Shown one piece after another: positions 1-64,000 of a DNA stretch of 64,000 bases. Position 1 is the stretch's first letter; the number at the start of each line of letters is the position of its first letter. Position numbers and translations under genes: made by a program. Source of the stretch: Streptomyces changanensis (lineage in GTDB: Bacteria > Actinomycetota > Actinomycetes > Streptomycetales > Streptomycetaceae); NCBI RefSeq assembly GCF_024600715.1, contig NZ_CP102332.1:3410001-3474000 (forward strand). The letters are read 5' to 3'. The notes under the pieces were generated by a model. It was given only the letters and a program-made list of their open reading frames with translations. It did no database searches and was not told where the DNA came from.

Positions 1-1
1 C

Positions 2-1072
2 GAGGTGGCTCCCGTGGCCGACCAGATGACCTCGTACTTCTACGCTCTGCTCTTCGTACGCCATCCGCCCCTGCGCGACCTCTTCCCCGTGGCGATGGAC
101 GCCCAGCGGGACCGTCTCCTCAGAGCGCTGCTGACGGCCGCCGAGCACATGGACGACCCGGCGGTGCTCACCGACTACCTCCGGCACCTCGGCCGCGGCC
201 ACCGGAAGTACGGCACGCAGGCCGCTCACTACCCCGCCGTGGGAGAGGCCCTGATCGGCGCGCTGACCCGATACGCCACCCGTACCTGGGACGGAGAGAC
301 GGAGGCCGCCTGGATCCGCACGTACACCACCATCTCGCAGATCATGATCGACGCGGCGGCCGACGACGAGCGGAAGGGACCGCCCTGGTGGCACGCCGAA
401 GTGGTGGCGCACGAGCTGAGGACGCCCGACATAGCCGTCGTGACCGTGCGCCCCGACCAGCCGTACCCCTTCCTGGCCGGGCAGTACGCCAGTCTGGAGA
501 CACCCTGGTGGCCCCGGGTGTGGCGGCACTACTCGTTCGCCGCGGCCCCGCGTCCCGACGGGCTGCTGACCTTCCACGTGAAGGCGGTACCGGCGGGCTG
601 GGTGTCGAACGCGCTGGTCCACCGCGCCCGCCCGGGTGACGTCCTGCGGCTCGGTCCGCCGGCCGGCTCGATGACCGTCGACCACACGTCCGACAGCGGA
701 CTGCTCTGCGTGGGTGGCGGCACCGGCATAGCGCCGATCAAGGCACTGGTGGAGGACGTCGTCGAACACGGACGGCGCCGGCCCGTCGAGGTCTTCTACG
801 GCGCCCGCACGGATCATGACCTGTACGACATCGACACCATGCTGCGGCTCCGGCAGGCCCACCCCTGGCTGGAGGTGCGCGCCGTGATCGACGGCAAGAC
901 CCCGCTGCCGGACGTGGTCCGCGCGCACGGACCCTGGGACGAGTACCACGCCTACCTGTCCGGCCCGCCCGGCATGATCCGCAGTGGGATCGACGCGCTG
1001 CGGGGGGTGGGAGTCCCGCACGAGCGCATCCGCCACGACTCGCTGGACGAGCTCGTCGCGGCGACCGGCTGA
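2..1072 (+). CDS. Globin domain fused to FAD/NAD(P)H reductase, 5' end missing
   Basis: Flavohaemoprotein-like oxidoreductase: a haem globin joined to a ferredoxin-reductase-type module that passes electrons from NAD(P)H through FAD to the haem, in the way of NO-dioxygenases. The window opens inside the gene. The frame is open from base 2 and the first residues (EVAPVADQMTSYFYALLF) look like an early globin helix, so a few tens of N-terminal residues are missing and the GTG at base 5 is not the true start. Globin fold covers about residues 1-130. The FAD-binding RHYSFA motif lies near residue 174 and the nucleotide-binding GGGTGIAP motif near 237. The C-terminal SGPPGMI segment is typical of the reductase family. 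The physiological substrate cannot be read from the sequence. Confidence 0.9.
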   Translation, partial: EVAPVADQMTSYFYALLFVRHPPLRDLFPVAMDAQRDRLLRALLTAAEHMDDPAVLTDYLRHLGRGHRKYGTQAAHYPAVGEALIGALTRYATRTWDGETEAAWIRTYTTISQIMIDAAADDERKGPPWWHAEVVAHELRTPDIAVVTVRPDQPYPFLAGQYASLETPWWPRVWRHYSFAAAPRPDGLLTFHVKAVPAGWVSNALVHRARPGDVLRLGPPAGSMTVDHTSDSGLLCVGGGTGIAPIKALVEDVVEHGRRRPVEVFYGARTDHDLYDIDTMLRLRQAHPWLEVRAVIDGKTPLPDVVRAHGPWDEYHAYLSGPPGMIRSGIDALRGVGVPHERIRHDSLDELVAATG

Positions 1073-1258
1073 GTCGCGGGCGGTGGTGTCGGACGGCGCG
1101 GTCACCGGGTGCCGCAGCCGCGGGCTCGCACCAGGCCGACGGCTCGACAGCGGGCGGAACCCGGCAGTGGGGCGGAACCCCCGGCAGAGGGGAGGCACCT
1201 CCGCGGCGGTCGGAACCCCGACAGAGGGCGGAACGGATCCTCGGCAGGGGTCGGATCC

Positions 1259-1738
1259 TCAGCCCAGGTCGGGCGCGTGCATGGCGCGGACGCCCTCGAT
1301 GTTGCCGTCGAGGTAGTGCCGCAGCGACAGCGGCACGAGGTGCACGGCGGCGATGCCGACCCTGGTGAACGGGATCCGGACGATCTCGTACTCGCCGACC
1401 GGCTCGTCGACCTCCGGCCCGTGCCGCTGGCCGGGGTCCATCGACTCCAGCCGGCAGACGAAGAAGTGCTGCACCTTCACGCCCGAGACGCCGCCGTCCT
1501 CGATGTGCTCGACGGTGTCCACGAAACACGGAACCACGTCGGTGATCTTGGCGCCGAGTTCCTCGTGCACCTCGCGGTGGAGTGCGTCGACGACGGTCGC
1601 GTCGCTCGGTTCGACACCGCCGCCCGGCGTGAGCCAGTAGGGATCCATTCCGGGCTTGGTCCGCTTGATCAGGATCAGATCGTCGCCGTCGAGGAGGACG
1701 GCGCGGGCGGTGCGCTTGACCACTGGACGTTCGGTCAT
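1259..1738 (-). CDS. NUDIX hydrolase
   Basis: A 159-residue protein with one NUDIX domain, a family that hydrolyses nucleoside diphosphates linked to another moiety. The NUDIX box starts in GGGVEPSDATVVDALHREV and ends HEELGAK; the metal-binding REVHEE core is complete, but the first conserved Glu of the box is Ala. That Glu is less critical than the REUXEE glutamates, so activity is still plausible. The ATG start at 1738 gives a natural N-terminus (MTERPVVKRTARAVLL). The gene stands alone: the globin gene upstream is convergent and a LysR gene on the same strand lies 180 bp away. The substrate is unknown. Confidence 0.88.
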   Translation of the reverse strand: MTERPVVKRTARAVLLDGDDLILIKRTKPGMDPYWLTPGGGVEPSDATVVDALHREVHEELGAKITDVVPCFVDTVEHIEDGGVSGVKVQHFFVCRLESMDPGQRHGPEVDEPVGEYEIVRIPFTRVGIAAVHLVPLSLRHYLDGNIEGVRAMHAPDLG

Positions 1739-1917
1739 GGCAGGACAATGGCCCGTGGCGTACCGCTTGAAACCCGCCAGGGAGGAGCGACCGCCGGGTA
1801 ACCGTCGCGTGTGACCGCGCGGTGGCGGGCCGTCGCCACCCGCTGCCTCCCGTCACCCCACGGCTTGGGACACGCGTGGCTCCTCAAGCCGCGGCTCATG
1901 TCACCGCCCGGCGGCCG

Positions 1918-2814
1918 TCACCACGCGGCCGCGGCCCGCAGCAGGACCTCGTGCGCCCGGGCGATGTGCGCCAGAGCCAGCGTCCCGGTGCGCACGACCA
2001 GGAAGTACGTGCGCAGTGGGGGCACCGGGGGATCCAGGAGCGCGACGAGGCGGCCGCTGCGCAGGGCGTCCTCGCACAGGTAGCGCGGAAGCACGGCGAG
2101 TCCCGCCCCGGCGGCGGCGCTCTCCAGGACCGCCCGCAGGTCGGGCACGACGACCGTGCCCGTGGCGGCGGGCTTCGACTCGAAGACGGCGGCCCAGTAG
2201 CGGGTCACGAAGGGCAGCGACTCGTGGACCTCGACCACGGGGAGCTGCTCCAGCACCACGGACCCGCGGCTCAGCAGGGTCTCCGGGGCCAGGCGCGCGG
2301 CCCAGCGCGGGGCGGCCACGAGGACGTGCTCCTCGTCGCAGAGCGGTCTCGCGGTGAGCAGACCGCCGCGCGGCCGCGCCGTGGCCACGGCCAGGTCGTG
2401 CCGGCCGGCGGCCAGCCCGTCCAGGCACTCCTCGGCGGCGCCGAACAGCGACGTCCGCAGGGTGAGGCCCTCGGCGACGAGCGGCGCCAGGGCCGGTAAC
2501 GCCCGCAGCGCGACGAACTCCGGCGGTCCCGCGAGGTGGAGGGTGCGCGTCCCGACCCGCCCGTGCACCCCCGTCTCGGAGATCTCGACGAGGGCGTCGA
2601 GGTGCGGTGCGGCGCGATGGGCCAGTTCGTCGCCGACGGTGGTCGGCGTGACGCCGCGGGCCTGTCGTAGGAACAGAGGGCGCCCCAACTGCCGTTCCAG
2701 CGTGCGGATCTGGCTGGTGACGGCCGGCTGGGAGAGGCCGAGGAGGGCCGCGGCACGGGTGAAGGAGCCGGCTCGGTGCACCGTGACGAAGGTCCGCAAC
2801 AGGCCGAGATCCAT
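1918..2814 (-). CDS. LysR family transcriptional regulator
   Basis: 298 residues, the usual LysR size. The N-terminus (MDLGLLRTFVTVHRAGSFT) runs into the winged helix-turn-helix (AAALLGLSQPAVTSQIRTLE), followed by a periplasmic-binding-protein-like effector domain from about residue 90. No divergent partner gene is adjacent: the next gene upstream (cystathionine gamma-lyase) is on the same strand, so the usual LysR guess of a divergent target does not apply. The 5' flank (2815-2900) is relatively AT-rich, including an ATAAATAT stretch, and probably holds its promoter. The effector is unknown. Confidence 0.9.
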   Translation of the reverse strand: MDLGLLRTFVTVHRAGSFTRAAALLGLSQPAVTSQIRTLERQLGRPLFLRQARGVTPTTVGDELAHRAAPHLDALVEISETGVHGRVGTRTLHLAGPPEFVALRALPALAPLVAEGLTLRTSLFGAAEECLDGLAAGRHDLAVATARPRGGLLTARPLCDEEHVLVAAPRWAARLAPETLLSRGSVVLEQLPVVEVHESLPFVTRYWAAVFESKPAATGTVVVPDLRAVLESAAAGAGLAVLPRYLCEDALRSGRLVALLDPPVPPLRTYFLVVRTGTLALAHIARAHEVLLRAAAAW

Positions 2815-2954
2815 GCCCCTCCCTCTCCTCGGTGAGCGCCTTCCCCGAAGCCGTACAACTATAAATATGTCGATAGGGCGCTGTCGTCAGCGTGATGGGA
2901 CACTGACGTAGGGTCAATTAGCCTGGCTCAGGCCGGATTCCGGCGACACCAGGT

Positions 2955-2992
2955 GGGCGGTCCGAGCCACGAGGGGGAGGCTCGGACCGCCC
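2955..2992 (-). terminator. Hairpin downstream of cystathionine gamma-lyase gene
   Basis: Perfect 14-bp inverted repeat (GGGCGGTCCGAGCC and its complement) with a 10-nt loop. It lies about 110 bp past the stop of the cystathionine gamma-lyase gene on the minus strand and upstream of the lysR promoter region. There is no U-tract, as is usual for Streptomyces terminators. Confidence 0.65.
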
Positions 2993-3099
2993 GTCCACCG
3001 GTACCCGCCCGGCGAGGGCTTCAGCTGTCCGCCCGATGAGCCCTGTCCGCTCGGTCGGCCCTGCCGGCACGGTGAGCCCCGCCGGCGGTGTCGGTCCCG

Positions 3100-4278
3100 T
3101 CAGTGCGGTCCGGCCGCCGCGTCCAGGGCGCGCAGGACGTCCGCGACGAGGTCGTCCGGGTCTTCGGCACCGACCGAGAACCGGACGAACCCGGCCGGCA
3201 CCGCGTCGCCGCCCCACCGCCCGCGCCGCTCGGCCGTCGAGCGGACCCCGCCGAAGCTCGTGGCGTCGTCCACCAGGCGCAGCGCGTCCAGGAACCGCTC
3301 CGCGCGCTCGCGGTCGGCGAGGACGAACGAGACCACTGACCCGAAGCGGCGCATCTGCGCGGCCGCCACCCGGTGCGACGGATCGCCCGGCAGGCCCGGG
3401 TACCGCAGCCCGGTCACGTCGTCGCGCTCCGCCAGGGCCTCGGCGAGGGCGAGGGCGTTGGCGCACTGCCGGTCGACACGGAGGTGGAGGGTGGCCAGCG
3501 AACGGTGGGCGAGCCATGCCTCCATCGGTCCGGGGATCGCGCCGACGATCTTCCGCCAACGGCGTACCCCGGCGGCGAGCGCGGCGTCCGCGGTGGTGAC
3601 GTGACCGAGCAGGACGTCACCGTGGCCGGTCAGGCCCTTGGTGTCACTGGCCACGGAGAAGTCGGCGCCCAGCGCCAGGGGGCGCTGTCCGAGCGGCGTG
3701 GCCAGCGTGTTGTCGACGGCGACCAGCGCGCCGGCCTCGTGCGCGGCCGCCACCAGGCGCCGGACGTCGCACACGTCGAGTCCCGGGTTGGAAGGGGTCT
3801 CGAGCCAGAGCAGTTTCGCGCCGTCCAGGGCTGACAGCTGGGCGTCGCCACCGGTGGGCGCCGTGCGGACCTCGATCCCATACGCGGTCAGCTGTTCGGC
3901 CACCAGGGGCAGGGCCTGGTAGCCGTCGGCCGGGAGGACGACCGCGTCACCGGCCGCGAGCTGCGAGAAGAGCACCGAGGAGATCGCGGCCATGCCGGAG
4001 GCGAAGACCACCGTCTCCGCCGCGTCGGCCCCCGGGGCCTCCAGTTCGCCGATGGCCCGTTCCAGCAGCGTCCAGGTCGGGTTCTCGTCGCGACCGTAGG
4101 TGTACGGGCCGGTCGGCTCGCCCGGTAGGTGGTAGTGGGCGGCGAACACCGGGCCCGGAAGGGTCGGTTCGTGCTTGCGGGGCTCCGGCAGGCCGGCCCG
4201 TACGGCCCGGGTCCCCTCACCCGTCCCGTCGCCCGTTCCCTCGCCTGTGCCTTCGCCCGTGCCGGGTACGGACGCCAT
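3100..4278 (-). CDS. Cystathionine gamma-lyase (Cys/Met metabolism PLP enzyme)
   Basis: PLP-dependent trans-sulfuration enzyme of the Cys/Met metabolism family, expected to split cystathionine into cysteine, 2-oxobutyrate and ammonia. 392 residues, normal length. The PLP lysine is in SDTKGLTGHGD, and the cofactor-binding YTYGRDENPT and ETPSNPG segments are present. The N-terminus carries a low-complexity run of (G-T-G-E/D) repeats encoded by 12-nt tandem repeats, probably a flexible extension. The ATG at 4278 overlaps the stop of the upstream membrane-protein gene (TGATG), which indicates translational coupling. Homologous cystathionine gamma-synthase cannot be excluded from sequence alone. 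Confidence 0.88.
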   Translation of the reverse strand: MASVPGTGEGTGEGTGDGTGEGTRAVRAGLPEPRKHEPTLPGPVFAAHYHLPGEPTGPYTYGRDENPTWTLLERAIGELEAPGADAAETVVFASGMAAISSVLFSQLAAGDAVVLPADGYQALPLVAEQLTAYGIEVRTAPTGGDAQLSALDGAKLLWLETPSNPGLDVCDVRRLVAAAHEAGALVAVDNTLATPLGQRPLALGADFSVASDTKGLTGHGDVLLGHVTTADAALAAGVRRWRKIVGAIPGPMEAWLAHRSLATLHLRVDRQCANALALAEALAERDDVTGLRYPGLPGDPSHRVAAAQMRRFGSVVSFVLADRERAERFLDALRLVDDATSFGGVRSTAERRGRWGGDAVPAGFVRFSVGAEDPDDLVADVLRALDAAAGPH

Positions 4279-4658
4279 CAGTCGCGACCGTCGGGGAGCA
4301 CGACGTTGAGGGCCCAGGAGACGACGGAGATGATCAGACCGCCGAGCACGGCGGTCCAGAAGCCCTCCACGTGGAAGCTGAGGTCCAGCTTGTCCGCGAG
4401 CCAGGACGTCAGCAGCAGCATCAGGGCGTTGACGATGAGGGTGAACAGGCCGAGGGTGAGGACGAAGAGCGGCAGCGTGAGGAGGTTCACGAGCGGCTTG
4501 ACGAGGATGTTCACCACGCCGAAGACCAGGGCGACGAGCACCAGTGTCAGGGCCTTGCGGCCCGTGCTGTCGCCGGTGAGCGTGATGTCGTCCAGCAACC
4601 AGATCGCGACGGCCAGCGCGCCCGCGTTCGCGAGCGTCTTGACTACGAAATTCATCAT
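4278..4658 (-). CDS. Phage-holin-family (YvlD/DUF360-like) membrane protein
   Basis: About 126 residues with four predicted membrane segments (ALAVAIWLLDDI, ALTLVLVALVFGVVNILV, LPLFVLTLGLFTLIVNALML and AVLGGLIISVVSWALNVVL). It matches the small YvlD-like family often annotated as phage holin, though nothing here is phage-related. Starts at the ATG pair 4658/4655 are preferred over the longer frame to 4718, which would run into the divergent cupin start at 4709 and adds a non-membrane leader. Its stop overlaps the next start (TGATG at 4276-4280), so it forms an operon with cystathionine gamma-lyase. Function is unknown. Confidence 0.8.
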   Translation of the reverse strand: MMNFVVKTLANAGALAVAIWLLDDITLTGDSTGRKALTLVLVALVFGVVNILVKPLVNLLTLPLFVLTLGLFTLIVNALMLLLTSWLADKLDLSFHVEGFWTAVLGGLIISVVSWALNVVLPDGRD

Positions 4659-4708
4659 GTGTCTGATCGTGGCAGACACGATCACCACGAGGGCGGGGAC
4701 GAGCGGCG

Positions 4709-5026
4709 ATGAAGGCATTCCGACTGGACGAGCTGGAGGCGGAACGCGCCGCCCATGACGGCGCGTACCTCCAGTTCCTGCGCGAGCGGAACATGTCGGT
4801 CGGGCTGTACGCGCTCGACGCGGGGCAACGGGACCCGCAGCAGCCGCACAAGGAGGACGAGGTCTACTTCGTCGTCAGCGGGCGGGCCTCGATCACGGTC
4901 GGCGACGAGACGACGCAGGTGGGGCGCGGCAGTGTGGTCTATGTGCCGGCCGGGGTCCCGCACCGGTTCCACCACGTGACCGAGGACCTGCGGGTCATGG
5001 TGGTGTTCTCGCCGCCCGAGGGCTGA
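4709..5026 (+). CDS. Small cupin-domain protein
   Basis: 105-residue single-domain cupin. Motif 1 is PHKEDEVYFVVSGRASITVG, with the metal-ligand pattern H-x-x-x-E shifted slightly (PHKEDE), and motif 2 is VPAGVPHRFHH. Such proteins bind a metal and serve as small isomerases, dioxygenases or sensors; the reaction cannot be assigned. A GGGGACGAG sequence precedes the ATG at 4709. It is divergent from the YvlD-like gene with only about 50 bp between starts, so the two promoters must overlap coding sequence or each other. Confidence 0.85.
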   Translation: MKAFRLDELEAERAAHDGAYLQFLRERNMSVGLYALDAGQRDPQQPHKEDEVYFVVSGRASITVGDETTQVGRGSVVYVPAGVPHRFHHVTEDLRVMVVFSPPEG

Positions 5027-5198
5027 CGGCCTCCTCCCGCGGGGCTACCGGAGGGGCGGGTCGACCCCGACGCTCCCTAGGGGGAGGTTCAGGGGAGTCC
5101 AAGGGCTGCGGGGCCCCCGCCGGGCACCGGCCGCGCCTAGCATCGAAGGCGTCCACACGGAACGACGTGGCAGACGCGAGAGAGACGAGGCGGACGAG

Positions 5199-5432
5199 AT
5201 GGCGGTTAAGGAACTCCTGCGGGGCCTGCCCTGGTGGGTGAAGTGGGTGGCCATACCGGTCATCGCCGTGGTCGTCTTCGGCGGCCTGATCGCGAGCGCC
5301 GTCTACTTCGTGGTCAGCCTGCTGTTCAAGGCACTGGTGTTCGTGGCGCTGGTCGGCGGACTCCTGTACGTCGTGCGGAAGTTCACGGGATCGTCGTCGT
5401 CCTCGTCGTCCTCCACCCGCGACGGCTGGTGA
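5199..5432 (+). CDS. DUF5326 family small membrane protein
   Basis: 77 residues, characteristic of actinobacterial DUF5326: MAVKELLRGLPWWVKWVAIP is followed by two hydrophobic segments (about residues 16-36 and 38-60), then VRKFT and a serine-rich tail (eight consecutive Ser). Function is unknown. A TAGCAT -10-like element at 5138-5143 lies about 60 bp upstream. The gene stands alone between the cupin gene and the ssgR region. Confidence 0.85.
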   Translation: MAVKELLRGLPWWVKWVAIPVIAVVVFGGLIASAVYFVVSLLFKALVFVALVGGLLYVVRKFTGSSSSSSSSTRDGW

Positions 5433-5679
5433 ACCGACCCGGGCGTTAGGCCGCCCGGGGGAACGGCCCCTCCGGAAGGCACCCCCGAACGGAGGCTGCC
5501 ATTAGAGTGGCAGGGCTTCCGCGGCCCTTGGAATCAAGGGCTGACTGAACGCCCTACCAGCGGTTTGTACGACTGTTGCGACTGTATGCGGCGCAATGTG
5601 CAGGGTCGCGCCGAGACGCATCCAGGGGCTCCAGTGGTGACCGCTCATGGGCGACATGCCCAGGGGGTGTCCTTCGGTC

Positions 5680-6444
5680 ATGGCTTCGACTACCACTGCC
5701 CCGACTCTCATCGGCTCGGTGCAGCGTGCGCTCCGACTGCTGGAGGCGGTGGGGTCCCACGAGGGCGGGGCCCCCGCCAAGCAGCTCGCGCGAGAGACCG
5801 GGCTGCCGCTGCCTACCGCGTACCACCTGCTGCGCACCCTGACGCACGAGGGTTACCTGCTGCGCGACCGAGGTGTGTTCACCCTCGGTGAGGCCGCCCA
5901 CCGGCTGGCCGGTGCCGGGACGCTGCAGAATCGTCGCACCAAGATCGAGGACTGTCTCGCTCGCTGGCGGGACGCCATCGGCGTGCCCGTGTACTTCGCG
6001 GTCTACCGGGACGGCGAGATCGAGCTCGTCGCCGTCTCCGACACGCCCGCCGCGCCCGCCGTCGCCGAATGGGCGGACTTCCGTGCGACCGGTCACGCCC
6101 ACGCGATCGGCCAGTGCCTGCTCAGCCAGCTCGGTGACCGGGAGCGCCGGGACCACCTGGAGCGCCATCCCGTGCAGCCCATCACGCCCTACACCGTCCG
6201 TGACCACCGGACTCTCCTGGAACGTCTCGACCGCGGTGGGGTGGAGGACCCCCTCGTCGAGCGGCAGGAGTACGCGCTCGGGACCGTCTGCGCCGCCATC
6301 CCCATCACTGCCGGAACCACCACCGCGGCGATGGCCATTTCTGTACCCTTGCACGCGGAAGATAGGTTGCTCCCTGCGGTCGAGCAACTACGCAGCGAAA
6401 TCAACGCGCTGTTGGGTTCGCTCGCCTTCTCTATCAGTATCTGA
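5680..6444 (+). CDS. ssgR: IclR-family regulator SsgR
   Basis: IclR-type transcription factor: winged helix-turn-helix at about residues 10-70 (APAKQLARETGLPLPTAYHL), then an effector domain ending CAAIPITAGTTTAAMA. Its position directly upstream of ssgA on the same strand identifies it as SsgR, known in S. coelicolor to activate ssgA. The ATG at 5680 (MASTTTAPTLIGSVQRALRL) is preferred because family N-termini begin just before TLIGSVQRA; an in-frame ATG at 5647 would add 11 residues. 254 residues from 5680. The 5' flank (5433-5679) is longer and less GC-rich than most gaps here, as expected for a developmentally regulated promoter. Confidence 0.88.
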   Translation: MASTTTAPTLIGSVQRALRLLEAVGSHEGGAPAKQLARETGLPLPTAYHLLRTLTHEGYLLRDRGVFTLGEAAHRLAGAGTLQNRRTKIEDCLARWRDAIGVPVYFAVYRDGEIELVAVSDTPAAPAVAEWADFRATGHAHAIGQCLLSQLGDRERRDHLERHPVQPITPYTVRDHRTLLERLDRGGVEDPLVERQEYALGTVCAAIPITAGTTTAAMAISVPLHAEDRLLPAVEQLRSEINALLGSLAFSISI

Positions 6445-6581
6445 AAAATCACTCCTTGTGATCCGCTAGCGCGTGCACCAGCATTACGTCAAGAGGGCCA
6501 GGGGGGATCAATCCTGGCCAGTTTTCCCTCTCCACTGCTTTGAGAACTGCTTCAAGACATTCATCTACAGCGGGGTACATG

Positions 6582-7016
6582 ATGCGCGAGTCGGTCCAGG
6601 CCGAGGTCCTGATGAGCTTCATCGTCTCGGACGAGCTCTCCTTCAGGATCCCGGTCGAGCTGGGGTACGAGACGAGAGACCCCTTCGCCGTCCGAATGAC
6701 CTTCCACCTGCCCGGTGACGCCCCCGTGACCTGGACCTTCGGTCGCGAGCTCCTCCTCGACGGCATCAACAGCGCCACCGGGGAAGGTGACGTGCGGGTC
6801 GAGCCGACCGCGGACGAGGACCATCTGTCCGATGTCCACATCCGGCTGCGCGTCGGCCCCGACCAGGCGCTGTTCCGCGCCAGCGCGCCACCCCTGGTCG
6901 CCTTCCTCGACCGCACCGACAAGCTGGTGCCCCTCGGCCAGGAGAGCGCGCTCGGCGACTTCGACGAGGGCCTGGACGAGGCCCTCGGACGCATCCTGGC
7001 CGAGAACGCGGGCTGA
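6582..7016 (+). CDS. ssgA: Sporulation-specific cell division activator SsgA
   Basis: SsgA-like protein (SALP), 144 residues. These proteins occur only in sporulating actinomycetes; SsgA controls septum placement and helps SsgB recruit FtsZ during sporulation. The N-terminus MRESVQAEVLMSFIVSDELS and the core RIPVELGYETRDPFAVRMTF and LVAFLDRTDKLVPLGQE match SsgA rather than SsgB, which begins differently (MNTTVSCELHL, from memory). ATG codons at 6579 and 6582 are both possible. It follows ssgR by about 135 bp, the known ssgRA arrangement. A strong hairpin follows the stop. Confidence 0.92.
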   Translation: MRESVQAEVLMSFIVSDELSFRIPVELGYETRDPFAVRMTFHLPGDAPVTWTFGRELLLDGINSATGEGDVRVEPTADEDHLSDVHIRLRVGPDQALFRASAPPLVAFLDRTDKLVPLGQESALGDFDEGLDEALGRILAENAG

Positions 7017-7035
7017 CCGTCCCGGCACACCGATC

Positions 7036-7066
7036 GGCCCCGGTCCGGCGACCCCGGACCGGGGCC
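7036..7066. terminator. Bidirectional hairpin between ssgA and yibE/F
   Basis: Perfect 13-bp stem (GGCCCCGGTCCGG and complement) with a 5-nt loop. It lies 20 bp after the ssgA stop and 8 bp after the stop of the convergent YibE/F gene, so it can serve both. Confidence 0.8.
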
Positions 7067-7073
7067 GCCGGGG

Positions 7074-8438
7074 TCACTTCTTGCGACGGCGGCCCCGTCC
7101 CGTACGAGTCGGCCCGCCCGGTGCGGAGGGCCGGTCCGCCGAGACCACCAGGGCCGCCAGGCCCGTCGTGACCGGCACCGACGCGACGAGGCCGATGGAG
7201 CCGACCAGCGTCCGGACGATCTCCTGGGCCACCAGCTCGCTGTTGGCCACCGTCCCCACGCTGCTCTGGGCGATCGAGAAGAGCAGCAGCAGCGGCAGTG
7301 CGGCACCCGCGTAGGCCAGGACCAGCGTGTTCACCACCGACGCGATGTGGTCGCGGCCGATCCGGATGCCCGCCCGGTACAGGGCGCGCGGGCCCATCTT
7401 CGGGTCCGCCTGGTGCAGTTCCCACACGGCGGACGTCTGCGTGACCGTCACGTCGTCGAGCACACCGAGCGATCCGATGATGACGCCGGCGAGCAGCAGC
7501 CCCGACATGTCGATGCCCGGGTACAGCCCGTGGATCAGTCCGGTGTAGTCGTCCGTGTTGCCGGTGAGCCTGGCCCAGCCGATGAAGAGGGAGCCGAGCA
7601 GGCCGATCAGCAGCAGCGAGATCAGTGTGCCGAGGACGGCGACCGAGGTCCGCGCGCTCAGGCCATGACTCAGGTAGAGCGCGATGAGCATGATCGCGCT
7701 CGATCCGACCACCGCCACCACCAGCGGGTTCGACCCCTGGAGGATTGCGGGGAGGATGAAGAAGGTCAGGAAGACGAAGCTGGTACCGAGGGCGATCAGC
7801 GCCATCAGTCCACGCAAGCGCCCCACGGCGACCACGGCCAAGGCGAAGGCGGCGGCGAGCAGGATCAACGGGAAGCGGCGGTCGACGTCCGTCACCGAGT
7901 ACTGCAGGTCCTCCGGCGCGTCCGGTGCGAACGCCACCACGACGCCCTGCCCCTGCTCCAGCTGGCGCGGTGCGTCCGGTTGGACGATCTCCGTGAAGCG
8001 GCGGCCCTCGTCCTGTCCGCTCGTCACCTCGATGGTGACGCGCTTGCACTGGCCCTGCTGGGCGTTGACCGCCTCCCGGCCCTGGGGTGTGCTGGTGTCA
8101 CCGGTCGGCGGGACCTGCGCGGCGTTCACGTCCTTGCAGTCGACCTGCTCGACGCGGACGACCTCACCCCGTTCGGTCTGCCGGTCGAAGCCGACGCCGG
8201 TACGTTCGTGAGCCGGGGCGCCGCCCGGCCAGAGGACGGCGAGCCCGACGAGCACCGCCGTGGCGAAGGGAATCAACACCGCCGCGATGACCTTGCGCAG
8301 GTGCTGCGATACGGGTGCGGCGGGGCCGTGGGCGTGGGTGTGGACATGCGCGAGCGCGTCGGGTTCCGGGTGGTGCCCAGGACCGTGCTCGGGGCCGTGT
8401 CCCGACCCGTTCTCCGGGTGCTGATGCGAGGAAGTCAC
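7074..8438 (-). CDS. YibE/F-like multispan membrane protein
   Basis: 454 residues. A histidine-rich cytoplasmic N-terminus (many His in residues 4-40, e.g. PGHHPEPDALAHVHTHAHG) precedes one membrane segment near residue 50, an extracytoplasmic stretch of about 120 residues, and then six or seven closely packed hydrophobic helices (about 190-430) ending in a basic tail (GRGRRRKK). The helical part matches YibE/F proteins (HGLSARTSVAVLGTL, GVLDDVTVTQTSAVWEL). Transport function is not established; the His-rich tail suggests metal binding, which is inference. It is convergent with ssgA and divergent from the thiC leader. The proposed start is the ATG at 8438. Confidence 0.85.
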   Translation of the reverse strand: MTSSHQHPENGSGHGPEHGPGHHPEPDALAHVHTHAHGPAAPVSQHLRKVIAAVLIPFATAVLVGLAVLWPGGAPAHERTGVGFDRQTERGEVVRVEQVDCKDVNAAQVPPTGDTSTPQGREAVNAQQGQCKRVTIEVTSGQDEGRRFTEIVQPDAPRQLEQGQGVVVAFAPDAPEDLQYSVTDVDRRFPLILLAAAFALAVVAVGRLRGLMALIALGTSFVFLTFFILPAILQGSNPLVVAVVGSSAIMLIALYLSHGLSARTSVAVLGTLISLLLIGLLGSLFIGWARLTGNTDDYTGLIHGLYPGIDMSGLLLAGVIIGSLGVLDDVTVTQTSAVWELHQADPKMGPRALYRAGIRIGRDHIASVVNTLVLAYAGAALPLLLLFSIAQSSVGTVANSELVAQEIVRTLVGSIGLVASVPVTTGLAALVVSADRPSAPGGPTRTGRGRRRKK

Positions 8439-8514
8439 CCACCGATCATCGCAAGAACGGCAGGGGCCCCCTGTTCAGCGTGGCCGGAAGGGCGCTAGCG
8501 TGGTGGCACCTTTG

Positions 8515-8650
8515 CACACGCGGGAGCTCGGAGCACCGGGCTGAGAGGGCGCTGACCTCCGTCCACGCGATGTTTCACGTGAAACCTCGCCGACGGAAGC
8601 CGCTGCGCCGACCGCCGAACCTGTTACCGGGTAATGCCGGCGTAGGGAGT
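8515..8650 (+). ncRNA. TPP (THI-box) riboswitch of thiC
   Basis: All core elements of the thiamine pyrophosphate aptamer are visible in order: the CGGGAG strand of P2 (8521), GGGCTGAGAG (8539-8548), its partner ACCTCCG (8555-8561), CCGAACCTGTTACCGGGTAA (8614-8633), TGCCGGCGTAGGGAGT (8635-8650), and then the start codon 8 nt later. It should turn thiC expression off when TPP is abundant. The short distance from the last aptamer element to the ATG suggests control of translation initiation. Unusually, the variable arm (8559-8596) is a nested hairpin whose tip is an exact parS palindrome. Confidence 0.93.
8572..8585. promoter_or_regulatory. parS site (ParB binding) inside the thiC riboswitch
   Basis: Exact GTTTCACGTGAAAC, the Streptomyces parS consensus. 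Flanking bases extend it into a hairpin in RNA: CCGTC (8559-8563) pairs with GACGG (8592-8596) and GCGA (8567-8570) with TCGC (8587-8590). The arms therefore nest around the palindrome. Confidence 0.9.
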
Positions 8651-8652
8651 AG

Positions 8653-10440
<1,788 letters not shown>

Positions 10441-10456
10441 GCGCCCGGCACTGACC

Positions 10457-10503
10457 ACGGGGCGGACCCGCGACCCAAGGGGGGAGTCGCGGGCCCGCCC
10501 CGT
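10457..10503 (+). terminator. thiC terminator hairpin
   Basis: An 18-nt inverted repeat (10457-10474 with 10486-10503) with one mismatch and an 11-nt loop, 16 bp after the thiC stop. Confidence 0.8.
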
Positions 10504-10858
10504 CGCCGTCCGGCCCACCAGCCGGCACCACCCCCCGGTACGACCTGGCACCTCACGATCGGACACGCGGCGGCCGCTCCCGGCGGCTACGCCCCGGCGG
10601 GCCCCCCGCCCCGGGGCACAGCCGGGCCGGACGGGGGAGGCGGCGGTGCGTCTCCGCGTCGTCGTCGAGGTCGACGTCCTCGCCCACGTCCGCCGTCACC
10701 GTCCACCCCGGCGGCCGGGGGACGGCCGGTCGCGACCGGCCGGTGTCCTGGGCGCCGCGCTGTGCCACACCCGACAAGCCCCCTCCCGGCGGGTGCGGCC
10801 TGTCCGGGGTGGGAGGGCCGTCCGGGCGGGCCTCCCGGACGGACGGGCCGGGGGAGGG
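10504..10858. other. Intergenic, no supported gene
   Basis: Gap between the thiC terminator and the stop of a minus-strand membrane protein gene. Short open frames exist on both strands. One minus-strand stretch (about 10600-10710, reading TADVGEDVDLDDDAETHRR) has coding-like third positions, but it has no convincing start, length or family, so no gene is called. Confidence 0.6.
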
Positions 10859-11578
10859 TCAGTCCGCGTGCGGGGCGGCGAGGCCCGGGGCGGGCGGCCG
10901 CGGAGTCGTGGGTTCCTGCGTGCCCACCGGGTGGGCGTCCGACGCGGCCAGCGCTTCGTACAGGAACGGCAGGACGCCGCGTTCCCGCAAGGCGTGGTGC
11001 CACGCCTCGCGTGCGCGGGCGACCTCGTCCGGTTCGGCGGCTCCCGTGCCGTGCACTTCGGCCGGGCGGTTGCGCAGGGCCGTGACCAGCAGTCCGGCTC
11101 CCGCCGCGAGCAGTCCGGCGGCCGTGACGGCGGCGAAGAACCAGCCGGCGGAGAGCAGCTGGCCGGCGATGTCCGGCGGCGGGTCCAGCATCCGCAGCAC
11201 GTAGCCGAGGAGCAGCAGGACGACCGCGGCCGTCCCCGCCAGGACGGGCGTCAGGACGGTGACGACGACGCCGAGACCCGCTCCGGGCGTCACCTCGCCC
11301 TGCGGGCCGGGGAAGCCGGGGCCTGCGGAGGGGCCGGTGACGGGGCCGGACGGTCTGCGGTGTTCCTCGCGCACCCGGACGAGGTGCGCGTACTCGGTGG
11401 CCGCGGCCGTGTTGATCAGTGCGGCCGCGTCCAGGGCCATGGCGCGGAGCTGTCCGGCGCCGAGCCGCGCGGCCGCCGCGGACGGCTCCGGACGGTCGGT
11501 CGCGGTGCGCAGTGCTTCGTCGAGGACGCGCTCGTAGTCGGCGCGGTCCTCGGGCAGCAGGTGCGGAGCGCTCGTCAT
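10859..11578 (-). CDS. Uncharacterised membrane protein
   Basis: 239 residues. A soluble N-terminal part (about 1-100, with ALDAAALINTAAATEYAHLV) is followed by two membrane segments (about residues 105-130 and 145-170: VVVTVLTPVLAGTAAVVLLLLG and SAGWFFAAVTAAGLLAAGAG), then a cytoplasmic-looking tail of about 70 residues. The ATG at 11578 follows a GGGGGACGCATC ribosome site. No family is recognised. It stands between the convergent thiC and the metallophosphatase on the same strand, 125 bp apart. Confidence 0.75.
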   Translation of the reverse strand: MTSAPHLLPEDRADYERVLDEALRTATDRPEPSAAAARLGAGQLRAMALDAAALINTAAATEYAHLVRVREEHRRPSGPVTGPSAGPGFPGPQGEVTPGAGLGVVVTVLTPVLAGTAAVVLLLLGYVLRMLDPPPDIAGQLLSAGWFFAAVTAAGLLAAGAGLLVTALRNRPAEVHGTGAAEPDEVARAREAWHHALRERGVLPFLYEALAASDAHPVGTQEPTTPRPPAPGLAAPHAD

Positions 11579-11703
11579 GATGCGTCCCCCGTTACTCCCG
11601 TGGGGCCTGGGCCCGCCGCGTGACGGCGGGTGGGCAGCCGATCGTAGAGCCGTCACGCCGGGGGGTGACAGGGATTCCCGGAATTCGCCCCTCGTCGTCG
11701 CGC

Positions 11704-12870
11704 TCAGTCAGCGAGCGGCAGCTGCTGGACGAGCAGCCTCCCGGCCATCGTCACACCGCCGTCCATGGCGATGGCGAGCCCGTCCGCGTACACGTGCGGG
11801 CCCGCGACGACCGGGACGACCGGCTCGCCGTCGGCGTCCTCGGTGCCGACCTCGCCCAGCAGGTACGGGATCGGGCTGTGGCCGTGCACGACGCGCCGCC
11901 CGCCGTACGCCGCGAGGAGTTCGCGGACGGCGTCGGCGCCACCGTCATCACGGAACGCGAACCGCTTGGTGAGCTTGCGGAACAGGTCCCAGCACTCGTC
12001 GGCGTCGTGGCGGGTGAGGATGGAGTGAACCGTGTCGTTGACGTCCTCGATGGTGGCGCCGTAGTCGAGGTACGCGGTGGTGTCGGAGTGCAGCAGGAGG
12101 TGGCCGTCCTGCTCGACGATCGCGTCCAGGCGGGACATCCACTGGAGGTGGACCTCCTGGAGGCGGTCCATGTCGTTCTTCTGGCCGCCGTTGAGCAGCC
12201 AGGCGGCCTGGAAGGTGGCGGTGCCGGCGCCAGAGTTGACCGGGGTGTCGCCGAACCGCTTGGCGCCGAGCAGCAGCAGCTCGTGGTTGCCCATCAGGGC
12301 CTTGCAGTAGCCGCCGGCGGCCGCCGCCTCGGCGGACAGGCGCATGACGAGGTCGATGACGCCGATGCCGTCGGGGCCGCGGTCCGTGAAGTCGCCCAGG
12401 AACCACAGCCGGGTGTTGCCGGCCGTCCAGTGGCCGTCCGCGTCGACGAGACCCTTCTCGCGCAGGGCGACGAGGAGTTCGTCGAGGTAGCCGTGGACGT
12501 CACCCACGACGTAGAGCGGTCCGGGGCCCGGTCCCGGCACTCCGGGGGCGGGCTCGGGCGCGGCGTCCGGGGTCACCGAAACCTGGAGCGTGTCGCCCCG
12601 GTTGATGACCGGCAGGTCGCGTTCGGTCGGCGTGTAGCCGTCCGGGAACTCCTCCTCGGGAAAGGCGTTGCCCGGATGCGGCGCCGGTGGCACCTGCTGT
12701 GCCGGCGGCGGCGCGACCGGCTGCCGCTGCGGGGGCTCCGGCACCGGAGCCCCCTGCGGCTGCGGATATGCGGAGTGACCCTGAACGGGTACCTGGGCGT
12801 ACGGCGGTACGCGGAAGTCGCGCAACGTCGCCGTCCGCACCACGGGTCCCTGACCGGCCCCCTGAGTCAT
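11704..12870 (-). CDS. Calcineurin-like metallophosphoesterase
   Basis: Ser/Thr-phosphatase-like metallophosphoesterase with the full metal-binding motif set: GDVHG, GDFTDRG, GNHE and a late GHSPIPY. It has a proline/glutamine-rich N-terminus of about 110 residues (e.g. PEPPQRQPVAPPPAQQVPP) that is probably unstructured. About 388 residues from the ATG at 12870 (MTQGAGQGP); an ATG at 12885 adds five residues. The order of motifs resembles bacterial PPP-type protein phosphatases, but the substrate is unknown. The gene is monocistronic, with about 275 bp before the neighbouring LacI gene upstream on the same strand. Confidence 0.88.
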   Translation of the reverse strand: MTQGAGQGPVVRTATLRDFRVPPYAQVPVQGHSAYPQPQGAPVPEPPQRQPVAPPPAQQVPPAPHPGNAFPEEEFPDGYTPTERDLPVINRGDTLQVSVTPDAAPEPAPGVPGPGPGPLYVVGDVHGYLDELLVALREKGLVDADGHWTAGNTRLWFLGDFTDRGPDGIGVIDLVMRLSAEAAAAGGYCKALMGNHELLLLGAKRFGDTPVNSGAGTATFQAAWLLNGGQKNDMDRLQEVHLQWMSRLDAIVEQDGHLLLHSDTTAYLDYGATIEDVNDTVHSILTRHDADECWDLFRKLTKRFAFRDDGGADAVRELLAAYGGRRVVHGHSPIPYLLGEVGTEDADGEPVVPVVAGPHVYADGLAIAMDGGVTMAGRLLVQQLPLAD

Positions 12871-13145
12871 CGACCCCTCCACCACCGTCGCGACGCCCTC
12901 ACATCGCGGACCGGCCTGGTCGGGGCGGCCCGCGCTGTCGTGCGCCCATCATAGGAATGAGGCTTGTGCTGTGTGACGCACCAGGGGTGGTGAATCAGGG
13001 TGCACGCCCGGTTCGCCGGCTGTTTCGCCCCAATTGAGAAGGTCTGGACCGGGAGAGACGCGGTTCCCGTCAGGGAGCTGCCGAGTTCCGCGCCGGCTCG
13101 TTGTGAGGTTCTGCCCGGTTCTGTCCTGGGCTGGCCTGTCGTGTC

Positions 13146-14261
13146 CTACTCCTGGCGCGGTTGGCGCGGCGGACTCACGGTCGTCCGCGGCGCCCTGCGC
13201 TGCGACGACGTCCGGATGATCAGCTCCGTCGGTATCACCTGCTCGACGGGGCGGTCGTGGTCGATGCCCTCGATCGCGTCGATCAGCAGCTGGACGACCG
13301 CGGTCCCGATCCGGCGCGGTTTGAGCGAGAGCGTCGTGATCGGCGGTTCCGTCGTGGCGTACACCGTGGACTCGCTGCAGCACACGAGGAGCAGGTCCTC
13401 GGGGACCCGCAGACCGTACCGCCGGGCGGCGGCCAGCAGGTCGGTGCCGTTCGGGTCGAAGAGGCCGTAGACGGCGTCGGGGCGGTCGGGGCGGGCGAGC
13501 AGCCGGTCGGCGGCGACCGCGCCGGCGCACGGGTCGTGGGCCGGGTACGACTCGAAGACCGGGTCCTGCCCGACGCGCTCGCACCAGTGGAGGTAGGCGG
13601 TGGTGGACAGGCGGGTGTACGTGTCGGTGGTGGTGCCGGTGAGCAGGCCGATCCGACGGGCGCCGGCGTCGGCGAGGTGGTCGAGGAGGCCCAGGACGGC
13701 CGCTTCGTGGTCGTTGTCGACCCAGGCGGTGACGGGGAGGGTCCCGGCGGGGCGGCCGTCGGAGACGACGGGGAGCCCCTGGCGGACCAGCTCGGTGACG
13801 ACGGGGTCGTGGTCGGAGGGGTCGATGACCACGGTCCCGTCGAGGGCGACGTTCGACCAGACGTCGACCGGGCTGCGGCGGGAGGTGGCGGGGAGGATGA
13901 CCAGGGCGTAGCCGCGGGCGAGCGCGGCGGAGGTGGCGGCCCTGGCCATCTCGGCGAAGTAGGCGAACTCGGTGAAGGTGAAAGGTTCATCCCCGTAGGT
14001 CGTCACGGTCAGGCCGATGAGGCCCGACTTGCCGGTACGGAGCGTGCGGGCCGCCGCGGAGGGCCGGTAGCCCAGCCGGTCGGCGACCTCGCGGACGTGG
14101 CGGCGGGTGGCGTCCGGGAGCCGGCCCTTGCCGTTGAGGGCGTCGGAGACAGTCGTGATGGAGACGCCCGCCGCGGCGGCCACATCCCGGATGCCCGCGC
14201 GCCCCTGCCGGCTCCCCCGGGTCTGTGCCCGGCTCACCTGGTGCTTCCCTGCTGCTGTCAT
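13146..14261 (-). CDS. LacI family transcriptional regulator
   Basis: 371 residues. The LacI helix-turn-helix is at about residues 22-70 (IRDVAAAAGVSITTVSDALN, then KGRLPDATRRHV), followed by the hinge and a periplasmic-binding-type sugar-sensing domain from about residue 80. The ATG at 14261 is the last start before the HTH, with no clear Shine-Dalgarno sequence, so the message may be leaderless or weakly translated. No sugar transporter or glycosidase is adjacent, so the regulon is elsewhere or unknown. A perfect 12-bp palindrome lies 41 bp upstream of the start. Confidence 0.92.
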   Translation of the reverse strand: MTAAGKHQVSRAQTRGSRQGRAGIRDVAAAAGVSITTVSDALNGKGRLPDATRRHVREVADRLGYRPSAAARTLRTGKSGLIGLTVTTYGDEPFTFTEFAYFAEMARAATSAALARGYALVILPATSRRSPVDVWSNVALDGTVVIDPSDHDPVVTELVRQGLPVVSDGRPAGTLPVTAWVDNDHEAAVLGLLDHLADAGARRIGLLTGTTTDTYTRLSTTAYLHWCERVGQDPVFESYPAHDPCAGAVAADRLLARPDRPDAVYGLFDPNGTDLLAAARRYGLRVPEDLLLVCCSESTVYATTEPPITTLSLKPRRIGTAVVQLLIDAIEGIDHDRPVEQVIPTELIIRTSSQRRAPRTTVSPPRQPRQE

Positions 14262-14654
14262 GGCGAGCCGATAGTAGGGCGACGGGAGACGCCGAGGACG
14301 GACGCATATGCGTGCGTTGACAGGCACGTTTCTGCAAGGTCCGGATGGGTCAACGGGCTGTGAAAAGAAGGAAGTTGGGTGGTTTTCCCGGGCGGGGCGC
14401 GTCGTGGGCGCGTCCGCGCCCGGCTGCTGGACGCGGTTTCGAAGAGCGTGCAACTCACCTCTACGGGGGACGCGCGCCACGGCGCGGGCCACCAGCGTGC
14501 GCCAGGTTCTCCCGCGCTCCCCCCGGACGCGGGAGCCGAACCGGCCGCTGTGCCGGCCGTCACCGACGATGGCCCGAATTCGGCCATTCGCAGGAACGCG
14601 GAATCCTCATAAGGTGTGCAGTATCGGTGGTACATACGGTCGAGGAGGACCACA
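14262..14654. promoter_or_regulatory. Divergent promoter region lacI / hisC
   Basis: 393 bp without a gene, shared by two divergent genes. It contains the perfect palindrome ACGCATATGCGT at 14302-14313, a candidate operator for the LacI protein, and a comparatively AT-rich part (14560-14640) just before hisC that probably holds the hisC promoter. Confidence 0.5.
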
Positions 14655-15740
14655 GTGAGCGAGACGAGCCCCAAGCTGCGCGCCGTGCTGGACGACATCC
14701 CCACCTACAAGCCGGGGAAGCCGGCCACCGCCACCGAAGGCCGCGTCGCCTACAAGCTGTCCTCCAACGAGAACCCGTACCCGCCGCTGCCGGGCGTGCT
14801 GGAGGCGGCCCTGGCCGCCGCGGCCGACCTCAACCGCTACCCGGACCTGGCCTGCACCGCCCTGGTGCACGAGCTGGCGGAGCGCTTCGGCGTGCCCGTG
14901 TCCCACGTGGCGACCGGTACGGGGTCGGTCGGGATCGCCCAGTCGCTGGTGCAGTCCACGGCCGGCCCCGGTGACGAGGTCATGTTCGCCTGGCGGTCCT
15001 TCGAGGCGTACCCCATCGTCACGCAGATCAGTGGCGCCACGCCGGTGAAGGTCCCGCTCACCGCGGACGGTACGCACGACCTGGACGCGATGGCGGAGGC
15101 GATCACCGAGCGCACACGGCTCATCTTCGTCTGCAACCCCAACAACCCGACCGGCACCGTCGTGCACCGTGCCGAGCTGGAGCGCTTCCTCGACCGGGTG
15201 CCGTCCGACATCCTGGTCGTCCTCGACGAGGCGTACATCGAGTTCATCCGTGACGACGAGGTGCCGGACGGCATCGAGCTCTACCGGACCCGGCCCAACG
15301 TCGCCGTGCTGCGCACCTTCTCCAAGGCGTACGGGCTCGCCGGCATGCGCGTCGGGTTCGCCATCGCGCACGAGCCGGTCGCGGCCGCCCTGCGCAAGAC
15401 GGCGGTGCCGTTCGGCGTCACGCAGGTCGCGCAGGACGCGGCGGTGGCCTCCCTGCGCGCGGAGGACGAGCTGCTGGGCCGGGTCGGCTCGCTGGTGTGC
15501 GAGCGCAAGCGGGTCTGCGAGGCGCTGGCGGCCCAGGGGTGGGAGCTGCCGCTGACGCAGGCGAACTTCGTGTGGCTGCCGCTCGGCGAGCTGTCCGGCG
15601 ACTTCGCCGCCGCCTGCGAGGAGGCGGGCGTGGTCGTCCGGCCGTTCGCCCCCGACGGCGTCCGGGTCACCATCGGCGAGGTCGAGGCGAACGACATCTT
15701 CCTGCGGACCGCGGAGGCGTTCCGCAAGGAGCGCTTCTGA
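14655..15740 (+). CDS. hisC: Histidinol-phosphate / aromatic aminotransferase
   Basis: Class II PLP aminotransferase, 361 residues. It transfers an amino group from glutamate to imidazole-acetol phosphate in histidine synthesis, and paralogues act on phenylpyruvate. The PLP lysine lies in [25 protein letters not shown] and VLDEAYIEF are family signatures. The GTG start at 14655 is supported by GAGGAGGACCACA. The gene lies outside any his operon, so it may be a second copy serving histidine or phenylalanine formation (pheA is also in this window). Exact substrate preference is uncertain. Confidence 0.88.
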
Positions 15741-15828
15741 GCGGCCCGAGCGGTCCGAGCGGCCCGCGCGGTCCGAGCGGGTCTCGGTAGTCCTCAGCGG
15801 TTCCGGTTCCGGTTCCGGTTCCGGCTCC
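15741..15828. repeat. Short tandem repeats after hisC
   Basis: 15741-15780 holds four copies of a 9-10 bp unit of the type GAGCGGYCC. 15799-15828 holds five hexamers GGTTCC (the last is GGCTCC). There is no protein frame across them. They sit where a terminator would be expected between hisC and the convergent next gene. Confidence 0.75.
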
Positions 15829-15890
15829 GCGGGGCGGGTCGTCGTGCCGCGGGCCGGTGTCGGAGAGGTGACAGCCGGGCCGGACGTGGA

Positions 15891-16259
15891 TCAGGCGGCT
15901 TCGACGCGGATCGGGTCGCCGTCCCGGACCGTCGCGAGGATCCGCGGGTCGTCGTCGAGCCGGCCGAGGACGTTGCACGGAGAGGCCAGCCGGCACTCCG
16001 CGCCCCGGGAGATCGGCGTGGGGCCGTAGCAGAGCGCCAGCGCGTCGCCCTCCGGCCAGAACGCGACCGTGCCCGGCTCGACGACCTGGCGGGCACCCGG
16101 TTCCGTCCCGGTCGAGACGGGTGTGTCGAAGTAGACCTCCTCGCCCCAGGTACGGGCGGTGGAGACGATCGGGAGGACCCCCGCGAGCGCTCTGCTCGTG
16201 GGGGTCTCGTCGATGGTGGCGGTGGTGTGGCCGGACGGCCACGAGATGCGTATCTGCAT
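15891..16259 (-). CDS. Cyclophilin-like fold protein
   Basis: 122 residues matching the small bacterial cyclophilin-like family (TM1367 type): MQIRISWPSGHTTATIDET, TWGEEVYFDTPV, then PGTVAFWPEGDALALCYGPT and LASPCNVLGRL. These proteins share the cyclophilin barrel but lack established peptidyl-prolyl isomerase activity. The ATG at 16259 faces the cyd operon divergently, with the Rex site about 90 bp from this start, so Rex could affect this gene as well (inference). Confidence 0.8.
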   Translation of the reverse strand: MQIRISWPSGHTTATIDETPTSRALAGVLPIVSTARTWGEEVYFDTPVSTGTEPGARQVVEPGTVAFWPEGDALALCYGPTPISRGAECRLASPCNVLGRLDDDPRILATVRDGDPIRVEAA

Positions 16260-16333
16260 GGCGCGAATTCAACAAGATGTTGAAGTGTGACGGAAGAGGC
16301 ACCCCCACCTCTCCCTACGGATTTCGTCTGCGT

Positions 16334-16365
16334 CATAATGATTGTGATTGTGAACGCATTCACAA
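16334..16365 (+). promoter_or_regulatory. cyd promoter element with Rex operator
   Basis: The palindrome TTGTGAACGCATTCACAA at 16348-16365 has perfect 7-bp arms and matches the Rex operator known from the S. coelicolor cyd operon (TGTGAACGCNTTCACA). A CATAAT -10-like hexamer at 16334-16339 would place the transcription start at the operator, as expected for redox repression that is lifted when NADH/NAD+ rises at low oxygen. Confidence 0.88.
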
Positions 16366-16468
16366 GCGCGCCAGGTTCCTCCCTTGATCCACCGGAATCG
16401 GCGGGCGAACGGAAGGCCGTGGGGCTGAGAGGCCGCCAGGGCTGCGAGGCCGTAAGGAGAAGATCGTC

Positions 16469-17974
16469 GTGGACCTGGCTCTGGCGCCAGAGACGCTGGC
16501 GCGGTGGCAGTTCGGTATCACCACCGTCTACCACTTCCTCTTCGTCCCCCTGACCATCTCACTCGCCGCGCTCACGGCAGGTCTGCAGACCGCGTGGGTG
16601 CGCACGAACAAGGAGAAGTACCTCAGGGCCACCAAGTTCTGGGGCAAGCTCTTCCTGATCAACATCGCGATGGGCGTCGTCACCGGCATCGTCCAGGAGT
16701 TCCAGTTCGGGATGAACTGGTCCGACTACTCGCGCTTCGTCGGCGACGTCTTCGGGGCGCCGCTCGCCTTCGAGGCGCTCATCGCGTTCTTCTTCGAGTC
16801 GACCTTCATCGGCCTGTGGATCTTCGGCTGGGACAAGCTGCCGAAGCGCGTCCACCTGGCCTGCATATGGATGGTGTCGATCGGCACCATCCTCTCCGCC
16901 TACTTCATCCTCGCCGCCAACTCCTGGATGCAGCACCCGGTCGGGTACACGATCAACAAGGTGTCCGGACGGGCGGAGCTCACCGACTTCTGGGCCGTCC
17001 TGTCCCAGGACACGGCCGTCACCCAGGTCTTCCACAGCTTGACCGCCGCCTTCCTCACCGGTGGTGCGTTCATGGTCGGTATCGCCGCCTTCCACCTGGC
17101 CCGCAGGAAGCACGTCCAGGTGATGAAGACCTCCCTGCGGCTCGGTCTCGTCACCGTCGTGGTCGCGGGCATGCTGACCGCGGTCAGCGGAGACCTGCTC
17201 GGCAAGGTCATGTTCAAGCAGCAGCCCATGAAGATGGCCGCAGCCGAGGCCCTGTGGGACGGCGAGGGGCCGGCCCCCTTCTCGATCTTCGCCTACGGCG
17301 ACGTCGACGAGGGCCACAACAAGGTGGCCATCGAGATCCCCGGCCTGCTCTCCTTTCTCGCCGACGGCGACCTCTCCTCCTACGTGCCCGGCATCAACGA
17401 CACCAACAAGGCCGAGCAGGAGAAGTACGGGCCCGGCGACTACCGGCCCAACATCCCGGTCGCCTACTGGTCCTTCCGCTGGATGATCGGCTTTGGCATG
17501 GCCTCCTTCACCCTCGGCCTGCTCGGGTTGTGGCTGACCCGCCGCAGGTTCCTGCTGCCCGCGCCCCTGCGCGTCGGCGACGACGAGGTGCCCCACCTCG
17601 TGCTCTTCCGCAAGCCCCTGAGCCACAAGCTGACCCGTCTGTACTGGCTGACCGCCCTGTGGACCCTGGGCTTCCCCCTGATCGCCAACTCCTGGGGCTG
17701 GATCTTCACCGAGACCGGCCGGCAGCCGTGGGTCGTCTACGGCGTGTTGCGCACCAGCGACGCGGTCTCCCCCGGCACCACCCAGGTCGAGGTCCTCATC
17801 TCGATGATCGCCTTCACGCTCCTCTACGCGGTGCTCGCCGTGGTCGAGGTCAAGCTGCTCGTGAAGTACGTCAAGGCCGGCCCCCCGGAACTCACCGAGG
17901 CCGACCTCAACCCGCCCACCAGGATCGGCGGCCACGACCGCGACGCCGACCGCCCCATGGCCTTCTCGTACTGA
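16469..17974 (+). CDS. cydA: Cytochrome bd ubiquinol/menaquinol oxidase subunit I
   Basis: Catalytic subunit of the high-affinity cytochrome bd terminal oxidase in the cytoplasmic membrane. It oxidises menaquinol and reduces oxygen to water under low oxygen. 501 residues with about nine membrane helices. His22 in TTVYHFLFVP is the expected haem b595 ligand, and GWIFTETGRQPWVVYGVLRT is the family signature near the quinol site. The Q-loop is short. The GTG start at 16469 follows AAGGAGAAGATCGTC. It is the first gene of the operon cydA-cydB-cydCD, 16 bp before cydB, and lies under the Rex operator. Confidence 0.97.
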   Translation: MDLALAPETLARWQFGITTVYHFLFVPLTISLAALTAGLQTAWVRTNKEKYLRATKFWGKLFLINIAMGVVTGIVQEFQFGMNWSDYSRFVGDVFGAPLAFEALIAFFFESTFIGLWIFGWDKLPKRVHLACIWMVSIGTILSAYFILAANSWMQHPVGYTINKVSGRAELTDFWAVLSQDTAVTQVFHSLTAAFLTGGAFMVGIAAFHLARRKHVQVMKTSLRLGLVTVVVAGMLTAVSGDLLGKVMFKQQPMKMAAAEALWDGEGPAPFSIFAYGDVDEGHNKVAIEIPGLLSFLADGDLSSYVPGINDTNKAEQEKYGPGDYRPNIPVAYWSFRWMIGFGMASFTLGLLGLWLTRRRFLLPAPLRVGDDEVPHLVLFRKPLSHKLTRLYWLTALWTLGFPLIANSWGWIFTETGRQPWVVYGVLRTSDAVSPGTTQVEVLISMIAFTLLYAVLAVVEVKLLVKYVKAGPPELTEADLNPPTRIGGHDRDADRPMAFSY

Positions 17975-17990
17975 GGAAGGGGAGCGAGGC

Positions 17991-18995
17991 ATGGAACTGC
18001 CCACCGTCTGGTTCGTACTCATAGCCGTCCTGTGGATCGGCTACTTCTTCCTGGAGGGCTTCGACTTCGGCGTCGGCGTCCTGACCAAGCTGCTCGCCCG
18101 CGACCGGACCGAGAAGCGCGTTCTCATCAACACCATCGGCCCCGTCTGGGACGGCAACGAGGTGTGGCTGCTCACCGCGGCCGGTGCCACCTTCGCCGCC
18201 TTCCCCGACTGGTACGCCACCCTCTTCTCCGGCTTCTACCTGCCGCTGCTCGTCATCCTGCTCTGCCTGATCGTGCGCGGCGTCGCCTTCGAGTACCGGG
18301 CCAAGCGGCCCGAGGAGCGCTGGCAGCACAACTGGGAGCAGGCCATCTTCTGGACCTCCCTCGTGCCCGCCTTCCTGTGGGGCGTCGCCTTCGCCAACAT
18401 CGTGCGGGGCGTCGAGATCGACGCGTCGAAGGAGTACGTCGGCTCGCTCCTCGACCTGCTCAACCCGTTCGCCCTGCTCGGCGGGGCGGTCACGCTGACG
18501 CTGTTCACCTTCCACGGGGCCGTGTTCACCGCGCTGAAGACCGTGGGTGACATCCGGGTCCGAGCCGGGAAGCTGGCGCTGGCCCTCGGCCTCGTCACCG
18601 CGGCCCTCTCCGCCGGTTTCCTGCTGTGGACCCAGTCCACGCGCGGGGACGGGACCAGCATGGCCGCGACGGCCGTCGCCCTGGCCGCCCTCGCCGGGGC
18701 GGTCGGCGCGATCCGGGCCGGACGGGAGGGTTGGTCGTTCGCCCTGTCGGGGGTCACGATCGCCGCCGCGTTCGCCATGCTGTTCCTGACGCTCTTCCCG
18801 AACCTCATGCCGTCCTCGCTCGACCCGGACTGGAGCCTGACGGTGAGCAACTCGGCGTCCAGCCCGTACACGCTGAAGATCATGACCTGGTGCGCGGCCA
18901 TCGCCACGCCGCTCGTCCTGCTCTACCAGGGCTGGACGTACTGGGTGTTCCGCAAGCGCATCGGCACCCAGCACATCGCCGACGCGACGCACTAG
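17991..18995 (+). CDS. cydB: Cytochrome bd oxidase subunit II
   Basis: 334 residues, eight to nine membrane helices, the partner of CydA. Typical features are the N-terminal WIGYFFLEGFDFGVG, TIGPVWDGNEVWLLTAAGAT and, near the end, TWCAAIATPLVLLYQGWTYW. The start ATG at 17991 follows GAGGAAGGGGAGCGAGGC. It is followed 16 bp later by cydCD. No unusual features were seen. Confidence 0.97.
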   Translation: MELPTVWFVLIAVLWIGYFFLEGFDFGVGVLTKLLARDRTEKRVLINTIGPVWDGNEVWLLTAAGATFAAFPDWYATLFSGFYLPLLVILLCLIVRGVAFEYRAKRPEERWQHNWEQAIFWTSLVPAFLWGVAFANIVRGVEIDASKEYVGSLLDLLNPFALLGGAVTLTLFTFHGAVFTALKTVGDIRVRAGKLALALGLVTAALSAGFLLWTQSTRGDGTSMAATAVALAALAGAVGAIRAGREGWSFALSGVTIAAAFAMLFLTLFPNLMPSSLDPDWSLTVSNSASSPYTLKIMTWCAAIATPLVLLYQGWTYWVFRKRIGTQHIADATH

Positions 18996-19011
18996 GCGCC
19001 ACCGGCAGGGG

Positions 19012-22000
19012 ATGTTTCACGTGAAACCGATCGATCCGCGTCTGCTCCGGTACGCCGGAGCCACCCGTCTCTTCCTCGCGACGGTGGTCCTCCTCGGGCT
19101 GGCCGGGGCGGCGCTCGTGGTCGCCCAGGCGATGCTCATCGCCGAGATCGTCGTCGGGGCGTTCCAGCAGGGGTTGGACGTCCGTGACCTCACCCTGCCG
19201 CTGACGTTGCTCGCGGCGGTCGCCGCCGGCCGCGCCCTCGTGGCGTGGTCGACGGAACTGGCCGCCCACCGGGCCAGTGCCGCCGTCAAGTCCGAGTTGC
19301 GGGACCGGCTGCTGGAACGGGCGGCGGCCCTCGGCCCCGGCTGGCTGAGCGGTCAGCGGACCGGGTCGCTCGTGGCGCTGGCCACACGCGGCGTGGACGC
19401 GCTGGACGACTACTTCGCCCGTTACCTGCCGCAGCTCGGCCTGGCCGTGGTCGTCCCCGTCGCCGTCCTCGCGCGCATCGTGACCGAGGACTGGGTGTCG
19501 GCGGCCATCATCGTGGTGACCCTGCCGCTGATCCCGCTCTTCATGGTCCTCATCGGCTGGGCCACCCAGGCCCGCATGGACCGGCAGTGGCGGCTGTTGT
19601 CACGGCTGTCGGGCCACTTCCTCGACGTGGTGGCCGGGCTCCCGACCCTGAAGGTATTCGGCCGGGCGAAGGCCCAGGCCGAATCCATCCGGACGATCAC
19701 CTCGCAGTACCGGCAGGCGACGCTCCGCACCCTGCGGATCGCCTTCCTGTCCTCCTTCGCGCTGGAGTTGCTCGCCACGCTCTCGGTGGCCCTGGTCGCC
19801 GTCGGGATCGGCATGCGCCTGGTCCACGGCACGCTCGACCTGTACACCGGCCTGGTCATCCTCATCCTGACGCCGGAGGCATACCTCCCGCTGCGCCAGG
19901 TCGGTACGCAGTACCACGCGGCGGCGGAGGGCCTGTCGGCCGCCGAGGAGGTCTTCGCGGTCCTGGAGACACCCGTGCGGGAGGGCGGTACGGCCGTCCT
20001 GCCCGCAGGACCGGTCCGCATCGCGCTCGACGCGGTGACCGTACGCCACGAGGGGCGGGCGAAACCCTCGCTGGACCGCGCCTCGCTCGTCGTCGGCCCC
20101 GGGGAGACGGTGGCCCTGGTCGGACCGAGCGGGGTCGGCAAGTCGACGCTGCTGGACGTGGTGCTGGGCTTCACCGCACCGGAGTCGGGGAGCGTGCGGA
20201 TCGGTGGCGTCGACCTCGCCGACCTGGACCCCGAGCGGTGGCGCGAACGCGTGGCCTGGGTGCCCCAGCGCCCCTACCTCTTCGCCGGGACCCTCGCGGA
20301 CAACGTCCGCCTGGCCAGGCCGGACGCGGACGACGACGCCGTACGGGCCGCGCTGCGCGAGGCCGGCGCGGACTTCGTCGGTGAACTGCCGGACGGCGTC
20401 GGCACGGTACTCGGCGAGGACGGCGCCGGTCTGTCGGCCGGGCAGCGGCAGCGACTCGCCCTCGCCCGGGCGTTCCTGGCCGACCGGCCGGTGGTGCTGC
20501 TCGACGAGCCGACCGCCGCCCTGGACGGTGGCACGGAAGAGGCCGTGGTGCGGGCGGTACGCCGCCTCACAGCGGGCCGGACGGTCCTCCTGGTCGTGCA
20601 CCGGCCCGCCCTCCTCGCCGTCGCCGACCGCGTGGTCGCGCTGCGGTCCGGCACGCCGGAGGACCGACCCGCGGCGGCGGGTCCGGCCGTACCGGCGGCG
20701 GGTCCGGCCGTACCGGCGGCGGGTCCGGCCGCGGCGGATGCGGATCAGGCCGTGCTGGAGACCCGCGTGCCCGGTTCCGGCGCGCGCCCCGGTGGCGGGG
20801 CCGTGCCGGGATCCGGCGGCCCGTCGGCCGGCGGCGTGCGGGACGTCGGGGCGGACATGGTCGACGACGCGTTCGGCGTCGTGGGCGGCCTGTTCGGGGG
20901 GCAGCCGGCTCCCCGTCCCGAACCGGCCACCACCCCCACCGCCCGCACCACTCCCGCCGGCCCGCAGGACGGCAGGAGGGTGCCGGCGCGGATCCGGGCG
21001 ATGGCGGGGGAACTGCGGGGCAGGCTCGCCTTGGCGCTGCTCCTCGGCAGCCTCGCCCTCGGGTCGGCCGTCGGCCTCATGGCGGTCTCCGGCTGGCTCA
21101 TCTCCCGGGCCTCCGAACAGCCGCCCATCCTCCACCTGATGGTCGCCGTCACGGCGACGCGCGCCTTCGGCACCGGTCGGGCCGTCTTCCGCTACGCCGA
21201 GCGGCTGGTCTCGCACGACGCCGTGCTGCGCATGCTCGCCGACCTCCGCGTGGCCGCCTACCGGCGCCTGGAGCGGATCGCACCCGCCGGTCTGCGCCGG
21301 ACCGGGCGCGGCGACCTGCTCTCGCGGCTCGTCTCCGACGTCGACGCCCTCCAGGACTACTGGCTGCGCTGGCTGCTGCCCGCCGGTACGGCCGTCCTGG
21401 TGGGGGCCGGCGCGGTCGGGTTCACGGCGTGGCTGCTGCCCGGGGCGGGGGCGGTGCTTGCCGTGGGCCTCGTCGTCGCGGGCGTCGCCGCCCCGGCGCT
21501 GGGCGGTGCCGTCGCCCGCCGCGCCGAGCGGCGGCTCGCGCCGGCACGCGGTCTGCTGGCCACCCGGGTCGTCGACCTGCTGCGCGGCTGCGCCGAGCTG
21601 ACCGTGGCGGGCGCGGTGCGCGGGCGCGTCGAGCGCACGCGCGAGGCCGACGGGACGCTCACCCGGATCGCCGCCCGGCAGTCCGCCGCGACGGCGCTCG
21701 GCGGTGGGCTCATCGCACTGACGGCGGGGCTGACCGTGGCGGCCGCCGCGCTCGTCGGCGTCCAGGCCGTCCGCGACGGTCGCCTCGACGGGGTGGCGCT
21801 CGCCGTCGTCGTCCTCCTCCCGCTCGCCGCGTTCGAGGCGGTGACGGGCATGCCGTCGGCCGTGCAGTACCGGCAGCGCGTACGGCGCAGCGCCGAGCGG
21901 GTCTTCGAGGTGCTCGACGCGCCGCTGCCCGTCGCGGAGCCGGAGTCCCCCGCCCCGCCGCCCGCGAGCCCTTTCCCGCTGGAGCTGAACGGGATCGCGG

Positions 22001-22752
22001 CACGCCACCCGGGCCAGGACCGGGACGCCCTCGCCGCGTTCGACCTGCGCCTGGAGGCGGGGCGGCGCGTCGCCGTCGTCGGCGCCTCCGGGGCCGGCAA
22101 GACGACCCTCGCGCAGGTGCTGCTGCGGTTCCTGGAGACCGGCGCCGGCACGTACCGCCTCGGCGGTGTCGACGCGTCGACGCTCGACGGGGACGACGTA
22201 CGCCGGTTCGTCGGGCTCTGCGCCCAGGACGCCCACCTCTTCGACAGCACCATCCGGGAGAACCTCCGGCTCGCCCGGACCGGCGCCGACGACGACGAAC
22301 TGCGGCGGGCCCTCGCCGGGGCCCGGCTCCTGGAGTGGGTGGAATCCCTGCCGGACGGCTTGGACACCCTGGTCGGCGAGCACGGCGCGCGGCTCTCCGG
22401 CGGCCAGCGGCAGCGCCTCGCCCTCGCCCGGGCGCTCCTCGCCGACTTCCCGGTCCTCGTCCTCGACGAGCCCGCCGAGCACCTCGACCTGGCCACGGCC
22501 GACGCGCTCACCGACGACCTGCTGCGGGCGACGCACGGCCGCACCACGCTCCTCATCACGCACCGGCTGCACGGGCTCGACGCGGTCGACGAGGTCCTCG
22601 TCCTCGCGGGCGGCCGGGTCGTGCAGCGGGGCCCGTACGCGGAGCTCGTCGCCGTCGACGGACCGCTGCGGCGGATGCGGGACCGCGAGCGCGCGGCGGA
22701 CGACCTCCGTCACGCCGCCGGTGACGCGTCGCCGGCTCCCCGCGGCCGGTAG
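19012..22752 (+). CDS. cydCD: Fused CydD-CydC ABC transporter
   Basis: Single 1,246-residue polypeptide containing both halves of the CydDC exporter needed to assemble cytochrome bd; most bacteria have two genes, and the fusion is usual in Streptomyces. Half 1: membrane domain about 15-310, Walker A GPSGVGKST, signature LSAGQRQRLALARAF. A Pro/Ala/Gly-rich linker of about 100 residues follows, with an 18-nt DNA repeat near 20674-20733 encoding GPAVPAA units. Half 2: membrane domain, Walker A GASGAGKTT, signature LSGGQRQRLALARAL. The ATG at 19012 lies within a parS site, so the protein begins MFHVKP. The ribosome site is modest (GGCAGGGG). Confidence 0.95.
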   Translation: MFHVKPIDPRLLRYAGATRLFLATVVLLGLAGAALVVAQAMLIAEIVVGAFQQGLDVRDLTLPLTLLAAVAAGRALVAWSTELAAHRASAAVKSELRDRLLERAAALGPGWLSGQRTGSLVALATRGVDALDDYFARYLPQLGLAVVVPVAVLARIVTEDWVSAAIIVVTLPLIPLFMVLIGWATQARMDRQWRLLSRLSGHFLDVVAGLPTLKVFGRAKAQAESIRTITSQYRQATLRTLRIAFLSSFALELLATLSVALVAVGIGMRLVHGTLDLYTGLVILILTPEAYLPLRQVGTQYHAAAEGLSAAEEVFAVLETPVREGGTAVLPAGPVRIALDAVTVRHEGRAKPSLDRASLVVGPGETVALVGPSGVGKSTLLDVVLGFTAPESGSVRIGGVDLADLDPERWRERVAWVPQRPYLFAGTLADNVRLARPDADDDAVRAALREAGADFVGELPDGVGTVLGEDGAGLSAGQRQRLALARAFLADRPVVLLDEPTAALDGGTEEAVVRAVRRLTAGRTVLLVVHRPALLAVADRVVALRSGTPEDRPAAAGPAVPAAGPAVPAAGPAAADADQAVLETRVPGSGARPGGGAVPGSGGPSAGGVRDVGADMVDDAFGVVGGLFGGQPAPRPEPATTPTARTTPAGPQDGRRVPARIRAMAGELRGRLALALLLGSLALGSAVGLMAVSGWLISRASEQPPILHLMVAVTATRAFGTGRAVFRYAERLVSHDAVLRMLADLRVAAYRRLERIAPAGLRRTGRGDLLSRLVSDVDALQDYWLRWLLPAGTAVLVGAGAVGFTAWLLPGAGAVLAVGLVVAGVAAPALGGAVARRAERRLAPARGLLATRVVDLLRGCAELTVAGAVRGRVERTREADGTLTRIAARQSAATALGGGLIALTAGLTVAAAALVGVQAVRDGRLDGVALAVVVLLPLAAFEAVTGMPSAVQYRQRVRRSAERVFEVLDAPLPVAEPESPAPPPASPFPLELNGIAARHPGQDRDALAAFDLRLEAGRRVAVVGASGAGKTTLAQVLLRFLETGAGTYRLGGVDASTLDGDDVRRFVGLCAQDAHLFDSTIRENLRLARTGADDDELRRALAGARLLEWVESLPDGLDTLVGEHGARLSGGQRQRLALARALLADFPVLVLDEPAEHLDLATADALTDDLLRATHGRTTLLITHRLHGLDAVDEVLVLAGGRVVQRGPYAELVAVDGPLRRMRDRERAADDLRHAAGDASPAPRGR
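19014..19027. promoter_or_regulatory. parS site over the cydCD start codon
   Basis: Exact GTTTCACGTGAAAC. Its first base is the G of the cydCD ATG, so it encodes the first residues (FHVK). Confidence 0.9.
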
Positions 22753-22890
22753 CGGGCGAGGGGTACCGGCGGCTGCGTACCGGCGGTCGGCGTACCGGCG
22801 CTACTCGTGCCACCGGGGGGTGCGGGGATGGGCCGGACGGCCGTACGGCTGTAGGCCGGTCGGCGGTACGGCGCCGTTCGGCGCGGCGAG

Positions 22891-24171
22891 ATGCCGGGGA
22901 TGGCGCGGCGGAAGGGTGACGATCCCGGGATGCGCCCTCCCCACGGTCGGCGGCCACTGCTCGGGTCGGTGCCCGCCGCGCTGGTCACCCTGCTCGCCCT
23001 CGCCCTGCCGTTCGCCCACCCCTCCCCCGCCGCGGCGCTCACGGCCGGGACCGTCGGCACCGGCGGTCCCGGCCGGTTCGACGGGCCGTCGCCGGGCGCC
23101 GAGGTGTCGCGGCTGCTCGACGAGGCGGCCCGGATCACCGCCGCGTACGAGCGGGGACGGCGCGGCGCCGCCGCCCAGCAGGTCAAGGCCGACCGCCTCC
23201 AGGCGGAGCTGGCCCGCACCCGACGCGAACTCGCCGCCCTGAACCGACGCGTCGGCGAGCTGGCCCGGGCCCAGTACCGGACGGGCGGCTCCGTCGCGGT
23301 GGCGGCGTCGCGTCTGCTCCTCGCCGACGACCCGGAGGACGCCCTGCGCGCGCAGGGCGTGGAGCGACAGGCGGACGCGGCCGTCGACCGGCTCCTCACG
23401 CGTACCGCCCGGGCCGAACGGCGGCTGGCGGACGCGGCGGCCCGGGCGCGGGCGGCGTGGCGGGAGCTGGAGGAGCGGCGCGACCGGCTCGCCCAGGTGA
23501 GGCGGGACCTGGTGGCGCGTCTGGAGCGCGCGCGGTGGCGGCTCCAGGCGGCGGCGGACCGCAGCGTCGCGGCGGGCACGTGCCGGGGGGTGACCTCGAC
23601 GGCCCAGCCGGACGGCCCCGCCGCTCCGGCCCGCCCCGCCGCTCCGGGGGGCCTCACCGCGCCGGGGAGTCCGGGAGGGGCGGAGCCGCCACACCCGGCC
23701 GCCGCCGCTACGGAGGCCGCCGCCGGTACGGAGGGCGGCGGCGGTACCTGGGTGGCACCGGTGTCGGAGGAGGACGGCTACACCCTGTCGGCTCCGTTCG
23801 CCGGTAGGGGCCGGCACTGGGCGCACCGGCACACGGGGCAGGACTTCGCCGTGGACATCGGCACCCCGGTACGGGCGATCGGGGCGGGGCGCGTCCACTC
23901 GGTGGCGTGCGGGGGCGCCTTCGGCATCGAGGTGGTCGTCCGGCACGCGGAGGGCTGGTACTCGCAGTACGCCCACCTGGCGTCCGCCGCCGTGGCGCCC
24001 GGGCGGGCCGTCACCGCCGGGCAGCGCATCGGCCTGGCCGGGACGACGGGCAACTCGACCGGGCCGCACCTGCACTTCGAGGTGAGGCTCACACCGCACC
24101 TGGGCTCGGGGGTGGACCCGGTGCGCTGGTTGCGCGAGCGCGGGGTCACCCTGAGCGGCGGCCCGCGGTAG
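22891..24171 (+). CDS. Secreted M23 (LytM-type) metallopeptidase
   Basis: Putative peptidoglycan endopeptidase. A basic N-terminus and hydrophobic core (LGSVPAALVTLLALALPFA) form a signal peptide. Residues about 65-240 are Ala/Arg/Glu-rich and coiled-coil-like (LDEAARITAAYERGRRGAAA). A Pro/Ala/Gly linker follows, then an M23 domain at about 295-420 with the zinc motifs HTGQDFAVD and HLHFEV. 426 residues from the ATG at 22891; in-frame ATGs at 22900 and 22930 are equally possible. Its role is likely cell-wall remodelling in hyphal growth. The stop is 12 bp from the stop of the convergent HAD gene. Confidence 0.88.
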   Translation: MPGMARRKGDDPGMRPPHGRRPLLGSVPAALVTLLALALPFAHPSPAAALTAGTVGTGGPGRFDGPSPGAEVSRLLDEAARITAAYERGRRGAAAQQVKADRLQAELARTRRELAALNRRVGELARAQYRTGGSVAVAASRLLLADDPEDALRAQGVERQADAAVDRLLTRTARAERRLADAAARARAAWRELEERRDRLAQVRRDLVARLERARWRLQAAADRSVAAGTCRGVTSTAQPDGPAAPARPAAPGGLTAPGSPGGAEPPHPAAAATEAAAGTEGGGGTWVAPVSEEDGYTLSAPFAGRGRHWAHRHTGQDFAVDIGTPVRAIGAGRVHSVACGGAFGIEVVVRHAEGWYSQYAHLASAAVAPGRAVTAGQRIGLAGTTGNSTGPHLHFEVRLTPHLGSGVDPVRWLRERGVTLSGGPR

Positions 24172-24183
24172 CGCCACCCACCG

Positions 24184-25044
24184 TCAGGGGGCGGCGAGCA
24201 GCGTCTCGATGACGGCGGCGACGCCGTCGTCCTCGTTGGCGACGGTCCGGCCGGAGGCGGCGGCGACGACGTCCGGGTGGGCGTTGCCCATCGCGTACGA
24301 CGTGCCCGCCCAGGTGAGCATCTCGATGTCGTTCGGCATGTCGCCGAACGCGACGACCTCGTCGGACGAGATGCCCCGCTCGGCGCAGCACAGGGCGAGC
24401 GTGCTCGCCTTGGAGACCCCGAGGCCGCTCACCTCCAGCAGCGCGGTCGGGCTGGAGCGGGTGATCGTGGCGCGGTGTCCGGCGGCGGTGCGGGCCAGGG
24501 CGAGGAAACCGTCGGGCGTGAGGTCGCGGTGGAGGGCGAGCAGCTTCAGCAGCGGCGCGCCCGCCCCGGGCTCGTCCTCGTGGAGCAGTTCCTCGGCCGG
24601 TCCGACGGCGACGGACGCGTCGAGGTGGAGGGGCGGGTACTCCGCCTCGTGGCGGATGCCGTCGGTGAACTCCATGGCGAAGGCCGTACCGGGGGCCTCC
24701 CGCCGGAGGGTCGTGACGACGTCGCGCGCGGTCGCCCGGTCCAGGGGCCGTACCTCGACCATCCGCCGTCCGGCGTGCAGGTCGACGACGGCCGCGCCGT
24801 TGGAGCAGATGGCGAGACCGTGGCCGTGGACGTGCGCGCTGACGACGTCCATCCAGCGGGCGGGCCGCCCGGTGACGAAGAAGACCTCGATGCCGGCGTC
24901 CTCGGCGGCCGCCAGTGCGGCGACCGTCCGGTCGGAGACGGTCTTGTCGTCGCGCAGGAGCGTCCCGTCGAGGTCGGTGGCGATCAGGCGCGGACGCCGC
25001 CGCGCCATCGGTCGGCTGCCCGGGAAGGTCGTCGGTGAGGTCAC
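24184..25044 (-). CDS. HAD-superfamily phosphatase (Cof type)
   Basis: Haloacid-dehalogenase hydrolase of the Cof/YbjI sugar-phosphatase type, 286 residues. The nucleophile motif is DLDGTLL, motif II is VTGRP, the lysine is in VSKASTL, and motif IV is GDMPNDIEML. A large C2 cap lies between about residues 85 and 200. The GTG start at 25044 (VTSPTTFPG) is chosen because family members carry a short leader before RLIATDLDG; an ATG at 25008 is the alternative. A second, paralogous enzyme lies at 36364-37170. The substrate is unknown. Confidence 0.88.
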   Translation of the reverse strand: MTSPTTFPGSRPMARRRPRLIATDLDGTLLRDDKTVSDRTVAALAAAEDAGIEVFFVTGRPARWMDVVSAHVHGHGLAICSNGAAVVDLHAGRRMVEVRPLDRATARDVVTTLRREAPGTAFAMEFTDGIRHEAEYPPLHLDASVAVGPAEELLHEDEPGAGAPLLKLLALHRDLTPDGFLALARTAAGHRATITRSSPTALLEVSGLGVSKASTLALCCAERGISSDEVVAFGDMPNDIEMLTWAGTSYAMGNAHPDVVAAASGRTVANEDDGVAAVIETLLAAP

Positions 25045-25199
25045 GGGCCCATTGTCCCGTACCGGGCGGCACCCGGGTGCACGGACGTGCGAAAGGGTGC
25101 GCATCTGAGCCATCCGTGCCGCACGGGTGTGCGGAGGGGGAACACCCGGACAACACGGGTACGGGCGGTCCGCCCTCACCGGACCGGCGACTCGGTCCG

Positions 25200-26096
25200 T
25201 CAGCCGTTCAGCTGGGCCGGTGCCTCGGTGGCGATCCGTTCGAAGACGGCCTCGTCGGCGGCGAAGTCCGAGTCGGGGACCGGCGTGTGCAGGACGATCT
25301 CGTCGAACCCGAGCTCCGCGTGGCGCCCGGCGAAGTCCACGAACGCGTCCACGGACTCCAGCGGACGCCCCCGGTCCGGGGTGAAGCCGGTCAGGAGGAC
25401 CTTGTCCAGTTCGGCCACGTCCCGCCCGGCGTCGGCGCACGCCTTGGCCAGCCGGTCGAGCTGCTCGCTCAGGGCGGCCCGCGACTGCTCCGGCGTGCCC
25501 GTCTCGAACAGTTTCGGGTCCCCGGTGGTCACCCAGCCCTGGCCGTGCCGGGCGGTGAGCCGCATCCCGCGCGGCCCGGTCGCCGCGACGGCGAAGGGCA
25601 GCCGGGGCCGCTGCACGCAGCCCGGTACGTTGCGCGCCTCGACCGCCGAATAGTGGGCGCCCTCGTGGGTGACGGCGCCCTCGGTGAGGAGCCGGTCGAG
25701 CAGCGGCACGAACTCGGCGAACCGGTCCGCCCGCTCCCGCGGCGTCCACGCCTCCTGGCCGAGCGCCGTCGCGTCGAAGCCGTTGCCGCCCGCGCCGATG
25801 CCGAGGGTGACGCGGCCCCCGGAGATGTCGTCCAGGGAGATCAGCTCCTTGGCGAGGGTGACCGGGTGGCGGAAGTTCGGCGACGTGACCAAGGTCCCCA
25901 GCCGCATGCGCTCCGTCACGACAGCCGCCGCCGTCAGCGTCGGCAGCGCACCGAACCACGGACCGTCCCGGAAGCTTCGCCAGGACAGGTGGTCGTACGT
26001 GTAGGAAGCGTGGAAGCCCAGCTCTTCGGCCCGCCGCCAGATCTTCTGTCCCTCACTCCACCGGTGGATGGGGAGGATCACCGTGCTCAGACGCAT
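25200..26096 (-). CDS. LLM-class F420-dependent oxidoreductase
   Basis: Luciferase-like TIM barrel of the F420-binding subgroup, 298 residues. Signatures are MRLSTVILPIHRWSEGQKIW, YTYDHLSWRSF, LGTLVTSPNFRHPVTLAKEL and SGGRVTLGIGAG. F420 rather than FMN is inferred from similarity to actinobacterial members. The ATG at 26096 follows TCGGGGAC. The physiological substrate is unknown, and the neighbours (HAD phosphatase, KptA) do not suggest a pathway. Confidence 0.85.
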   Translation of the reverse strand: MRLSTVILPIHRWSEGQKIWRRAEELGFHASYTYDHLSWRSFRDGPWFGALPTLTAAAVVTERMRLGTLVTSPNFRHPVTLAKELISLDDISGGRVTLGIGAGGNGFDATALGQEAWTPRERADRFAEFVPLLDRLLTEGAVTHEGAHYSAVEARNVPGCVQRPRLPFAVAATGPRGMRLTARHGQGWVTTGDPKLFETGTPEQSRAALSEQLDRLAKACADAGRDVAELDKVLLTGFTPDRGRPLESVDAFVDFAGRHAELGFDEIVLHTPVPDSDFAADEAVFERIATEAPAQLNG

Positions 26097-26184
26097 GTCC
26101 CCGACGATACGCGTGTCCCGGCGGCCACGGCCGTGCCCGCACGCGCGCCGGCCCGGCGGCCGCGCGCGCGGCCGGCCCGAGCGG

Positions 26185-26742
26185 CTATCCCTGCCCGGAG
26201 GGCTGCCGGAACCGCAGGTAGCGGGGTGGTACGGCGTCGGTGAGCCAGACGCCGTTGGCGCTGACGCGGAACACGTGGCCGTCGCGGTGCATGGCCGCCG
26301 CGTCGACCGCCAGGACGACGGGCCTGCCGCGCCGGGCCCCGACCCGCCGGGCGGTCTCACGGTCGGGGGAGAGGTGGACGTGGTGGCGGCCCATGGGGCG
26401 CAGGCCGTCGGCGCGGATGGCGTCCAGGCTGGCGGCCACCGTGCCGTGGTAGAGGTACGCGGGCGGTTCGGCGGGCGGCAGGGCGAGGTCCACCTCGACG
26501 CTGTGCCCCTGGTTGGCGCGGATGCGGTCGCCGTCCAGGGCGAAGCGCTGCTTGTCGCTCGACGCGACGACGTGCTCCAGCTCGGCGCGGCTGAGGGGCA
26601 CGCCGTGCCGGGCCAGCGCGTGCAGGAGGTCGTCGACGGGGACCCAGCCGTGGGCGTCGAGGACGAGGCCGATCCGCTCCGGCTCGTGCCGCAGGTGCCG
26701 GGAGAGGTACTTCGACACCTTCACGGTGCGTCGTGCGTCCAT
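26185..26742 (-). CDS. kptA: RNA 2'-phosphotransferase (Tpt1/KptA)
   Basis: 185 residues matching KptA/Tpt1, which moves a 2'-phosphate from RNA to NAD+. Conserved pieces are VSKYLSRHLRHEPERIGL, the NAD-site YLYHGT, GRHHVHLS and the C-terminal VSANGVWLTDAVPPRYL. In yeast the enzyme finishes tRNA splicing; bacteria with no such splicing still carry it, and its natural substrate is not settled. The start ATG at 26742 lacks a strong ribosome site. Three DnaA boxes lie in the 135-bp gap just upstream, so DnaA might influence it (inference). Confidence 0.9.
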   Translation of the reverse strand: MDARRTVKVSKYLSRHLRHEPERIGLVLDAHGWVPVDDLLHALARHGVPLSRAELEHVVASSDKQRFALDGDRIRANQGHSVEVDLALPPAEPPAYLYHGTVAASLDAIRADGLRPMGRHHVHLSPDRETARRVGARRGRPVVLAVDAAAMHRDGHVFRVSANGVWLTDAVPPRYLRFRQPSGQG

Positions 26743-26800
26743 GGCGGCAGGGTGGCAGGGATCACTCCCGATCTGCCACCAAAAAATCGGCCTACAGGTT

Positions 26801-26855
26801 TGGTCCACAGCCAACTGGTGTTATCCACAGGGGTTTTCGATGATTCTGTGGACAA
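26801..26855. promoter_or_regulatory. Group of three DnaA boxes upstream of kptA
   Basis: TGGTCCACA (26801-26809, 8 of 9), TTATCCACA (26821-26829, exact) and TGTGGACAA (26847-26855, exact complement of TTGTCCACA) within 55 bp. The stretch is strikingly AT-richer than its surroundings and lies between the merR stop and the kptA start. Confidence 0.8.
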
Positions 26856-26877
26856 CGGGCACCCATCCCTCCCTTTC

Positions 26878-27843
26878 TCAGGGGCTCCCTTCCTCTTCGG
26901 GGGACTTCTGTGACGTCCGTGACCGCGCGGTGAGCGCGTCCATGGTCCGGGCCTGCACCTCCCGTTCGGCCGCGGCGGCAATGAAGGCCGGCGCGGCCGC
27001 CGTGCCCACCAGCCGGTCCACCGCCCGCACCGTCGCGGCGGGCAGGACGACGGAGCGCGCCTCGTCCTCCCGCTCCGGCGGCCCGCCCGGGGCCAGGTGC
27101 TGCTGGAGGTGGCGGGTCGCGAGGAGCCGCATCGCCCGGGCCAGTTCGGCGTCGACGGTCTGCTGGGCGAGCGGCCGCAGCCGGCGTACCAGGGCCGCCG
27201 CCTCCGCCGCGTCGGCGTCCTTCGGGGGCAGGTGCCCCAGGTAGCGGGCGAAGACGTGCTCCGTGGTGAACTCCAGGAACCGGTGGGCGATGTGCTCCAC
27301 ATGCGTCCGCAACTCCCGCAGGTGCTCGGCGATGGCGAGGAGCGGCACCCCCGCCCCGTACAGCTCCACCGCCACGGCCAGCTCCTGCGGGCTGGGCACC
27401 AGGAACTCGTCGTCCCGCCCCGGTACCCGCTCCAGGACGCCCAGCGCGACGGCCTCCTCGACGGCCCGCTGGTCGGGCGTGCCGCCGAACGCCGCGTCCA
27501 GCTCCGCGCGCGTGACGCGGTCGGCCTGCTCGTCCGTCCACGGGCCGTTCACCTCGGCGACGAGGCCGAGCACGCCGCCGAGGCCGCGTCCGGTGTCCCA
27601 GGCCTCCAGCAGCTCCTTGATCGACGCCAGGGTGTAGCCCCGGTCGAGGAGGTCCGCGATCTGCCGCAGCCGGGCCAGGTGGGCGTCGCCGTACACGTTG
27701 GCCCGGCCGCGCCGCTCGGGCCGGGGCAGCAGCCCGCGGTCCTGGTAGGCGCGGATCGTCCGGACCGTGGCGCCGCTCAGATGCGCCAGGTCCTCGATCC
27801 GGTACTCGGCCGCCGGTGTCCCGCCGGCCGGCTGCTCGGACAC
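26878..27843 (-). CDS. MerR family transcriptional regulator
   Basis: 321 residues. N-terminal MerR winged HTH (YRIEDLAHLSGATVRTIRAY, QDRGLLPRPERRG) is followed by a long, mostly helical C-terminal region without cysteine clusters, so it is not a metal sensor of the classic kind. The start is set at the GTG at 27843: the GAGGAG ribosome site ends 5 nt before it, whereas an earlier in-frame GTG at 27849 lies inside that ribosome site. The effector is unknown. Confidence 0.87.
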   Translation of the reverse strand: MSEQPAGGTPAAEYRIEDLAHLSGATVRTIRAYQDRGLLPRPERRGRANVYGDAHLARLRQIADLLDRGYTLASIKELLEAWDTGRGLGGVLGLVAEVNGPWTDEQADRVTRAELDAAFGGTPDQRAVEEAVALGVLERVPGRDDEFLVPSPQELAVAVELYGAGVPLLAIAEHLRELRTHVEHIAHRFLEFTTEHVFARYLGHLPPKDADAAEAAALVRRLRPLAQQTVDAELARAMRLLATRHLQQHLAPGGPPEREDEARSVVLPAATVRAVDRLVGTAAAPAFIAAAAEREVQARTMDALTARSRTSQKSPEEEGSP

Positions 27844-27860
27844 GCTCACTCCTCACTGGC

Positions 27861-27988
27861 CGGGCCCTTCGCGCCGGCCCGGGCCCACGGTCCCGGGGCT
27901 CAGTACGGCCCGGGCCCACGTCCCCGGGCCCTTCGCGCCGGCCCCGGCCCACGGTCCCGGGGCCTTCGTACCGGCCCGGGCCTTCCGC
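27861..27988. repeat. 64-bp imperfect tandem duplication, GC-rich and palindromic
   Basis: Two copies of a 64-bp unit (27861-27924 and 27925-27988), each starting CGGGCCCTTCGCGCCGG and each carrying several GGCCCGGGCC-type inverted repeats. They lie between the merR start and the stop of the hydrolase-SDR gene. They may act as a terminator array for the upstream minus-strand gene. Confidence 0.75.
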
Positions 27989-28019
27989 CTGGGATGGTAC
28001 GGCCGCCCCGCCGGACGGC

Positions 28020-29792
28020 TCACAGCGGCGGCGACAGCCTCGCGAGGGCGCGCAGCGCGCCCGGCGCCAGCCGGGACAGGAGGCGGGCGCCCCGGGCCTC
28101 CGGTGTCACGGGCACCACCGCGCGGTTCTCCGCGACCGCCCGCAGGACCGCGTCGGCGACCTTCTCCGGCGGGTAGCCGCGCAGCCCGTACAGCCGGGAC
28201 GCACGCCCGCGCAGGCGTTCCTGCTCCCCGTCGGACACACCGGTGAAGAGCGCCGTCGCCGTGATGCCCGTCTTGACGAGGCCGGGGCAGACCGCCGAGA
28301 CGCCGATGTCCCGCCCGGCCAGCTCGGCGCGCAGGCACTCGCTGAGCATCAGCACCGCCGCCTTGGAGGTGCAGTACGCGGAGAGGGCCCGGGAGGGCTG
28401 GAAGGCGGCGGCGGACGCGGTGTTCACGATGTGGCCGCCCTGCCCGCGCTCGGCCATCTGCCCGCCGAAGATCCGGCAGCCGTGGATCACGCCCCACAGG
28501 TTGACGTCGAGGACCTTCCTCCAGTCCTCGCCGGTCGTCTCCAGGAAGGGCCCCGACATGCCGATCCCGGCGTTGTTCACCAGGACGTCCACCGTGCCGT
28601 ACTCGGCGGCGACCTTCGCGCCGAGCTCCTCCATCGCCGGCTCGTCGGCCACGTCCACCACCTCGGCCCACGCGGCCGGCGCGCCGACCAGGCGGGACAG
28701 CTCCGCGGTACGGGCCGCGCCCTCCGCGTCCCGGTCGACGGCCACCACCCGAGCCCCCGCCCCGGCGAACGCGAGCGCCGTGGCCCGGCCGATACCGCTC
28801 GCGGCGCCCGTCACCAGCACCAGCTGCCCGGCGAACCGGTCCGCGTACCGCCGCCGGGGCGGTGGCGGTACGGGTGCCACCGGGGCGTCCCGCTCGTCGT
28901 GCGCGGTCACGAAGTCCGTGATCCACGCGGCGACCTGGTCGGGGCGCGTCCGTGGCACCCAGTGCTTCGCCGGCAGCGTCCGCCGCACCAGCAGGGGGGC
29001 CCACCGGTCCAGCTCGTCGTAGAGCCGCTCCGACAGGAAGGCGTCACGGGTCGGGGTGATCAGCTGTACCGGGACGTGCGCGTACGCGTCGGGGCGCGGG
29101 TGCCGCAGGCGCGGGCGGACGTTGTCCCGGTACAGCCACGCGCCGTGCGCCGCGTCCGACGGCAGCGACGCGGTGGGGTAGCCGTCGGCCGGTACCTTCT
29201 CCACCCGGCGCAGGAGGTCCGGCCACCGCCGCCCCAGGGGTCCGCGCCAGGCGAGCTCGGGCACCACCGGTGTGTGCAGCAGGTACACGTACCAGGACTT
29301 GGCGCCCTGGCCGAGGAGCTGGACCACGCGGCGCGGGGTCGGCCGGGCGACGCGCCGCCCGATCCAGTGGCCGAAGTGGTCGAGCGACGGCCCGGAGATC
29401 GACGTGAAGGAGGCGATCCTGCCTTCGGTGCGGGCGATCGTCGCGAACTCCCAGCCCTGCACGGAACCCCAGTCGTGGCCGACCAGGTGGACCGGCCGGT
29501 CAGGGCTGACCGCGTCGACGACCGCCAGGAAGTCGTCCGTCAGCTTCTCCAGCCTGAACCCGCCGCGCAGCGGCACCGGGGCCGTCGACCTGCCGTGGCC
29601 CCGCACGTCGTACAGCACGACGTGGAAGCGCTCGGCCAGCCGCAGGGCGACCTCGGACCACACCTCCTTCGAGTCCGGGTAGCCGTGGACGAGGACGACC
29701 ACGGGCCGGTCCGGTTCGCCCAGCTCTGCGACGCACAGCTCGATGCCGCCCGTACGGATCCAGCGCTCGCGGGCGCCCCTCAGCAGACTCAT
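28020..29792 (-). CDS. Alpha/beta hydrolase - short-chain dehydrogenase fusion (EphD-like)
   Basis: 590 residues in two modules. Residues about 1-290 are an alpha/beta hydrolase (oxyanion HGYPDSKEVW, nucleophile elbow VGHDWGSVQGWEF with Asp as in epoxide hydrolases, late His in AKHWVPR). Residues about 310-560 are an SDR with VTGAASGIGRATALAF, NNAGIG and the YCTSK catalytic Tyr-x3-Lys. The architecture is that of mycobacterial EphD, implicated there in lipid modification. The ATG at 29792 overlaps the stop of the broken M24 gene upstream (ATGA), so translation was probably coupled to it. The substrate is unknown. Confidence 0.88.
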   Translation of the reverse strand: MSLLRGARERWIRTGGIELCVAELGEPDRPVVVLVHGYPDSKEVWSEVALRLAERFHVVLYDVRGHGRSTAPVPLRGGFRLEKLTDDFLAVVDAVSPDRPVHLVGHDWGSVQGWEFATIARTEGRIASFTSISGPSLDHFGHWIGRRVARPTPRRVVQLLGQGAKSWYVYLLHTPVVPELAWRGPLGRRWPDLLRRVEKVPADGYPTASLPSDAAHGAWLYRDNVRPRLRHPRPDAYAHVPVQLITPTRDAFLSERLYDELDRWAPLLVRRTLPAKHWVPRTRPDQVAAWITDFVTAHDERDAPVAPVPPPPRRRYADRFAGQLVLVTGAASGIGRATALAFAGAGARVVAVDRDAEGAARTAELSRLVGAPAAWAEVVDVADEPAMEELGAKVAAEYGTVDVLVNNAGIGMSGPFLETTGEDWRKVLDVNLWGVIHGCRIFGGQMAERGQGGHIVNTASAAAFQPSRALSAYCTSKAAVLMLSECLRAELAGRDIGVSAVCPGLVKTGITATALFTGVSDGEQERLRGRASRLYGLRGYPPEKVADAVLRAVAENRAVVPVTPEARGARLLSRLAPGALRALARLSPPL

Positions 29793-30333
29793 GCGGTGGC
29801 CTCCTCGGCCCATCGGCGGACGTGCGGCAGATCGTCGTCGAGCCGGAACGCGCTCTCCCGCGGGTCCCGGGAGTCGGTCACCACCAGCGGCTCCTCGAAC
29901 TTCGCTCCCGTACCCCGGAACCCGAGGCGCGGCTCGACGCCCACACCCCGGACTGTGGCGGATGGTCGGAGAACCCGTGCGGCGACCACAGCGGTGACCA
30001 GCCCTCCCGGTGGCCGTGCGGCGCGTCGGACGCGAGCCCCTTCAACGCCTGCGTGCCGAACCCGAACAGGGTGGGGGACCACCGCCGCTCCCGCACCCGG
30101 CCCACCTTGTGCGCGACCACTCCGAAGGGGTGGGCGCGGTGCCGGTCGGCGTACCCCCGGCGGACCCGCACGCCCCGGGCGCGCAGCCAGTCCCGCCGCG
30201 TCCGCGCCGCCTCCCGCTCGGTGACCCCCGGCCCCAACCGCGCCGCCACCGCCTCGGCGCACGCGTACGCCAGACGCTGCGCCGCCTCTCCGACCCCCCG
30301 CGGCCCGCGCGCCGCCGCCGTCCTCGCCGTCAT
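29789..30333 (-). pseudogene. Broken M24-family peptidase-like gene (internal deletion plus frameshift)
   Basis: Remnant of a creatinase/aminopeptidase-like (M24) gene. From ATG 30333 the frame reads an N-terminal helix (GEAAQRLAYACAEAVAARLG, TEREAARTRRDWLRARGVR) and then jumps directly to the late domain (GYADRHRAHPFGVVAHKV, TPTLFGFGT-like SPTLFGFGTQALKGLASD). In intact relatives known to me about 100 residues with the first metal ligands lie between these parts. Near 29938-29942 one base is lost: the reading must shift to continue VEPRLGFRGTGAKFEEPLVV, ending DDDLPHVRRWAEEATA at 29789. The total length (545 nt) is not a multiple of three, consistent with this. The old stop still overlaps the EphD-like start. 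Confidence 0.8.
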
Positions 30334-30592
30334 GCCACCCCGCCCGTCCGCGGGCGCCGTCACCGGCCGCGCGCGGTACGCACACCCGTGACCCCGACAC
30401 CCGTCCGACACCGACCAACTTGACACCAGTGAATGTGACAATGCCCGGCGGCGACGTCAAGGGCGCGTCGACCGCCTGTGGAAAACCCCGCACGGCATAC
30501 CCCTCCCGTACGGGCACGTACGCCTGGAGTCGGAGACGGATCCAGCCGCCTGGACTGACGTGCGGTGTGGTCCCCGCCACTACCGTCGAACC

Positions 30593-31567
30593 GTGACTGT
30601 GATCGCCACCGAAAGCCTCAGCAAGCGGTTCCCCCGGGTGACCGCTCTCGACCGGCTCTCCCTGGACATCGGACCCGGTGTGACCGGACTCGTGGGTGCC
30701 AACGGAGCCGGCAAGTCGACGATGATCAAAATCCTGCTCGGCCTGTCCCCCGCCACCGAGGGCCGCGCCCGGGTGCTGGGACTCGACGTGGCGACGAGCG
30801 GCCCCGCCATCCGCGAGCGGGTCGGCTACATGCCGGAGCACGACTGCCTGCCGCCGGACGTGTCGGCCACCGAGTTCGTCGTGCACATGGCCCGCATGTC
30901 CGGGCTGCCGCCGACCGCGGCCCGCGAGCGCACCGCCGACACGCTTCGCCACGTCGGCCTGTACGAGGAGCGCTACCGCCCCATGGGCGGCTACTCGACC
31001 GGCATGAAGCAGCGCGTGAAGCTCGCCCAGGCGCTCGTCCACGACCCGCAGCTGGTCCTCCTGGACGAGCCGACCAACGGCCTCGACCCGGTCGGCCGCG
31101 ACGACATGCTGGGCCTGATCCGCCGCGTCTGGACCGACTTCGGCATCTCGGTGCTGGTCACCTCGCACCTGCTCGGCGAGCTGGAGCGCACCTGCGACCA
31201 CGTCGTCGTCATCGACGGCGGCCGCCTGCTGCGCTCCAGCTCCACCAGCGACTTCACGCAGACCACGACCACGGTCGCCGTCGAGGTCACCGACTCCGAC
31301 ACCCACCCCGACGGGACGGCCGCGCTCCGCGCCGCCCTCGCCGCCGCCGGGGTGACCCTCCACGCGCGCGTGGAGGAGGGCCTGCCCGGCGCGGGCCACG
31401 TCCTGCTGCTGGAGGCGGCCGGCGAGGAGACCTACGACATCGTCCGCGACACCGTCGCCGACCTGGGGCTCGGCCTCGTCCGCATGGAACAGCGCCGCCA
31501 CCACATCGCCGAGGTGTTCCGCCCCGACGCCGCGGCCGGCCGGCCGCAGGAGGTCCAGCCCCGATGA
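30593..31567 (+). CDS. ABC exporter ATPase (first pair)
   Basis: 324-residue DrrA/CcmA-type ATPase of an ABC-2 exporter. Walker A is GANGAGKST, the signature is YSTGMKQRVKLAQAL (a variant of LSGGQ), Walker B is LVLLDEPTNGLD and the H-loop is VLVTSHLL. A C-terminal extension of about 80 residues is typical of the family. The GTG at 30593 is preferred: a TACCGT -10-like hexamer at 30581-30586 ends 7 nt before it, which implies a leaderless message. Its stop overlaps the permease start (ATGA at 31564). First gene of a four-gene cluster. Confidence 0.9.
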   Translation: MTVIATESLSKRFPRVTALDRLSLDIGPGVTGLVGANGAGKSTMIKILLGLSPATEGRARVLGLDVATSGPAIRERVGYMPEHDCLPPDVSATEFVVHMARMSGLPPTAARERTADTLRHVGLYEERYRPMGGYSTGMKQRVKLAQALVHDPQLVLLDEPTNGLDPVGRDDMLGLIRRVWTDFGISVLVTSHLLGELERTCDHVVVIDGGRLLRSSSTSDFTQTTTTVAVEVTDSDTHPDGTAALRAALAAAGVTLHARVEEGLPGAGHVLLLEAAGEETYDIVRDTVADLGLGLVRMEQRRHHIAEVFRPDAAAGRPQEVQPR

Positions 31568-32442
31568 GCACCGAGACGCAGATCCACAACATCGGGTACC
31601 GCAAGTACGACGGTCCCCGCCTCGGCCGCGCCTACGCGCGCAGGTCCCTGTTCGCGCAGTCCCTGCGCGGCGCCTACGGGCTGGGCCGCAGCGCCAAGTC
31701 CAAGGTGCTGCCGATGATCCTGCTGGGCGTCATGTGCGTACCGGCGCTGATCATCGTCGCGGTCGCCGTGGTCGCCAAGTCCGCCTCCCTGGGCGTCGAC
31801 TACACGCGCTACGCGATCATCATGCAGCTGGTCATCGCGCTGTACGTGGCCTCCCAGGCGCCCCAGTCCGTCTCGCGGGACCTGCGCTTCAGGAGCATCC
31901 CGCTGTACTTCTCCCGCCCCATCGAACGGGCCGACTACGTCCTCGCCAAGTACGCGGCCATGGCGTCGGCGCTCTTCATCCTCACCGCGCTCCCGCTGGT
32001 CCTGCTCTACGCGGGCGCCCTGCTGGCCAAGATGGACTTCTCCGAGCAGACCGAGGGCTTCGCCCAGGGGGTGGCTTCCGTGGCCCTGCTGTCGCTCCTG
32101 TTCGGTGGCATCGGCCTGCTGCTGGCCGCGCTGACGCCGCGCCGCGGCTTCGGCGTCGCGGCGGTCATCGCCGCGCTGTTCATCTCGTACGGCGCCGTCA
32201 CCACCGTCCAGGCCATCGCCTGGGGCACGGACAACACGGCCGCCGTGACCTGGCTCGGCCTGTTCTCGCCGATCACGCTCATCGACGGCGTGCAGACCGC
32301 CTTCCTCGGCGCCACGACGTCCTTCCCGGGCGGCGCCGGACCCGGCACCGGTGCGGGCGTGGTCTACCTGCTGGTCGTCCTCGGGCTCATCGCCGGCTCC
32401 TACGCCGGCCTGATGCTCCGCTACCGGAAGGCCGGCCTGTGA
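31564..32442 (+). CDS. ABC-2 type permease (first pair)
   Basis: 292 residues with six membrane segments (e.g. VLPMILLGVMCVPALIIVAV, ALFILTALPLVLLYAGALL, VYLLVVLGLIAGSYAGLML) and the DLRFRSIPLYFSRPIERADY stretch common to ABC-2 permeases. It overlaps the preceding ATPase by 4 nt (ATGA) and is therefore its obligate partner. The exported substrate is unknown. Confidence 0.88.
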   Translation: MSTETQIHNIGYRKYDGPRLGRAYARRSLFAQSLRGAYGLGRSAKSKVLPMILLGVMCVPALIIVAVAVVAKSASLGVDYTRYAIIMQLVIALYVASQAPQSVSRDLRFRSIPLYFSRPIERADYVLAKYAAMASALFILTALPLVLLYAGALLAKMDFSEQTEGFAQGVASVALLSLLFGGIGLLLAALTPRRGFGVAAVIAALFISYGAVTTVQAIAWGTDNTAAVTWLGLFSPITLIDGVQTAFLGATTSFPGGAGPGTGAGVVYLLVVLGLIAGSYAGLMLRYRKAGL

Positions 32443-32491
32443 CCGCCCTCCCGTCGCCCTCCACCACCGTCCGAAGGAATGGGCCGCGCCC

Positions 32492-33403
32492 ATGAGCACT
32501 CTCACCATCGACCACGCGTCGCGCTGGTTCGGCAACGTCGTCGCCGTCAACGACGTCACCATGACGATCGGCCCCGGCGTGACCGGCCTCCTCGGCCCCA
32601 ACGGCGCCGGCAAGTCCACGCTCATCAACATGATGGGCGGGTTCCTCGCCCCCTCCACCGGCTCGGTCACCCTCGACGGCCAGGCGATCTGGCGGAACGA
32701 GTCCGTCTACCGCCACATCGGCGTCGTGCCGGAGCGGGAGGCCATGTACGACTTCCTCACCGGACGCGACTTCGTCCTCGCCAACGCCGAACTGCACGGC
32801 CTCGGCGCGGCGGAGGCGCAGCGCGCCCTCGCGACCGTCGAGATGGAGTACGCGCAGGACCGGCGGATCTCCACGTACAGCAAGGGCATGCGGCAGCGGG
32901 TGAAGATGGCGTCCGCGCTGGTGCACGACCCGTCGGTGCTCCTCCTCGACGAGCCGTTCAACGGCATGGACCCGCGCCAGCGCATGCAGCTGATGGACCT
33001 GCTGCGGCGGATGGGCGCCGCGGGCCGCACCGTCCTGTTCTCCTCGCACATCCTGGAGGAGGTCGAGCAGCTCGCCTCGCACATCGAGGTCATCGTCGCC
33101 GGACGGCACGCGGCGAGCGGCGACTTCCGCCGCATCCGCCGCCTGATGACCGACCGCCCGCACCGCTACCTGGTCCGCTCCAGCGACGACCGGGCCCTGG
33201 CCGCCGCGCTCATCGCCGACCCGTCGACGGCCGGCATCGAGGTCGACGTCCGGGAGGGCGCCCTGCGGATCCAGGCCGTCGACTTCGGCCGGTTCACGGA
33301 GCTGCTGCCGAAGGTCGCCCGCGCGCACTCCATCCGGCTGTTGACGGTCTCGCCCTCGGACGAGTCCCTCGAGTCGGTCTTCTCGTACCTCGTCGCGGCC
33401 TGA
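32492..33403 (+). CDS. ABC exporter ATPase (second pair)
   Basis: 303 residues, closely related to the ATPase at 30593 and probably its duplicate. Walker A is GPNGAGKST, the signature is YSKGMRQRVKMASAL, Walker B is VLLLDEPFNGMD and the H-loop is LFSSHIL. It starts 49 bp after the first permease with AAGGAATGGG upstream of the ATG. It may form a heterodimer with the first ATPase or serve the next permease. Confidence 0.9.
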   Translation: MSTLTIDHASRWFGNVVAVNDVTMTIGPGVTGLLGPNGAGKSTLINMMGGFLAPSTGSVTLDGQAIWRNESVYRHIGVVPEREAMYDFLTGRDFVLANAELHGLGAAEAQRALATVEMEYAQDRRISTYSKGMRQRVKMASALVHDPSVLLLDEPFNGMDPRQRMQLMDLLRRMGAAGRTVLFSSHILEEVEQLASHIEVIVAGRHAASGDFRRIRRLMTDRPHRYLVRSSDDRALAAALIADPSTAGIEVDVREGALRIQAVDFGRFTELLPKVARAHSIRLLTVSPSDESLESVFSYLVAA

Positions 33404-33418
33404 AGGGAGCCCTCGACC

Positions 33419-34141
33419 ATGTACCACCCCACTGTCGCCCGGCTCACCTACCGCGGTCTGCTCGGCCGCCGCCGGGCAGCGATCCTCTTCGTGCTGCCCG
33501 TCCTCCTGCTGGCCATCGCGGTCGCCGTCCGCGTGTTCAACGGCGCGGACGACCAGATCGCCGCCGACCTCCTCGGCGGCTTCGCCCTCGCCACGATGGT
33601 GCCGCTCATCGCGGTCATCGCCGGCACCGGCGCGATCGGCCCGGAGATCGACGACGGCTCGATCGTGTACCTCCTCTCCAAGCCGGTGAAGCGGCCCACG
33701 ATCATCCTCACCAAGCTGACCGTCGCCATCGCGGTCACCATGGTCTTCTCGGCCCTCCCCACCCTCGTGGCCGGGTTCATCCTCAACGGCAACGGCCAGC
33801 AGGTCGCCGTCGCCTACACCGTCGCCGCGCTCGTCGCGTCGATCGCGTACAGTGCCCTCTTCCTCCTCCTCGGCACGGTCAGCCGCCACGCCGTCGTCAT
33901 CGGGCTCGTCTACGCCCTGGTGTGGGAGTCGCTGTTCGGCAGCGTGATCTCCGGGGCGCGGACCCTGAGCGTCCAGCAGTGGGCGCTGGCCGTCGCCGAG
34001 CAGGTCACCCGCGGCGAGGGGCTCGTCTCCTCCGACGTGGCCCTGCCGGTCGCCACGGCGCTGCTGGCCGTGGTCACCGTCGCGGCCACCTGGTTCGCGG
34101 GACACAAGCTGCGCACGCTGACCCTGGCGGGCGAGGAGTAG
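33419..34141 (+). CDS. ABC-2 type permease (second pair)
   Basis: 240 residues with six hydrophobic segments. The GTGAIGPEIDDGSIVYLLSK region corresponds to the conserved loop of ABC-2 permeases. It starts 15 bp after the second ATPase, with GAAGGGAG upstream. With the three genes before it, it completes a two-ATPase, two-permease exporter; a strong hairpin follows 17 bp after the stop. Confidence 0.88.
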   Translation: MYHPTVARLTYRGLLGRRRAAILFVLPVLLLAIAVAVRVFNGADDQIAADLLGGFALATMVPLIAVIAGTGAIGPEIDDGSIVYLLSKPVKRPTIILTKLTVAIAVTMVFSALPTLVAGFILNGNGQQVAVAYTVAALVASIAYSALFLLLGTVSRHAVVIGLVYALVWESLFGSVISGARTLSVQQWALAVAEQVTRGEGLVSSDVALPVATALLAVVTVAATWFAGHKLRTLTLAGEE

Positions 34142-34157
34142 GCCGGGCGGTGAGGCG

Positions 34158-34195
34158 GACCCGGGTCCCGTCACGGGGGTGACGGGGGCCGGGTC
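34158..34195 (+). terminator. Terminator of the ABC cluster
   Basis: A 16-nt inverted repeat with 14 matches plus one possible G-U pair (34158-34173 with 34180-34195) and a 6-nt loop. Confidence 0.7.
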
Positions 34196-34365
34196 TCGTC
34201 GTAGGGGAGCCCGGGAGCCCGGGCGGCGGTGCGGCGGTGCGGGTCGCGGCCGGGGTTTTCCACAGGGAGACGGGCGTCGCAGCGGCGGAACCCGCACGGG
34301 ATTACTGTGGGGCCGGGCGCGACCCGCCCGGCCGCAGACCTGCACTCACACCTTGGGGAGAAGCC

Positions 34366-35769
<1,404 letters not shown>

Positions 35770-35815
35770 CGCGGAAAACCGCTGGCGGGGGCCGGAGGGC
35801 CCCGGCACAGTGGTG

Positions 35816-35843
35816 GGCGCGGCGTGCTGCTCCACGCCGCGCC
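35816..35843 (+). terminator. lpdA terminator hairpin
   Basis: Perfect 11-bp stem (GGCGCGGCGTG with CACGCCGCGCC) and a 6-nt loop, 47 bp past the lpdA stop. Confidence 0.75.
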
Positions 35844-36363
35844 GGTCGGCGGTACTCCCGCCGACCGACCACACCGGGACCGGGGTGGAGCACGACGGCG
35901 GCGGAGGAGAGTCCGGGCCCGTCGGCTCCCCGCGGGGCAGCGCCCTTCGGGTCTCCCGTGGGGCAGCGCCCGGCAGGCACCGACGCGGCCACGCACGGCA
36001 CCTTGTGGGCCGACGCGGCGCGGCTGCCCGGGGCGGCCGCTTCGAGCGCGCGTGACGCGCGGGCCGCCCTTCCCGGGCCGGCCGCCTCCAGCGCCTCCCG
36101 CGCGGCGGCCCGGTCCGTCACGTACGGCAGCTCACGCGCGCCGGTCCGTGTCCGCCGCACCACCGCTGGTGTGCGCGGGAGCGAGCGGGCCGTGAGGCAG
36201 TGCCCCCGGCGGGCCCGCCGCCGCACACGGCCTTCCGCGCGCGGCCTTCCGCACACGGTCTTCCGTACGCGGCCTTCCGCGCGCGGAAGACCGCGCGCCG
36301 TCCCGTCGCCCGCCCCCGCCCGGCGGACCGGCCGGCGACGGGGACGGCGCGCCCGGCCCGGGG
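35844..36363. other. Non-coding gap with 14-bp tandem repeats
   Basis: 520 bp between the lpdA terminator and the stop of the HAD gene. No gene is supported. 36220-36285 holds about 4.6 copies of a 14-bp unit (CGCACACGGCCTTC and variants) and ends in the perfect palindrome CTTCCGCGCGCGGAAG. The rest is high-GC sequence with only shadow frames. Confidence 0.7.
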
Positions 36364-37170
36364 TCAGTCGGTGAGGAGCCTCTCCAGGACCGTGGCGATG
36401 CCGTCGTCGTCGTGGGACTCCGTGACCTCGTGGGCGACGGCCTTCAGCGTCTCGTGGGCGTTGGCCATGGCCACGCCGTGCGCGGCCCAGGCGAACATCG
36501 GGATGTCGTTGGGCATGTCACCGAAGGCGATCGTGTCCGCGGCCTTCATCCCGAGGCGGCGGGCCGCCAGGGACAGCCCCGTCGCCTTGCTGAGGCCCAG
36601 CGGCAGGATCTCCACTATCCCCGGGCCCGCCATGACCACGTCCACCAGTCCGCCGACCACCTGGCGCGCCACCGTGGCGAGTGCGTCGTCGTCGAGGTCG
36701 GGGTGCTGGACGTACACCTTGTTCAGCGGGGCGGACCACAGATCGGCGGGGTCCTCGAGCGGCAGGTACGGCAGCGGGCCCTCCTGGACCCGGTAGCCGC
36801 GGCCGACGAGCACCTCGCCCTCCAGACCGTCGCGGCTGGCGGCGAGCGCCAGCGGGCCCACCTCGGCCTCCAGCTTCGACAGGGCGAGCCCCGCGAGCTG
36901 CCGGTCCAGCGTCACCGACGTCAGCAGCCGGTGCTCACCCGCGTGGTAGACCTGCGCGCCCTGGCCGCACACCGCGAGCCCGTCGTAGCCGAGGTCATCG
37001 AGGATGTGCCGGGTCCAGGGCACGGACCGGCCGGTGACCACGATGTGCGCGGCGCCCGCCGCCGTGGCGGCGGCGAGCGCGGCGCGCGTGCGCGGCGACA
37101 CGGAGCCGTCGGAGCGCAGCAGCGTCCCGTCGAGGTCGGTCGCGACGAGCCGGTAGGGGAAGGCGCTCAC
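36364..37170 (-). CDS. HAD-superfamily phosphatase (Cof type), coupled to serS
   Basis: 268 residues, paralogue of the enzyme at 24184-25044: nucleophile DLDGTLL, motif II VTGRS, lysine in [10 protein letters not shown], motif [12 protein letters not shown], cap domain about 85-190. The GTG at 37170 overlaps the serS stop (GTGA), so it is translated with serS. Coupling to a tRNA synthetase hints at a metabolic repair or serine-linked role, but that is speculation; the substrate is unknown. Confidence 0.88.
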
Positions 37171-38444
37171 TTGGCCACGGGCTCCAGCAGCTCCCGGCCG
37201 CCGAGGTACGGCCGGAGCACCTCGGGCACGCGCACGGAGCCGTCGGCCAGCTGGTGGTTCTCCAGGATGGCCACGATCGTGCGCGGCACGGCGCACAGCG
37301 TGCCGTTCAGCGTCGACAGGGGCTGCACCTTCTTCCCGTCGCGCATGCGGACGGAGAGGCGGCGGGCCTGGAAGCTGTCGCAGTTCGACGCGGACGTCAG
37401 CTCGCGGTACTTGCCCTGCGTCGGGATCCACGCCTCGCAGTCGTACTTGCGCGACGCGGACGCGCCGAGGTCACCGGTGGCGACGTCGATCACCTGGAAC
37501 GGCAGCTCCAGCGAGGTCAGCCACTGCTTCTCCCACTCCAGGAGCCGCTTGTGCTCGGCCTCGGCCTCCTCCGGCGCGACGTACGAGAACATCTCGACCT
37601 TGTCGAACTGGTGGACGCGGAAGATGCCGCGGGTGTCCTTGCCGTACGTACCGGCCTCGCGCCGGTAGCAGGGGGAGAAGCCGGCGTACCGCAGCGGCAG
37701 CTTGTCGGCGTCGATGATCTCGTCCATGTGGTACGCGGCGAGCGGCACCTCGGACGTCCCGACCAGGTAGTAGTCGTCCTTCTCCAGGTGGTAGACGTTC
37801 TCCGCGGCCTGGCCGAGGAAGCCCGTGCCCTCCATGGCACGCGGGCGCACGAGCGTCGGCGTGAGCATCGGGACGAAGCCGGCCTCGGTCGCCTGCGCGA
37901 TGGCCGCGTTGACGAGGGCGAGCTCCAGGAGCGCGCCGACACCGGTCAGGTAGTAGAAGCGGGAGCCCGACACCTTCGCGCCGCGCTCGACATCGATGGC
38001 GGCCAGCGCCTCGCCGATCTCCAGGTGGTCCTTGGGCTCGAAGCCCTCGGCGGCGAAGTCGCGGATCGTGCCGTGCGTCTCCAGGACGACGAAGTCCTCC
38101 TCGCCGCCGACCGGGACGTCCGTGTGGACGATGTTGCCGAGCCGGAGCAGCAGGCGACGGGTCTCCTCGTCGGCCTCGTGCTGCTCGGCGTCGGCGGCCT
38201 TGACGTCGGCCTTCAGCTGCTCGGCGCGCTTGAGCAGCTCGGCCTTCTCCTCCGGGGACGCCTTGGGGATCAGCTTGCCGAGCGACTTCTGTTCGGAGCG
38301 GAGCTCGTCGAAGCGGACGCCGGACGACCTGCGCCGCTCATCGGCGGAGAGCAGGGCGTCGACGAGCTCGACGTCCTCTCCACGGGCGCGCTGGGAGGCG
38401 CGAACACGGTCGGGGTCCTCACGGAGCAGGCGAAGGTCAATCAC
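37167..38444 (-). CDS. serS: Seryl-tRNA synthetase
   Basis: Class II synthetase that charges tRNA-Ser. 425 residues: an N-terminal coiled-coil arm that grips the tRNA (about residues 30-100, [20 protein letters not shown]) and a catalytic domain with motif 2 ([18 protein letters not shown]) and motif 3-region [15 protein letters not shown]. The GTG start at 38444 gives the standard N-terminus [19 protein letters not shown] tRNA-Ser gene is also in this window (60389). The gap upstream carries a DnaA-box cluster. Confidence 0.97.
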
Positions 38445-39064
38445 CCCTCAAGGCTACCGGTGTGCGCAGACCGCACCCCACCGCATATCACCTGGCACCA
38501 CGCGTGTCACTTTGTCCTGATTGCAGGTGTTAGTGAAGATAGGTAGGGAGTGTCAGTGAATGATCGCCAATGCGGAGTCCACGCGCGTCACTTGTCCACA
38601 GAGTCGACAAGATGGGGAATGTTATCCACAGGCTGTGGGGAAGAGGTGTGGACTTCCGCATTGATCAATCGGGAACTCGGGCCTCTGGCGGCCTTTTCCC
38701 CGCTCAAACCTGTACTGGACACTCATTCGGGTGGGAATTCCTCGCCCTAATGGGGTGATCAAAGGAATTGGGGTGACGGGGGTCGACAAAGCCACCTGTG
38801 GACGTCGGTGAGGTGACTACACCGATTTATCGACCTTGTCCGGATCGCGGGGGGATGGATCGGTCCTCGGATGTCGACTTGTCCCCAGGTCGAGAGCACC
38901 TCCTGTGGATAACTCGGGGCGGCTGTGGGGCTTCTCAGCCCGCCGCGTGCCGCCCCGGCCGCCGGACCCCTCGCGCCCCCGGACCCGCCTGAGCCCACGG
39001 CTCCGCCGCACCCCCCGACCCGCCGCAGCGCCCGCCCGGTGCCGCCCCGGCCCCCGTACCGGCC
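38445..39064. promoter_or_regulatory. DnaA-box cluster between pheA and serS
   Basis: 620 bp with no credible gene. Exact DnaA boxes: TTGTCCACA 38592-38600, TTATCCACA 38622-38630 and TGTGGATAA 38904-38912 (minus strand). Weaker matches: 38634-38642, 38647-38655, 38797-38805, 38836-38844 and TTGTCCCCA 38879-38887. The part 38500-38920 is much less GC-rich than its flanks. It also contains the serS promoter. It probably corresponds to the D78 DnaA-titrating cluster described in S. coelicolor (identification from memory and gene context). Confidence 0.82.
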
Positions 39065-40003
39065 TCAGGCGCCGCGGCCGTCCTGGCACCGCGCCAGCCA
39101 GTCCGCCGCCGCCGTGAAATCGGAATCGGTCGTACCGGGCCGCAGCGCGCGCACGTCCGCGACGGCCACGCCCGCCCGCGGATACGAACCCAGGAACCGG
39201 ACCTTCGGGCAGATCCGCTTCAGCCCCATCAGTGCCTCACCCATCCGCCGGTCCGCCACGTGCCCCTCGGCGTCGACGGCGAAGCAGTAGTTGCCGATCC
39301 CCGCACCCGTGGGCCGCGACTGGATCAGCATCAGGTTGACGCCGCGCACCGCGAACTCCTGCAGCAGCTCCAGCAGCGCGCCGGGGTGGTCGTCCCGCAG
39401 CCACAGCACCATCGACGTCTTGTCCGCGCCCGTCGGCGCCGCGGGTCGCGCCGGCCGGCCCACCAGCACGAACCGCGTCTCGGCGTTCTCCGCGTCGTGG
39501 ATGTCCTCGACCAGGGCCTCCAGCCCGTACGTCGCCGCCGCGAACGCACCCGCGAACGCCGCGTCGAACCGGCCCTCCTGCACCAGCCGGGCCCCGTCCG
39601 CGTTCGACGCGGCCGACTCCCACACCGCCTCCGGCAGGTGGCGGCGCAGCCAGTTCCGCACCTGCGGCTGCGCCACCGGGTGGCCCGTCACCGTCTTGAC
39701 GTCGGTCAGCGCCGTACCCGGTCGCACCAGCAGCGCGAAGGCGATCGGCAGCAGCACCTCGCGGTAGATCATCAGCGGTTCGCCGGAGGCCAGCTCGTCG
39801 AGGGTCGCGGTGACCCCGCCCTCCACGGAGTTCTCGATGGGGACGAGGGCGGCGGCCGCCTCGCCGTTGCGCACGGCGTCGAGGGCGGCGGGCACCGACA
39901 CCATCGGCACCAGCTCCCGCGTCGCGGCTTCCGGCAGCGTGCGCAGGGCCGCCTCCGTGAAGGTGCCCTCGGGACCGAGATACGTGAATCGCGTGGCCGA
40001 CAT
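39065..40003 (-). CDS. pheA: Prephenate dehydratase
   Basis: Converts prephenate to phenylpyruvate in phenylalanine synthesis. 312 residues: dehydratase domain about 1-190 (TRFTYLGPEGTFTEAAL, PIENSVEGGVTATLDEL) and a C-terminal ACT regulatory domain from about 205 with the phenylalanine-binding pattern (GALLELLQEFAVRGVNLMLI, then QSRP) that gives feedback inhibition. No chorismate mutase domain is fused. The ATG is at 40003. It lies 35 bp downstream of the dtpA stop on the same strand but is functionally unrelated to the copper genes. Confidence 0.95.
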   Translation of the reverse strand: MSATRFTYLGPEGTFTEAALRTLPEAATRELVPMVSVPAALDAVRNGEAAAALVPIENSVEGGVTATLDELASGEPLMIYREVLLPIAFALLVRPGTALTDVKTVTGHPVAQPQVRNWLRRHLPEAVWESAASNADGARLVQEGRFDAAFAGAFAAATYGLEALVEDIHDAENAETRFVLVGRPARPAAPTGADKTSMVLWLRDDHPGALLELLQEFAVRGVNLMLIQSRPTGAGIGNYCFAVDAEGHVADRRMGEALMGLKRICPKVRFLGSYPRAGVAVADVRALRPGTTDSDFTAAADWLARCQDGRGA

Positions 40004-40038
40004 ACCGGTCACCCTAATGCGCGCGAACCCCCCGCGGC

Positions 40039-41283
40039 TCATGCCTCCAGCAGCCGCTGACCCACGTACTCGCCGTCCGCCGGACCGCCCGGCACGGCGA
40101 ACAGGGCGCTGGCCTCGTGACGGATGAACGCCGACAGGGCGTCGCCGCGGTCCAGCTTCCGCTGTACCGGCACGAACGCCCGCGTCGGGTCCGCCTGCCA
40201 GCAGACGAACAGCAGTCCGGCGTCCGGCGTCCCGTCCGGGCCGATCCCGTCGTGGAAGGAGAACGGGCGGCGCAGCATCGTCGCCCCGCCGTTCTGCTCG
40301 GGCGCCGAGATCCGCGCGTGGGCGTCGGCCGGGATCACCGGCTTGCCGTCCGGGCCCAGCTTGTCCAGGTCCGGTTCCGTGGTCTCGGTACCGCCGGTGA
40401 GCGGGGCGCCGTCGGACTTGCGGCGGCCTATGACCGCCTCCTGGTGCTTCAGCGGCAGCGCGTCCCAGTCGTCCAGGAGCATCCGGATCCGCCGCACCAC
40501 CGCGTACGACCCACCCGTCATCCAGGGCTGGGCCCCGCCGGCGGCGACGAAGACGTGCCGGTCGAAGCCCGGGTCGGTCGGCTTCGGGTTGCCGGTGCCG
40601 TCGACCTGCCCCATCAGGTTGCGGGCGGTCATGGGCCGGGCCGTCGCGCCGAGCGAGCGGTTGAAGCCGTTCATCTGCCAGCGCACCCTCACCGCGGCGC
40701 CCGCCTCGCGCTGGACGGTGCGCAGCGCGTGGAACGCGACGAGCGCGTCGTCGGCGCCGATCTGCACCCACAGGTCACCGTCGGACCGCTTGGGGTCCAA
40801 CCGGTCGGACGAGAACGCCGGCAGCGGCTCCAGCTCCTGCGGCCGCCGCGCCACCAGCCCCGTACGGTCGAAGAACGACCGCCCGAAGCCGAAGGTGACC
40901 GTCAGGGAGCAGGGCCCCGCGTCCCGCGCGATCCCGCCGTCGCTCGGGCCCACCGGCTCGCCCGCCATCAGCAGCTCCGCCGCCGTCGACCAGCGCCGCA
41001 TCAGCGCGACGGCCTCCTTGCGCCCGGCGCCCGGCGCCAGGTCGAAGGCGACGAGGTGGCCGCGCGCCTGCAGCGGCTGGAGGATGCCCGCCTGGTGGGC
41101 CCCCCGGAACGGCACGCGCGTCGAACCGACGGTCGCCAGTGCCGGACCCGTCGTACCGGACCCGTCGCCGAGCACCGCGTGTCCGACGGCGCCCCCGGCC
41201 GCACCGACCGCGAGCCCCGTCGCGCCCGCGGCGCCCATGGTGCCGAGCAGCCGCCGCCTCGAAATCTCCAGGTTGTCGCTCAT
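40039..41283 (-). CDS. dtpA: Tat-exported Dyp-type haem peroxidase (DtpA-like)
   Basis: 414 residues. A twin-arginine signal (SRRRLLGTMGAAGATGLAVG) exports the folded haem enzyme. The DyP signature GxxDG is present as MGQVDGTGNP, along with RRPFSFHDGIG. In S. lividans, DtpA works with the Sco copper chaperone and the GlxA oxidase in a copper-dependent step of hyphal development (recalled literature). Here it is the last gene of the copper cluster, 8 bp after copCD. The ATG is at 41283. Confidence 0.92.
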   Translation of the reverse strand: MSDNLEISRRRLLGTMGAAGATGLAVGAAGGAVGHAVLGDGSGTTGPALATVGSTRVPFRGAHQAGILQPLQARGHLVAFDLAPGAGRKEAVALMRRWSTAAELLMAGEPVGPSDGGIARDAGPCSLTVTFGFGRSFFDRTGLVARRPQELEPLPAFSSDRLDPKRSDGDLWVQIGADDALVAFHALRTVQREAGAAVRVRWQMNGFNRSLGATARPMTARNLMGQVDGTGNPKPTDPGFDRHVFVAAGGAQPWMTGGSYAVVRRIRMLLDDWDALPLKHQEAVIGRRKSDGAPLTGGTETTEPDLDKLGPDGKPVIPADAHARISAPEQNGGATMLRRPFSFHDGIGPDGTPDAGLLFVCWQADPTRAFVPVQRKLDRGDALSAFIRHEASALFAVPGGPADGEYVGQRLLEA

Positions 41284-41291
41284 GTCAAAGG

Positions 41292-43241
41292 TCAACCGAT
41301 CTTCACGTTCTTGTCGATGGTGGTCTGATCGATGTCCGAGGTGCGCACGGTCACCCGCATCCGCCAGTCGCCCGGCATCGGCAGCTGTGCCGAGCGGGCC
41401 GTCCAGCGGCCCGGCGCGTCCCGGTCGAGGGGGACGGGCAGCGGCCCGATCCGCTGCGCGTCCAGCGTGAACGACACCTTCAGTTCGGCCACGTCCCGCG
41501 GCCTGCCGTCCGGCCCGTCGACGGCCACGCGCAGCGAGTTGCCCCCCGACCGGCCGGGGTCGAGGCTCAGCCGGACGGTGCCGGTGCCGTTCGGGCCGCC
41601 GGTGTCGAACGGCAGGCTGACATCGACGGGGCGGTCCGGTACGGCCGTCGCGGACGCGGCCTGCGCCCGGTCGGCCCGCTCCTGCGTCCGCCCCGGCTCG
41701 GTCGCGGTGAGCACGGTGGTCACGCCCAGGAGGACGACGACGACGGACGCCTCGGCGAGCACCGAGCGGCGCAGCCCGGCCCGCGCCGGGTCCGCGTCCC
41801 GGACGCGCCGCTCGCGGGCCACCGCCACGGCGGCCCGCTGCCGGGCGAGCTGCGCGGCCCGCACCGGATCGTCCATCGGCCCGGGTACGCCGTCCGCCAC
41901 CGGCCCGGGCACGGCGTCGTCCGCGCCCGGCTCCGCCGTCTCCCCCGGCTCCGCCGTCTCCCCCGGCTCCGCCGGTACCGCGGGCAGCGTCCCGGCGAGC
42001 TGACGGGTCCAGCGCCGCGACACCCAGCCGGCGCCCAGCAGGACGGCGATCAGCGCGACCTTGGCGAGCAGCAGCCGCCCGTACGCCGTACCCGTCAGCG
42101 CCGTCCACGAGCCGACCTGCCGCCACGACTGGTACAGCCCCGTCACGACCAGCACCAGCACGGCGCCGAACGCCAGACGCGAGTACCGCAGTACCGCCGC
42201 GCGCTCGATCGACGGCGCCCGGTACAGCGCGACGAGCAGCGCGGCGAGACCGCCCAGCCAGCCCGCGACGGCCAGCAGGTGCAGCACGTCCAGCGGCATG
42301 GCGAGCCACGGCTGGACGCCCGTCGAGGCGTGCTCCGACAGGGCCCACGTACCGGCGAGCCCCGCCGCGACGACCGTGCCGCCGACGCCCAGACCGAAGA
42401 CCAGGTCCCGCCGGTCGCCCGGCCCCTCGCGCCGCGCGTACGGACCGAACAGGACCGCGACGAACAGCGCCGCCGCCCCCACGAGCAGCAGACGGGAGGT
42501 CAGCGCGGCACCGGTCTTGGTGCCCAGGACGCCCTGGAGCACGCCCGGGTCGAACGCGTCCCCCAGCTCACCGGAGCCGGTGTACGGCCCGCGCAGCAGG
42601 AGCAGGGCGAGGGTGGCCGCGGTGAGCGTCACCCAGCCGTACGCGACGAGCCGCTGCACCGGCCGCACCCCGGCACCCCGCGGCCAGCACGCCAGCACGA
42701 ACGCCGCCCCGCCCACGAGGACGACGAACCCCGCGTACGACACGTACCGGCCGACGTCGTACAGCACGCCCACGGCACCGCCGCCCGCCCGCTGCTCCGG
42801 CAGGACGACCGCGGTCGCGGACGGCGCGCCGATGGAGAAGCTGAACGCCCCCGAGATCGGGTGGCTGTCCGCGGACACGGCCTGCCAGGCCACGGTGTAC
42901 GTGCCCTTGGGGAGCCCGTCGCGGAGGTCCACGCCGTACCGGACGAGCGATCCGCTGCACAGGTCCTGGAGCTCACCGGTGTCCGCCCGCTTCCCGCTGG
43001 GTTCGAGGACGCGGATGCTGTCGTCGCCGAGGGCGACCTGCTCGGAGAAGGTGAGCGTGACCCGCTGCGGCGCGGTGGCGACCACCGCACCGTCCGCCGG
43101 GTCGCTGCCGGTCAGGGCGGAGTGCGCGGACGCCGCGCCGCAGAGCGCGGTGCCGAGCAGCGCCGCCGTGAGCAGCAGCAGGGCCGCCAGCCGGTGTGGG
43201 CGCCGGCTGGGGGAGTGGGGGCGGGGGGCGTCGGCCGTCAT
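41292..43241 (-). CDS. CopC-CopD fusion, copper binding/transport membrane protein
   Basis: 649 residues. A signal peptide ending ALCGAASA is followed by His40, the expected N-terminal copper ligand of a CopC domain (HSALTGSDPADGAVV; second ligand region DSHPISG). The CopD-type membrane part has about eight helices (about 165-420). A Pro/Glu-rich linker with repeated AEPGET units follows, then another helix, and a C-terminal soluble domain resembling YtkA/FixH folds. The ATG at 43241 is 22 bp after ecuC. It is likely to move copper between the outside and the cytoplasm for delivery to Sco and DtpA. Confidence 0.88.
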   Translation of the reverse strand: MTADAPRPHSPSRRPHRLAALLLLTAALLGTALCGAASAHSALTGSDPADGAVVATAPQRVTLTFSEQVALGDDSIRVLEPSGKRADTGELQDLCSGSLVRYGVDLRDGLPKGTYTVAWQAVSADSHPISGAFSFSIGAPSATAVVLPEQRAGGGAVGVLYDVGRYVSYAGFVVLVGGAAFVLACWPRGAGVRPVQRLVAYGWVTLTAATLALLLLRGPYTGSGELGDAFDPGVLQGVLGTKTGAALTSRLLLVGAAALFVAVLFGPYARREGPGDRRDLVFGLGVGGTVVAAGLAGTWALSEHASTGVQPWLAMPLDVLHLLAVAGWLGGLAALLVALYRAPSIERAAVLRYSRLAFGAVLVLVVTGLYQSWRQVGSWTALTGTAYGRLLLAKVALIAVLLGAGWVSRRWTRQLAGTLPAVPAEPGETAEPGETAEPGADDAVPGPVADGVPGPMDDPVRAAQLARQRAAVAVARERRVRDADPARAGLRRSVLAEASVVVVLLGVTTVLTATEPGRTQERADRAQAASATAVPDRPVDVSLPFDTGGPNGTGTVRLSLDPGRSGGNSLRVAVDGPDGRPRDVAELKVSFTLDAQRIGPLPVPLDRDAPGRWTARSAQLPMPGDWRMRVTVRTSDIDQTTIDKNVKIG

Positions 43242-43263
43242 GTGGGGGTGGTTTCCTCGTCGC

Positions 43264-43815
43264 TCAGTGCCGCATGCCGTCGTGACCCGACTGCTGCGGC
43301 GCCTCGTGCCCGGCGTGGCCGTCGGTCCCGGCGTGGCCGTCGTGCTGCCCGGTCGCCCCCGGGTTGTGGGTCCGGGACTCGACCGGGACCCGGACGTCGA
43401 TCGCGCCGGACTCCTTGAAGGTGAGCCGGAGGCGGACCGTGTCGCCCTTCTTGGGGGTGCGCTTGAGTCCCATGAACATCAGGTGGCTGCCGCCGCGCTC
43501 CAGCCGCAGCTCGCCGTGGGCGGGCACGTCGAAGGAGGCGACCTGCCGCATCTTCTGGTTCTTCGTCTCGTGCATCTGCACGTCGTCGGAGAGGTCGCTG
43601 GTGACGGAGGTGAGGGTGTCCCCGGTGTCCCCGGTGTTGGTGACGGTGAGGAAACCGCCCGCCATATCGGCGTTGACCGGCTCGGGGACGAACGCCCCGG
43701 CGACCTTCACCCGCGGCTCGCCGTCCGCGGCGCCGGCGGAGGAGCAGCCTCCCAGGGCCAGGCCGGTGACGAGGGCGAGGGCCGCGGAGAGGGCGGTGGT
43801 GGTGCGGCGGGTCAC
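43264..43815 (-). CDS. ecuC: Extracellular copper chaperone, PCuAC domain (ECuC-like)
   Basis: 183-residue lipoprotein: signal with lipobox LGGC at Cys24, then a PCuAC (DUF461) domain with the copper motif M81-H82...M89...H111-x-M113, and a His-rich tail (HDGHAGTDGHAGH) that may add copper sites. It binds Cu(I) outside the membrane and passes it on. The GTG at 43815 overlaps the sco stop (GTGA), so the pair is translationally coupled. Matches ECuC of S. lividans by domain and context. Confidence 0.9.
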   Translation of the reverse strand: MTRRTTTALSAALALVTGLALGGCSSAGAADGEPRVKVAGAFVPEPVNADMAGGFLTVTNTGDTGDTLTSVTSDLSDDVQMHETKNQKMRQVASFDVPAHGELRLERGGSHLMFMGLKRTPKKGDTVRLRLTFKESGAIDVRVPVESRTHNPGATGQHDGHAGTDGHAGHEAPQQSGHDGMRH

Positions 43816-44510
43816 GGGTTCTCCCCACGGATGAGCTTCGGCAGGTCCTTGGCGTACTCCTCGACGGTGGTGCTCTCGCCGTAGACGACGTAACCGCGGT
43901 CGTTCTTCGGCGAGAACGCCATCACCTGCGCGCCGTGCATGGACACGATCTTGCCGTCCTTGTCCTTGGACGGCGGGTCGATGCCGATGCCGAGCTGCCG
44001 GGCCCCGGCCTGGATGGTCGGGAAGGGCCCGCTCAGTCCGACGAAGCTCGGGTCGCCCGCGGCGGGCAGCCACTTGGCGAGCTCGGCCGGGGTGTCGCGC
44101 TCCGGGTCGGTGGTGACGAAGACGACCTCCAGCTTGTCCCGGTCGGCCTTGGGCAGTTCCTTCATCGCGGTGGCGAGGTTGCTCATGGTCAGCGGGCAGA
44201 CGTCGGGGCAGTGGGTGTAGCCGAAGTAGACCAGCGTCGGCTTGCCCTTGGTGCGGGCGCGCAGGTCGTACGGCTTGCCGGTGGTGTCGGTGAGGACGAG
44301 GTCCGGCTTGTCGAAGGGCCGGTCGAGGATCGTGCCGGGCTTGTCGGCGTCGGCGGCCATCGACACGTCGGCGACGGGGCTGTCGCCGGAGGTGGAACCG
44401 GTGCCGCAGGCGGACAGGGCCAGCGCCGACGCGGCGGCGAGTGCGGCGGCGGCCAGCCGGGTGCGCCGGGCCGCGGGACGGGGCCGCGTGGCGCGGAGGA
44501 CGTTGCGCAT
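43812..44510 (-). CDS. sco: Sco/SenC copper chaperone lipoprotein
   Basis: Thioredoxin-fold copper chaperone for cytochrome c oxidase assembly, and in Streptomyces also for the copper pathway that supports DtpA/GlxA. About 232 residues. The lipobox is LSAC (near Cys35), the copper-binding CPDVC is in THCPDVCPLTMSNL, and the third ligand His is in VSMHGAQVMAF. A GTG at 44513 directly before the ATG at 44510 is an alternative start. It overlaps ecuC downstream and follows ycnI by about 45 bp. Confidence 0.92.
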   Translation of the reverse strand: MRNVLRATRPRPAARRTRLAAAALAAASALALSACGTGSTSGDSPVADVSMAADADKPGTILDRPFDKPDLVLTDTTGKPYDLRARTKGKPTLVYFGYTHCPDVCPLTMSNLATAMKELPKADRDKLEVVFVTTDPERDTPAELAKWLPAAGDPSFVGLSGPFPTIQAGARQLGIGIDPPSKDKDGKIVSMHGAQVMAFSPKNDRGYVVYGESTTVEEYAKDLPKLIRGENP

Positions 44511-44554
44511 CACGTTGTCTCTCAGATCAGTCAGGGGCGGGATGGGGGCGTGGC

Positions 44555-45265
44555 TCAGGCGGAGGGGGAGCGGCGGCGGCCCGCGAGGACACCGAAGGCG
44601 ACGCCGGCGGCTCCGACCAGGATGCCGATGACGCCGAGGACACGGGCCGTGGTGTCGCCGTCGTCGTCATCGGAGGCGACGGCCCGGGAGTCGTCCGTGT
44701 CGTCCGCGGGCTCGGCCCCGGCGGCGGTGAGCTCCAGCACGGGCGCGGGCGAGTCCGGCTCGGCCTTCCCCTCCTCGGGCTCCTCGATCCAGCGCACGAC
44801 CTCCTTGTTGTCGTACGTCTGGAGGGCCTTGAAGACGAGCCGGTCGGTTTTCTCGGGGAGCCGGCCGAGTGACACCGGGAACTGCTGGAACTGGCCGGGA
44901 CCGATCTTCGATCCGCTCGCCGTCCAGGTGATCTTGGACGGGGCCTCGGTGATCTTCTTGCCGTGCAGGTCGAGCGGAGTGGCCAGCTTCGCCTTCTCGA
45001 CCGTGACGGTCCAGCCCGGCACGGGCTGCGGCATCACGGAGGCGATCGGGTGGTCCTTGGGGAGGGTGACCTCCAGCTTCACGGTGGACGCGCCGTCCCG
45101 CTCGTTGGGGACCTTGAAGTTGACCGTGGCGTAGCCGCCCTTCGCGGCCGGCCCCTGGGGCTGCACGGTCACGTGGGCGTGGGCGGCGGAGGAGAGCAGG
45201 AGGACGGACGAGACGGCGACGCCCGAGACGAGGGCGAGCCGCGAGGGCAGACGGGTGACGTTCAT
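44555..45265 (-). CDS. YcnI-like copper-binding protein (DUF1775)
   Basis: 236 residues. A signal peptide ends AHA before His31, the N-terminal His of the mature protein that forms the copper brace in the YcnI family (HVTVQPQG). The DUF1775 core includes VPGWTVTVEK and WTASGSKIGPGQFQQFPVSL. A C-terminal acidic linker and one membrane anchor (VLGVIGILVGAAGVAFGVLAG) end in RRRSPSA. It is the first gene of the block ycnI-sco-ecuC-copCD-dtpA, with a 254-bp leader that should hold the cluster promoter. Confidence 0.88.
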   Translation of the reverse strand: MNVTRLPSRLALVSGVAVSSVLLLSSAAHAHVTVQPQGPAAKGGYATVNFKVPNERDGASTVKLEVTLPKDHPIASVMPQPVPGWTVTVEKAKLATPLDLHGKKITEAPSKITWTASGSKIGPGQFQQFPVSLGRLPEKTDRLVFKALQTYDNKEVVRWIEEPEEGKAEPDSPAPVLELTAAGAEPADDTDDSRAVASDDDDGDTTARVLGVIGILVGAAGVAFGVLAGRRRSPSA

Positions 45266-45519
45266 GTGAGGACACTCCAGAGCAGGGGCGTGGGGCGCCG
45301 GCGCGCGAACGTGTGCGCGTGGGGCGCGGCGGCGCCACCCCGGGCGGGTCGTACCGGCACGGGCCGACGCACCGGACCTGCCGGACGGGCCGTGGGGCCG
45401 CCGCGCGGTGTGCGGGACGCCGCCGGGCGCCGGACGGATGCCGGAAGGGGGTCGGACGTGTCGGCGTACGGGTGCGCCGGGTGGGGCCGCGTGGGCTACG
45501 GGGAGGCCGACCCTGAGGG

Positions 45520-46308
45520 TCAGGCCGCGAGCGTGAAGGCGGACGGCGGGCCGCGCCTGATCACGGAGTGCTGGAGGGCCCCGGCCGCCTGGGGCGGCGG
45601 CACGTCCTCCCGGGCGCGGGCGCCGAGCATGGCGTCCGCGAGCAGTGACCGCACCCCGGCGAGCAGGACGCGCACGAGGACGAGGGCCGCGCGCAGCGCC
45701 CGTACGAGCGCCTCCTCGGCCGCCTCGACCGCGCCCCGCGCCGACAGCTCGGCCAGCCGGACGAGCCGCAGCAGCGCGAGGTCGCCGCGGCGCAGCAGCC
45801 AGCCGGCCACGACGGCGGCGAGGAGGTGCCCGAGGACCATCGACAGGTTCGGCAGCATCGGCGTCTCGACCGGAGCGGGGGCGGTCGCCGGACCGGCCGC
45901 GGCCGCGGCGGTCGCCGGGTCGAGGCCCGCGGTCGTCACGATCCGGTGCGCCTCGCCCTGGGTGAGCCCGCTGGTGCTCCCGCCGCACATCAGCCGTGCG
46001 GCGGCGCGGATCAGCGCGTCGCCGGCGGGGCCTCCGGAGGCGGCGGGGGCCGCGTGCTCCTGCCCGATCCCGAAGAGGGTGTGGAGGCCGAGCTGTCCGC
46101 CCGCCAGGGCCGCCGTGATCGTCGGCAGCGAGCGCCGGCACCCGGTCAACGGCAGGGACAGGACGAAGATCGCGGCGAAACCGACGAGGAACGTCCACCA
46201 CGGCACGGGCTCGCACGCGGCGAGCGAGTGGCCCAGCGCGGACAGCACGAGGCAGACCGCGGTGAACACCGCGGCCCTCAGCAGCCGTGGACCAAGGGGG
46301 GCAGACAT
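45520..46308 (-). CDS. Uncharacterised membrane protein next to the copper cluster
   Basis: 262 residues. Helices lie at about 8-30 (LLRAAVFTAVCLVLSALGH), 38-55, 60-78 and 155-175 (MVLGHLLAAVVAGWLLR), with Cys-containing loops (LAACEP, TGCRR, MCGGS) and His residues between them. A long amphipathic Ala/Arg/Leu C-terminus follows. The ATG is at 46308. Its position upstream of ycnI on the same strand suggests a link to copper or to the membrane assembly of cuproproteins, but no family is recognised. Confidence 0.75.
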   Translation of the reverse strand: MSAPLGPRLLRAAVFTAVCLVLSALGHSLAACEPVPWWTFLVGFAAIFVLSLPLTGCRRSLPTITAALAGGQLGLHTLFGIGQEHAAPAASGGPAGDALIRAAARLMCGGSTSGLTQGEAHRIVTTAGLDPATAAAAAGPATAPAPVETPMLPNLSMVLGHLLAAVVAGWLLRRGDLALLRLVRLAELSARGAVEAAEEALVRALRAALVLVRVLLAGVRSLLADAMLGARAREDVPPPQAAGALQHSVIRRGPPSAFTLAA

Positions 46309-46530
46309 GGCCGGGCCATCATCCCACCACGCCCCCGCCACCCCTACGGCAGGTCCGGTACGTCGCCTTTGGCGCCGGAATCCCCGAAAGGCGCCGGCCG
46401 TCTCCCCCTGCACCGGCGTCCGGGGCACGCACTTCCGCTGAACGGGGTAGGCGGCGTCAACTCCATGCTTACTGAGCGAATACGGGGCAATACGTAACGA
46501 CATGTCGAGCCGCGGCCGGGAGGCTTCAGC

Positions 46531-46977
46531 ATGAGCATCTGGTGGTCCCTCCATTTGCGGCGCGAGGCTGCGAGCGTCCCGCTCGCCCGTCGCCTCCTCC
46601 TCGGCGCCATGGAGACCGCGGGCGTCGACCCGGACACCTCCTACGACCTGTCTCTCGCCCTCGGGGAAGCCTGTGCGAACGCCGTGGAGCATGCCGGCGA
46701 CGGCTCCGCGGAGTTCCGGGTCACCGCGTACCTCGACGGGGAGAAGTGCTGCATCGAGGTCTCCGACTCGGGCCCCGGTTTCCCGGCAGGCCCGCTGCGC
46801 GCGATGCCCCCGGGCCCGGCACCGGTCGACGCCGAGGGAGGGCGGGGGCTGCGCCTCATCGAGGAGCTCGCCGACCACGTCCACTTCGGCAACAGGGCCG
46901 GGCGGGGCGGTGCCGTCGTCTCCTTCGACAAGATCGTGAAGTGGCGCGCGGACGCGCCCCTCGCCCTGACCACCTGA
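46531..46977 (+). CDS. Anti-sigma-factor-type ATP-binding protein (RsbW-like)
   Basis: 148-residue HATPase_c domain with N-box GEACANAVEHA, G1 SDSGPGF and G2 GGRGLRLI, all intact. Such stand-alone kinases sequester sigma factors or phosphorylate anti-sigma antagonists. Streptomyces has dozens; no sigma factor or STAS partner is adjacent, so the partner is unknown. A second one is at 54193-54795 and a SpoIIE-like protein at 48851. The ATG at 46531 follows GGGAGGCTTCAGC. Confidence 0.9.
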   Translation: MSIWWSLHLRREAASVPLARRLLLGAMETAGVDPDTSYDLSLALGEACANAVEHAGDGSAEFRVTAYLDGEKCCIEVSDSGPGFPAGPLRAMPPGPAPVDAEGGRGLRLIEELADHVHFGNRAGRGGAVVSFDKIVKWRADAPLALTT

Positions 46978-46988
46978 CGGCGGGAGCC

Positions 46989-47022
46989 CGCGGCCGCTGT
47001 TTCACGTGAAACAGCGGCCGCG
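46989..47022. promoter_or_regulatory. parS site within a perfect 34-bp palindrome
   Basis: The core GTTTCACGTGAAAC is at 46999-47012. The palindrome extends perfectly 10 bp on either side (arm CGCGGCCGCT). It lies 11 bp after the RsbW-like stop, so it may also act as a terminator hairpin. Confidence 0.9.
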
Positions 47023-47053
47023 TGGTGCGGCCCGTGCGCCCGTGCGCGTCGAT

Positions 47054-47067
47054 GTTTCACGTGAAAC
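47054..47067. promoter_or_regulatory. parS site (second of a pair)
   Basis: Exact GTTTCACGTGAAAC, 55 bp from the site at 46999, in the same convergent gap. Confidence 0.9.
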
Positions 47068-47070
47068 GCG

Positions 47071-47106
47071 AGCGTCCCCCCACCGGTCTTCCGGCGGGGG
47101 GACGCT
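47071..47106. terminator. Bidirectional terminator, RsbW-like gene / pepP
   Basis: A 16-nt inverted repeat with one mismatch (47071-47086 with 47091-47106) and a TCTT loop, 20 bp past the stop of the minus-strand aminopeptidase gene. Confidence 0.8.
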
Positions 47107-47125
47107 GTCGTCGTACCGCGACGGC

Positions 47126-48589
47126 TCAGCCCTTCAGATTCGCCATCCACGTCTCGACCTCGGCGGAGGTGCGCGGCAGGGCGTCCGAGAGGTTCCGGTT
47201 GCCGTCCTCGGTGACCAGGATGTCGTCCTCGATCCGGACACCGATGCCCCGGTACTCCTCCGGGACGGTGAGGTCGTCCGTCTGGAAGTACAGACCCGGC
47301 TCGACCGTCAGGCACATGCCCGGCTCCAGCGTGCCCGCGACGTACGCCTCGGTGCGCGCGGCGGCGCAGTCGTGGACGTCCATGCCGAGCATGTGGCCGG
47401 TGCCGTGCAGGGTCCAGCGGCGCTGGAGCCCCAGCTCCAGGACGCGCTCGACCGGACCCTCCAGCAGGCCCCACTCGACGAGCTTCTCGGCGAGGACGCG
47501 CTGGGCGGCGTCGTGGAAGTCGCGGAACGCGGCGCCCGGCTTGACCGCCGCGATGCCCGCCTCCTGCGCCTCGTAGACGGCGTCGTAGATCTTCCGCTGG
47601 ATGTCGGTGAACGTGCCGGAGATGGGCAGCGTCCGCGTCACGTCGGCGGTGTACAGCTCGGTGGTCTCCACGCCGGCGTCCAGCAGGAGCAGGTCACCGG
47701 AGCGGACCGGGCCGTCGTTGCGGACCCAGTGGAGGGTGCAGGCGTGCGGGCCGGCGGCGCAGATCGAGCCGTACCCGACGTCGTTGCCCTCGACGCGGGC
47801 GCGCAGGAAGAAGGTGCCCTCGATGTAGCGCTCGGAGGTCGCCTCGGCCTTGTCGAGGACCTTGACGACGTCCTCGAAGCCGCGCGCCGTGGAGGCGCAC
47901 GCCTTCTCCAGCTCGGCGATCTCGAAGTCGTCCTTCACGAGCCGCGCCTCGGAGAGGAAGACGCGCAGCTCCTCGTCCCGCTCGGCGGTGACCTTGTCGG
48001 TGAGGGCCTTCTCGATGCCGGCGTCGTAGCCGCGCACGACGCGGACGGGGCCGGTGGCCTCGCGCAGCCTGCCGGCCAGCTCGCGCACGTCGTCGGTGGG
48101 GATGCCGTACAGGGTGGCGGCCTCGCTCAGCGAGTGGCGGCGGCCCACCCACAGCTCCCCCTGGCCGGAGAGCCAGAACTCGCCGTTCTCCCGGTCGGAT
48201 CGGGGCAGCAGGCACAGCGTCGCGTCGTGGCCCTCGCCGCCGGCCTTCGGCTCCAGCACGAGGACGCCGTCCTCGGTCTGGTTGCCGGTGAGGTAGGCGT
48301 ACTCGGTGGCGGCGCGGAAGCTGTACTCCGTGTCGTTCGCGCGGGTCTTCAGATTGCCCGCCGGGACCACCAGGCGCTCGCCGGGGAAGCGGGCCGAGAG
48401 CGCGGCACGGCGGGCCGCCGTGTGCGCGGCCTGCGCGACGGGCCGCAGGTCCCGCAGCTCGGTGTCGGCCCAGCCGGTCTTCATGTTCTCGGCGAGTTCG
48501 TCGGAGACGCCCCAGTACAGGCCGTTCTTGCGCTGCTGGATCGCCTCTTCGTCGCTCTCCGGGGTTTCCGGAGTGAGCTCATCGGCCAC
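47126..48589 (-). CDS. pepP: Xaa-Pro aminopeptidase (M24B)
   Basis: 487 residues, removes an N-terminal residue before proline. N-terminal creatinase-like domain about 1-200; C-terminal pita-bread domain with dinuclear metal ligands in LLLDAGVETTELYTADVTRT (two Asp), HGTGHMLGMDVHD (His), PGMCLTVEPGLYF (Glu) and VRIEDDILVT (Glu). The GTG at 48589 follows GAGGCGGACCC. This intact M24 protein contrasts with the broken M24 gene at 29789. It is convergent with the RsbW-like gene across the parS pair. Confidence 0.92.
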   Translation of the reverse strand: MADELTPETPESDEEAIQQRKNGLYWGVSDELAENMKTGWADTELRDLRPVAQAAHTAARRAALSARFPGERLVVPAGNLKTRANDTEYSFRAATEYAYLTGNQTEDGVLVLEPKAGGEGHDATLCLLPRSDRENGEFWLSGQGELWVGRRHSLSEAATLYGIPTDDVRELAGRLREATGPVRVVRGYDAGIEKALTDKVTAERDEELRVFLSEARLVKDDFEIAELEKACASTARGFEDVVKVLDKAEATSERYIEGTFFLRARVEGNDVGYGSICAAGPHACTLHWVRNDGPVRSGDLLLLDAGVETTELYTADVTRTLPISGTFTDIQRKIYDAVYEAQEAGIAAVKPGAAFRDFHDAAQRVLAEKLVEWGLLEGPVERVLELGLQRRWTLHGTGHMLGMDVHDCAAARTEAYVAGTLEPGMCLTVEPGLYFQTDDLTVPEEYRGIGVRIEDDILVTEDGNRNLSDALPRTSAEVETWMANLKG

Positions 48590-48850
48590 GGGTCCGCCTC
48601 CTTCAGGTACGACACTGAACCCCCTGACCCGGGCCTGAGGGGCCCGGGGTCACGTCCACCATCGTACGGGCGTGCGTAAGGAGGCCCAGGGGTGAAGAAG
48701 CGGTCCGCCGGTACCTGACCGAAAGGCCCCGGCCCCTGGTCCCCACACGGGTCCCGGCGCCGTTCCGGCCCTCTGTTTCCGGTCCGGTCCCGTCCCCGGT
48801 CGCGTCCCTGGACGCGGCACCGCCCCGGGGCGCGGGCGGGGACCCAGGGC

Positions 48851-50605
48851 CTAGTCGAAGCGGGCGGCGAGCATCACGACGTCCTCGTCGCCGTCCTGGC
48901 CCCGCCGACCGCTCCGACCGCCCGCCGAGCCGCCGTCCGGTCCGTCCGGGGAGGCCCCGGCGAGCACCAGCCGCAGCACGTGGTCGGCGACCGCCCCGGG
49001 GTCGGCGCGGTCGGCCCTCGGCACACCGGCCGCGGCGGCGTGCAGCCGGGCGAAGGCGCGGTCCACCGGGCCGCCGATCCGCCGCAGCAACCCGTCCGTG
49101 TACAGCAGCACGGTCTCCCCGGGCTCGACCACGAGGTCGACGCTCGGCGCCTCCCAGCAGGAGAGCATCCCGAGCGGCGCCGACAGCGACGTCTCGACGT
49201 ACTCGGTGCGACGGTCGCCCACGACCAGCGGCGGGGCGTGGCCGGCGCCGGCCAGCACGATCTTCCGCCGCACAGGCTCGGCGAAGGCGAACAGCGCGGT
49301 CGCGGATCGCGCCGGTTCCGTGAGCCGCAGCAGCAGCTCCAGGTCGGACAGGACGGCGACCGGATCCTCACCCTCCATCACCGCGTACGCGCGCAGCGAG
49401 GCCCGCAACCGCCCCATGGCGGCCAGGGCGCTCGGTCCCGACCCCGAGACGGAGCCGACGGCCAGGCCGAGGGCCCCCTCCGGGAGCGGCAGCGCGTCGT
49501 ACCAGTCACCGCCGCCGCGCGCCCCGGGGACGTGCCGCGCGGCGAGGCGCACGCCCGGAACGCGCGGCATCCGGGTGGGCAGCAGTTCCTCCGTGATGGT
49601 GGCGATCTCGGCGCGCCCCCGCTCCAGCTCCAGGAGCCGGGCCAGGTGCTCGGAGGCGTACCGCCCGTAGAGGCCGACGAGGTGGCGGCGGCGGGCGTCG
49701 GGCTCGGCCGGTTCGTCGTACAGCCAGACGGCGGCGCCGAGGCGGCCGGTGTCCTCGGCGTCGAGCGGCAGCGCGTAACTGGCGGCGAAGCCCAGGCGGG
49801 CGGCGACCTCGCGGTGGCGCGGGTCCAGCCGCTCGTCACCGAGGAGATCCGGAGCGGCGAGGTCCGGGGCTGCGGGGCCGGGGGCCAGGAGGTCCGGAAC
49901 GGCGGGGACTGAGGCGCCGGGGCCCGGAGCGGCGGGGCCGGGGGCGGCCAGGTCAGGGGTGGCCAGGTCCGGGGCGGCGAGGGGGCCGGGCACGGCGGCC
50001 GGGGACGCGCCCACGGCCGGCGCGGCGGGGTCCGGCGCGGGGTCGGAAGCGGGCGGCCGGTCGGGCGGCGGCACGCCGGGCAGCCCGTCGAGGAGGCGGC
50101 CGTACGAGGTGGCGCCGCGCGGCACGGTCTCGATGGTGCCGAGGTCGGCGTGGGCGAGCCCGAGGCCGATGGTCGTGGTGGGGCCGTGCCCGTCGGCGGG
50201 TTCGAGGACGGCCATGCCGCGACGGGCCCCGACGAGGGCGGCACCGGCCCGCAGGAGTTCGCGCAGCGCCTCGTCGAGGGTGCGTGTCCGGGCGAGGCGC
50301 TCGGTCAGTTCGTGGAGGGTGGTCAGGTCGGATACCCAGCCCGCCAGCCGGTCCTGGATCTGCGCGCCGGGTGCGGGGGCAGCGGCGGGGATGCCCGGGA
50401 GGGGCGTTGCAGTGTGCGCAGGGGAGGGAACCGTCGGATCGATTCCGGCCACTTTCGGCAGGTGAGGGGCGCTCATGGCAGCCGGCTTTCCGGCTGCTCT
50501 TCTTTGCTCAATAGCATCGCAAACCCCCATGTCAATCCGCATGTCATGCTGCGCCGCTATCAGTGCATCCACATGTACACGTAGACGTGAGGGGATGTCC
50601 AGCAT
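48851..50605 (-). CDS. GAF - SpoIIE-like (PP2C) protein lacking a conserved Asp
   Basis: 584 residues. A short N-terminal conserved piece (MLDIPSRLRVHVDALIAAQH) is followed by a GAF-type sensor at about 95-340, interrupted by a long Pro/Ala/Asp low-complexity insert, then a SpoIIE/RsbU-like phosphatase fold. GGGDWYDALPL (first metal Asp) and LLYTDGLL are present, but the usual GDVxGHG is VGSVSGSGPSALAAMG: the second metal-binding Asp and the His are Ser. Catalysis may be lost or altered. The ATG at 50605 is supported by the conserved N-terminus; later starts are possible. No STAS or sigma partner is adjacent. Confidence 0.85.
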   Translation of the reverse strand: MLDIPSRLRVHVDALIAAQHDMRIDMGVCDAIEQRRAAGKPAAMSAPHLPKVAGIDPTVPSPAHTATPLPGIPAAAPAPGAQIQDRLAGWVSDLTTLHELTERLARTRTLDEALRELLRAGAALVGARRGMAVLEPADGHGPTTTIGLGLAHADLGTIETVPRGATSYGRLLDGLPGVPPPDRPPASDPAPDPAAPAVGASPAAVPGPLAAPDLATPDLAAPGPAAPGPGASVPAVPDLLAPGPAAPDLAAPDLLGDERLDPRHREVAARLGFAASYALPLDAEDTGRLGAAVWLYDEPAEPDARRRHLVGLYGRYASEHLARLLELERGRAEIATITEELLPTRMPRVPGVRLAARHVPGARGGGDWYDALPLPEGALGLAVGSVSGSGPSALAAMGRLRASLRAYAVMEGEDPVAVLSDLELLLRLTEPARSATALFAFAEPVRRKIVLAGAGHAPPLVVGDRRTEYVETSLSAPLGMLSCWEAPSVDLVVEPGETVLLYTDGLLRRIGGPVDRAFARLHAAAAGVPRADRADPGAVADHVLRLVLAGASPDGPDGGSAGGRSGRRGQDGDEDVVMLAARFD

Positions 50606-51162
50606 TGTCCTGCGGGACGTGTGGTGTCTGTGCGATGCTGAACTTGGCCAAAAAATAGCCCCGATGGGCAGGTTTTGCGGTCGACTGAGCGCGTTCGACA
50701 AGGGGCACCACCCGAGGCGACACCCAGCCGGCTCGGGCGACGGCGTCATTCCGAGCGCGCGGGGTACGTAATCGGTGGAGGCCAGGGGAAGTTGGGGCAG
50801 GCCCGGAACCCGGCGGGGAGCCCCGGCGTCCTCACCGCCGAGGGCGCGCCCCGGCCTCGCGTACGCCTGGCGGGGAGAGAACCAGCGGGACGGCGCGGCG
50901 GCACGCAAGCGGTGCCGGTTCGGCGGTGCCGTCCCGACGGAACCGCACCGGTGGTACGGAAAGGCGCCCTGCTCGCGCCACCCCTCGCCACGCGCTCCAT
51001 GGAATCGGCTGACGCCGGCCCCACAAGCGGCGCTCGTCCGGCCGCGCGGCGCCCCTGCCGGTGGCCAGGGCGGCAGTGTGCCGCCCCGTACGCACAGTGA
51101 AGTAACGCACACATGTTGATGTGATGTGGACCTCGGCGTTCAACGGAAAGGAACGAGCGCCT
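50606..51162. other. Divergent intergenic region, no supported gene
   Basis: 557 bp between the SpoIIE-like and primase-like genes. 50500-50680 is clearly AT-richer and should hold the SpoIIE-like promoter. A short inverted repeat CACAT-GTTG-ATGTG lies at 51111-51124 just ahead of the primase-like gene. Frames of up to 200 residues on both strands have no recognisable features and are judged shadows. Confidence 0.55.
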
Positions 51163-51843
51163 ATGCGCGAGATCCTCGGTAGGCGACGCAGGCTCCGGTT
51201 CGGGCGCAGGAAGGGCAACGCCCACCTCGACGCGGCGCTCCTCAGCGCCACCGGGTGGCAGTGGCCCGTCCTCCCCGGAGTGGGGCTCAAGGCGACGGGT
51301 GGCCGCGGCGACCGGCAGCGCGGCTGCGCCTGCCCAGATCCCGACTGCGTCGTCCCCGGCGCCCACCCCTTCGACCCCGGCCTGCTCGCGGCCACCACCG
51401 ACCAGCGGATGATCCGCTGGTGGTGGACCAACCGGCCGGACGCCCCCGTCGTCCTGGCCACGGGCGGTCGCGCACCCTGCGCGATCAGCCTCCCGGCCCT
51501 CGCCGGCGCGCGCGCCCTCGCGGTGCTGGACCGGGGCGGTCTGCGCCTCGGCCCCGTCGTGGCGACGCCCACGCGCTGGTCACTCCTGGTGGCCCCCTAC
51601 TCCCTGGAACGGCTCGGCGAACTCCTGTACACGAAGGACTGCGTGCCCAGTTCGCTCCGCTTCCACGGTGACGGCGGCTACCTGGTGCTGCCGCCGTCGG
51701 AGACCGGCACGGGCGCCGTGCGCTGGGAGCGGCCGCCGCTCGCGGGCGCCGCGCCGTGGCTGCCGGACGTGGAGACGGTCCTGGACGCCCTCGTCGAGGC
51801 GAGCGCGGGCGCGCCGGACGGCGGCAGCCGGCTCCGCTACTGA
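51163..51843 (+). CDS. Stand-alone bifunctional DNA primase/polymerase N-terminal domain protein
   Basis: 226 residues similar to the prim-pol domain of plasmid and phage replication proteins (PF09250 type): AALLSATGWQWPVLPGVGLK, CACPDPDCVVPGAHPFDP, RMIRWWWTNRPDAPVVLATG, PPSETGTGAVRW. Helicase and C-terminal parts found in plasmid primases are absent. Such single-domain versions are chromosomally conserved in Streptomyces; whether they still synthesise nucleic acid is unknown. The catalytic acidic pair is not obvious. ATG 51163 follows AAGGAACGAG. It stands alone, divergent from the SpoIIE-like gene. Confidence 0.78.
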   Translation: MREILGRRRRLRFGRRKGNAHLDAALLSATGWQWPVLPGVGLKATGGRGDRQRGCACPDPDCVVPGAHPFDPGLLAATTDQRMIRWWWTNRPDAPVVLATGGRAPCAISLPALAGARALAVLDRGGLRLGPVVATPTRWSLLVAPYSLERLGELLYTKDCVPSSLRFHGDGGYLVLPPSETGTGAVRWERPPLAGAAPWLPDVETVLDALVEASAGAPDGGSRLRY

Positions 51844-52049
51844 CCCCTCGCCCGCCGGAGGTGCCGCAGAGGACGCCGCAGGAGGCGTCACCGGGGGCAC
51901 CCCACACAGACGGGTCACTCGTACGGGTGTGACGCCCGGCCGACTTGTACGGGAAACGGGCGCGCGGCCCGGAAGGCGCGCGCCCGTCACCGATATCGTC
52001 GCCCCACCGTCAGTCACCCGACAGGCCCCACGGGTCAGGTGGGACACCC

Positions 52050-52805
52050 ATGAACCTCCGCATGATCGGGCTCGGCGCCCTCGTGGTCGCCGCCACGCTG
52101 CTGCCGCTCGTGGCGACGGCCGGACCGGCCGGCGGCCCCCGCGAGGCGGGGTTCGTCACCGGCGGCGGGCCGGGCCCGGTGGCGGTCGCCCCGCCCCCCG
52201 GCGCCCTCTCGGCACACGTCCCCGCCGACACGCGCCCCGTGCCCGGTACGGCCACGGACGCGCGCCCCGCCACCGGCACGGGCACGGGCGGCACGTCGGC
52301 CGACGGGTCCGACGGAGCCGACGGAGCCGAGTCCGACGGAGCCGACGCGTCAGACGCCCCCGATGCGTCAGACGCCTCCGGCGGATCCGGCCGGAAAGGG
52401 ACACCGGCCCGCCGGATGACCGAAACTGCCGACCCGTCGGATGCGACGGGCGCGGGGCGCGTCACGCACTGCGGCCCGGCCCTCGTCTCCCCGCGAGGCG
52501 TCGAGGCGCAGACCTGCGTGGTCGCCGACGGGGCGGCGACGTGGGCGCGGACCTACTACCGCAACACCAGGGGCGAGGAGCTGCGGGCGATCCTCAGCCT
52601 CATGGGACCGGCCGGCCGTACGGTGCGCACGCACTGCGTGGTCCCGGCGGTCGACGAACCCGGAACCTGCGAAACCCCACGTGAAGAGGGGCGTGGCGGG
52701 GCGGAGGGGTACACGGCGGTCGCGGAGTTCGCGGCGGGCGGGGACCCGGATGGCCCGCTGCTGCTGCGGTCCGGAAGCGTGCGCGCGCCGTCGCGGGCCG
52801 GCTGA
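52050..52805 (+). CDS. Secreted hypothetical protein
   Basis: 251 residues. Signal peptide MNLRMIGLGALVVAATLLPL with cleavage near ATAGP. A Pro/Gly/Ala region and then an acidic low-complexity stretch (DGSDGADGAESDGADASDA) fill residues about 30-115. A compact C-terminal domain (about 125-240) has three cysteines (VTHCGPALV, AQTCVVADG, RTHCVVPAV) and a fourth at EPGTCETP, probably two disulfides. No family is recognised. The ATG at 52050 follows GGTGGGACACCC, and a terminator lies 50 bp after the stop. Confidence 0.8.
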   Translation: MNLRMIGLGALVVAATLLPLVATAGPAGGPREAGFVTGGGPGPVAVAPPPGALSAHVPADTRPVPGTATDARPATGTGTGGTSADGSDGADGAESDGADASDAPDASDASGGSGRKGTPARRMTETADPSDATGAGRVTHCGPALVSPRGVEAQTCVVADGAATWARTYYRNTRGEELRAILSLMGPAGRTVRTHCVVPAVDEPGTCETPREEGRGGAEGYTAVAEFAAGGDPDGPLLLRSGSVRAPSRAG

Positions 52806-52856
52806 GCCGACGGGCGGAAGCGAACCGGAAGGTCGGATTCCGGGAAAAAGCAAGAA

Positions 52857-52894
52857 CCCGGTCGCTGGCGACGGGGGATGCACCAGCGACCGGG
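52857..52894 (+). terminator. Terminator of the secreted-protein gene
   Basis: Perfect 12-bp stem (CCCGGTCGCTGG and complement) with a 14-nt loop, followed by TTCTAG. Confidence 0.8.
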
Positions 52895-53150
52895 CTTCTA
52901 GAACGGTAACAAGAGATCGGCGGTTCGCAAATTCGATCTCGCTTATTCGGACAGCTATTTACCGGCCGGTAAGGGCCAGGTAAAGATCCAGCCGGACTCG
53001 CGGAACCGACCGCCGACCTGCCCGCGGAACAGACCCGGGACCGACCCGCGGAACGGACCCACGGAACGGACCTACCGAACCGGCTCCCGGGCCCGACCCA
53101 CGGGCCCGGCCCCCGGGCCCGACCCGCGGGACCGACGCCGCCCCGATGGT
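52895..53150. other. AT-richer gap with palindrome and degenerate repeats
   Basis: 52895-52985 is unusually AT-rich and contains the perfect 14-bp palindrome TTACCGGCCGGTAA at 52959-52972. 52990-53145 is built of degenerate repeats of CCCGCGGAACCGACC type. No gene is seen. It lies between two convergent genes, so the AT-rich part is not an obvious promoter for either neighbour. Confidence 0.6.
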
Positions 53151-54122
53151 TCAGCTGAGCGTGACCTGACGGTTGGTGAGCCCGCCGCGCGCCCGCCGCT
53201 CCTCCGCCGTCAGCGGCGCGTCCGAGGCCAGCGCGCCCGCGAGCCGCTCCGCGAACGCCGCGGCCGGCTTCTCGCAGTCCGCCGCCGTCATCCCGGTCGG
53301 CAGGTCCCACACCGGGACGACCAGGCCGTGCGCCCGGAACGAACCGACGAGCCGGGTGCCCTCACCGAGCGACGACGTCCCCGCGGCGTGCAGCCGGGCG
53401 AGCGCGTCGAGCAGCTCCTCCTCCGGGTGCGGCATGACCCACCGCAGGTGGTTCTTGTCCGGCGTCTCGCACCAGTACGCGGCGTCCACGCCCGGCAGCT
53501 TCACCGTCGGGATGGCTGCGGCGTTGGCCCGCTCCAGGGAGGCGGCGACCTCGGGCGAGGCGCTGTCCGCGGACTCGGGCACCCAGAACTCGAAGCCCGT
53601 GTGGACGGCCGGCTCGAAGCCCGCCTCCGCGTCGAGCAGGTCCTGCAGGCGCGGCCCCTCCGCCGGTACGCGGCGGGCGGCGACGGGCGTGCCCGGCTCG
53701 GCCTCCAGAGCGCGCTGGAGGGTGTCCGCCAGGTCGCGGCTGAGGTCACCGGAGGACGTGTCGTTCTGCAGGGCCAGCAGGACGGAGCCGTCGTCGCGGC
53801 GCAGCGCCGGCCAGGCCATCGGCAGGACGGTCGCGAGCGTCACCGACGGCACGCCGTCCGGCAGCCCGCCCTTCAGGCGCAGCGGCGCGGTGGCCGCCGG
53901 GACCAGCTCGCGCAGCGCGACCCAGTCGCACTCGCCGGCCAGGCCCTCGAAGGGGCGCTGGACGAGCTCGGTGACCGCGTGCGCGGCGGCCCGGCCGTGG
54001 CAGGCCTTGTAGCGGCGGCCCGAACCGCACGGGCAGGGCTCCCGGGCGCCGACGACCGGCACCTCGCCGTTCGTCACCTGCGGTGCGCCGGCGGACTTCT
54101 TCTGGGGGCGCTTCTTGGCCAT
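53151..54122 (-). CDS. DUF5926 family protein with SEC-C zinc motif
   Basis: 323 residues. A lysine-rich start (MAKKRPQKKSAGAP) is followed by a SEC-C zinc knuckle (PCPCGSGRRYKACHG, C-x-C-x8-C-H) at about residues 28-44 and the actinobacterial DUF5926 domain. SEC-C motifs bind zinc and in SecA bind SecB or ribosomes; the role here is unknown. The ATG is at 54122. It lies 70 bp downstream of the ATPase gene on the same strand, possibly in one transcript. Confidence 0.88.
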   Translation of the reverse strand: MAKKRPQKKSAGAPQVTNGEVPVVGAREPCPCGSGRRYKACHGRAAAHAVTELVQRPFEGLAGECDWVALRELVPAATAPLRLKGGLPDGVPSVTLATVLPMAWPALRRDDGSVLLALQNDTSSGDLSRDLADTLQRALEAEPGTPVAARRVPAEGPRLQDLLDAEAGFEPAVHTGFEFWVPESADSASPEVAASLERANAAAIPTVKLPGVDAAYWCETPDKNHLRWVMPHPEEELLDALARLHAAGTSSLGEGTRLVGSFRAHGLVVPVWDLPTGMTAADCEKPAAAFAERLAGALASDAPLTAEERRARGGLTNRQVTLS

Positions 54123-54192
54123 GCGTGGGTCTCCCGATGGAACGCGGTCCGGTGTCGGCCGCGAGCCTAGCCGTACGGGAGGACCCCGGGCC

Positions 54193-54795
54193 TCAGTCGG
54201 CGTCCCCGTACACGTCGAGGAAGCCGAGATCGCCCACGAGCGGTACCGCGGCCGCGCCCGCCCGAGCGGCCCGCGCGCCGGGGAAGTGCCCGCCCGCGAG
54301 CGGCGAGGGGTCGCGGCGCCGGCCGTTGACGCGCGGAGCGGCACCGTCCGGCCGCGGCGCCGACCCCGCGACGAGGGCCCAGACCGTCACCTCGCCGGCC
54401 GCGCCGTCCCGTACGCCCCACTCGTGGGAGAGCGCGTCGATGATGTTCAGCCCGCGGCCGCCGCGCGCGGTGACCGACGGCGTGGACGGCGCAGGCCGGG
54501 TCGGTCCGCCCCCGTCCGTGACCTCGACCGTCAGGGCGCCGCGGTCGTCCACGCGCCAGGAGGCGCGGACGGCGCCCTCGCCGGCGTCGGCCGCGTCCAG
54601 CGGTCTGCCGTGCCGGCAGGAGTTGCTGAGCAGTTCGGAGAGGATCAGTACGGCGTCGTCGACGACCGGATCCGCGACGCCGCTGCGCCGCAGGTGCTCG
54701 CGCATCCGGTGCCTCGCCTCGCCCACGCCCGCAGGGCCATGGGGTACGGCCATGCTCGACGACGTCGGCACTTCCCGGGCCACCACCAACGCCAC
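54193..54795 (-). CDS. Regulatory ATP-binding protein (anti-sigma kinase-like)
   Basis: 200-residue HATPase_c protein: N-box LILSELLSNSCRHGRP, G1 VTDGGGPTRP, G2 GGRGLNIIDALSHEWGV. A C-terminal tail of about 60 residues is Ala/Arg/Pro-rich. The GTG start at 54795 (VALVVAREVPTSSSM) is chosen because AAGGAGG lies 7 nt upstream; a GTG at 54813 is upstream of that ribosome site. It belongs to the large Streptomyces family of orphan regulatory kinases; the partner is unknown. Confidence 0.87.
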   Translation of the reverse strand: MALVVAREVPTSSSMAVPHGPAGVGEARHRMREHLRRSGVADPVVDDAVLILSELLSNSCRHGRPLDAADAGEGAVRASWRVDDRGALTVEVTDGGGPTRPAPSTPSVTARGGRGLNIIDALSHEWGVRDGAAGEVTVWALVAGSAPRPDGAAPRVNGRRRDPSPLAGGHFPGARAARAGAAAVPLVGDLGFLDVYGDAD

Positions 54796-54929
54796 CCCCG
54801 AGACCTCCTTCACCCCACGCCATCGAGTGGATGCCCCAATGGCCTGGACCGGAAACCGGCCAGTCCGCATCCAGTGACGCATTCGACACGGACCGCCACG
54901 GTGCGAACGCGCCGGAGCACACGCGGTGA

Positions 54930-55736
54930 CTACAGGGGCGTACGCCCCAGCTGTGACAGGACCTGCCTGGGACGGTTCGTGATGATCGCGTCCACGCCGA
55001 GGCGCACGCACAGGTCGACGTCGTCGGGATCGTCGACCGTCCACACGTGGACCTCGTGACCGGCCCGGTGGGCCCGCTCCACGAACGTGGGGTTGCTGCG
55101 CAGGATGCGGATCGAGGGGCCGGCGATCCGCGAGCCGGCGGGCAGCCGCCCGTCCCGCAGGCGGGGCGACACGAACTGGGTGAGGTACACGGTCGGGACC
55201 GTCGGCACGGCGGCCGCCACGCGGTGCAGCGAGCGAGCGGAGAAGCTCATGATCCGCACGGCCGACTCCTCCGGCGTGGCCGGGTCCGCCAGGCCGAACC
55301 GGCGCAGCTGCCGGACGAGCCGCTCCTCCACCTGGCCCGCCCAGCGGGTGGGGTGCTTCGTCTCGATCGCCAACCCGACGGGGCGTCCCGCGTCCGCGAC
55401 CAGCTCCAGCAGCCGTTCCAGGGTGAGGACCGAGGTGTACTCGGGGTCGCCCCAGTCGGGGCTCTCGTACCGGTCCTTCCAGGAGCCGAAGTCCAGGGCG
55501 GCCAGGTCGGCCAGCTCCAGGGCGGAGACCGCGCCGCGCCCGTTGGAGGTGCGGTTCACGCGGCGGTCGTGCACGCAGACCAGGTGTCCGTCGGCGGTGA
55601 GCCGCACGTCGCACTCCAGGGCGTCCGCCCCGTCCTCGATGGCCTTCACGTAGGCGGCGAGGGTGTGCTCGGGCGCTTCCTCGGAGGCACCCCGGTGGGC
55701 GACGACTCGGATGCTGTGCTGTCGTGCGTGGGTCAC
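54930..55736 (-). CDS. Glycerophosphodiester phosphodiesterase
   Basis: 268-residue GDPD TIM barrel that splits glycerophosphodiesters into glycerol-3-phosphate and an alcohol. Catalytic signature VAHRGASEEAPEHTLAAY (His-Arg), then ALECDVRLTADGHLVCVHD (Glu, Asp, His), with metal Glu in AIETKHP and a late WTVDD. There is no signal peptide, so it is probably cytoplasmic. The GTG start at 55736 (VTHARQHSIRVV) has a weak ribosome site. It is divergent from the HtrA unit. Confidence 0.93.
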   Translation of the reverse strand: MTHARQHSIRVVAHRGASEEAPEHTLAAYVKAIEDGADALECDVRLTADGHLVCVHDRRVNRTSNGRGAVSALELADLAALDFGSWKDRYESPDWGDPEYTSVLTLERLLELVADAGRPVGLAIETKHPTRWAGQVEERLVRQLRRFGLADPATPEESAVRIMSFSARSLHRVAAAVPTVPTVYLTQFVSPRLRDGRLPAGSRIAGPSIRILRSNPTFVERAHRAGHEVHVWTVDDPDDVDLCVRLGVDAIITNRPRQVLSQLGRTPL

Positions 55737-55888
55737 CGCGACATGGTGCCACCGTTCGCCCGCCCGGCCGACACCGGCCGGTGTACTTCGGCCGCAGCGG
55801 GGCACGTCCCATTTGTCTGGGATAAAGGAGCGGTGGCGGACGCACAGCTCCCGCTTACAGTGGCCTGACGAGCAGTAGGAAAAGCTGA

Positions 55889-55972
55889 GTGCGCACACGG
55901 ACGCTGCACGGCGGGCTCGTGCCGAGCGACGACGTGGATGACGACGTGGACACCGAGGAGAACGAGCTGTGA
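55889..55972 (+). CDS. 27-residue ORF overlapping the htrA start
   Basis: GTG at 55889 opens a frame encoding MRTRTLHGGLVPSDDV and then an acidic end (DDDVDTEENEL), stopping at 55970-55972. Its stop overlaps the GTG start of the protease gene (GTGA), the same coupling seen at real gene junctions in this window. AGGAAAAGCTGA precedes the start. It may be a leader peptide that couples translation to the protease gene. No homologue is recognised; a chance frame is the alternative. Confidence 0.45.
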   Translation: MRTRTLHGGLVPSDDVDDDVDTEENEL

Positions 55973-57729
55973 GCACCGAGAACGAGGGCAACGCGGTCCC
56001 GTCCGCCCCCGACGCCCCGTCCGCGCCCGCTCCCGAGGAGACCCCCCAGCGGCCCACCGCCCCCGCCACCGCCGCCCCGGGTGCCGCGGAGCCCGCGCCG
56101 TCGACGACACCGGCACCTCCGGCCGCGGCCCCCGCGGCCCCCGCGCCGCCGACCGCTCCGCCCGCGGCGCCCGCCGCTTCCGCGGTTCCGGGGGCGTCCG
56201 CCGCCCCGGCCGGGGAGCAGCCGACGGCCGCGTACCCGACGACGGCCCCCGGCGGGCCCGCGACCCCGCCGCCCCCGGCGGCGCCGCCCGCGTACCCGCC
56301 GCACCGCGCGCCCGCTCCGGCGTACGCCGCGGCCCACGGCCACGAGCAGCCGCCGGCGCACGACGGCGGCTCCCCGCCGGCCGACGCGCACGCGGCCGCG
56401 GGCCAGGGCGGTGGCGGCCACCAGGGCGGCGGCCACCAGGAGGGCGGCCAGGCAGGCGGTCCGGCGGGCGGCGGTCATTCGGCCGCTGCCGGTTACCCCG
56501 CTGCCGGTTATCCCGCGAACGGCGGCCAGACCCCGGCGGGCGGTGGCCACGGCGGCGGATGGGGCGGATGGGGGACGCCCCCGGGCCTCCCGCCCGTCCC
56601 GCCGTCCCCGCGCAAACGTTCCGGCGGCCTGATCGCGGCGGTCCTCGTCGCGGCGCTCGTCGCCGGTGGCGTGGGCGGCGGCTTCGGCTACTGGGCGGCC
56701 GAGCGCAACGACACCTCCGCCTCGACGACCATCTCCGCCGGCGACACCCCAGCCGACTTCAAGCGCGACCCCGGCACCGTCGCGGCCATCGCGGCCAAGG
56801 CCCTGCCGAGCGTCGTCACGATCGAGGCCAAGTCGGGCGCGGCGGAGGGCGAGGGCGGTACGGGCACCGGATTCGTCTACGACAAGGAAGGCCACATCGT
56901 CACCAACAACCACGTGGTGGCGTCGGCGGCGGACGGCGGCGCGGTCACGGCGACGTTCGCCGACGGCAAGAAGTACGACGCCGAGGTCGTCGGCCGCGCA
57001 CAGGGGTACGACGTCGCGGTGCTCAAGCTGCGCAACGCCCCCTCCGGGTTGACGCCGCTCCCGCTGGGCGACTCCGAGAAGGTCGCCGTCGGCGACGCGA
57101 CGATCGCGATCGGTGCCCCGTTCGGCCTCTCCAACACGGTGACGACCGGCATCATCAGCGCGAAGAACCGCCCGGTCGCCTCCAGCGACGGCTCGGGCGG
57201 CAAGAACTCGTACATGAGCGCGCTCCAGACCGACGCGTCGATCAACCCGGGCAACTCCGGCGGCCCGCTGCTGGACGCGCGCGGCGCGGTCATCGGCATC
57301 AACTCCGCCATCCAGTCCCCCGGCTCCGGCGGCCTCGGACAGTCCCAGGCGGGCTCGGTCGGCCTCGGCTTCGCCATCCCGGTGAACCAGGCGAAGAACG
57401 TCGCCGAGCAGCTGATCAAGACGGGCGAGCCGGTCTACCCGATGATCGGCGCGACCGTGAACATGACGGAGAAGGGCGAGGGCGCGACCATCGTCGACCA
57501 GGGCACCGGCGGTACGGCGGCGATCACGCCGAACGGCCCGGCGGCCAAGGCCGGGCTGCGCCCCGGGGACGTCATCACGCGCTTCGGCAACCGGATCATC
57601 GACAGCGGCCCGACGCTGATCAGCGAGATCTGGACGCACAAGCCCGGTGACACCGTGACGGTGACGTACAAGCGCGGCGGCCAGGAGAAGCAGGTCCAGA
57701 TCACGCTCGGCGAGCGCAAGGGCGACTGA
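55969..57729 (+). CDS. HtrA/DegP-like membrane-anchored serine protease
   Basis: 586 residues. The cytoplasmic N-terminus (about 1-215) is Pro/Ala-rich and then Gly/His-rich. One membrane segment lies at about 219-243 (LIAAVLVAALVAGGVGGGFG). The trypsin-like domain has triad His315 (TNNHVVAS), Asp348 (YDVAVLKL) and Ser430 (NPGNSGGPLLD), and a PDZ domain lies at about 480-575 (AAKAGLRPGDVITRFGNRII). It acts outside the membrane in protein quality control or envelope stress signalling. The GTG at 55969 follows GAGGAGAACGAGCT. A perfect hairpin terminator follows the stop. Confidence 0.93.
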   Translation: MSTENEGNAVPSAPDAPSAPAPEETPQRPTAPATAAPGAAEPAPSTTPAPPAAAPAAPAPPTAPPAAPAASAVPGASAAPAGEQPTAAYPTTAPGGPATPPPPAAPPAYPPHRAPAPAYAAAHGHEQPPAHDGGSPPADAHAAAGQGGGGHQGGGHQEGGQAGGPAGGGHSAAAGYPAAGYPANGGQTPAGGGHGGGWGGWGTPPGLPPVPPSPRKRSGGLIAAVLVAALVAGGVGGGFGYWAAERNDTSASTTISAGDTPADFKRDPGTVAAIAAKALPSVVTIEAKSGAAEGEGGTGTGFVYDKEGHIVTNNHVVASAADGGAVTATFADGKKYDAEVVGRAQGYDVAVLKLRNAPSGLTPLPLGDSEKVAVGDATIAIGAPFGLSNTVTTGIISAKNRPVASSDGSGGKNSYMSALQTDASINPGNSGGPLLDARGAVIGINSAIQSPGSGGLGQSQAGSVGLGFAIPVNQAKNVAEQLIKTGEPVYPMIGATVNMTEKGEGATIVDQGTGGTAAITPNGPAAKAGLRPGDVITRFGNRIIDSGPTLISEIWTHKPGDTVTVTYKRGGQEKQVQITLGERKGD

Positions 57730-57741
57730 CCGCCCGCCCCC

Positions 57742-57775
57742 GCGCGGGAGGGCCCCGGACGAGGCCCTCCCGCGC
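57742..57775. terminator. Bidirectional terminator after htrA
   Basis: Perfect 13-bp stem (GCGCGGGAGGGCC and complement) with an 8-nt loop, between the htrA stop and the stop of the convergent frameshifted gene. Confidence 0.85.
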
Positions 57776-57790
57776 CTTCCGCCGCGGGGG

Positions 57791-58163
57791 TCACGCCTCG
57801 GCGAGCGCGTACGCCGCCATCTCGCCGAAGCAGGCGACGGCCGGCACGGTGACGGCCCCGATCAGCGCGCACATCGAGTACCGCGCGTCGCCCATGGCAG
57901 CGGCGACGACCGGCAGCACCGCCGACCGTGAAGCCCGTACCCCAGATCAGCGCGCGCGGGAAGGCGCTGCCCGTGCTCACGGTGGCCTCGGCGACCAGGC
58001 GCGGCACGGACGAGAGCAGCGTGATCAGGGCGAAGGAGACGGAGACGAAGAGCGCGGCCGGTACGTCCCAGTGCCGGTGGTGGGCGAGCGTGTACGTCAT
58101 CGCGCCCGCGTGGACGAGCGCGGACAAGGCCGCGCAGCCGCCGGCGGCGAGGAACGACACCAC
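57791..58163 (-). pseudogene. Frameshifted small membrane protein gene
   Basis: From GTG 58163 the frame encodes hydrophobic segments (AAGGCAALSALVHAGAMTYT, LFVSVSFALITLLSSVP) and GTGFTV. The hydrophobic continuation AVLPVVAAAMGDARYSMCAL and then IGAVTVPAVACFGEMAAYAL ending LAEA is in another frame and stops at 57791-57793. One extra base (a G within GTCGGCGGTG near 57920) explains the shift, and the length of 373 nt is one over a multiple of three. Without it the product would be about 123 residues with four helices. A recent inactivation, a sequencing error or programmed shifting are all possible. Family not recognised. Confidence 0.65.
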
Positions 58164-58396
58164 GAGCTCGCCGGCCGCTCCGTCCGGACGTCGATGACGG
58201 CCCTCCGGGTCACCCGGGCCAGGGAACGTTCATGGAACCCTCCGGGGCGTCTCCTGGGAGGGGGCGGCGCGGAACACGCGAGAGGGCAGGGGCGCGGCGC
58301 CGGAGCCGGTGCCGGCGCGCGCCCGACGCCCGCCGGGGCGCGCGGCCCGCCCGCAGACGGCGGGCGTCGCGTACGCCCGTCCGCCGGCCGTGCGTC

Positions 58397-58708
58397 TCAC
58401 CCGCGCGGGTGACCTCCGTGGCGGGGGCCCGCGGCTGACGGGCCGGTGGCTGACGGGCCGGCGGCTGACGGGCCGGCCCGGCCGAGCGCACCCGAGACGA
58501 CCTTGCGGAGGGCGATGACGGCGGCGGCCGTGGCGATGCCCTTCCAGTCGGGCGCTGCGGCGAGGCGCAGCAGTCCCGCGGCGGTGAGGAAGTCCAGGAG
58601 CACCGCCAGCGTCGGTGGTACGCGGCCGGTCGCCCGGTAGGCGAAGGGGCACGCGAGCAGGCCCATGGCCGCACAGAGGACGGACGCCTGGAGCAGGACC
58701 GCCGTCAC
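58397..58708 (-). CDS. Small membrane protein coupled to the DUF1622 gene
   Basis: 103 residues. Three hydrophobic stretches (AVLLQASVLCAAMGLLACPF, PTLAVLLDFLTAAGLLRL and GIATAAAVIALRKVV) and a C-terminal tail with GPSAA/GPSAT/GPSAA repeats encoded by a 15-bp DNA tandem repeat (58435-58476). The GTG at 58708 overlaps the DUF1622 stop (GTGA), so the two are co-translated. No family is assigned. Confidence 0.75.
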   Translation of the reverse strand: MTAVLLQASVLCAAMGLLACPFAYRATGRVPPTLAVLLDFLTAAGLLRLAAAPDWKGIATAAAVIALRKVVSGALGRAGPSAAGPSATGPSAAGPRHGGHPRG

Positions 58709-59145
58709 GGTGTGGCGGCGGTCGCGTGGTCGCCGCCGGCCGCGGGCCCAGGGCCGTCCGCGGCCGCCCGCTTGCCCGCGCGTTCGATCTCGTCACGTTC
58801 CTGGGCGATCTCGCGGCCCAGGAAGTAGTTGAGGGCGGTCCGGATCGCGGCGATGGCGGCCAGTTGGCCGATCTCGGCGAAGCTCGGCGCGACGGCGGTC
58901 CGCAGCACGTCACCGGCGAGCTGGAACTCCAGCCCCAGCACGAGGAACCGCCCGAGCCGCAGCCGGATCCGGTTGAACGCCCCGGTCCGCGCCCGGTCAC
59001 GCGCCATGCCGAGGACGAACTGCGCGAAGGCCCACGCCGCCCCGACGAAGATGATCAGCGCACCGGCCGACTCGACCAGCCGCACCAGCAGCCCGATCGC
59101 CTCACGCAGGTCCTCCTCGGGCAACAGGTCGAGGGAAAGAGTCAT
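58705..59145 (-). CDS. DUF1622 family membrane protein
   Basis: 146 residues matching DUF1622: an N-terminal hydrophobic helix (LVESAGALIIFVGAAWAFAQ), GRFLVLGLEFQLAGDVLRTA, and AAIRTALNYFLGREI near residue 105, then a hydrophilic tail. Function is unknown. The ATG at 59145 is chosen over upstream codons because the homologous part begins here. It is translationally coupled to the 103-residue protein downstream. Confidence 0.85.
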   Translation of the reverse strand: MTLSLDLLPEEDLREAIGLLVRLVESAGALIIFVGAAWAFAQFVLGMARDRARTGAFNRIRLRLGRFLVLGLEFQLAGDVLRTAVAPSFAEIGQLAAIAAIRTALNYFLGREIAQERDEIERAGKRAAADGPGPAAGGDHATAATP

Positions 59146-59358
59146 AGACCCCGGCGTACCCCCCGATCCGGCTTCCCCCACCCCGACGCGCCCGACACCC
59201 CCGGTCACACGACCCCACCCGGCCCCGCACCCCCTCGCCCCGGACCCGCGTGCCGCGGGGACGGGTGATGTGGCCAGTACCGACCGGCAGCGTCAACTCG
59301 CCTGGTGCGCGACCCGGATGGGAGGGCGCAAGCCTGCCGGCGGGCGAGATCATGAGGC

Positions 59359-60216
59359 ATGCGACCGGACGACTGGCACCTCACCGAAGACGTCGACGAC
59401 TTCCTCGCCCGCGCCGGGGACTTCCTGCGTTCGCGGCCCGCCCTGCACACCATGCCGCTGACGGTGACCGAGAAGCTGCGGACGGGCGGGGCGGGCGCAC
59501 ACGGCGCCGGGGTCCCCCTCTTCGGCCGGCTGGAGCGGGCGGGGGAGGTCCGCGCCGCGTTCTACCGGCTCCCGTCCCGTGGCCTGAGCCTCACCCCGCT
59601 CACCGCCGAGCACGCCGACGCCCTCGCCGCCCACCTGGCCGCGCTCGGGCACTCCCTCCCCTACGTCAGCGCGGACCACGGCACCGCCACCGCTTTCACC
59701 GAGGCGTGGCGGCGGCACACCGGCGCGGCGCCGACGCATCGCAAGCGGATCCGGCTGTACCGTCTCGGCACGCTCACCCCGCCGGAGCGTTGCCCGGAAG
59801 GTCGGGGGCGGGTCGCCGGCCAGGAGGACCACGAGCACGTGGTCCGTTGGTGCGGCGAGTTCTGCGATGCCGTCGGAGAGGCCCCCGCCGTGGACGCCGC
59901 CTCCTGGGCCGGCTCCCGCTTCGCCGACAAGCGGTTCACGTTCTGGGAGACCCCGGACGGCACTCCCGTCTCCCTGGCGGGCTCGACGGCGATGGTCGGC
60001 GGCATGGTCCGGGTGGACCCCGTCCACACCCCGGCCCACCTCCGGGGCCGCGGCTACGCGGGAGCGGTGACGGTCGAGGTGAGCAGGGCCGCGCTGGCCG
60101 CGGGCGCGACGGACGTCCTCCTGTTCGCGGACCCCGCCAACCCCACCAGCAACGGCCTCTACCGGCGCATCGGATACGGTCCGCTCACCGACTGGGCGGT
60201 GTACGACTTCGCATGA
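59359..60216 (+). CDS. GNAT family N-acetyltransferase
   Basis: 285 residues. The N-terminal half (about 1-130) is a divergent acetyltransferase-like lobe; the C-terminal half (about 140-285) carries the acetyl-CoA binding pattern VDPVHTPAHLRGRGYAGAV (R-G-R-G-Y-A) and the terminal NGLYRRIGYGP. The acceptor is unknown. The start ATG at 59359 is preceded by GGCGAGATCATGAGGC. Monocistronic; a hairpin follows. Confidence 0.85.
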   Translation: MRPDDWHLTEDVDDFLARAGDFLRSRPALHTMPLTVTEKLRTGGAGAHGAGVPLFGRLERAGEVRAAFYRLPSRGLSLTPLTAEHADALAAHLAALGHSLPYVSADHGTATAFTEAWRRHTGAAPTHRKRIRLYRLGTLTPPERCPEGRGRVAGQEDHEHVVRWCGEFCDAVGEAPAVDAASWAGSRFADKRFTFWETPDGTPVSLAGSTAMVGGMVRVDPVHTPAHLRGRGYAGAVTVEVSRAALAAGATDVLLFADPANPTSNGLYRRIGYGPLTDWAVYDFA

Positions 60217-60232
60217 CCCGCCCCACGACACC

Positions 60233-60258
60233 GCCGGCCCCTCCTCACCGGGGCCGGC
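60233..60258 (+). terminator. Hairpin after GNAT gene
   Basis: Perfect 9-bp stem (GCCGGCCCC with GGGGCCGGC) and an 8-nt loop, 16 bp past the stop. Confidence 0.65.
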
Positions 60259-60388
60259 CCGGGGCGGCCGGCGCACCGCCCCCATGGTGCCGGGCCGGTC
60301 CTGCCCAGCGCCCCGTGTGGGCCACGGCCCCCGCACCCGACCGGGGGCCGGTACGCTGTACCCGCCCTGCCCCAGGCGGGCGGAGCGA

Positions 60389-60473
60389 GGTGGGTTGCCC
60401 GAGCGGCCTAAGGGAACGGTCTTGAAAACCGTCGTGGCGCGAGTCACCGTGGGTTCAAATCCCACACCCACCG
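60389..60473 (+). tRNA. tRNA-Ser(UGA)
   Basis: An 85-nt cloverleaf. The acceptor stem GGTGGGT pairs with ACCCACC, the anticodon stem ACGGT/ACCGT encloses loop CTTGAAA with anticodon TGA at 60423-60425, the T-arm is GTGGG-TTCAAAT-CCCAC, and the long variable arm is typical of class II serine tRNAs. The discriminator is G. CCA is not encoded. It reads UCA codons, rare in this genome but needed for UCN decoding. Confidence 0.97.
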
Positions 60474-60633
60474 CGTGGTGGGACGGCCCCTGACCAGGTA
60501 CACGGTTGGGGGCCGTTCGCGTGCTGGTGCGCTGTCGTCATCCGCTGTTCCCCGTCGCTCCCCGCTTGAGAGGGCACGTAGCGGGCACGGCACACTGGGC
60601 GTGTCCGCATCGGCGGGTCTGGCTGGGGGAATC

Positions 60634-60885
60634 GTGAGCAAGGGGTGGCCTGAGCGTTGGTGGACGACGGCTCTTGTTGCCGTGGGGTTGACCGGCATCG
60701 TGGCCTACGACGTTTGGTGGGTCGCGGGGATCCTCGCAGAGCCAGTCGTGGACTGGTGGGAACTCCTTGGACCGTGCCTGGGGGGAACCTGGTTCGCTGG
60801 CCTGGCGGCGTCGGCTGCCCATCGTGCGATCACCCTCCGCAGGAACGCACGAACCGCAGACGCCGAGGCGCAGGCTGGCGCCTGA
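60634..60885 (+). CDS. Small two-helix membrane protein
   Basis: 83 residues with two predicted helices (TTALVAVGLTGIVAYDVWWV and LGPCLGGTWFAGLAASAAHR) and a polar tail. The GTG at 60634 follows TGGGGGAATC. It lies 160 bp after the tRNA-Ser gene. Codon third positions are less uniformly G/C than in neighbouring genes (for example CTTGTTGCC, GTTTGG), which may mean acquired DNA next to the tRNA. No family is recognised. Confidence 0.6.
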   Translation: MSKGWPERWWTTALVAVGLTGIVAYDVWWVAGILAEPVVDWWELLGPCLGGTWFAGLAASAAHRAITLRRNARTADAEAQAGA

Positions 60886-61255
60886 GATCGTGTGCATCGA
60901 TCCGTCGAGTCGCCTGTGAGTACCCATCAGCCTCTGATCCACCACGTCGGGCACGACCTGGAACAGTTGTCTTGACGGGTCGCGGCTCCTCGCCCACCGG
61001 ACCTACGCCGGATGCAGCGAGCCTTCACCACCCAACCCACCACTCACCCCGGATCCCATCCCGTCGGCCATGGACCCGCACACCGTGGAGTGGGCGTCGT
61101 GTGCCCGGTGCCGTGTCGGCTGGGCTTCGCCGGGGTCGGTGGCAGAAGGGAGGGGAGTTCCCGGCCTCCGCCCTCCACGGCCGGCACTCGCGTACGGGGC
61201 CCCCGCCATCCGGTCGGGCGGCTCGTTCTCGGGGGTTGCGTGGGAGGGTGGGGGT
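60886..61255. other. Intergenic, no supported gene
   Basis: 370 bp between the small membrane protein gene and the AraC gene. Short frames on both strands lack start signals and composition. No repeat of the tRNA 3' end was found here, so there is no evidence for an attachment-site pair. Confidence 0.6.
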
Positions 61256-61711
61256 GTGAGGCTTGAGGATCTGGTGCGGCTGCGTCGTGCCCGGGACGTG
61301 ATGGACCGGGAGTACGCGCGGCCGCTGGACGTGCCGACGCTGGCGCGTGGCGCCCACATGTCGCCGGGGCACTTCTCCCGCACCTTCCGCGCCGCCTACG
61401 GGGAGACGCCGTACGGCTACCTCATGACCCGGCGCGTCGAACGGGCGAAGGCGCTGCTGCGGCGCGGGGACCTGAGCGTGACGGAGGTCTGCTTCGCCGT
61501 CGGGTGCACCTCGCTCGGGTCGTTCAGTTCGCGCTTCACCGAGCTGGTCGGCGAGACACCGAGCGCGTACCGGGCCCGCCGGCACGACGCGGGTGCCGCC
61601 GTCCCCGCGTGCGTGGCCAAGGTCCTGACGCGACCCGTGCGGAACGGCGTACCGGTCAGGAACGGTGAACCGGTCAGGAACGGAGAAGCGGAATCCACCG
61701 CCGCCTCGTAG
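61256..61711 (+). CDS. AraC family regulator (HTH domain only)
   Basis: 151 residues: the two-HTH AraC DNA-binding domain (MDREYARPLDVPTLARGAHM, SPGHFSRTFRAAYGETPYGY and SVTEVCFAVGCTSLGSFSSR) without an effector domain. The C-terminus holds three VRNG(V/E)P-type repeats encoded by 18-bp DNA repeats (about 61635-61685). The GTG at 61256 follows GGGAGGGTGGGG; an upstream in-frame ATG at 61070 is less likely. The VOC gene starts 10 bp later, so the two form an operon, a common AraC/VOC pairing. Confidence 0.88.
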   Translation: MRLEDLVRLRRARDVMDREYARPLDVPTLARGAHMSPGHFSRTFRAAYGETPYGYLMTRRVERAKALLRRGDLSVTEVCFAVGCTSLGSFSSRFTELVGETPSAYRARRHDAGAAVPACVAKVLTRPVRNGVPVRNGEPVRNGEAESTAAS

Positions 61712-61721
61712 CGTCGACGGC

Positions 61722-62138
61722 ATGGACATCAAGCTTTCCCAGTGCTTCATCGCCGTCGACGACCACGACAAGGCGCTCGCCTTCTACCGTGACGCCCTCG
61801 GGCTGGAGGTGCGCAACGACGTCGCGTTCGAGGGCATGCGGTGGGTGACCGTCGGTTCGTCCGAGCAGCCGGACGTGGAGATCGTCCTCGAACCGCCGCT
61901 CGCCGACCCCAACGCCTCCCCGGCGGACCGGCAGGTGATGGCGGAGATGTTGGCCAAGGGCCAGCTCCGAGGCGTGATCTTCTCCACCGGCGACTGCGAC
62001 GCGACCTTCGAACGGGTGCGGGCGGCCGGCGCCGAGGTGCTCCAGGAGCCCATCGACCAGCCTTACGGCGTCCGTGACTGCGCCTTCCGCGACCCGGCGG
62101 GCAACATGGTGAGGGTCACCCAGTCGCGTACGCGCTGA
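61722..62138 (+). CDS. VOC family (glyoxalase-like) protein
   Basis: 138 residues in two beta-alpha-beta-beta-beta units: MDIKLSQCFIAVDDHDKALA, FYRDALGLEVRND, then LRGVIFSTGDCDATFERVRA and CAFRDPAGNMVRVTQ. The family includes glyoxalases, dioxygenases and resistance proteins; the metal ligands and substrate are not assignable. It starts 10 bp after the AraC stop and is presumably controlled with or by that regulator. Confidence 0.88.
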   Translation: MDIKLSQCFIAVDDHDKALAFYRDALGLEVRNDVAFEGMRWVTVGSSEQPDVEIVLEPPLADPNASPADRQVMAEMLAKGQLRGVIFSTGDCDATFERVRAAGAEVLQEPIDQPYGVRDCAFRDPAGNMVRVTQSRTR

Positions 62139-62206
62139 ATACCCGAATTCCGGTCGGGGCGGGATTTCCCGTCGGCACGCACCCGGCTGACTGACCGCAA
62201 CGCGTC

Positions 62207-62247
62207 GCGGCGGCTCCCGGAACCGTGAGGATTCCGGGAGCCGCCGC
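62207..62247. terminator. Bidirectional terminator, VOC / secreted protein genes
   Basis: Perfect 16-bp stem (62207-62222 with 62232-62247) and a 9-nt loop between two convergent genes. Confidence 0.88.
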
Positions 62248-62281
62248 TGTGGTGCGTCGGATGCGTCGTCCGCGGTGGGTG

Positions 62282-62713
62282 TCAGCCCTTCAGGGACGCG
62301 TGCGCGACCGTGTTGGTGGGCCACCAGAAGTCGGCCGCTCCGGCCTGAGCGAAGGAACCCGTCCCCGCGTTGGACGCGCGGTACGTCCAGCCCTTGTTCG
62401 CCTTGAGGGTCACGGTGGGCGTGCGACAGGTGTTGACCTTGGTGCACGCCTTGCCCTTGGTCACGAACTGCTTTCCGTTGTTGCCGGACAGCGCGATCGT
62501 GGGCCGCATGATCTTGATCTTCGCCTGCTTGCAGTCCTGCTGCGCGTAGGCGTGGACCTTGCCGGCTGACTTCCACACGTAGACCGTGTTGGTGCAGCCG
62601 TAGTACGCCTTGCCGGTGCCCTTGACCGGTGCGGCGTGGGCCGTCGTCGCCGACGCCATGACGCAGGCGAGGACCGCCCCGCCGACGCCCAGGGCTCGCT
62701 TGAAGTTCTTCAC
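62282..62713 (-). CDS. Small secreted cysteine-containing protein
   Basis: 143 residues. The signal peptide (MKNFKRALGVGGAVLACVMA) has a probable cleavage after ATTAHA. The mature part of about 115 residues is basic and polar, with four cysteines (YYGCTNT, QQDCKQA, GKACTKV, NTCRTP), likely two disulfides, and aromatic pairs (KGWTYRA, DFWWPTN). No family is recognised; the composition resembles small exported actinobacterial proteins of unknown role. The ATG is at 62713, with an AT-rich promoter region upstream. Confidence 0.8.
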   Translation of the reverse strand: MKNFKRALGVGGAVLACVMASATTAHAAPVKGTGKAYYGCTNTVYVWKSAGKVHAYAQQDCKQAKIKIMRPTIALSGNNGKQFVTKGKACTKVNTCRTPTVTLKANKGWTYRASNAGTGSFAQAGAADFWWPTNTVAHASLKG

Positions 62714-62807
62714 TTGTCTCCCGTTTCCGTCGTGCCGCGAGTTCCGTCCGGTCGATGTGTGACGGGTCGCGGTTTGACCCCGTGAAGTTATCCGAAGGCC
62801 TTGCGGT

Positions 62808-62826
62808 GGCTCAATGCATTTGAGCC
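62808..62826. promoter_or_regulatory. Inverted repeat upstream of the secreted-protein gene
   Basis: GGCTCAA-TGCAT-TTGAGCC, perfect 7-bp arms, about 95 bp upstream of the minus-strand start in AT-rich DNA. Candidate operator. Confidence 0.4.
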
Positions 62827-62969
62827 TCCCGTGAGGTTCCGATGAAAAGTCGAAGAATCAACGAATTGCTTCCGAATGGGAATTGCGGGGGTGGGTGCGG
62901 GGACGGGTGTGCCGCCTCCGGCTGTGTGGATGGCGAGAGCATTCTCGTTCGTACTAGTGCGATAAATGC

Positions 62970-62998
62970 TTGCAGCTAGTGCAACGTTCGGTTAGGTT
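62970..62998 (+). promoter_or_regulatory. Promoter of the leaderless GNAT gene
   Basis: TTGCAG (62970-62975), a 17-bp spacer and TAGGTT (62993-62998). The A of the ATG at 63005 is 7 nt past the -10, so the start codon is probably the transcription start. Two direct CTAGTGC repeats (62954-62960, 62976-62982) flank the -35. Confidence 0.65.
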
Positions 62999-63004
62999 GC
63001 CGTC

Positions 63005-63598
63005 ATGCCTGCCACTCGCCCCACCTCCACCACCCTGGTCGGACGACACGTCCGCCTGGAGCCGCTCACCGCCGACCACCTGGGCGACCTGTTCGCCGCC
63101 GGCGGGCGGGACGAGGAGGTGTGGCGGTGGCAGGGTGGGCCCGCGCCGCGCTCCGAGGCGGAGCTCGCGGAGAAGCTCGACGCGGTGCTGGAGGCTGCCG
63201 AGCGCGGTGAGTACGTGCCGTTCGCCGTGGTGCACCGCGCCGACGGGCGAGCCGTGGGGTGGACCTGCTACCTGGACATCGACGCGGACGACGAGCGACT
63301 GGAGATCGGCTGGACCTGGTACGGCCGTGCGTACTGGCGCACCGCCGTGAACACGGAGGCCAAGCTGCTCCTGCTCACCCACGCCTTCGACGACTTGGGC
63401 ATGGGCCGCGTGCAGCTGAAGACCGACCACCTCAACCAGCGCTCCCAGGCGGCCATCGCCCGGCTCGGCGCCCGCCGGGAGGGCGTGCTGCGCCGACACC
63501 GCCGCCGGCCCGACGGCACCTGGCGCGACAGTGTGTACTTCTCCCTCCTCGCCGACGAGTGGCCGGAGGCGAAGGCGCGGCTCGCCGCCCGCCTCTGA
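63005..63598 (+). CDS. GNAT family acetyltransferase (RimJ/RimL-like)
   Basis: 197 residues of the RimJ/RimL-type group: LVGRHVRLEPLTADHLGDLF, IGWTWYGRAYWRTAVNTEAK and the late NQRSQAAIARLGARREGVLR, then DSVYFSLLADEW. Likely acetylates a small molecule or a protein N-terminus. No ribosome site precedes the ATG, but a good -35/-10 pair ends 7 nt before it, so a leaderless message is expected. Confidence 0.87.
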   Translation: MPATRPTSTTLVGRHVRLEPLTADHLGDLFAAGGRDEEVWRWQGGPAPRSEAELAEKLDAVLEAAERGEYVPFAVVHRADGRAVGWTCYLDIDADDERLEIGWTWYGRAYWRTAVNTEAKLLLLTHAFDDLGMGRVQLKTDHLNQRSQAAIARLGARREGVLRRHRRRPDGTWRDSVYFSLLADEWPEAKARLAARL

Positions 63599-63740
63599 CC
63601 GCCCGGGCCCGTCCCGGGTCTCACGGGTACGCGCCCGGGCCCGTCCCGGGCCCCTCGCCCGGCGCCCACGCCCGTCCCGGGAGGCCCGCCCACGCCAGTA
63701 CCCCGAAACCCGCCGCGCGTGCCCGTGCGTCCTTCCCGCC

Positions 63741-64000
63741 ATGGACACGATCCGTGACGCCCTGCGACAGCTTCTGCTCTTCGGGCTGCTCCAGCTCCGC
63801 TGCTGCGCCTTCGCCCTCGCGCTCGTCGGCGGGATCGCCGTCTCCGGGCTGCTGCCGGAGCTGCCGGTCGCGCGGTACGACCTGGTCCTGGCGTACGGTG
63901 TGCTGCTCGCCGTCGTCGCCCGGTGGGTGGGGTGGGACACCGCCCGGGACACCGGTGTCATCGCGGCCTGCCACCTCATCGGGTTGGCCTTCGAGCTGGT
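63741..64000 (+). CDS. DUF817 family membrane protein, 3' end outside the window
   Basis: Open from ATG 63741 to the window edge (86 codons). The residues LRQLLLFGLLQLRCCAFALA, LPVARYDLVLAYGVLL and, at the edge, DTGVIAACHLIGLAFEL match the N-terminal half of DUF817 integral membrane proteins (a Q/R-x-C segment, ARYD, and a late xxFHxxGTxxE-like run). Function is unknown. The family is normally about 250-290 residues, so most of the gene lies beyond. Gap 63599-63740 carries GC-rich GGGCCCGTCCCGGG repeats. Confidence 0.7.
   Translation, partial: MDTIRDALRQLLLFGLLQLRCCAFALALVGGIAVSGLLPELPVARYDLVLAYGVLLAVVARWVGWDTARDTGVIAACHLIGLAFEL

Follow-up and report, generated by a model that had tools for sequence, protein, structure and literature searches.

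The leader of thiC in Streptomyces can hold a parS palindrome, a predicted site for the segregation protein ParB, within the P3a arm of its TPP riboswitch, and with a probability of about 0.7 we regard this palindrome as a ParB site that is nested within an insertion the riboswitch tolerates and is kept jointly as a DNA site and an RNA stem. The location of the site, its retention, a gap in its mismatch numbers and the covariation around it are read from the sequences; that ParB binds at the thiC leader and that the aptamer works are what we infer. According to this reading, the P3a arm would be an insertion point tolerated by the aptamer, where a DNA site of this region could sit without harm, and many species would keep there one parS of the oriC-proximal cluster. 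As DNA, it would serve the segregation complex as a loading site for ParB, and as RNA the same bases would fold into the P3a stem, letting the aptamer form. Because the same bases would serve in both roles, selection would act on both: the 14-mer would stray no more than one base from parS, and the bases around it, together with a second degenerate palindrome in long arms, would change in compensating pairs. A nested, doubly constrained site, for which crosstalk with thiC would not be required, is the most likely account. An earlier note on this DNA had proposed such a dual element; comparison of species now indicates that parS sequence and RNA pairing constrain the same bases, although the exact form is rare.

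The window, the whole 64-kb stretch of DNA analysed here, was searched for GTTTCACGTGAAAC, which we take to be the parS consensus, and the 14-mer in the thiC leader is an exact match. In the passages of PMC4852455, parS is printed as GTTTCACCTGAAAC, which differs by one letter and is probably a misprint. The earlier note had placed an exact parS palindrome in a variable arm of the aptamer just upstream of thiC, and this placement is confirmed: the site lies between CTGAGA and the ACCTG...CCGG...CCGG core, and thiC follows (Table 1). The core strands CTGAGA, ACCTG, CCGG..CCGG and GTAGGGA stand in this order upstream of thiC, based on the sequence and the Rfam alignment. The match to RF00059 is below the curated cut-off, no TPP riboswitch was matched in the window at that cut-off, and the P1 closing stem contains non-standard pairs in the Rfam alignment and fits the model poorly. 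Among 16 related thiC leaders scanned at E 0.001, RF00059 matched 14 and left L117 and L124 unmatched. Since these 14 relatives, including short-arm leaders (26 and 36 nt, 53.9 and 53.7 bits), were all below the cut-off, a low score is characteristic of these leaders, and scores tend to drop further as the arm lengthens.

Table 1. Features of the thiC leader and the other parS copies in the window (window positions)
Feature	Position	Strand	Basis
thiC TPP riboswitch (THI element)	8510..8665	+	RF00059, 44.9 bits, E 1.2e-7, cut-off 54.3
CTGAGA core strand, 5' of P3a arm	8541..8546	+	sequence and Rfam alignment
P3a arm, optional variable stem holding parS	8547..8610	+	fold -30.2 kcal/mol, z -3.96, 0/200 shuffles as good
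Upper P3a hairpin, parS at tip	8559..8596	+	fold -17.3 kcal/mol, z -4.06, 1/200 shuffles as good
parS, exact palindrome GTTTCACGTGAAAC, predicted ParB site	8572..8585	.	sequence match
AGGGAG, probable ribosome-binding site in 3' conserved THI strand	8644..8649	+	inferred from sequence
thiC, phosphomethylpyrimidine synthase	8659..10440	+	ORF; TIGR00190 and NF006763 above cut-off
Another exact parS of the cluster	19014..19027	.	sequence match
Another exact parS of the cluster	46999..47012	.	sequence match
Another exact parS of the cluster	47054..47067	.	sequence match

Both outer pairings previously described, CCGTC/GACGG (8559-8563/8592-8596) and GCGA/TCGC (8567-8570/8587-8590), are present. 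The long hairpin with parS at its apex is retained in so far as this segment folds as one hairpin, but the outer pairing is not continuous with parS, because a U/C mismatch (8571/8586) directly flanks the site. The segment 8380-8760 showed neither a sigma-70-like promoter nor an intrinsic terminator. The AGGGAG near the end of the THI element, 9 nt before the ATG, suggests translational control of thiC. A further reading start, ATGTTTCAC, shares bases with parS; in this genome a frame of 30 codons (8570-8662) begins there and stops on the thiC start (ATGA). A conserved upstream peptide from ATGTTTCAC was rejected as a candidate: the ATG is absent in 14 of 83 carriers and the end points differ, and the common parS variants, judged by eye, alter amino acids of this frame (V to M or G, K to E).

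By its sequence and position, the thiC-leader site belongs to the parS cluster of this genome and is a predicted ParB site. A search allowing up to two mismatches found four parS copies in the window, all exact, whereas 100 shuffles gave 0.06 on average. The window occupies 3.41-3.47 Mb of a 6.9 Mb genome, which contains 15 exact and two one-mismatch copies in all, each of them within 3.297-3.475 Mb, and the exact copies span 174 kb; a ParB domain gene (PF17762, 125 bits) lies amid the cluster at 3.363 Mb, 56 kb from thiC. The parS sites of the Streptomyces ParABS system show the same exact 14-mer in a tight cluster. In S. venezuelae, ParB was located at 16-17 parS sites by ChIP-seq, in passages of PMC4852455 and PMC12511625 that make no mention of thiC, and a mean of 22.8 predicted parS per chromosome was given for 20 closed genomes (passages of PMC8743542). 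The thiC site differs from these in lying within a structured leader RNA, in having one mismatch in most carriers, and in having surroundings that seem to be under RNA pairing constraint. Two of the other parS copies in the window have settings of their own. The copy at 46999-47012 is the tip of a 34-bp perfect palindrome with ten pairs beyond the 14-mer; it lies 22 bp past the end of the ORF 46531-46977, before a convergent ORF, and resembles a terminator stem; the copy at 19012-19027 overlaps the start of the cydCD ORF, which opens with ATGTTTCACGTGAAACC (MFHVKP).

ThiC is present in 294 of 295 Streptomyces genomes (150 places among the matches listed), and the thiC arm was readable in 245 of the 295, leaving 50 unread. 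parS with 0-1 mismatch was found in 118 of the 245 readable arms, and an unrelated arm in the remaining 127. The earlier note had proposed testing whether parS is kept in this arm beyond chance, and it is, in that only 1 of 40,600 shuffled arms came within one mismatch of parS, but the exact palindrome occurs in only 17 of the 118 carriers and the other 101 have an imperfect site. The carrier forms are 60 GTTTCACGTGGAAC, 30 GTTTCACATGAAAC, 17 exact, 9 GTTTCACGGGAAAC and 2 GTTCCACGTGAAAC. Free variation of the arm without parS, which the earlier note had named as evidence to the contrary, is seen in part, in the 127 species with another arm; because these arms lack parS, neither function depends on it. 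Of the carriers, 80 were read with a thiC frame downstream and 38 by eye from pattern-match rows; of the non-carriers, 53 were read with a thiC frame downstream and 74 from pattern-match rows rescored for mismatches. Arms read by eye were assigned to thiC from their sequence.

The pattern searches differ in what they capture. A short-arm pattern with exact parS, which long arms escape, matched at least 13 of the 295 Streptomyces genomes. A looser parS-arm pattern matched 172 of the 295, and it also takes parS elsewhere behind a chance CTGAGA: among 107 genomes listed, 93 were of the thiC type and 14 were not. A less pattern-biased set comprised 60 of 61 thiC leaders that had failed another short-arm pattern, whose matches include non-carriers, and were fetched regardless of parS; 55 of them contain parS at exactly one mismatch, and five have short arms without parS (at least seven mismatches). 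Named carriers include S. scabiei 87.22, S. noursei, S. antibioticus and S. violaceoruber, and a scan of named records gave at least 119 matching stretches, with 79 of 80 loci from Streptomyces by title and the remaining one from Actinobacteria bacterium OK074. When 200 genomes of the family were searched with the short-arm pattern, there were at least seven matches, all seven in Streptomyces, and no parS arm was detected in the 137 other family genomes by this pattern, which misses long arms. Of 51 genomes from 16 further genera of the family, 20 had readable arms, none with parS, and the six matches to a looser pattern in the 51 are, by eye, not THI-arm-like at their start. The short-arm pattern matched at least three of 296 genomes drawn from the phylum, all of them Streptomyces.

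The distance of the arms from parS is divided into two classes. Among 136 arms with a thiC frame downstream, 15 are at zero, 68 at one and 53 at five or more mismatches. This set was drawn from 139 genomes with loci, of which G106, G196 and G224 were dropped; G382, G432 and G450 lie outside the 295 genomes, and some loci were drawn by parS patterns. A further 74 non-carrier arms are at 5-8 mismatches, and no arm at 2-4 mismatches was found among the 245 readable Streptomyces arms; the 50 unread genomes are the only place left for an arm at 2-4 mismatches that is longer than the short-arm pattern allows. These results bear on the possibility that a parS-like palindrome appeared by chance in an arm free to vary and then spread through inheritance, with no selection. 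P3a is indeed optional, being present in 552 and absent in 355 of the 907 sequences of a TPP riboswitch survey (passages of PMC2258182), and close relatives share arms. Such a chance origin is nevertheless highly improbable, given the single match among the shuffled arms and given that the thiC tree records 16 changes among six states, yet no arm is seen at 2-4 mismatches.

Long arms allow the 14-mer to be compared with its own pairing partner. In 39 arms of 112 nt from the less pattern-biased set, the first palindrome is one mismatch from parS in 39/39, and its partner is 2-5 mismatches away. On the thiC tree, 14 changes fall in the first palindrome (4 of 14 columns) against 29 in the partner (8 of 14 columns). 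The 14 bases before parS show only eight changes in these arms, so little changes along the entire 5' strand, and what sets the 14-mer apart is its one-mismatch limit rather than its rate of change. With named arms added, which were selected for the first copy, the first copy is at 0-1 mismatch in 73/73 arms and the second at 1-6.

The imperfect forms also recur outside the arm, at distances from thiC worked out by hand from the listed coordinates. GTTTCACATGAAAC gave 15 matches outside the thiC arm in 30 chosen genomes, 13 of which share the contig with thiC and lie within 120 kb of it, and GTTTCACGGGAAAC gave 18 in 20 chosen genomes, 17 of these on the same contig as thiC and within 60 kb. 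The same distances recur in different species, with 11 copies of GTTTCACATGAAAC at 46-50 kb and 13 copies of GTTTCACGGGAAAC at 31-36 kb, and this suggests set positions near thiC at which certain imperfect parS sites are retained. The thiC copy is nonetheless unusually often imperfect for a parS, since 52 of 57 non-thiC parS among the looser-pattern matches listed are exact (by eye).

As RNA, the arms have two architectures: short arms form a local hairpin that has parS at its tip, and long arms contain two palindromes that pair with each other. parS forms one strand of the longer hairpin, not a local tip, in 111 of 150 distinct carrier arms, part of which came from pattern searches. Of 73 distinct 112-nt arms, 32 came from a pattern search requiring a parS-like 14-mer; parS folds with the far strand in 72 and locally in one. 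In the long hairpin of these 73 arms, 52 double-changed cells were counted against 24.0 in shuffles (sd 5.5, 0/500 as high), and in 25 distinct 79-nt arms 20 against 5.6 (sd 1.8, 0/500 as high); the shuffles keep kinship and related sequences inflate the contrast, so that these counts support the stems and do not prove them. Stems slid out of register reached at most 8 and 7 double-changed cells. Two local hairpins in the long arms were rejected, with no double-changed cell against 7.0 in shuffles. In the inner helix, three pairs change on both sides at once, in 11, 19 and 18 of the 73 long arms; two of these pairs (columns 40-70 and 42-68) lie within the 14-mer. The pairs that often fail are columns 40-70 (24/73 arms) and 43-67 (11/73). 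In short arms, two pairs just outside parS swap (A-U to G-C in 8/25; U-A to C-G or A-U in 5/25), and the pairs inside the 14-mer are fixed except for one U-A/U-G position.

Flank pairing could reflect a general palindromic extension of parS, an explanation that 46 other distinct contexts of exact parS do not support: 40 of them extend by 0-1 pair, and five by 8-16 pairs. Of 29 contexts flagged as thiC, 13 extend by 0-1 pair, that of the window included, and 16 by 2-5 pairs. The orientation of the commonest variant is uneven, with GTTTCACGTGGAAC outnumbering its reverse complement GTTCCACGTGAAAC by 60 to 2 in the genus sample; this bias, based on few independent changes, fits a role of RNA pairing (U-G vs C-A), and is suggestive only.

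The pairing results could also be taken to mean that the arm matters as RNA only, i.e. that it descends from or resembles parS, that ParB does not bind there in most species, and that the 14-mer is kept as a stem or contact. The imperfect site in 101/118 carriers would agree with this, as would the covarying stems of the 112-nt and 79-nt arms, a 5' strand before parS that is at least as conserved as the site (8 vs 14 changes), and one variant base of the long arms that has a matching partner (G-C, columns 40-70, 11 arms). We consider it unlikely all the same: the partner in the same stem has drifted to 2-5 mismatches from parS while this copy stays at one in 39/39, short-arm pairs in the 14-mer vary only between U-A and U-G at one place while two outside swap, and two of the variants recur elsewhere near thiC.

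The history of the arm was followed on a tree of thiC coding DNA (136 rows, a quick method, one gene tree), in which many forks are weak and 39 of 133 are open. On this tree, the presence of parS needs at least four changes, and the 16 changes mentioned above concern five parS forms plus none. A single origin with 83 carriers as one clade was rejected (AU p 0.002), and therefore repeated gain or loss of the arm, or its transfer by recombination, has taken place. The window genome is a lone carrier beside the non-carrier G266. Shared flanks (CCGTCC..GCG) suggest that the arms may descend from one arm.

ParB loaded at the leader might also hinder or tune thiC transcription and so link the state of segregation to thiamine synthesis. 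Such regulatory coupling has a possible model in Pseudomonas aeruginosa, in which ParB represses promoters adjoining parS3 and parS4, sites near a promoter as here; no riboswitch is mentioned in the passages of PMC5521831 that describe them. ParB of S. venezuelae spreads up to 2.5-3 kb from parS (passages of PMC12511625), which would cover the thiC promoter. Set against this are the absence of the site from 127 of 245 readable species and the P. aeruginosa genes by the intragenic parS1 and parS2, which are not so controlled (passages of PMC5521831), and coupling of this kind is quite improbable. A fuller version would be a dual-code element in which ParB recognizes a 14-bp word as DNA and the riboswitch uses it as P3a RNA; ParB loading would then tune thiC transcription or aptamer folding, and the state of segregation would feed into thiamine synthesis. 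This version is rather unlikely.

For the nested site, the closest known systems are the TPP riboswitches with an optional P3a (RF00059), which have the same CTGAGA and P4/P5 core strands; P3a here differs in also carrying the predicted DNA site of a protein. To our knowledge, no P3a has a second function. No account of parS inside the thiC riboswitch was found in the open-access literature, covered mostly as titles and abstract openings, and the thiC site may already stand in published lists of predicted parS. If the nested reading is true, a centromere site lies within a metabolite-sensing RNA and evolves under two codes simultaneously, which suggests that variable riboswitch insertions may serve other functions. 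Leaders that are otherwise alike but, depending on the species, have an exact, a one-mismatch or no parS form a natural test set for the sequence tolerance of ParB, and the same set addresses whether a ParB complex interferes with transcription and with the folding of nascent RNA. Apart from this, two named genomes show a match to the Streptomyces sRNA Scr3920 (RF02828) about 6 kb upstream of their thiC riboswitch (L263:1358-1483 and L229:734-897), the second below its cut-off (80.2 vs 88).
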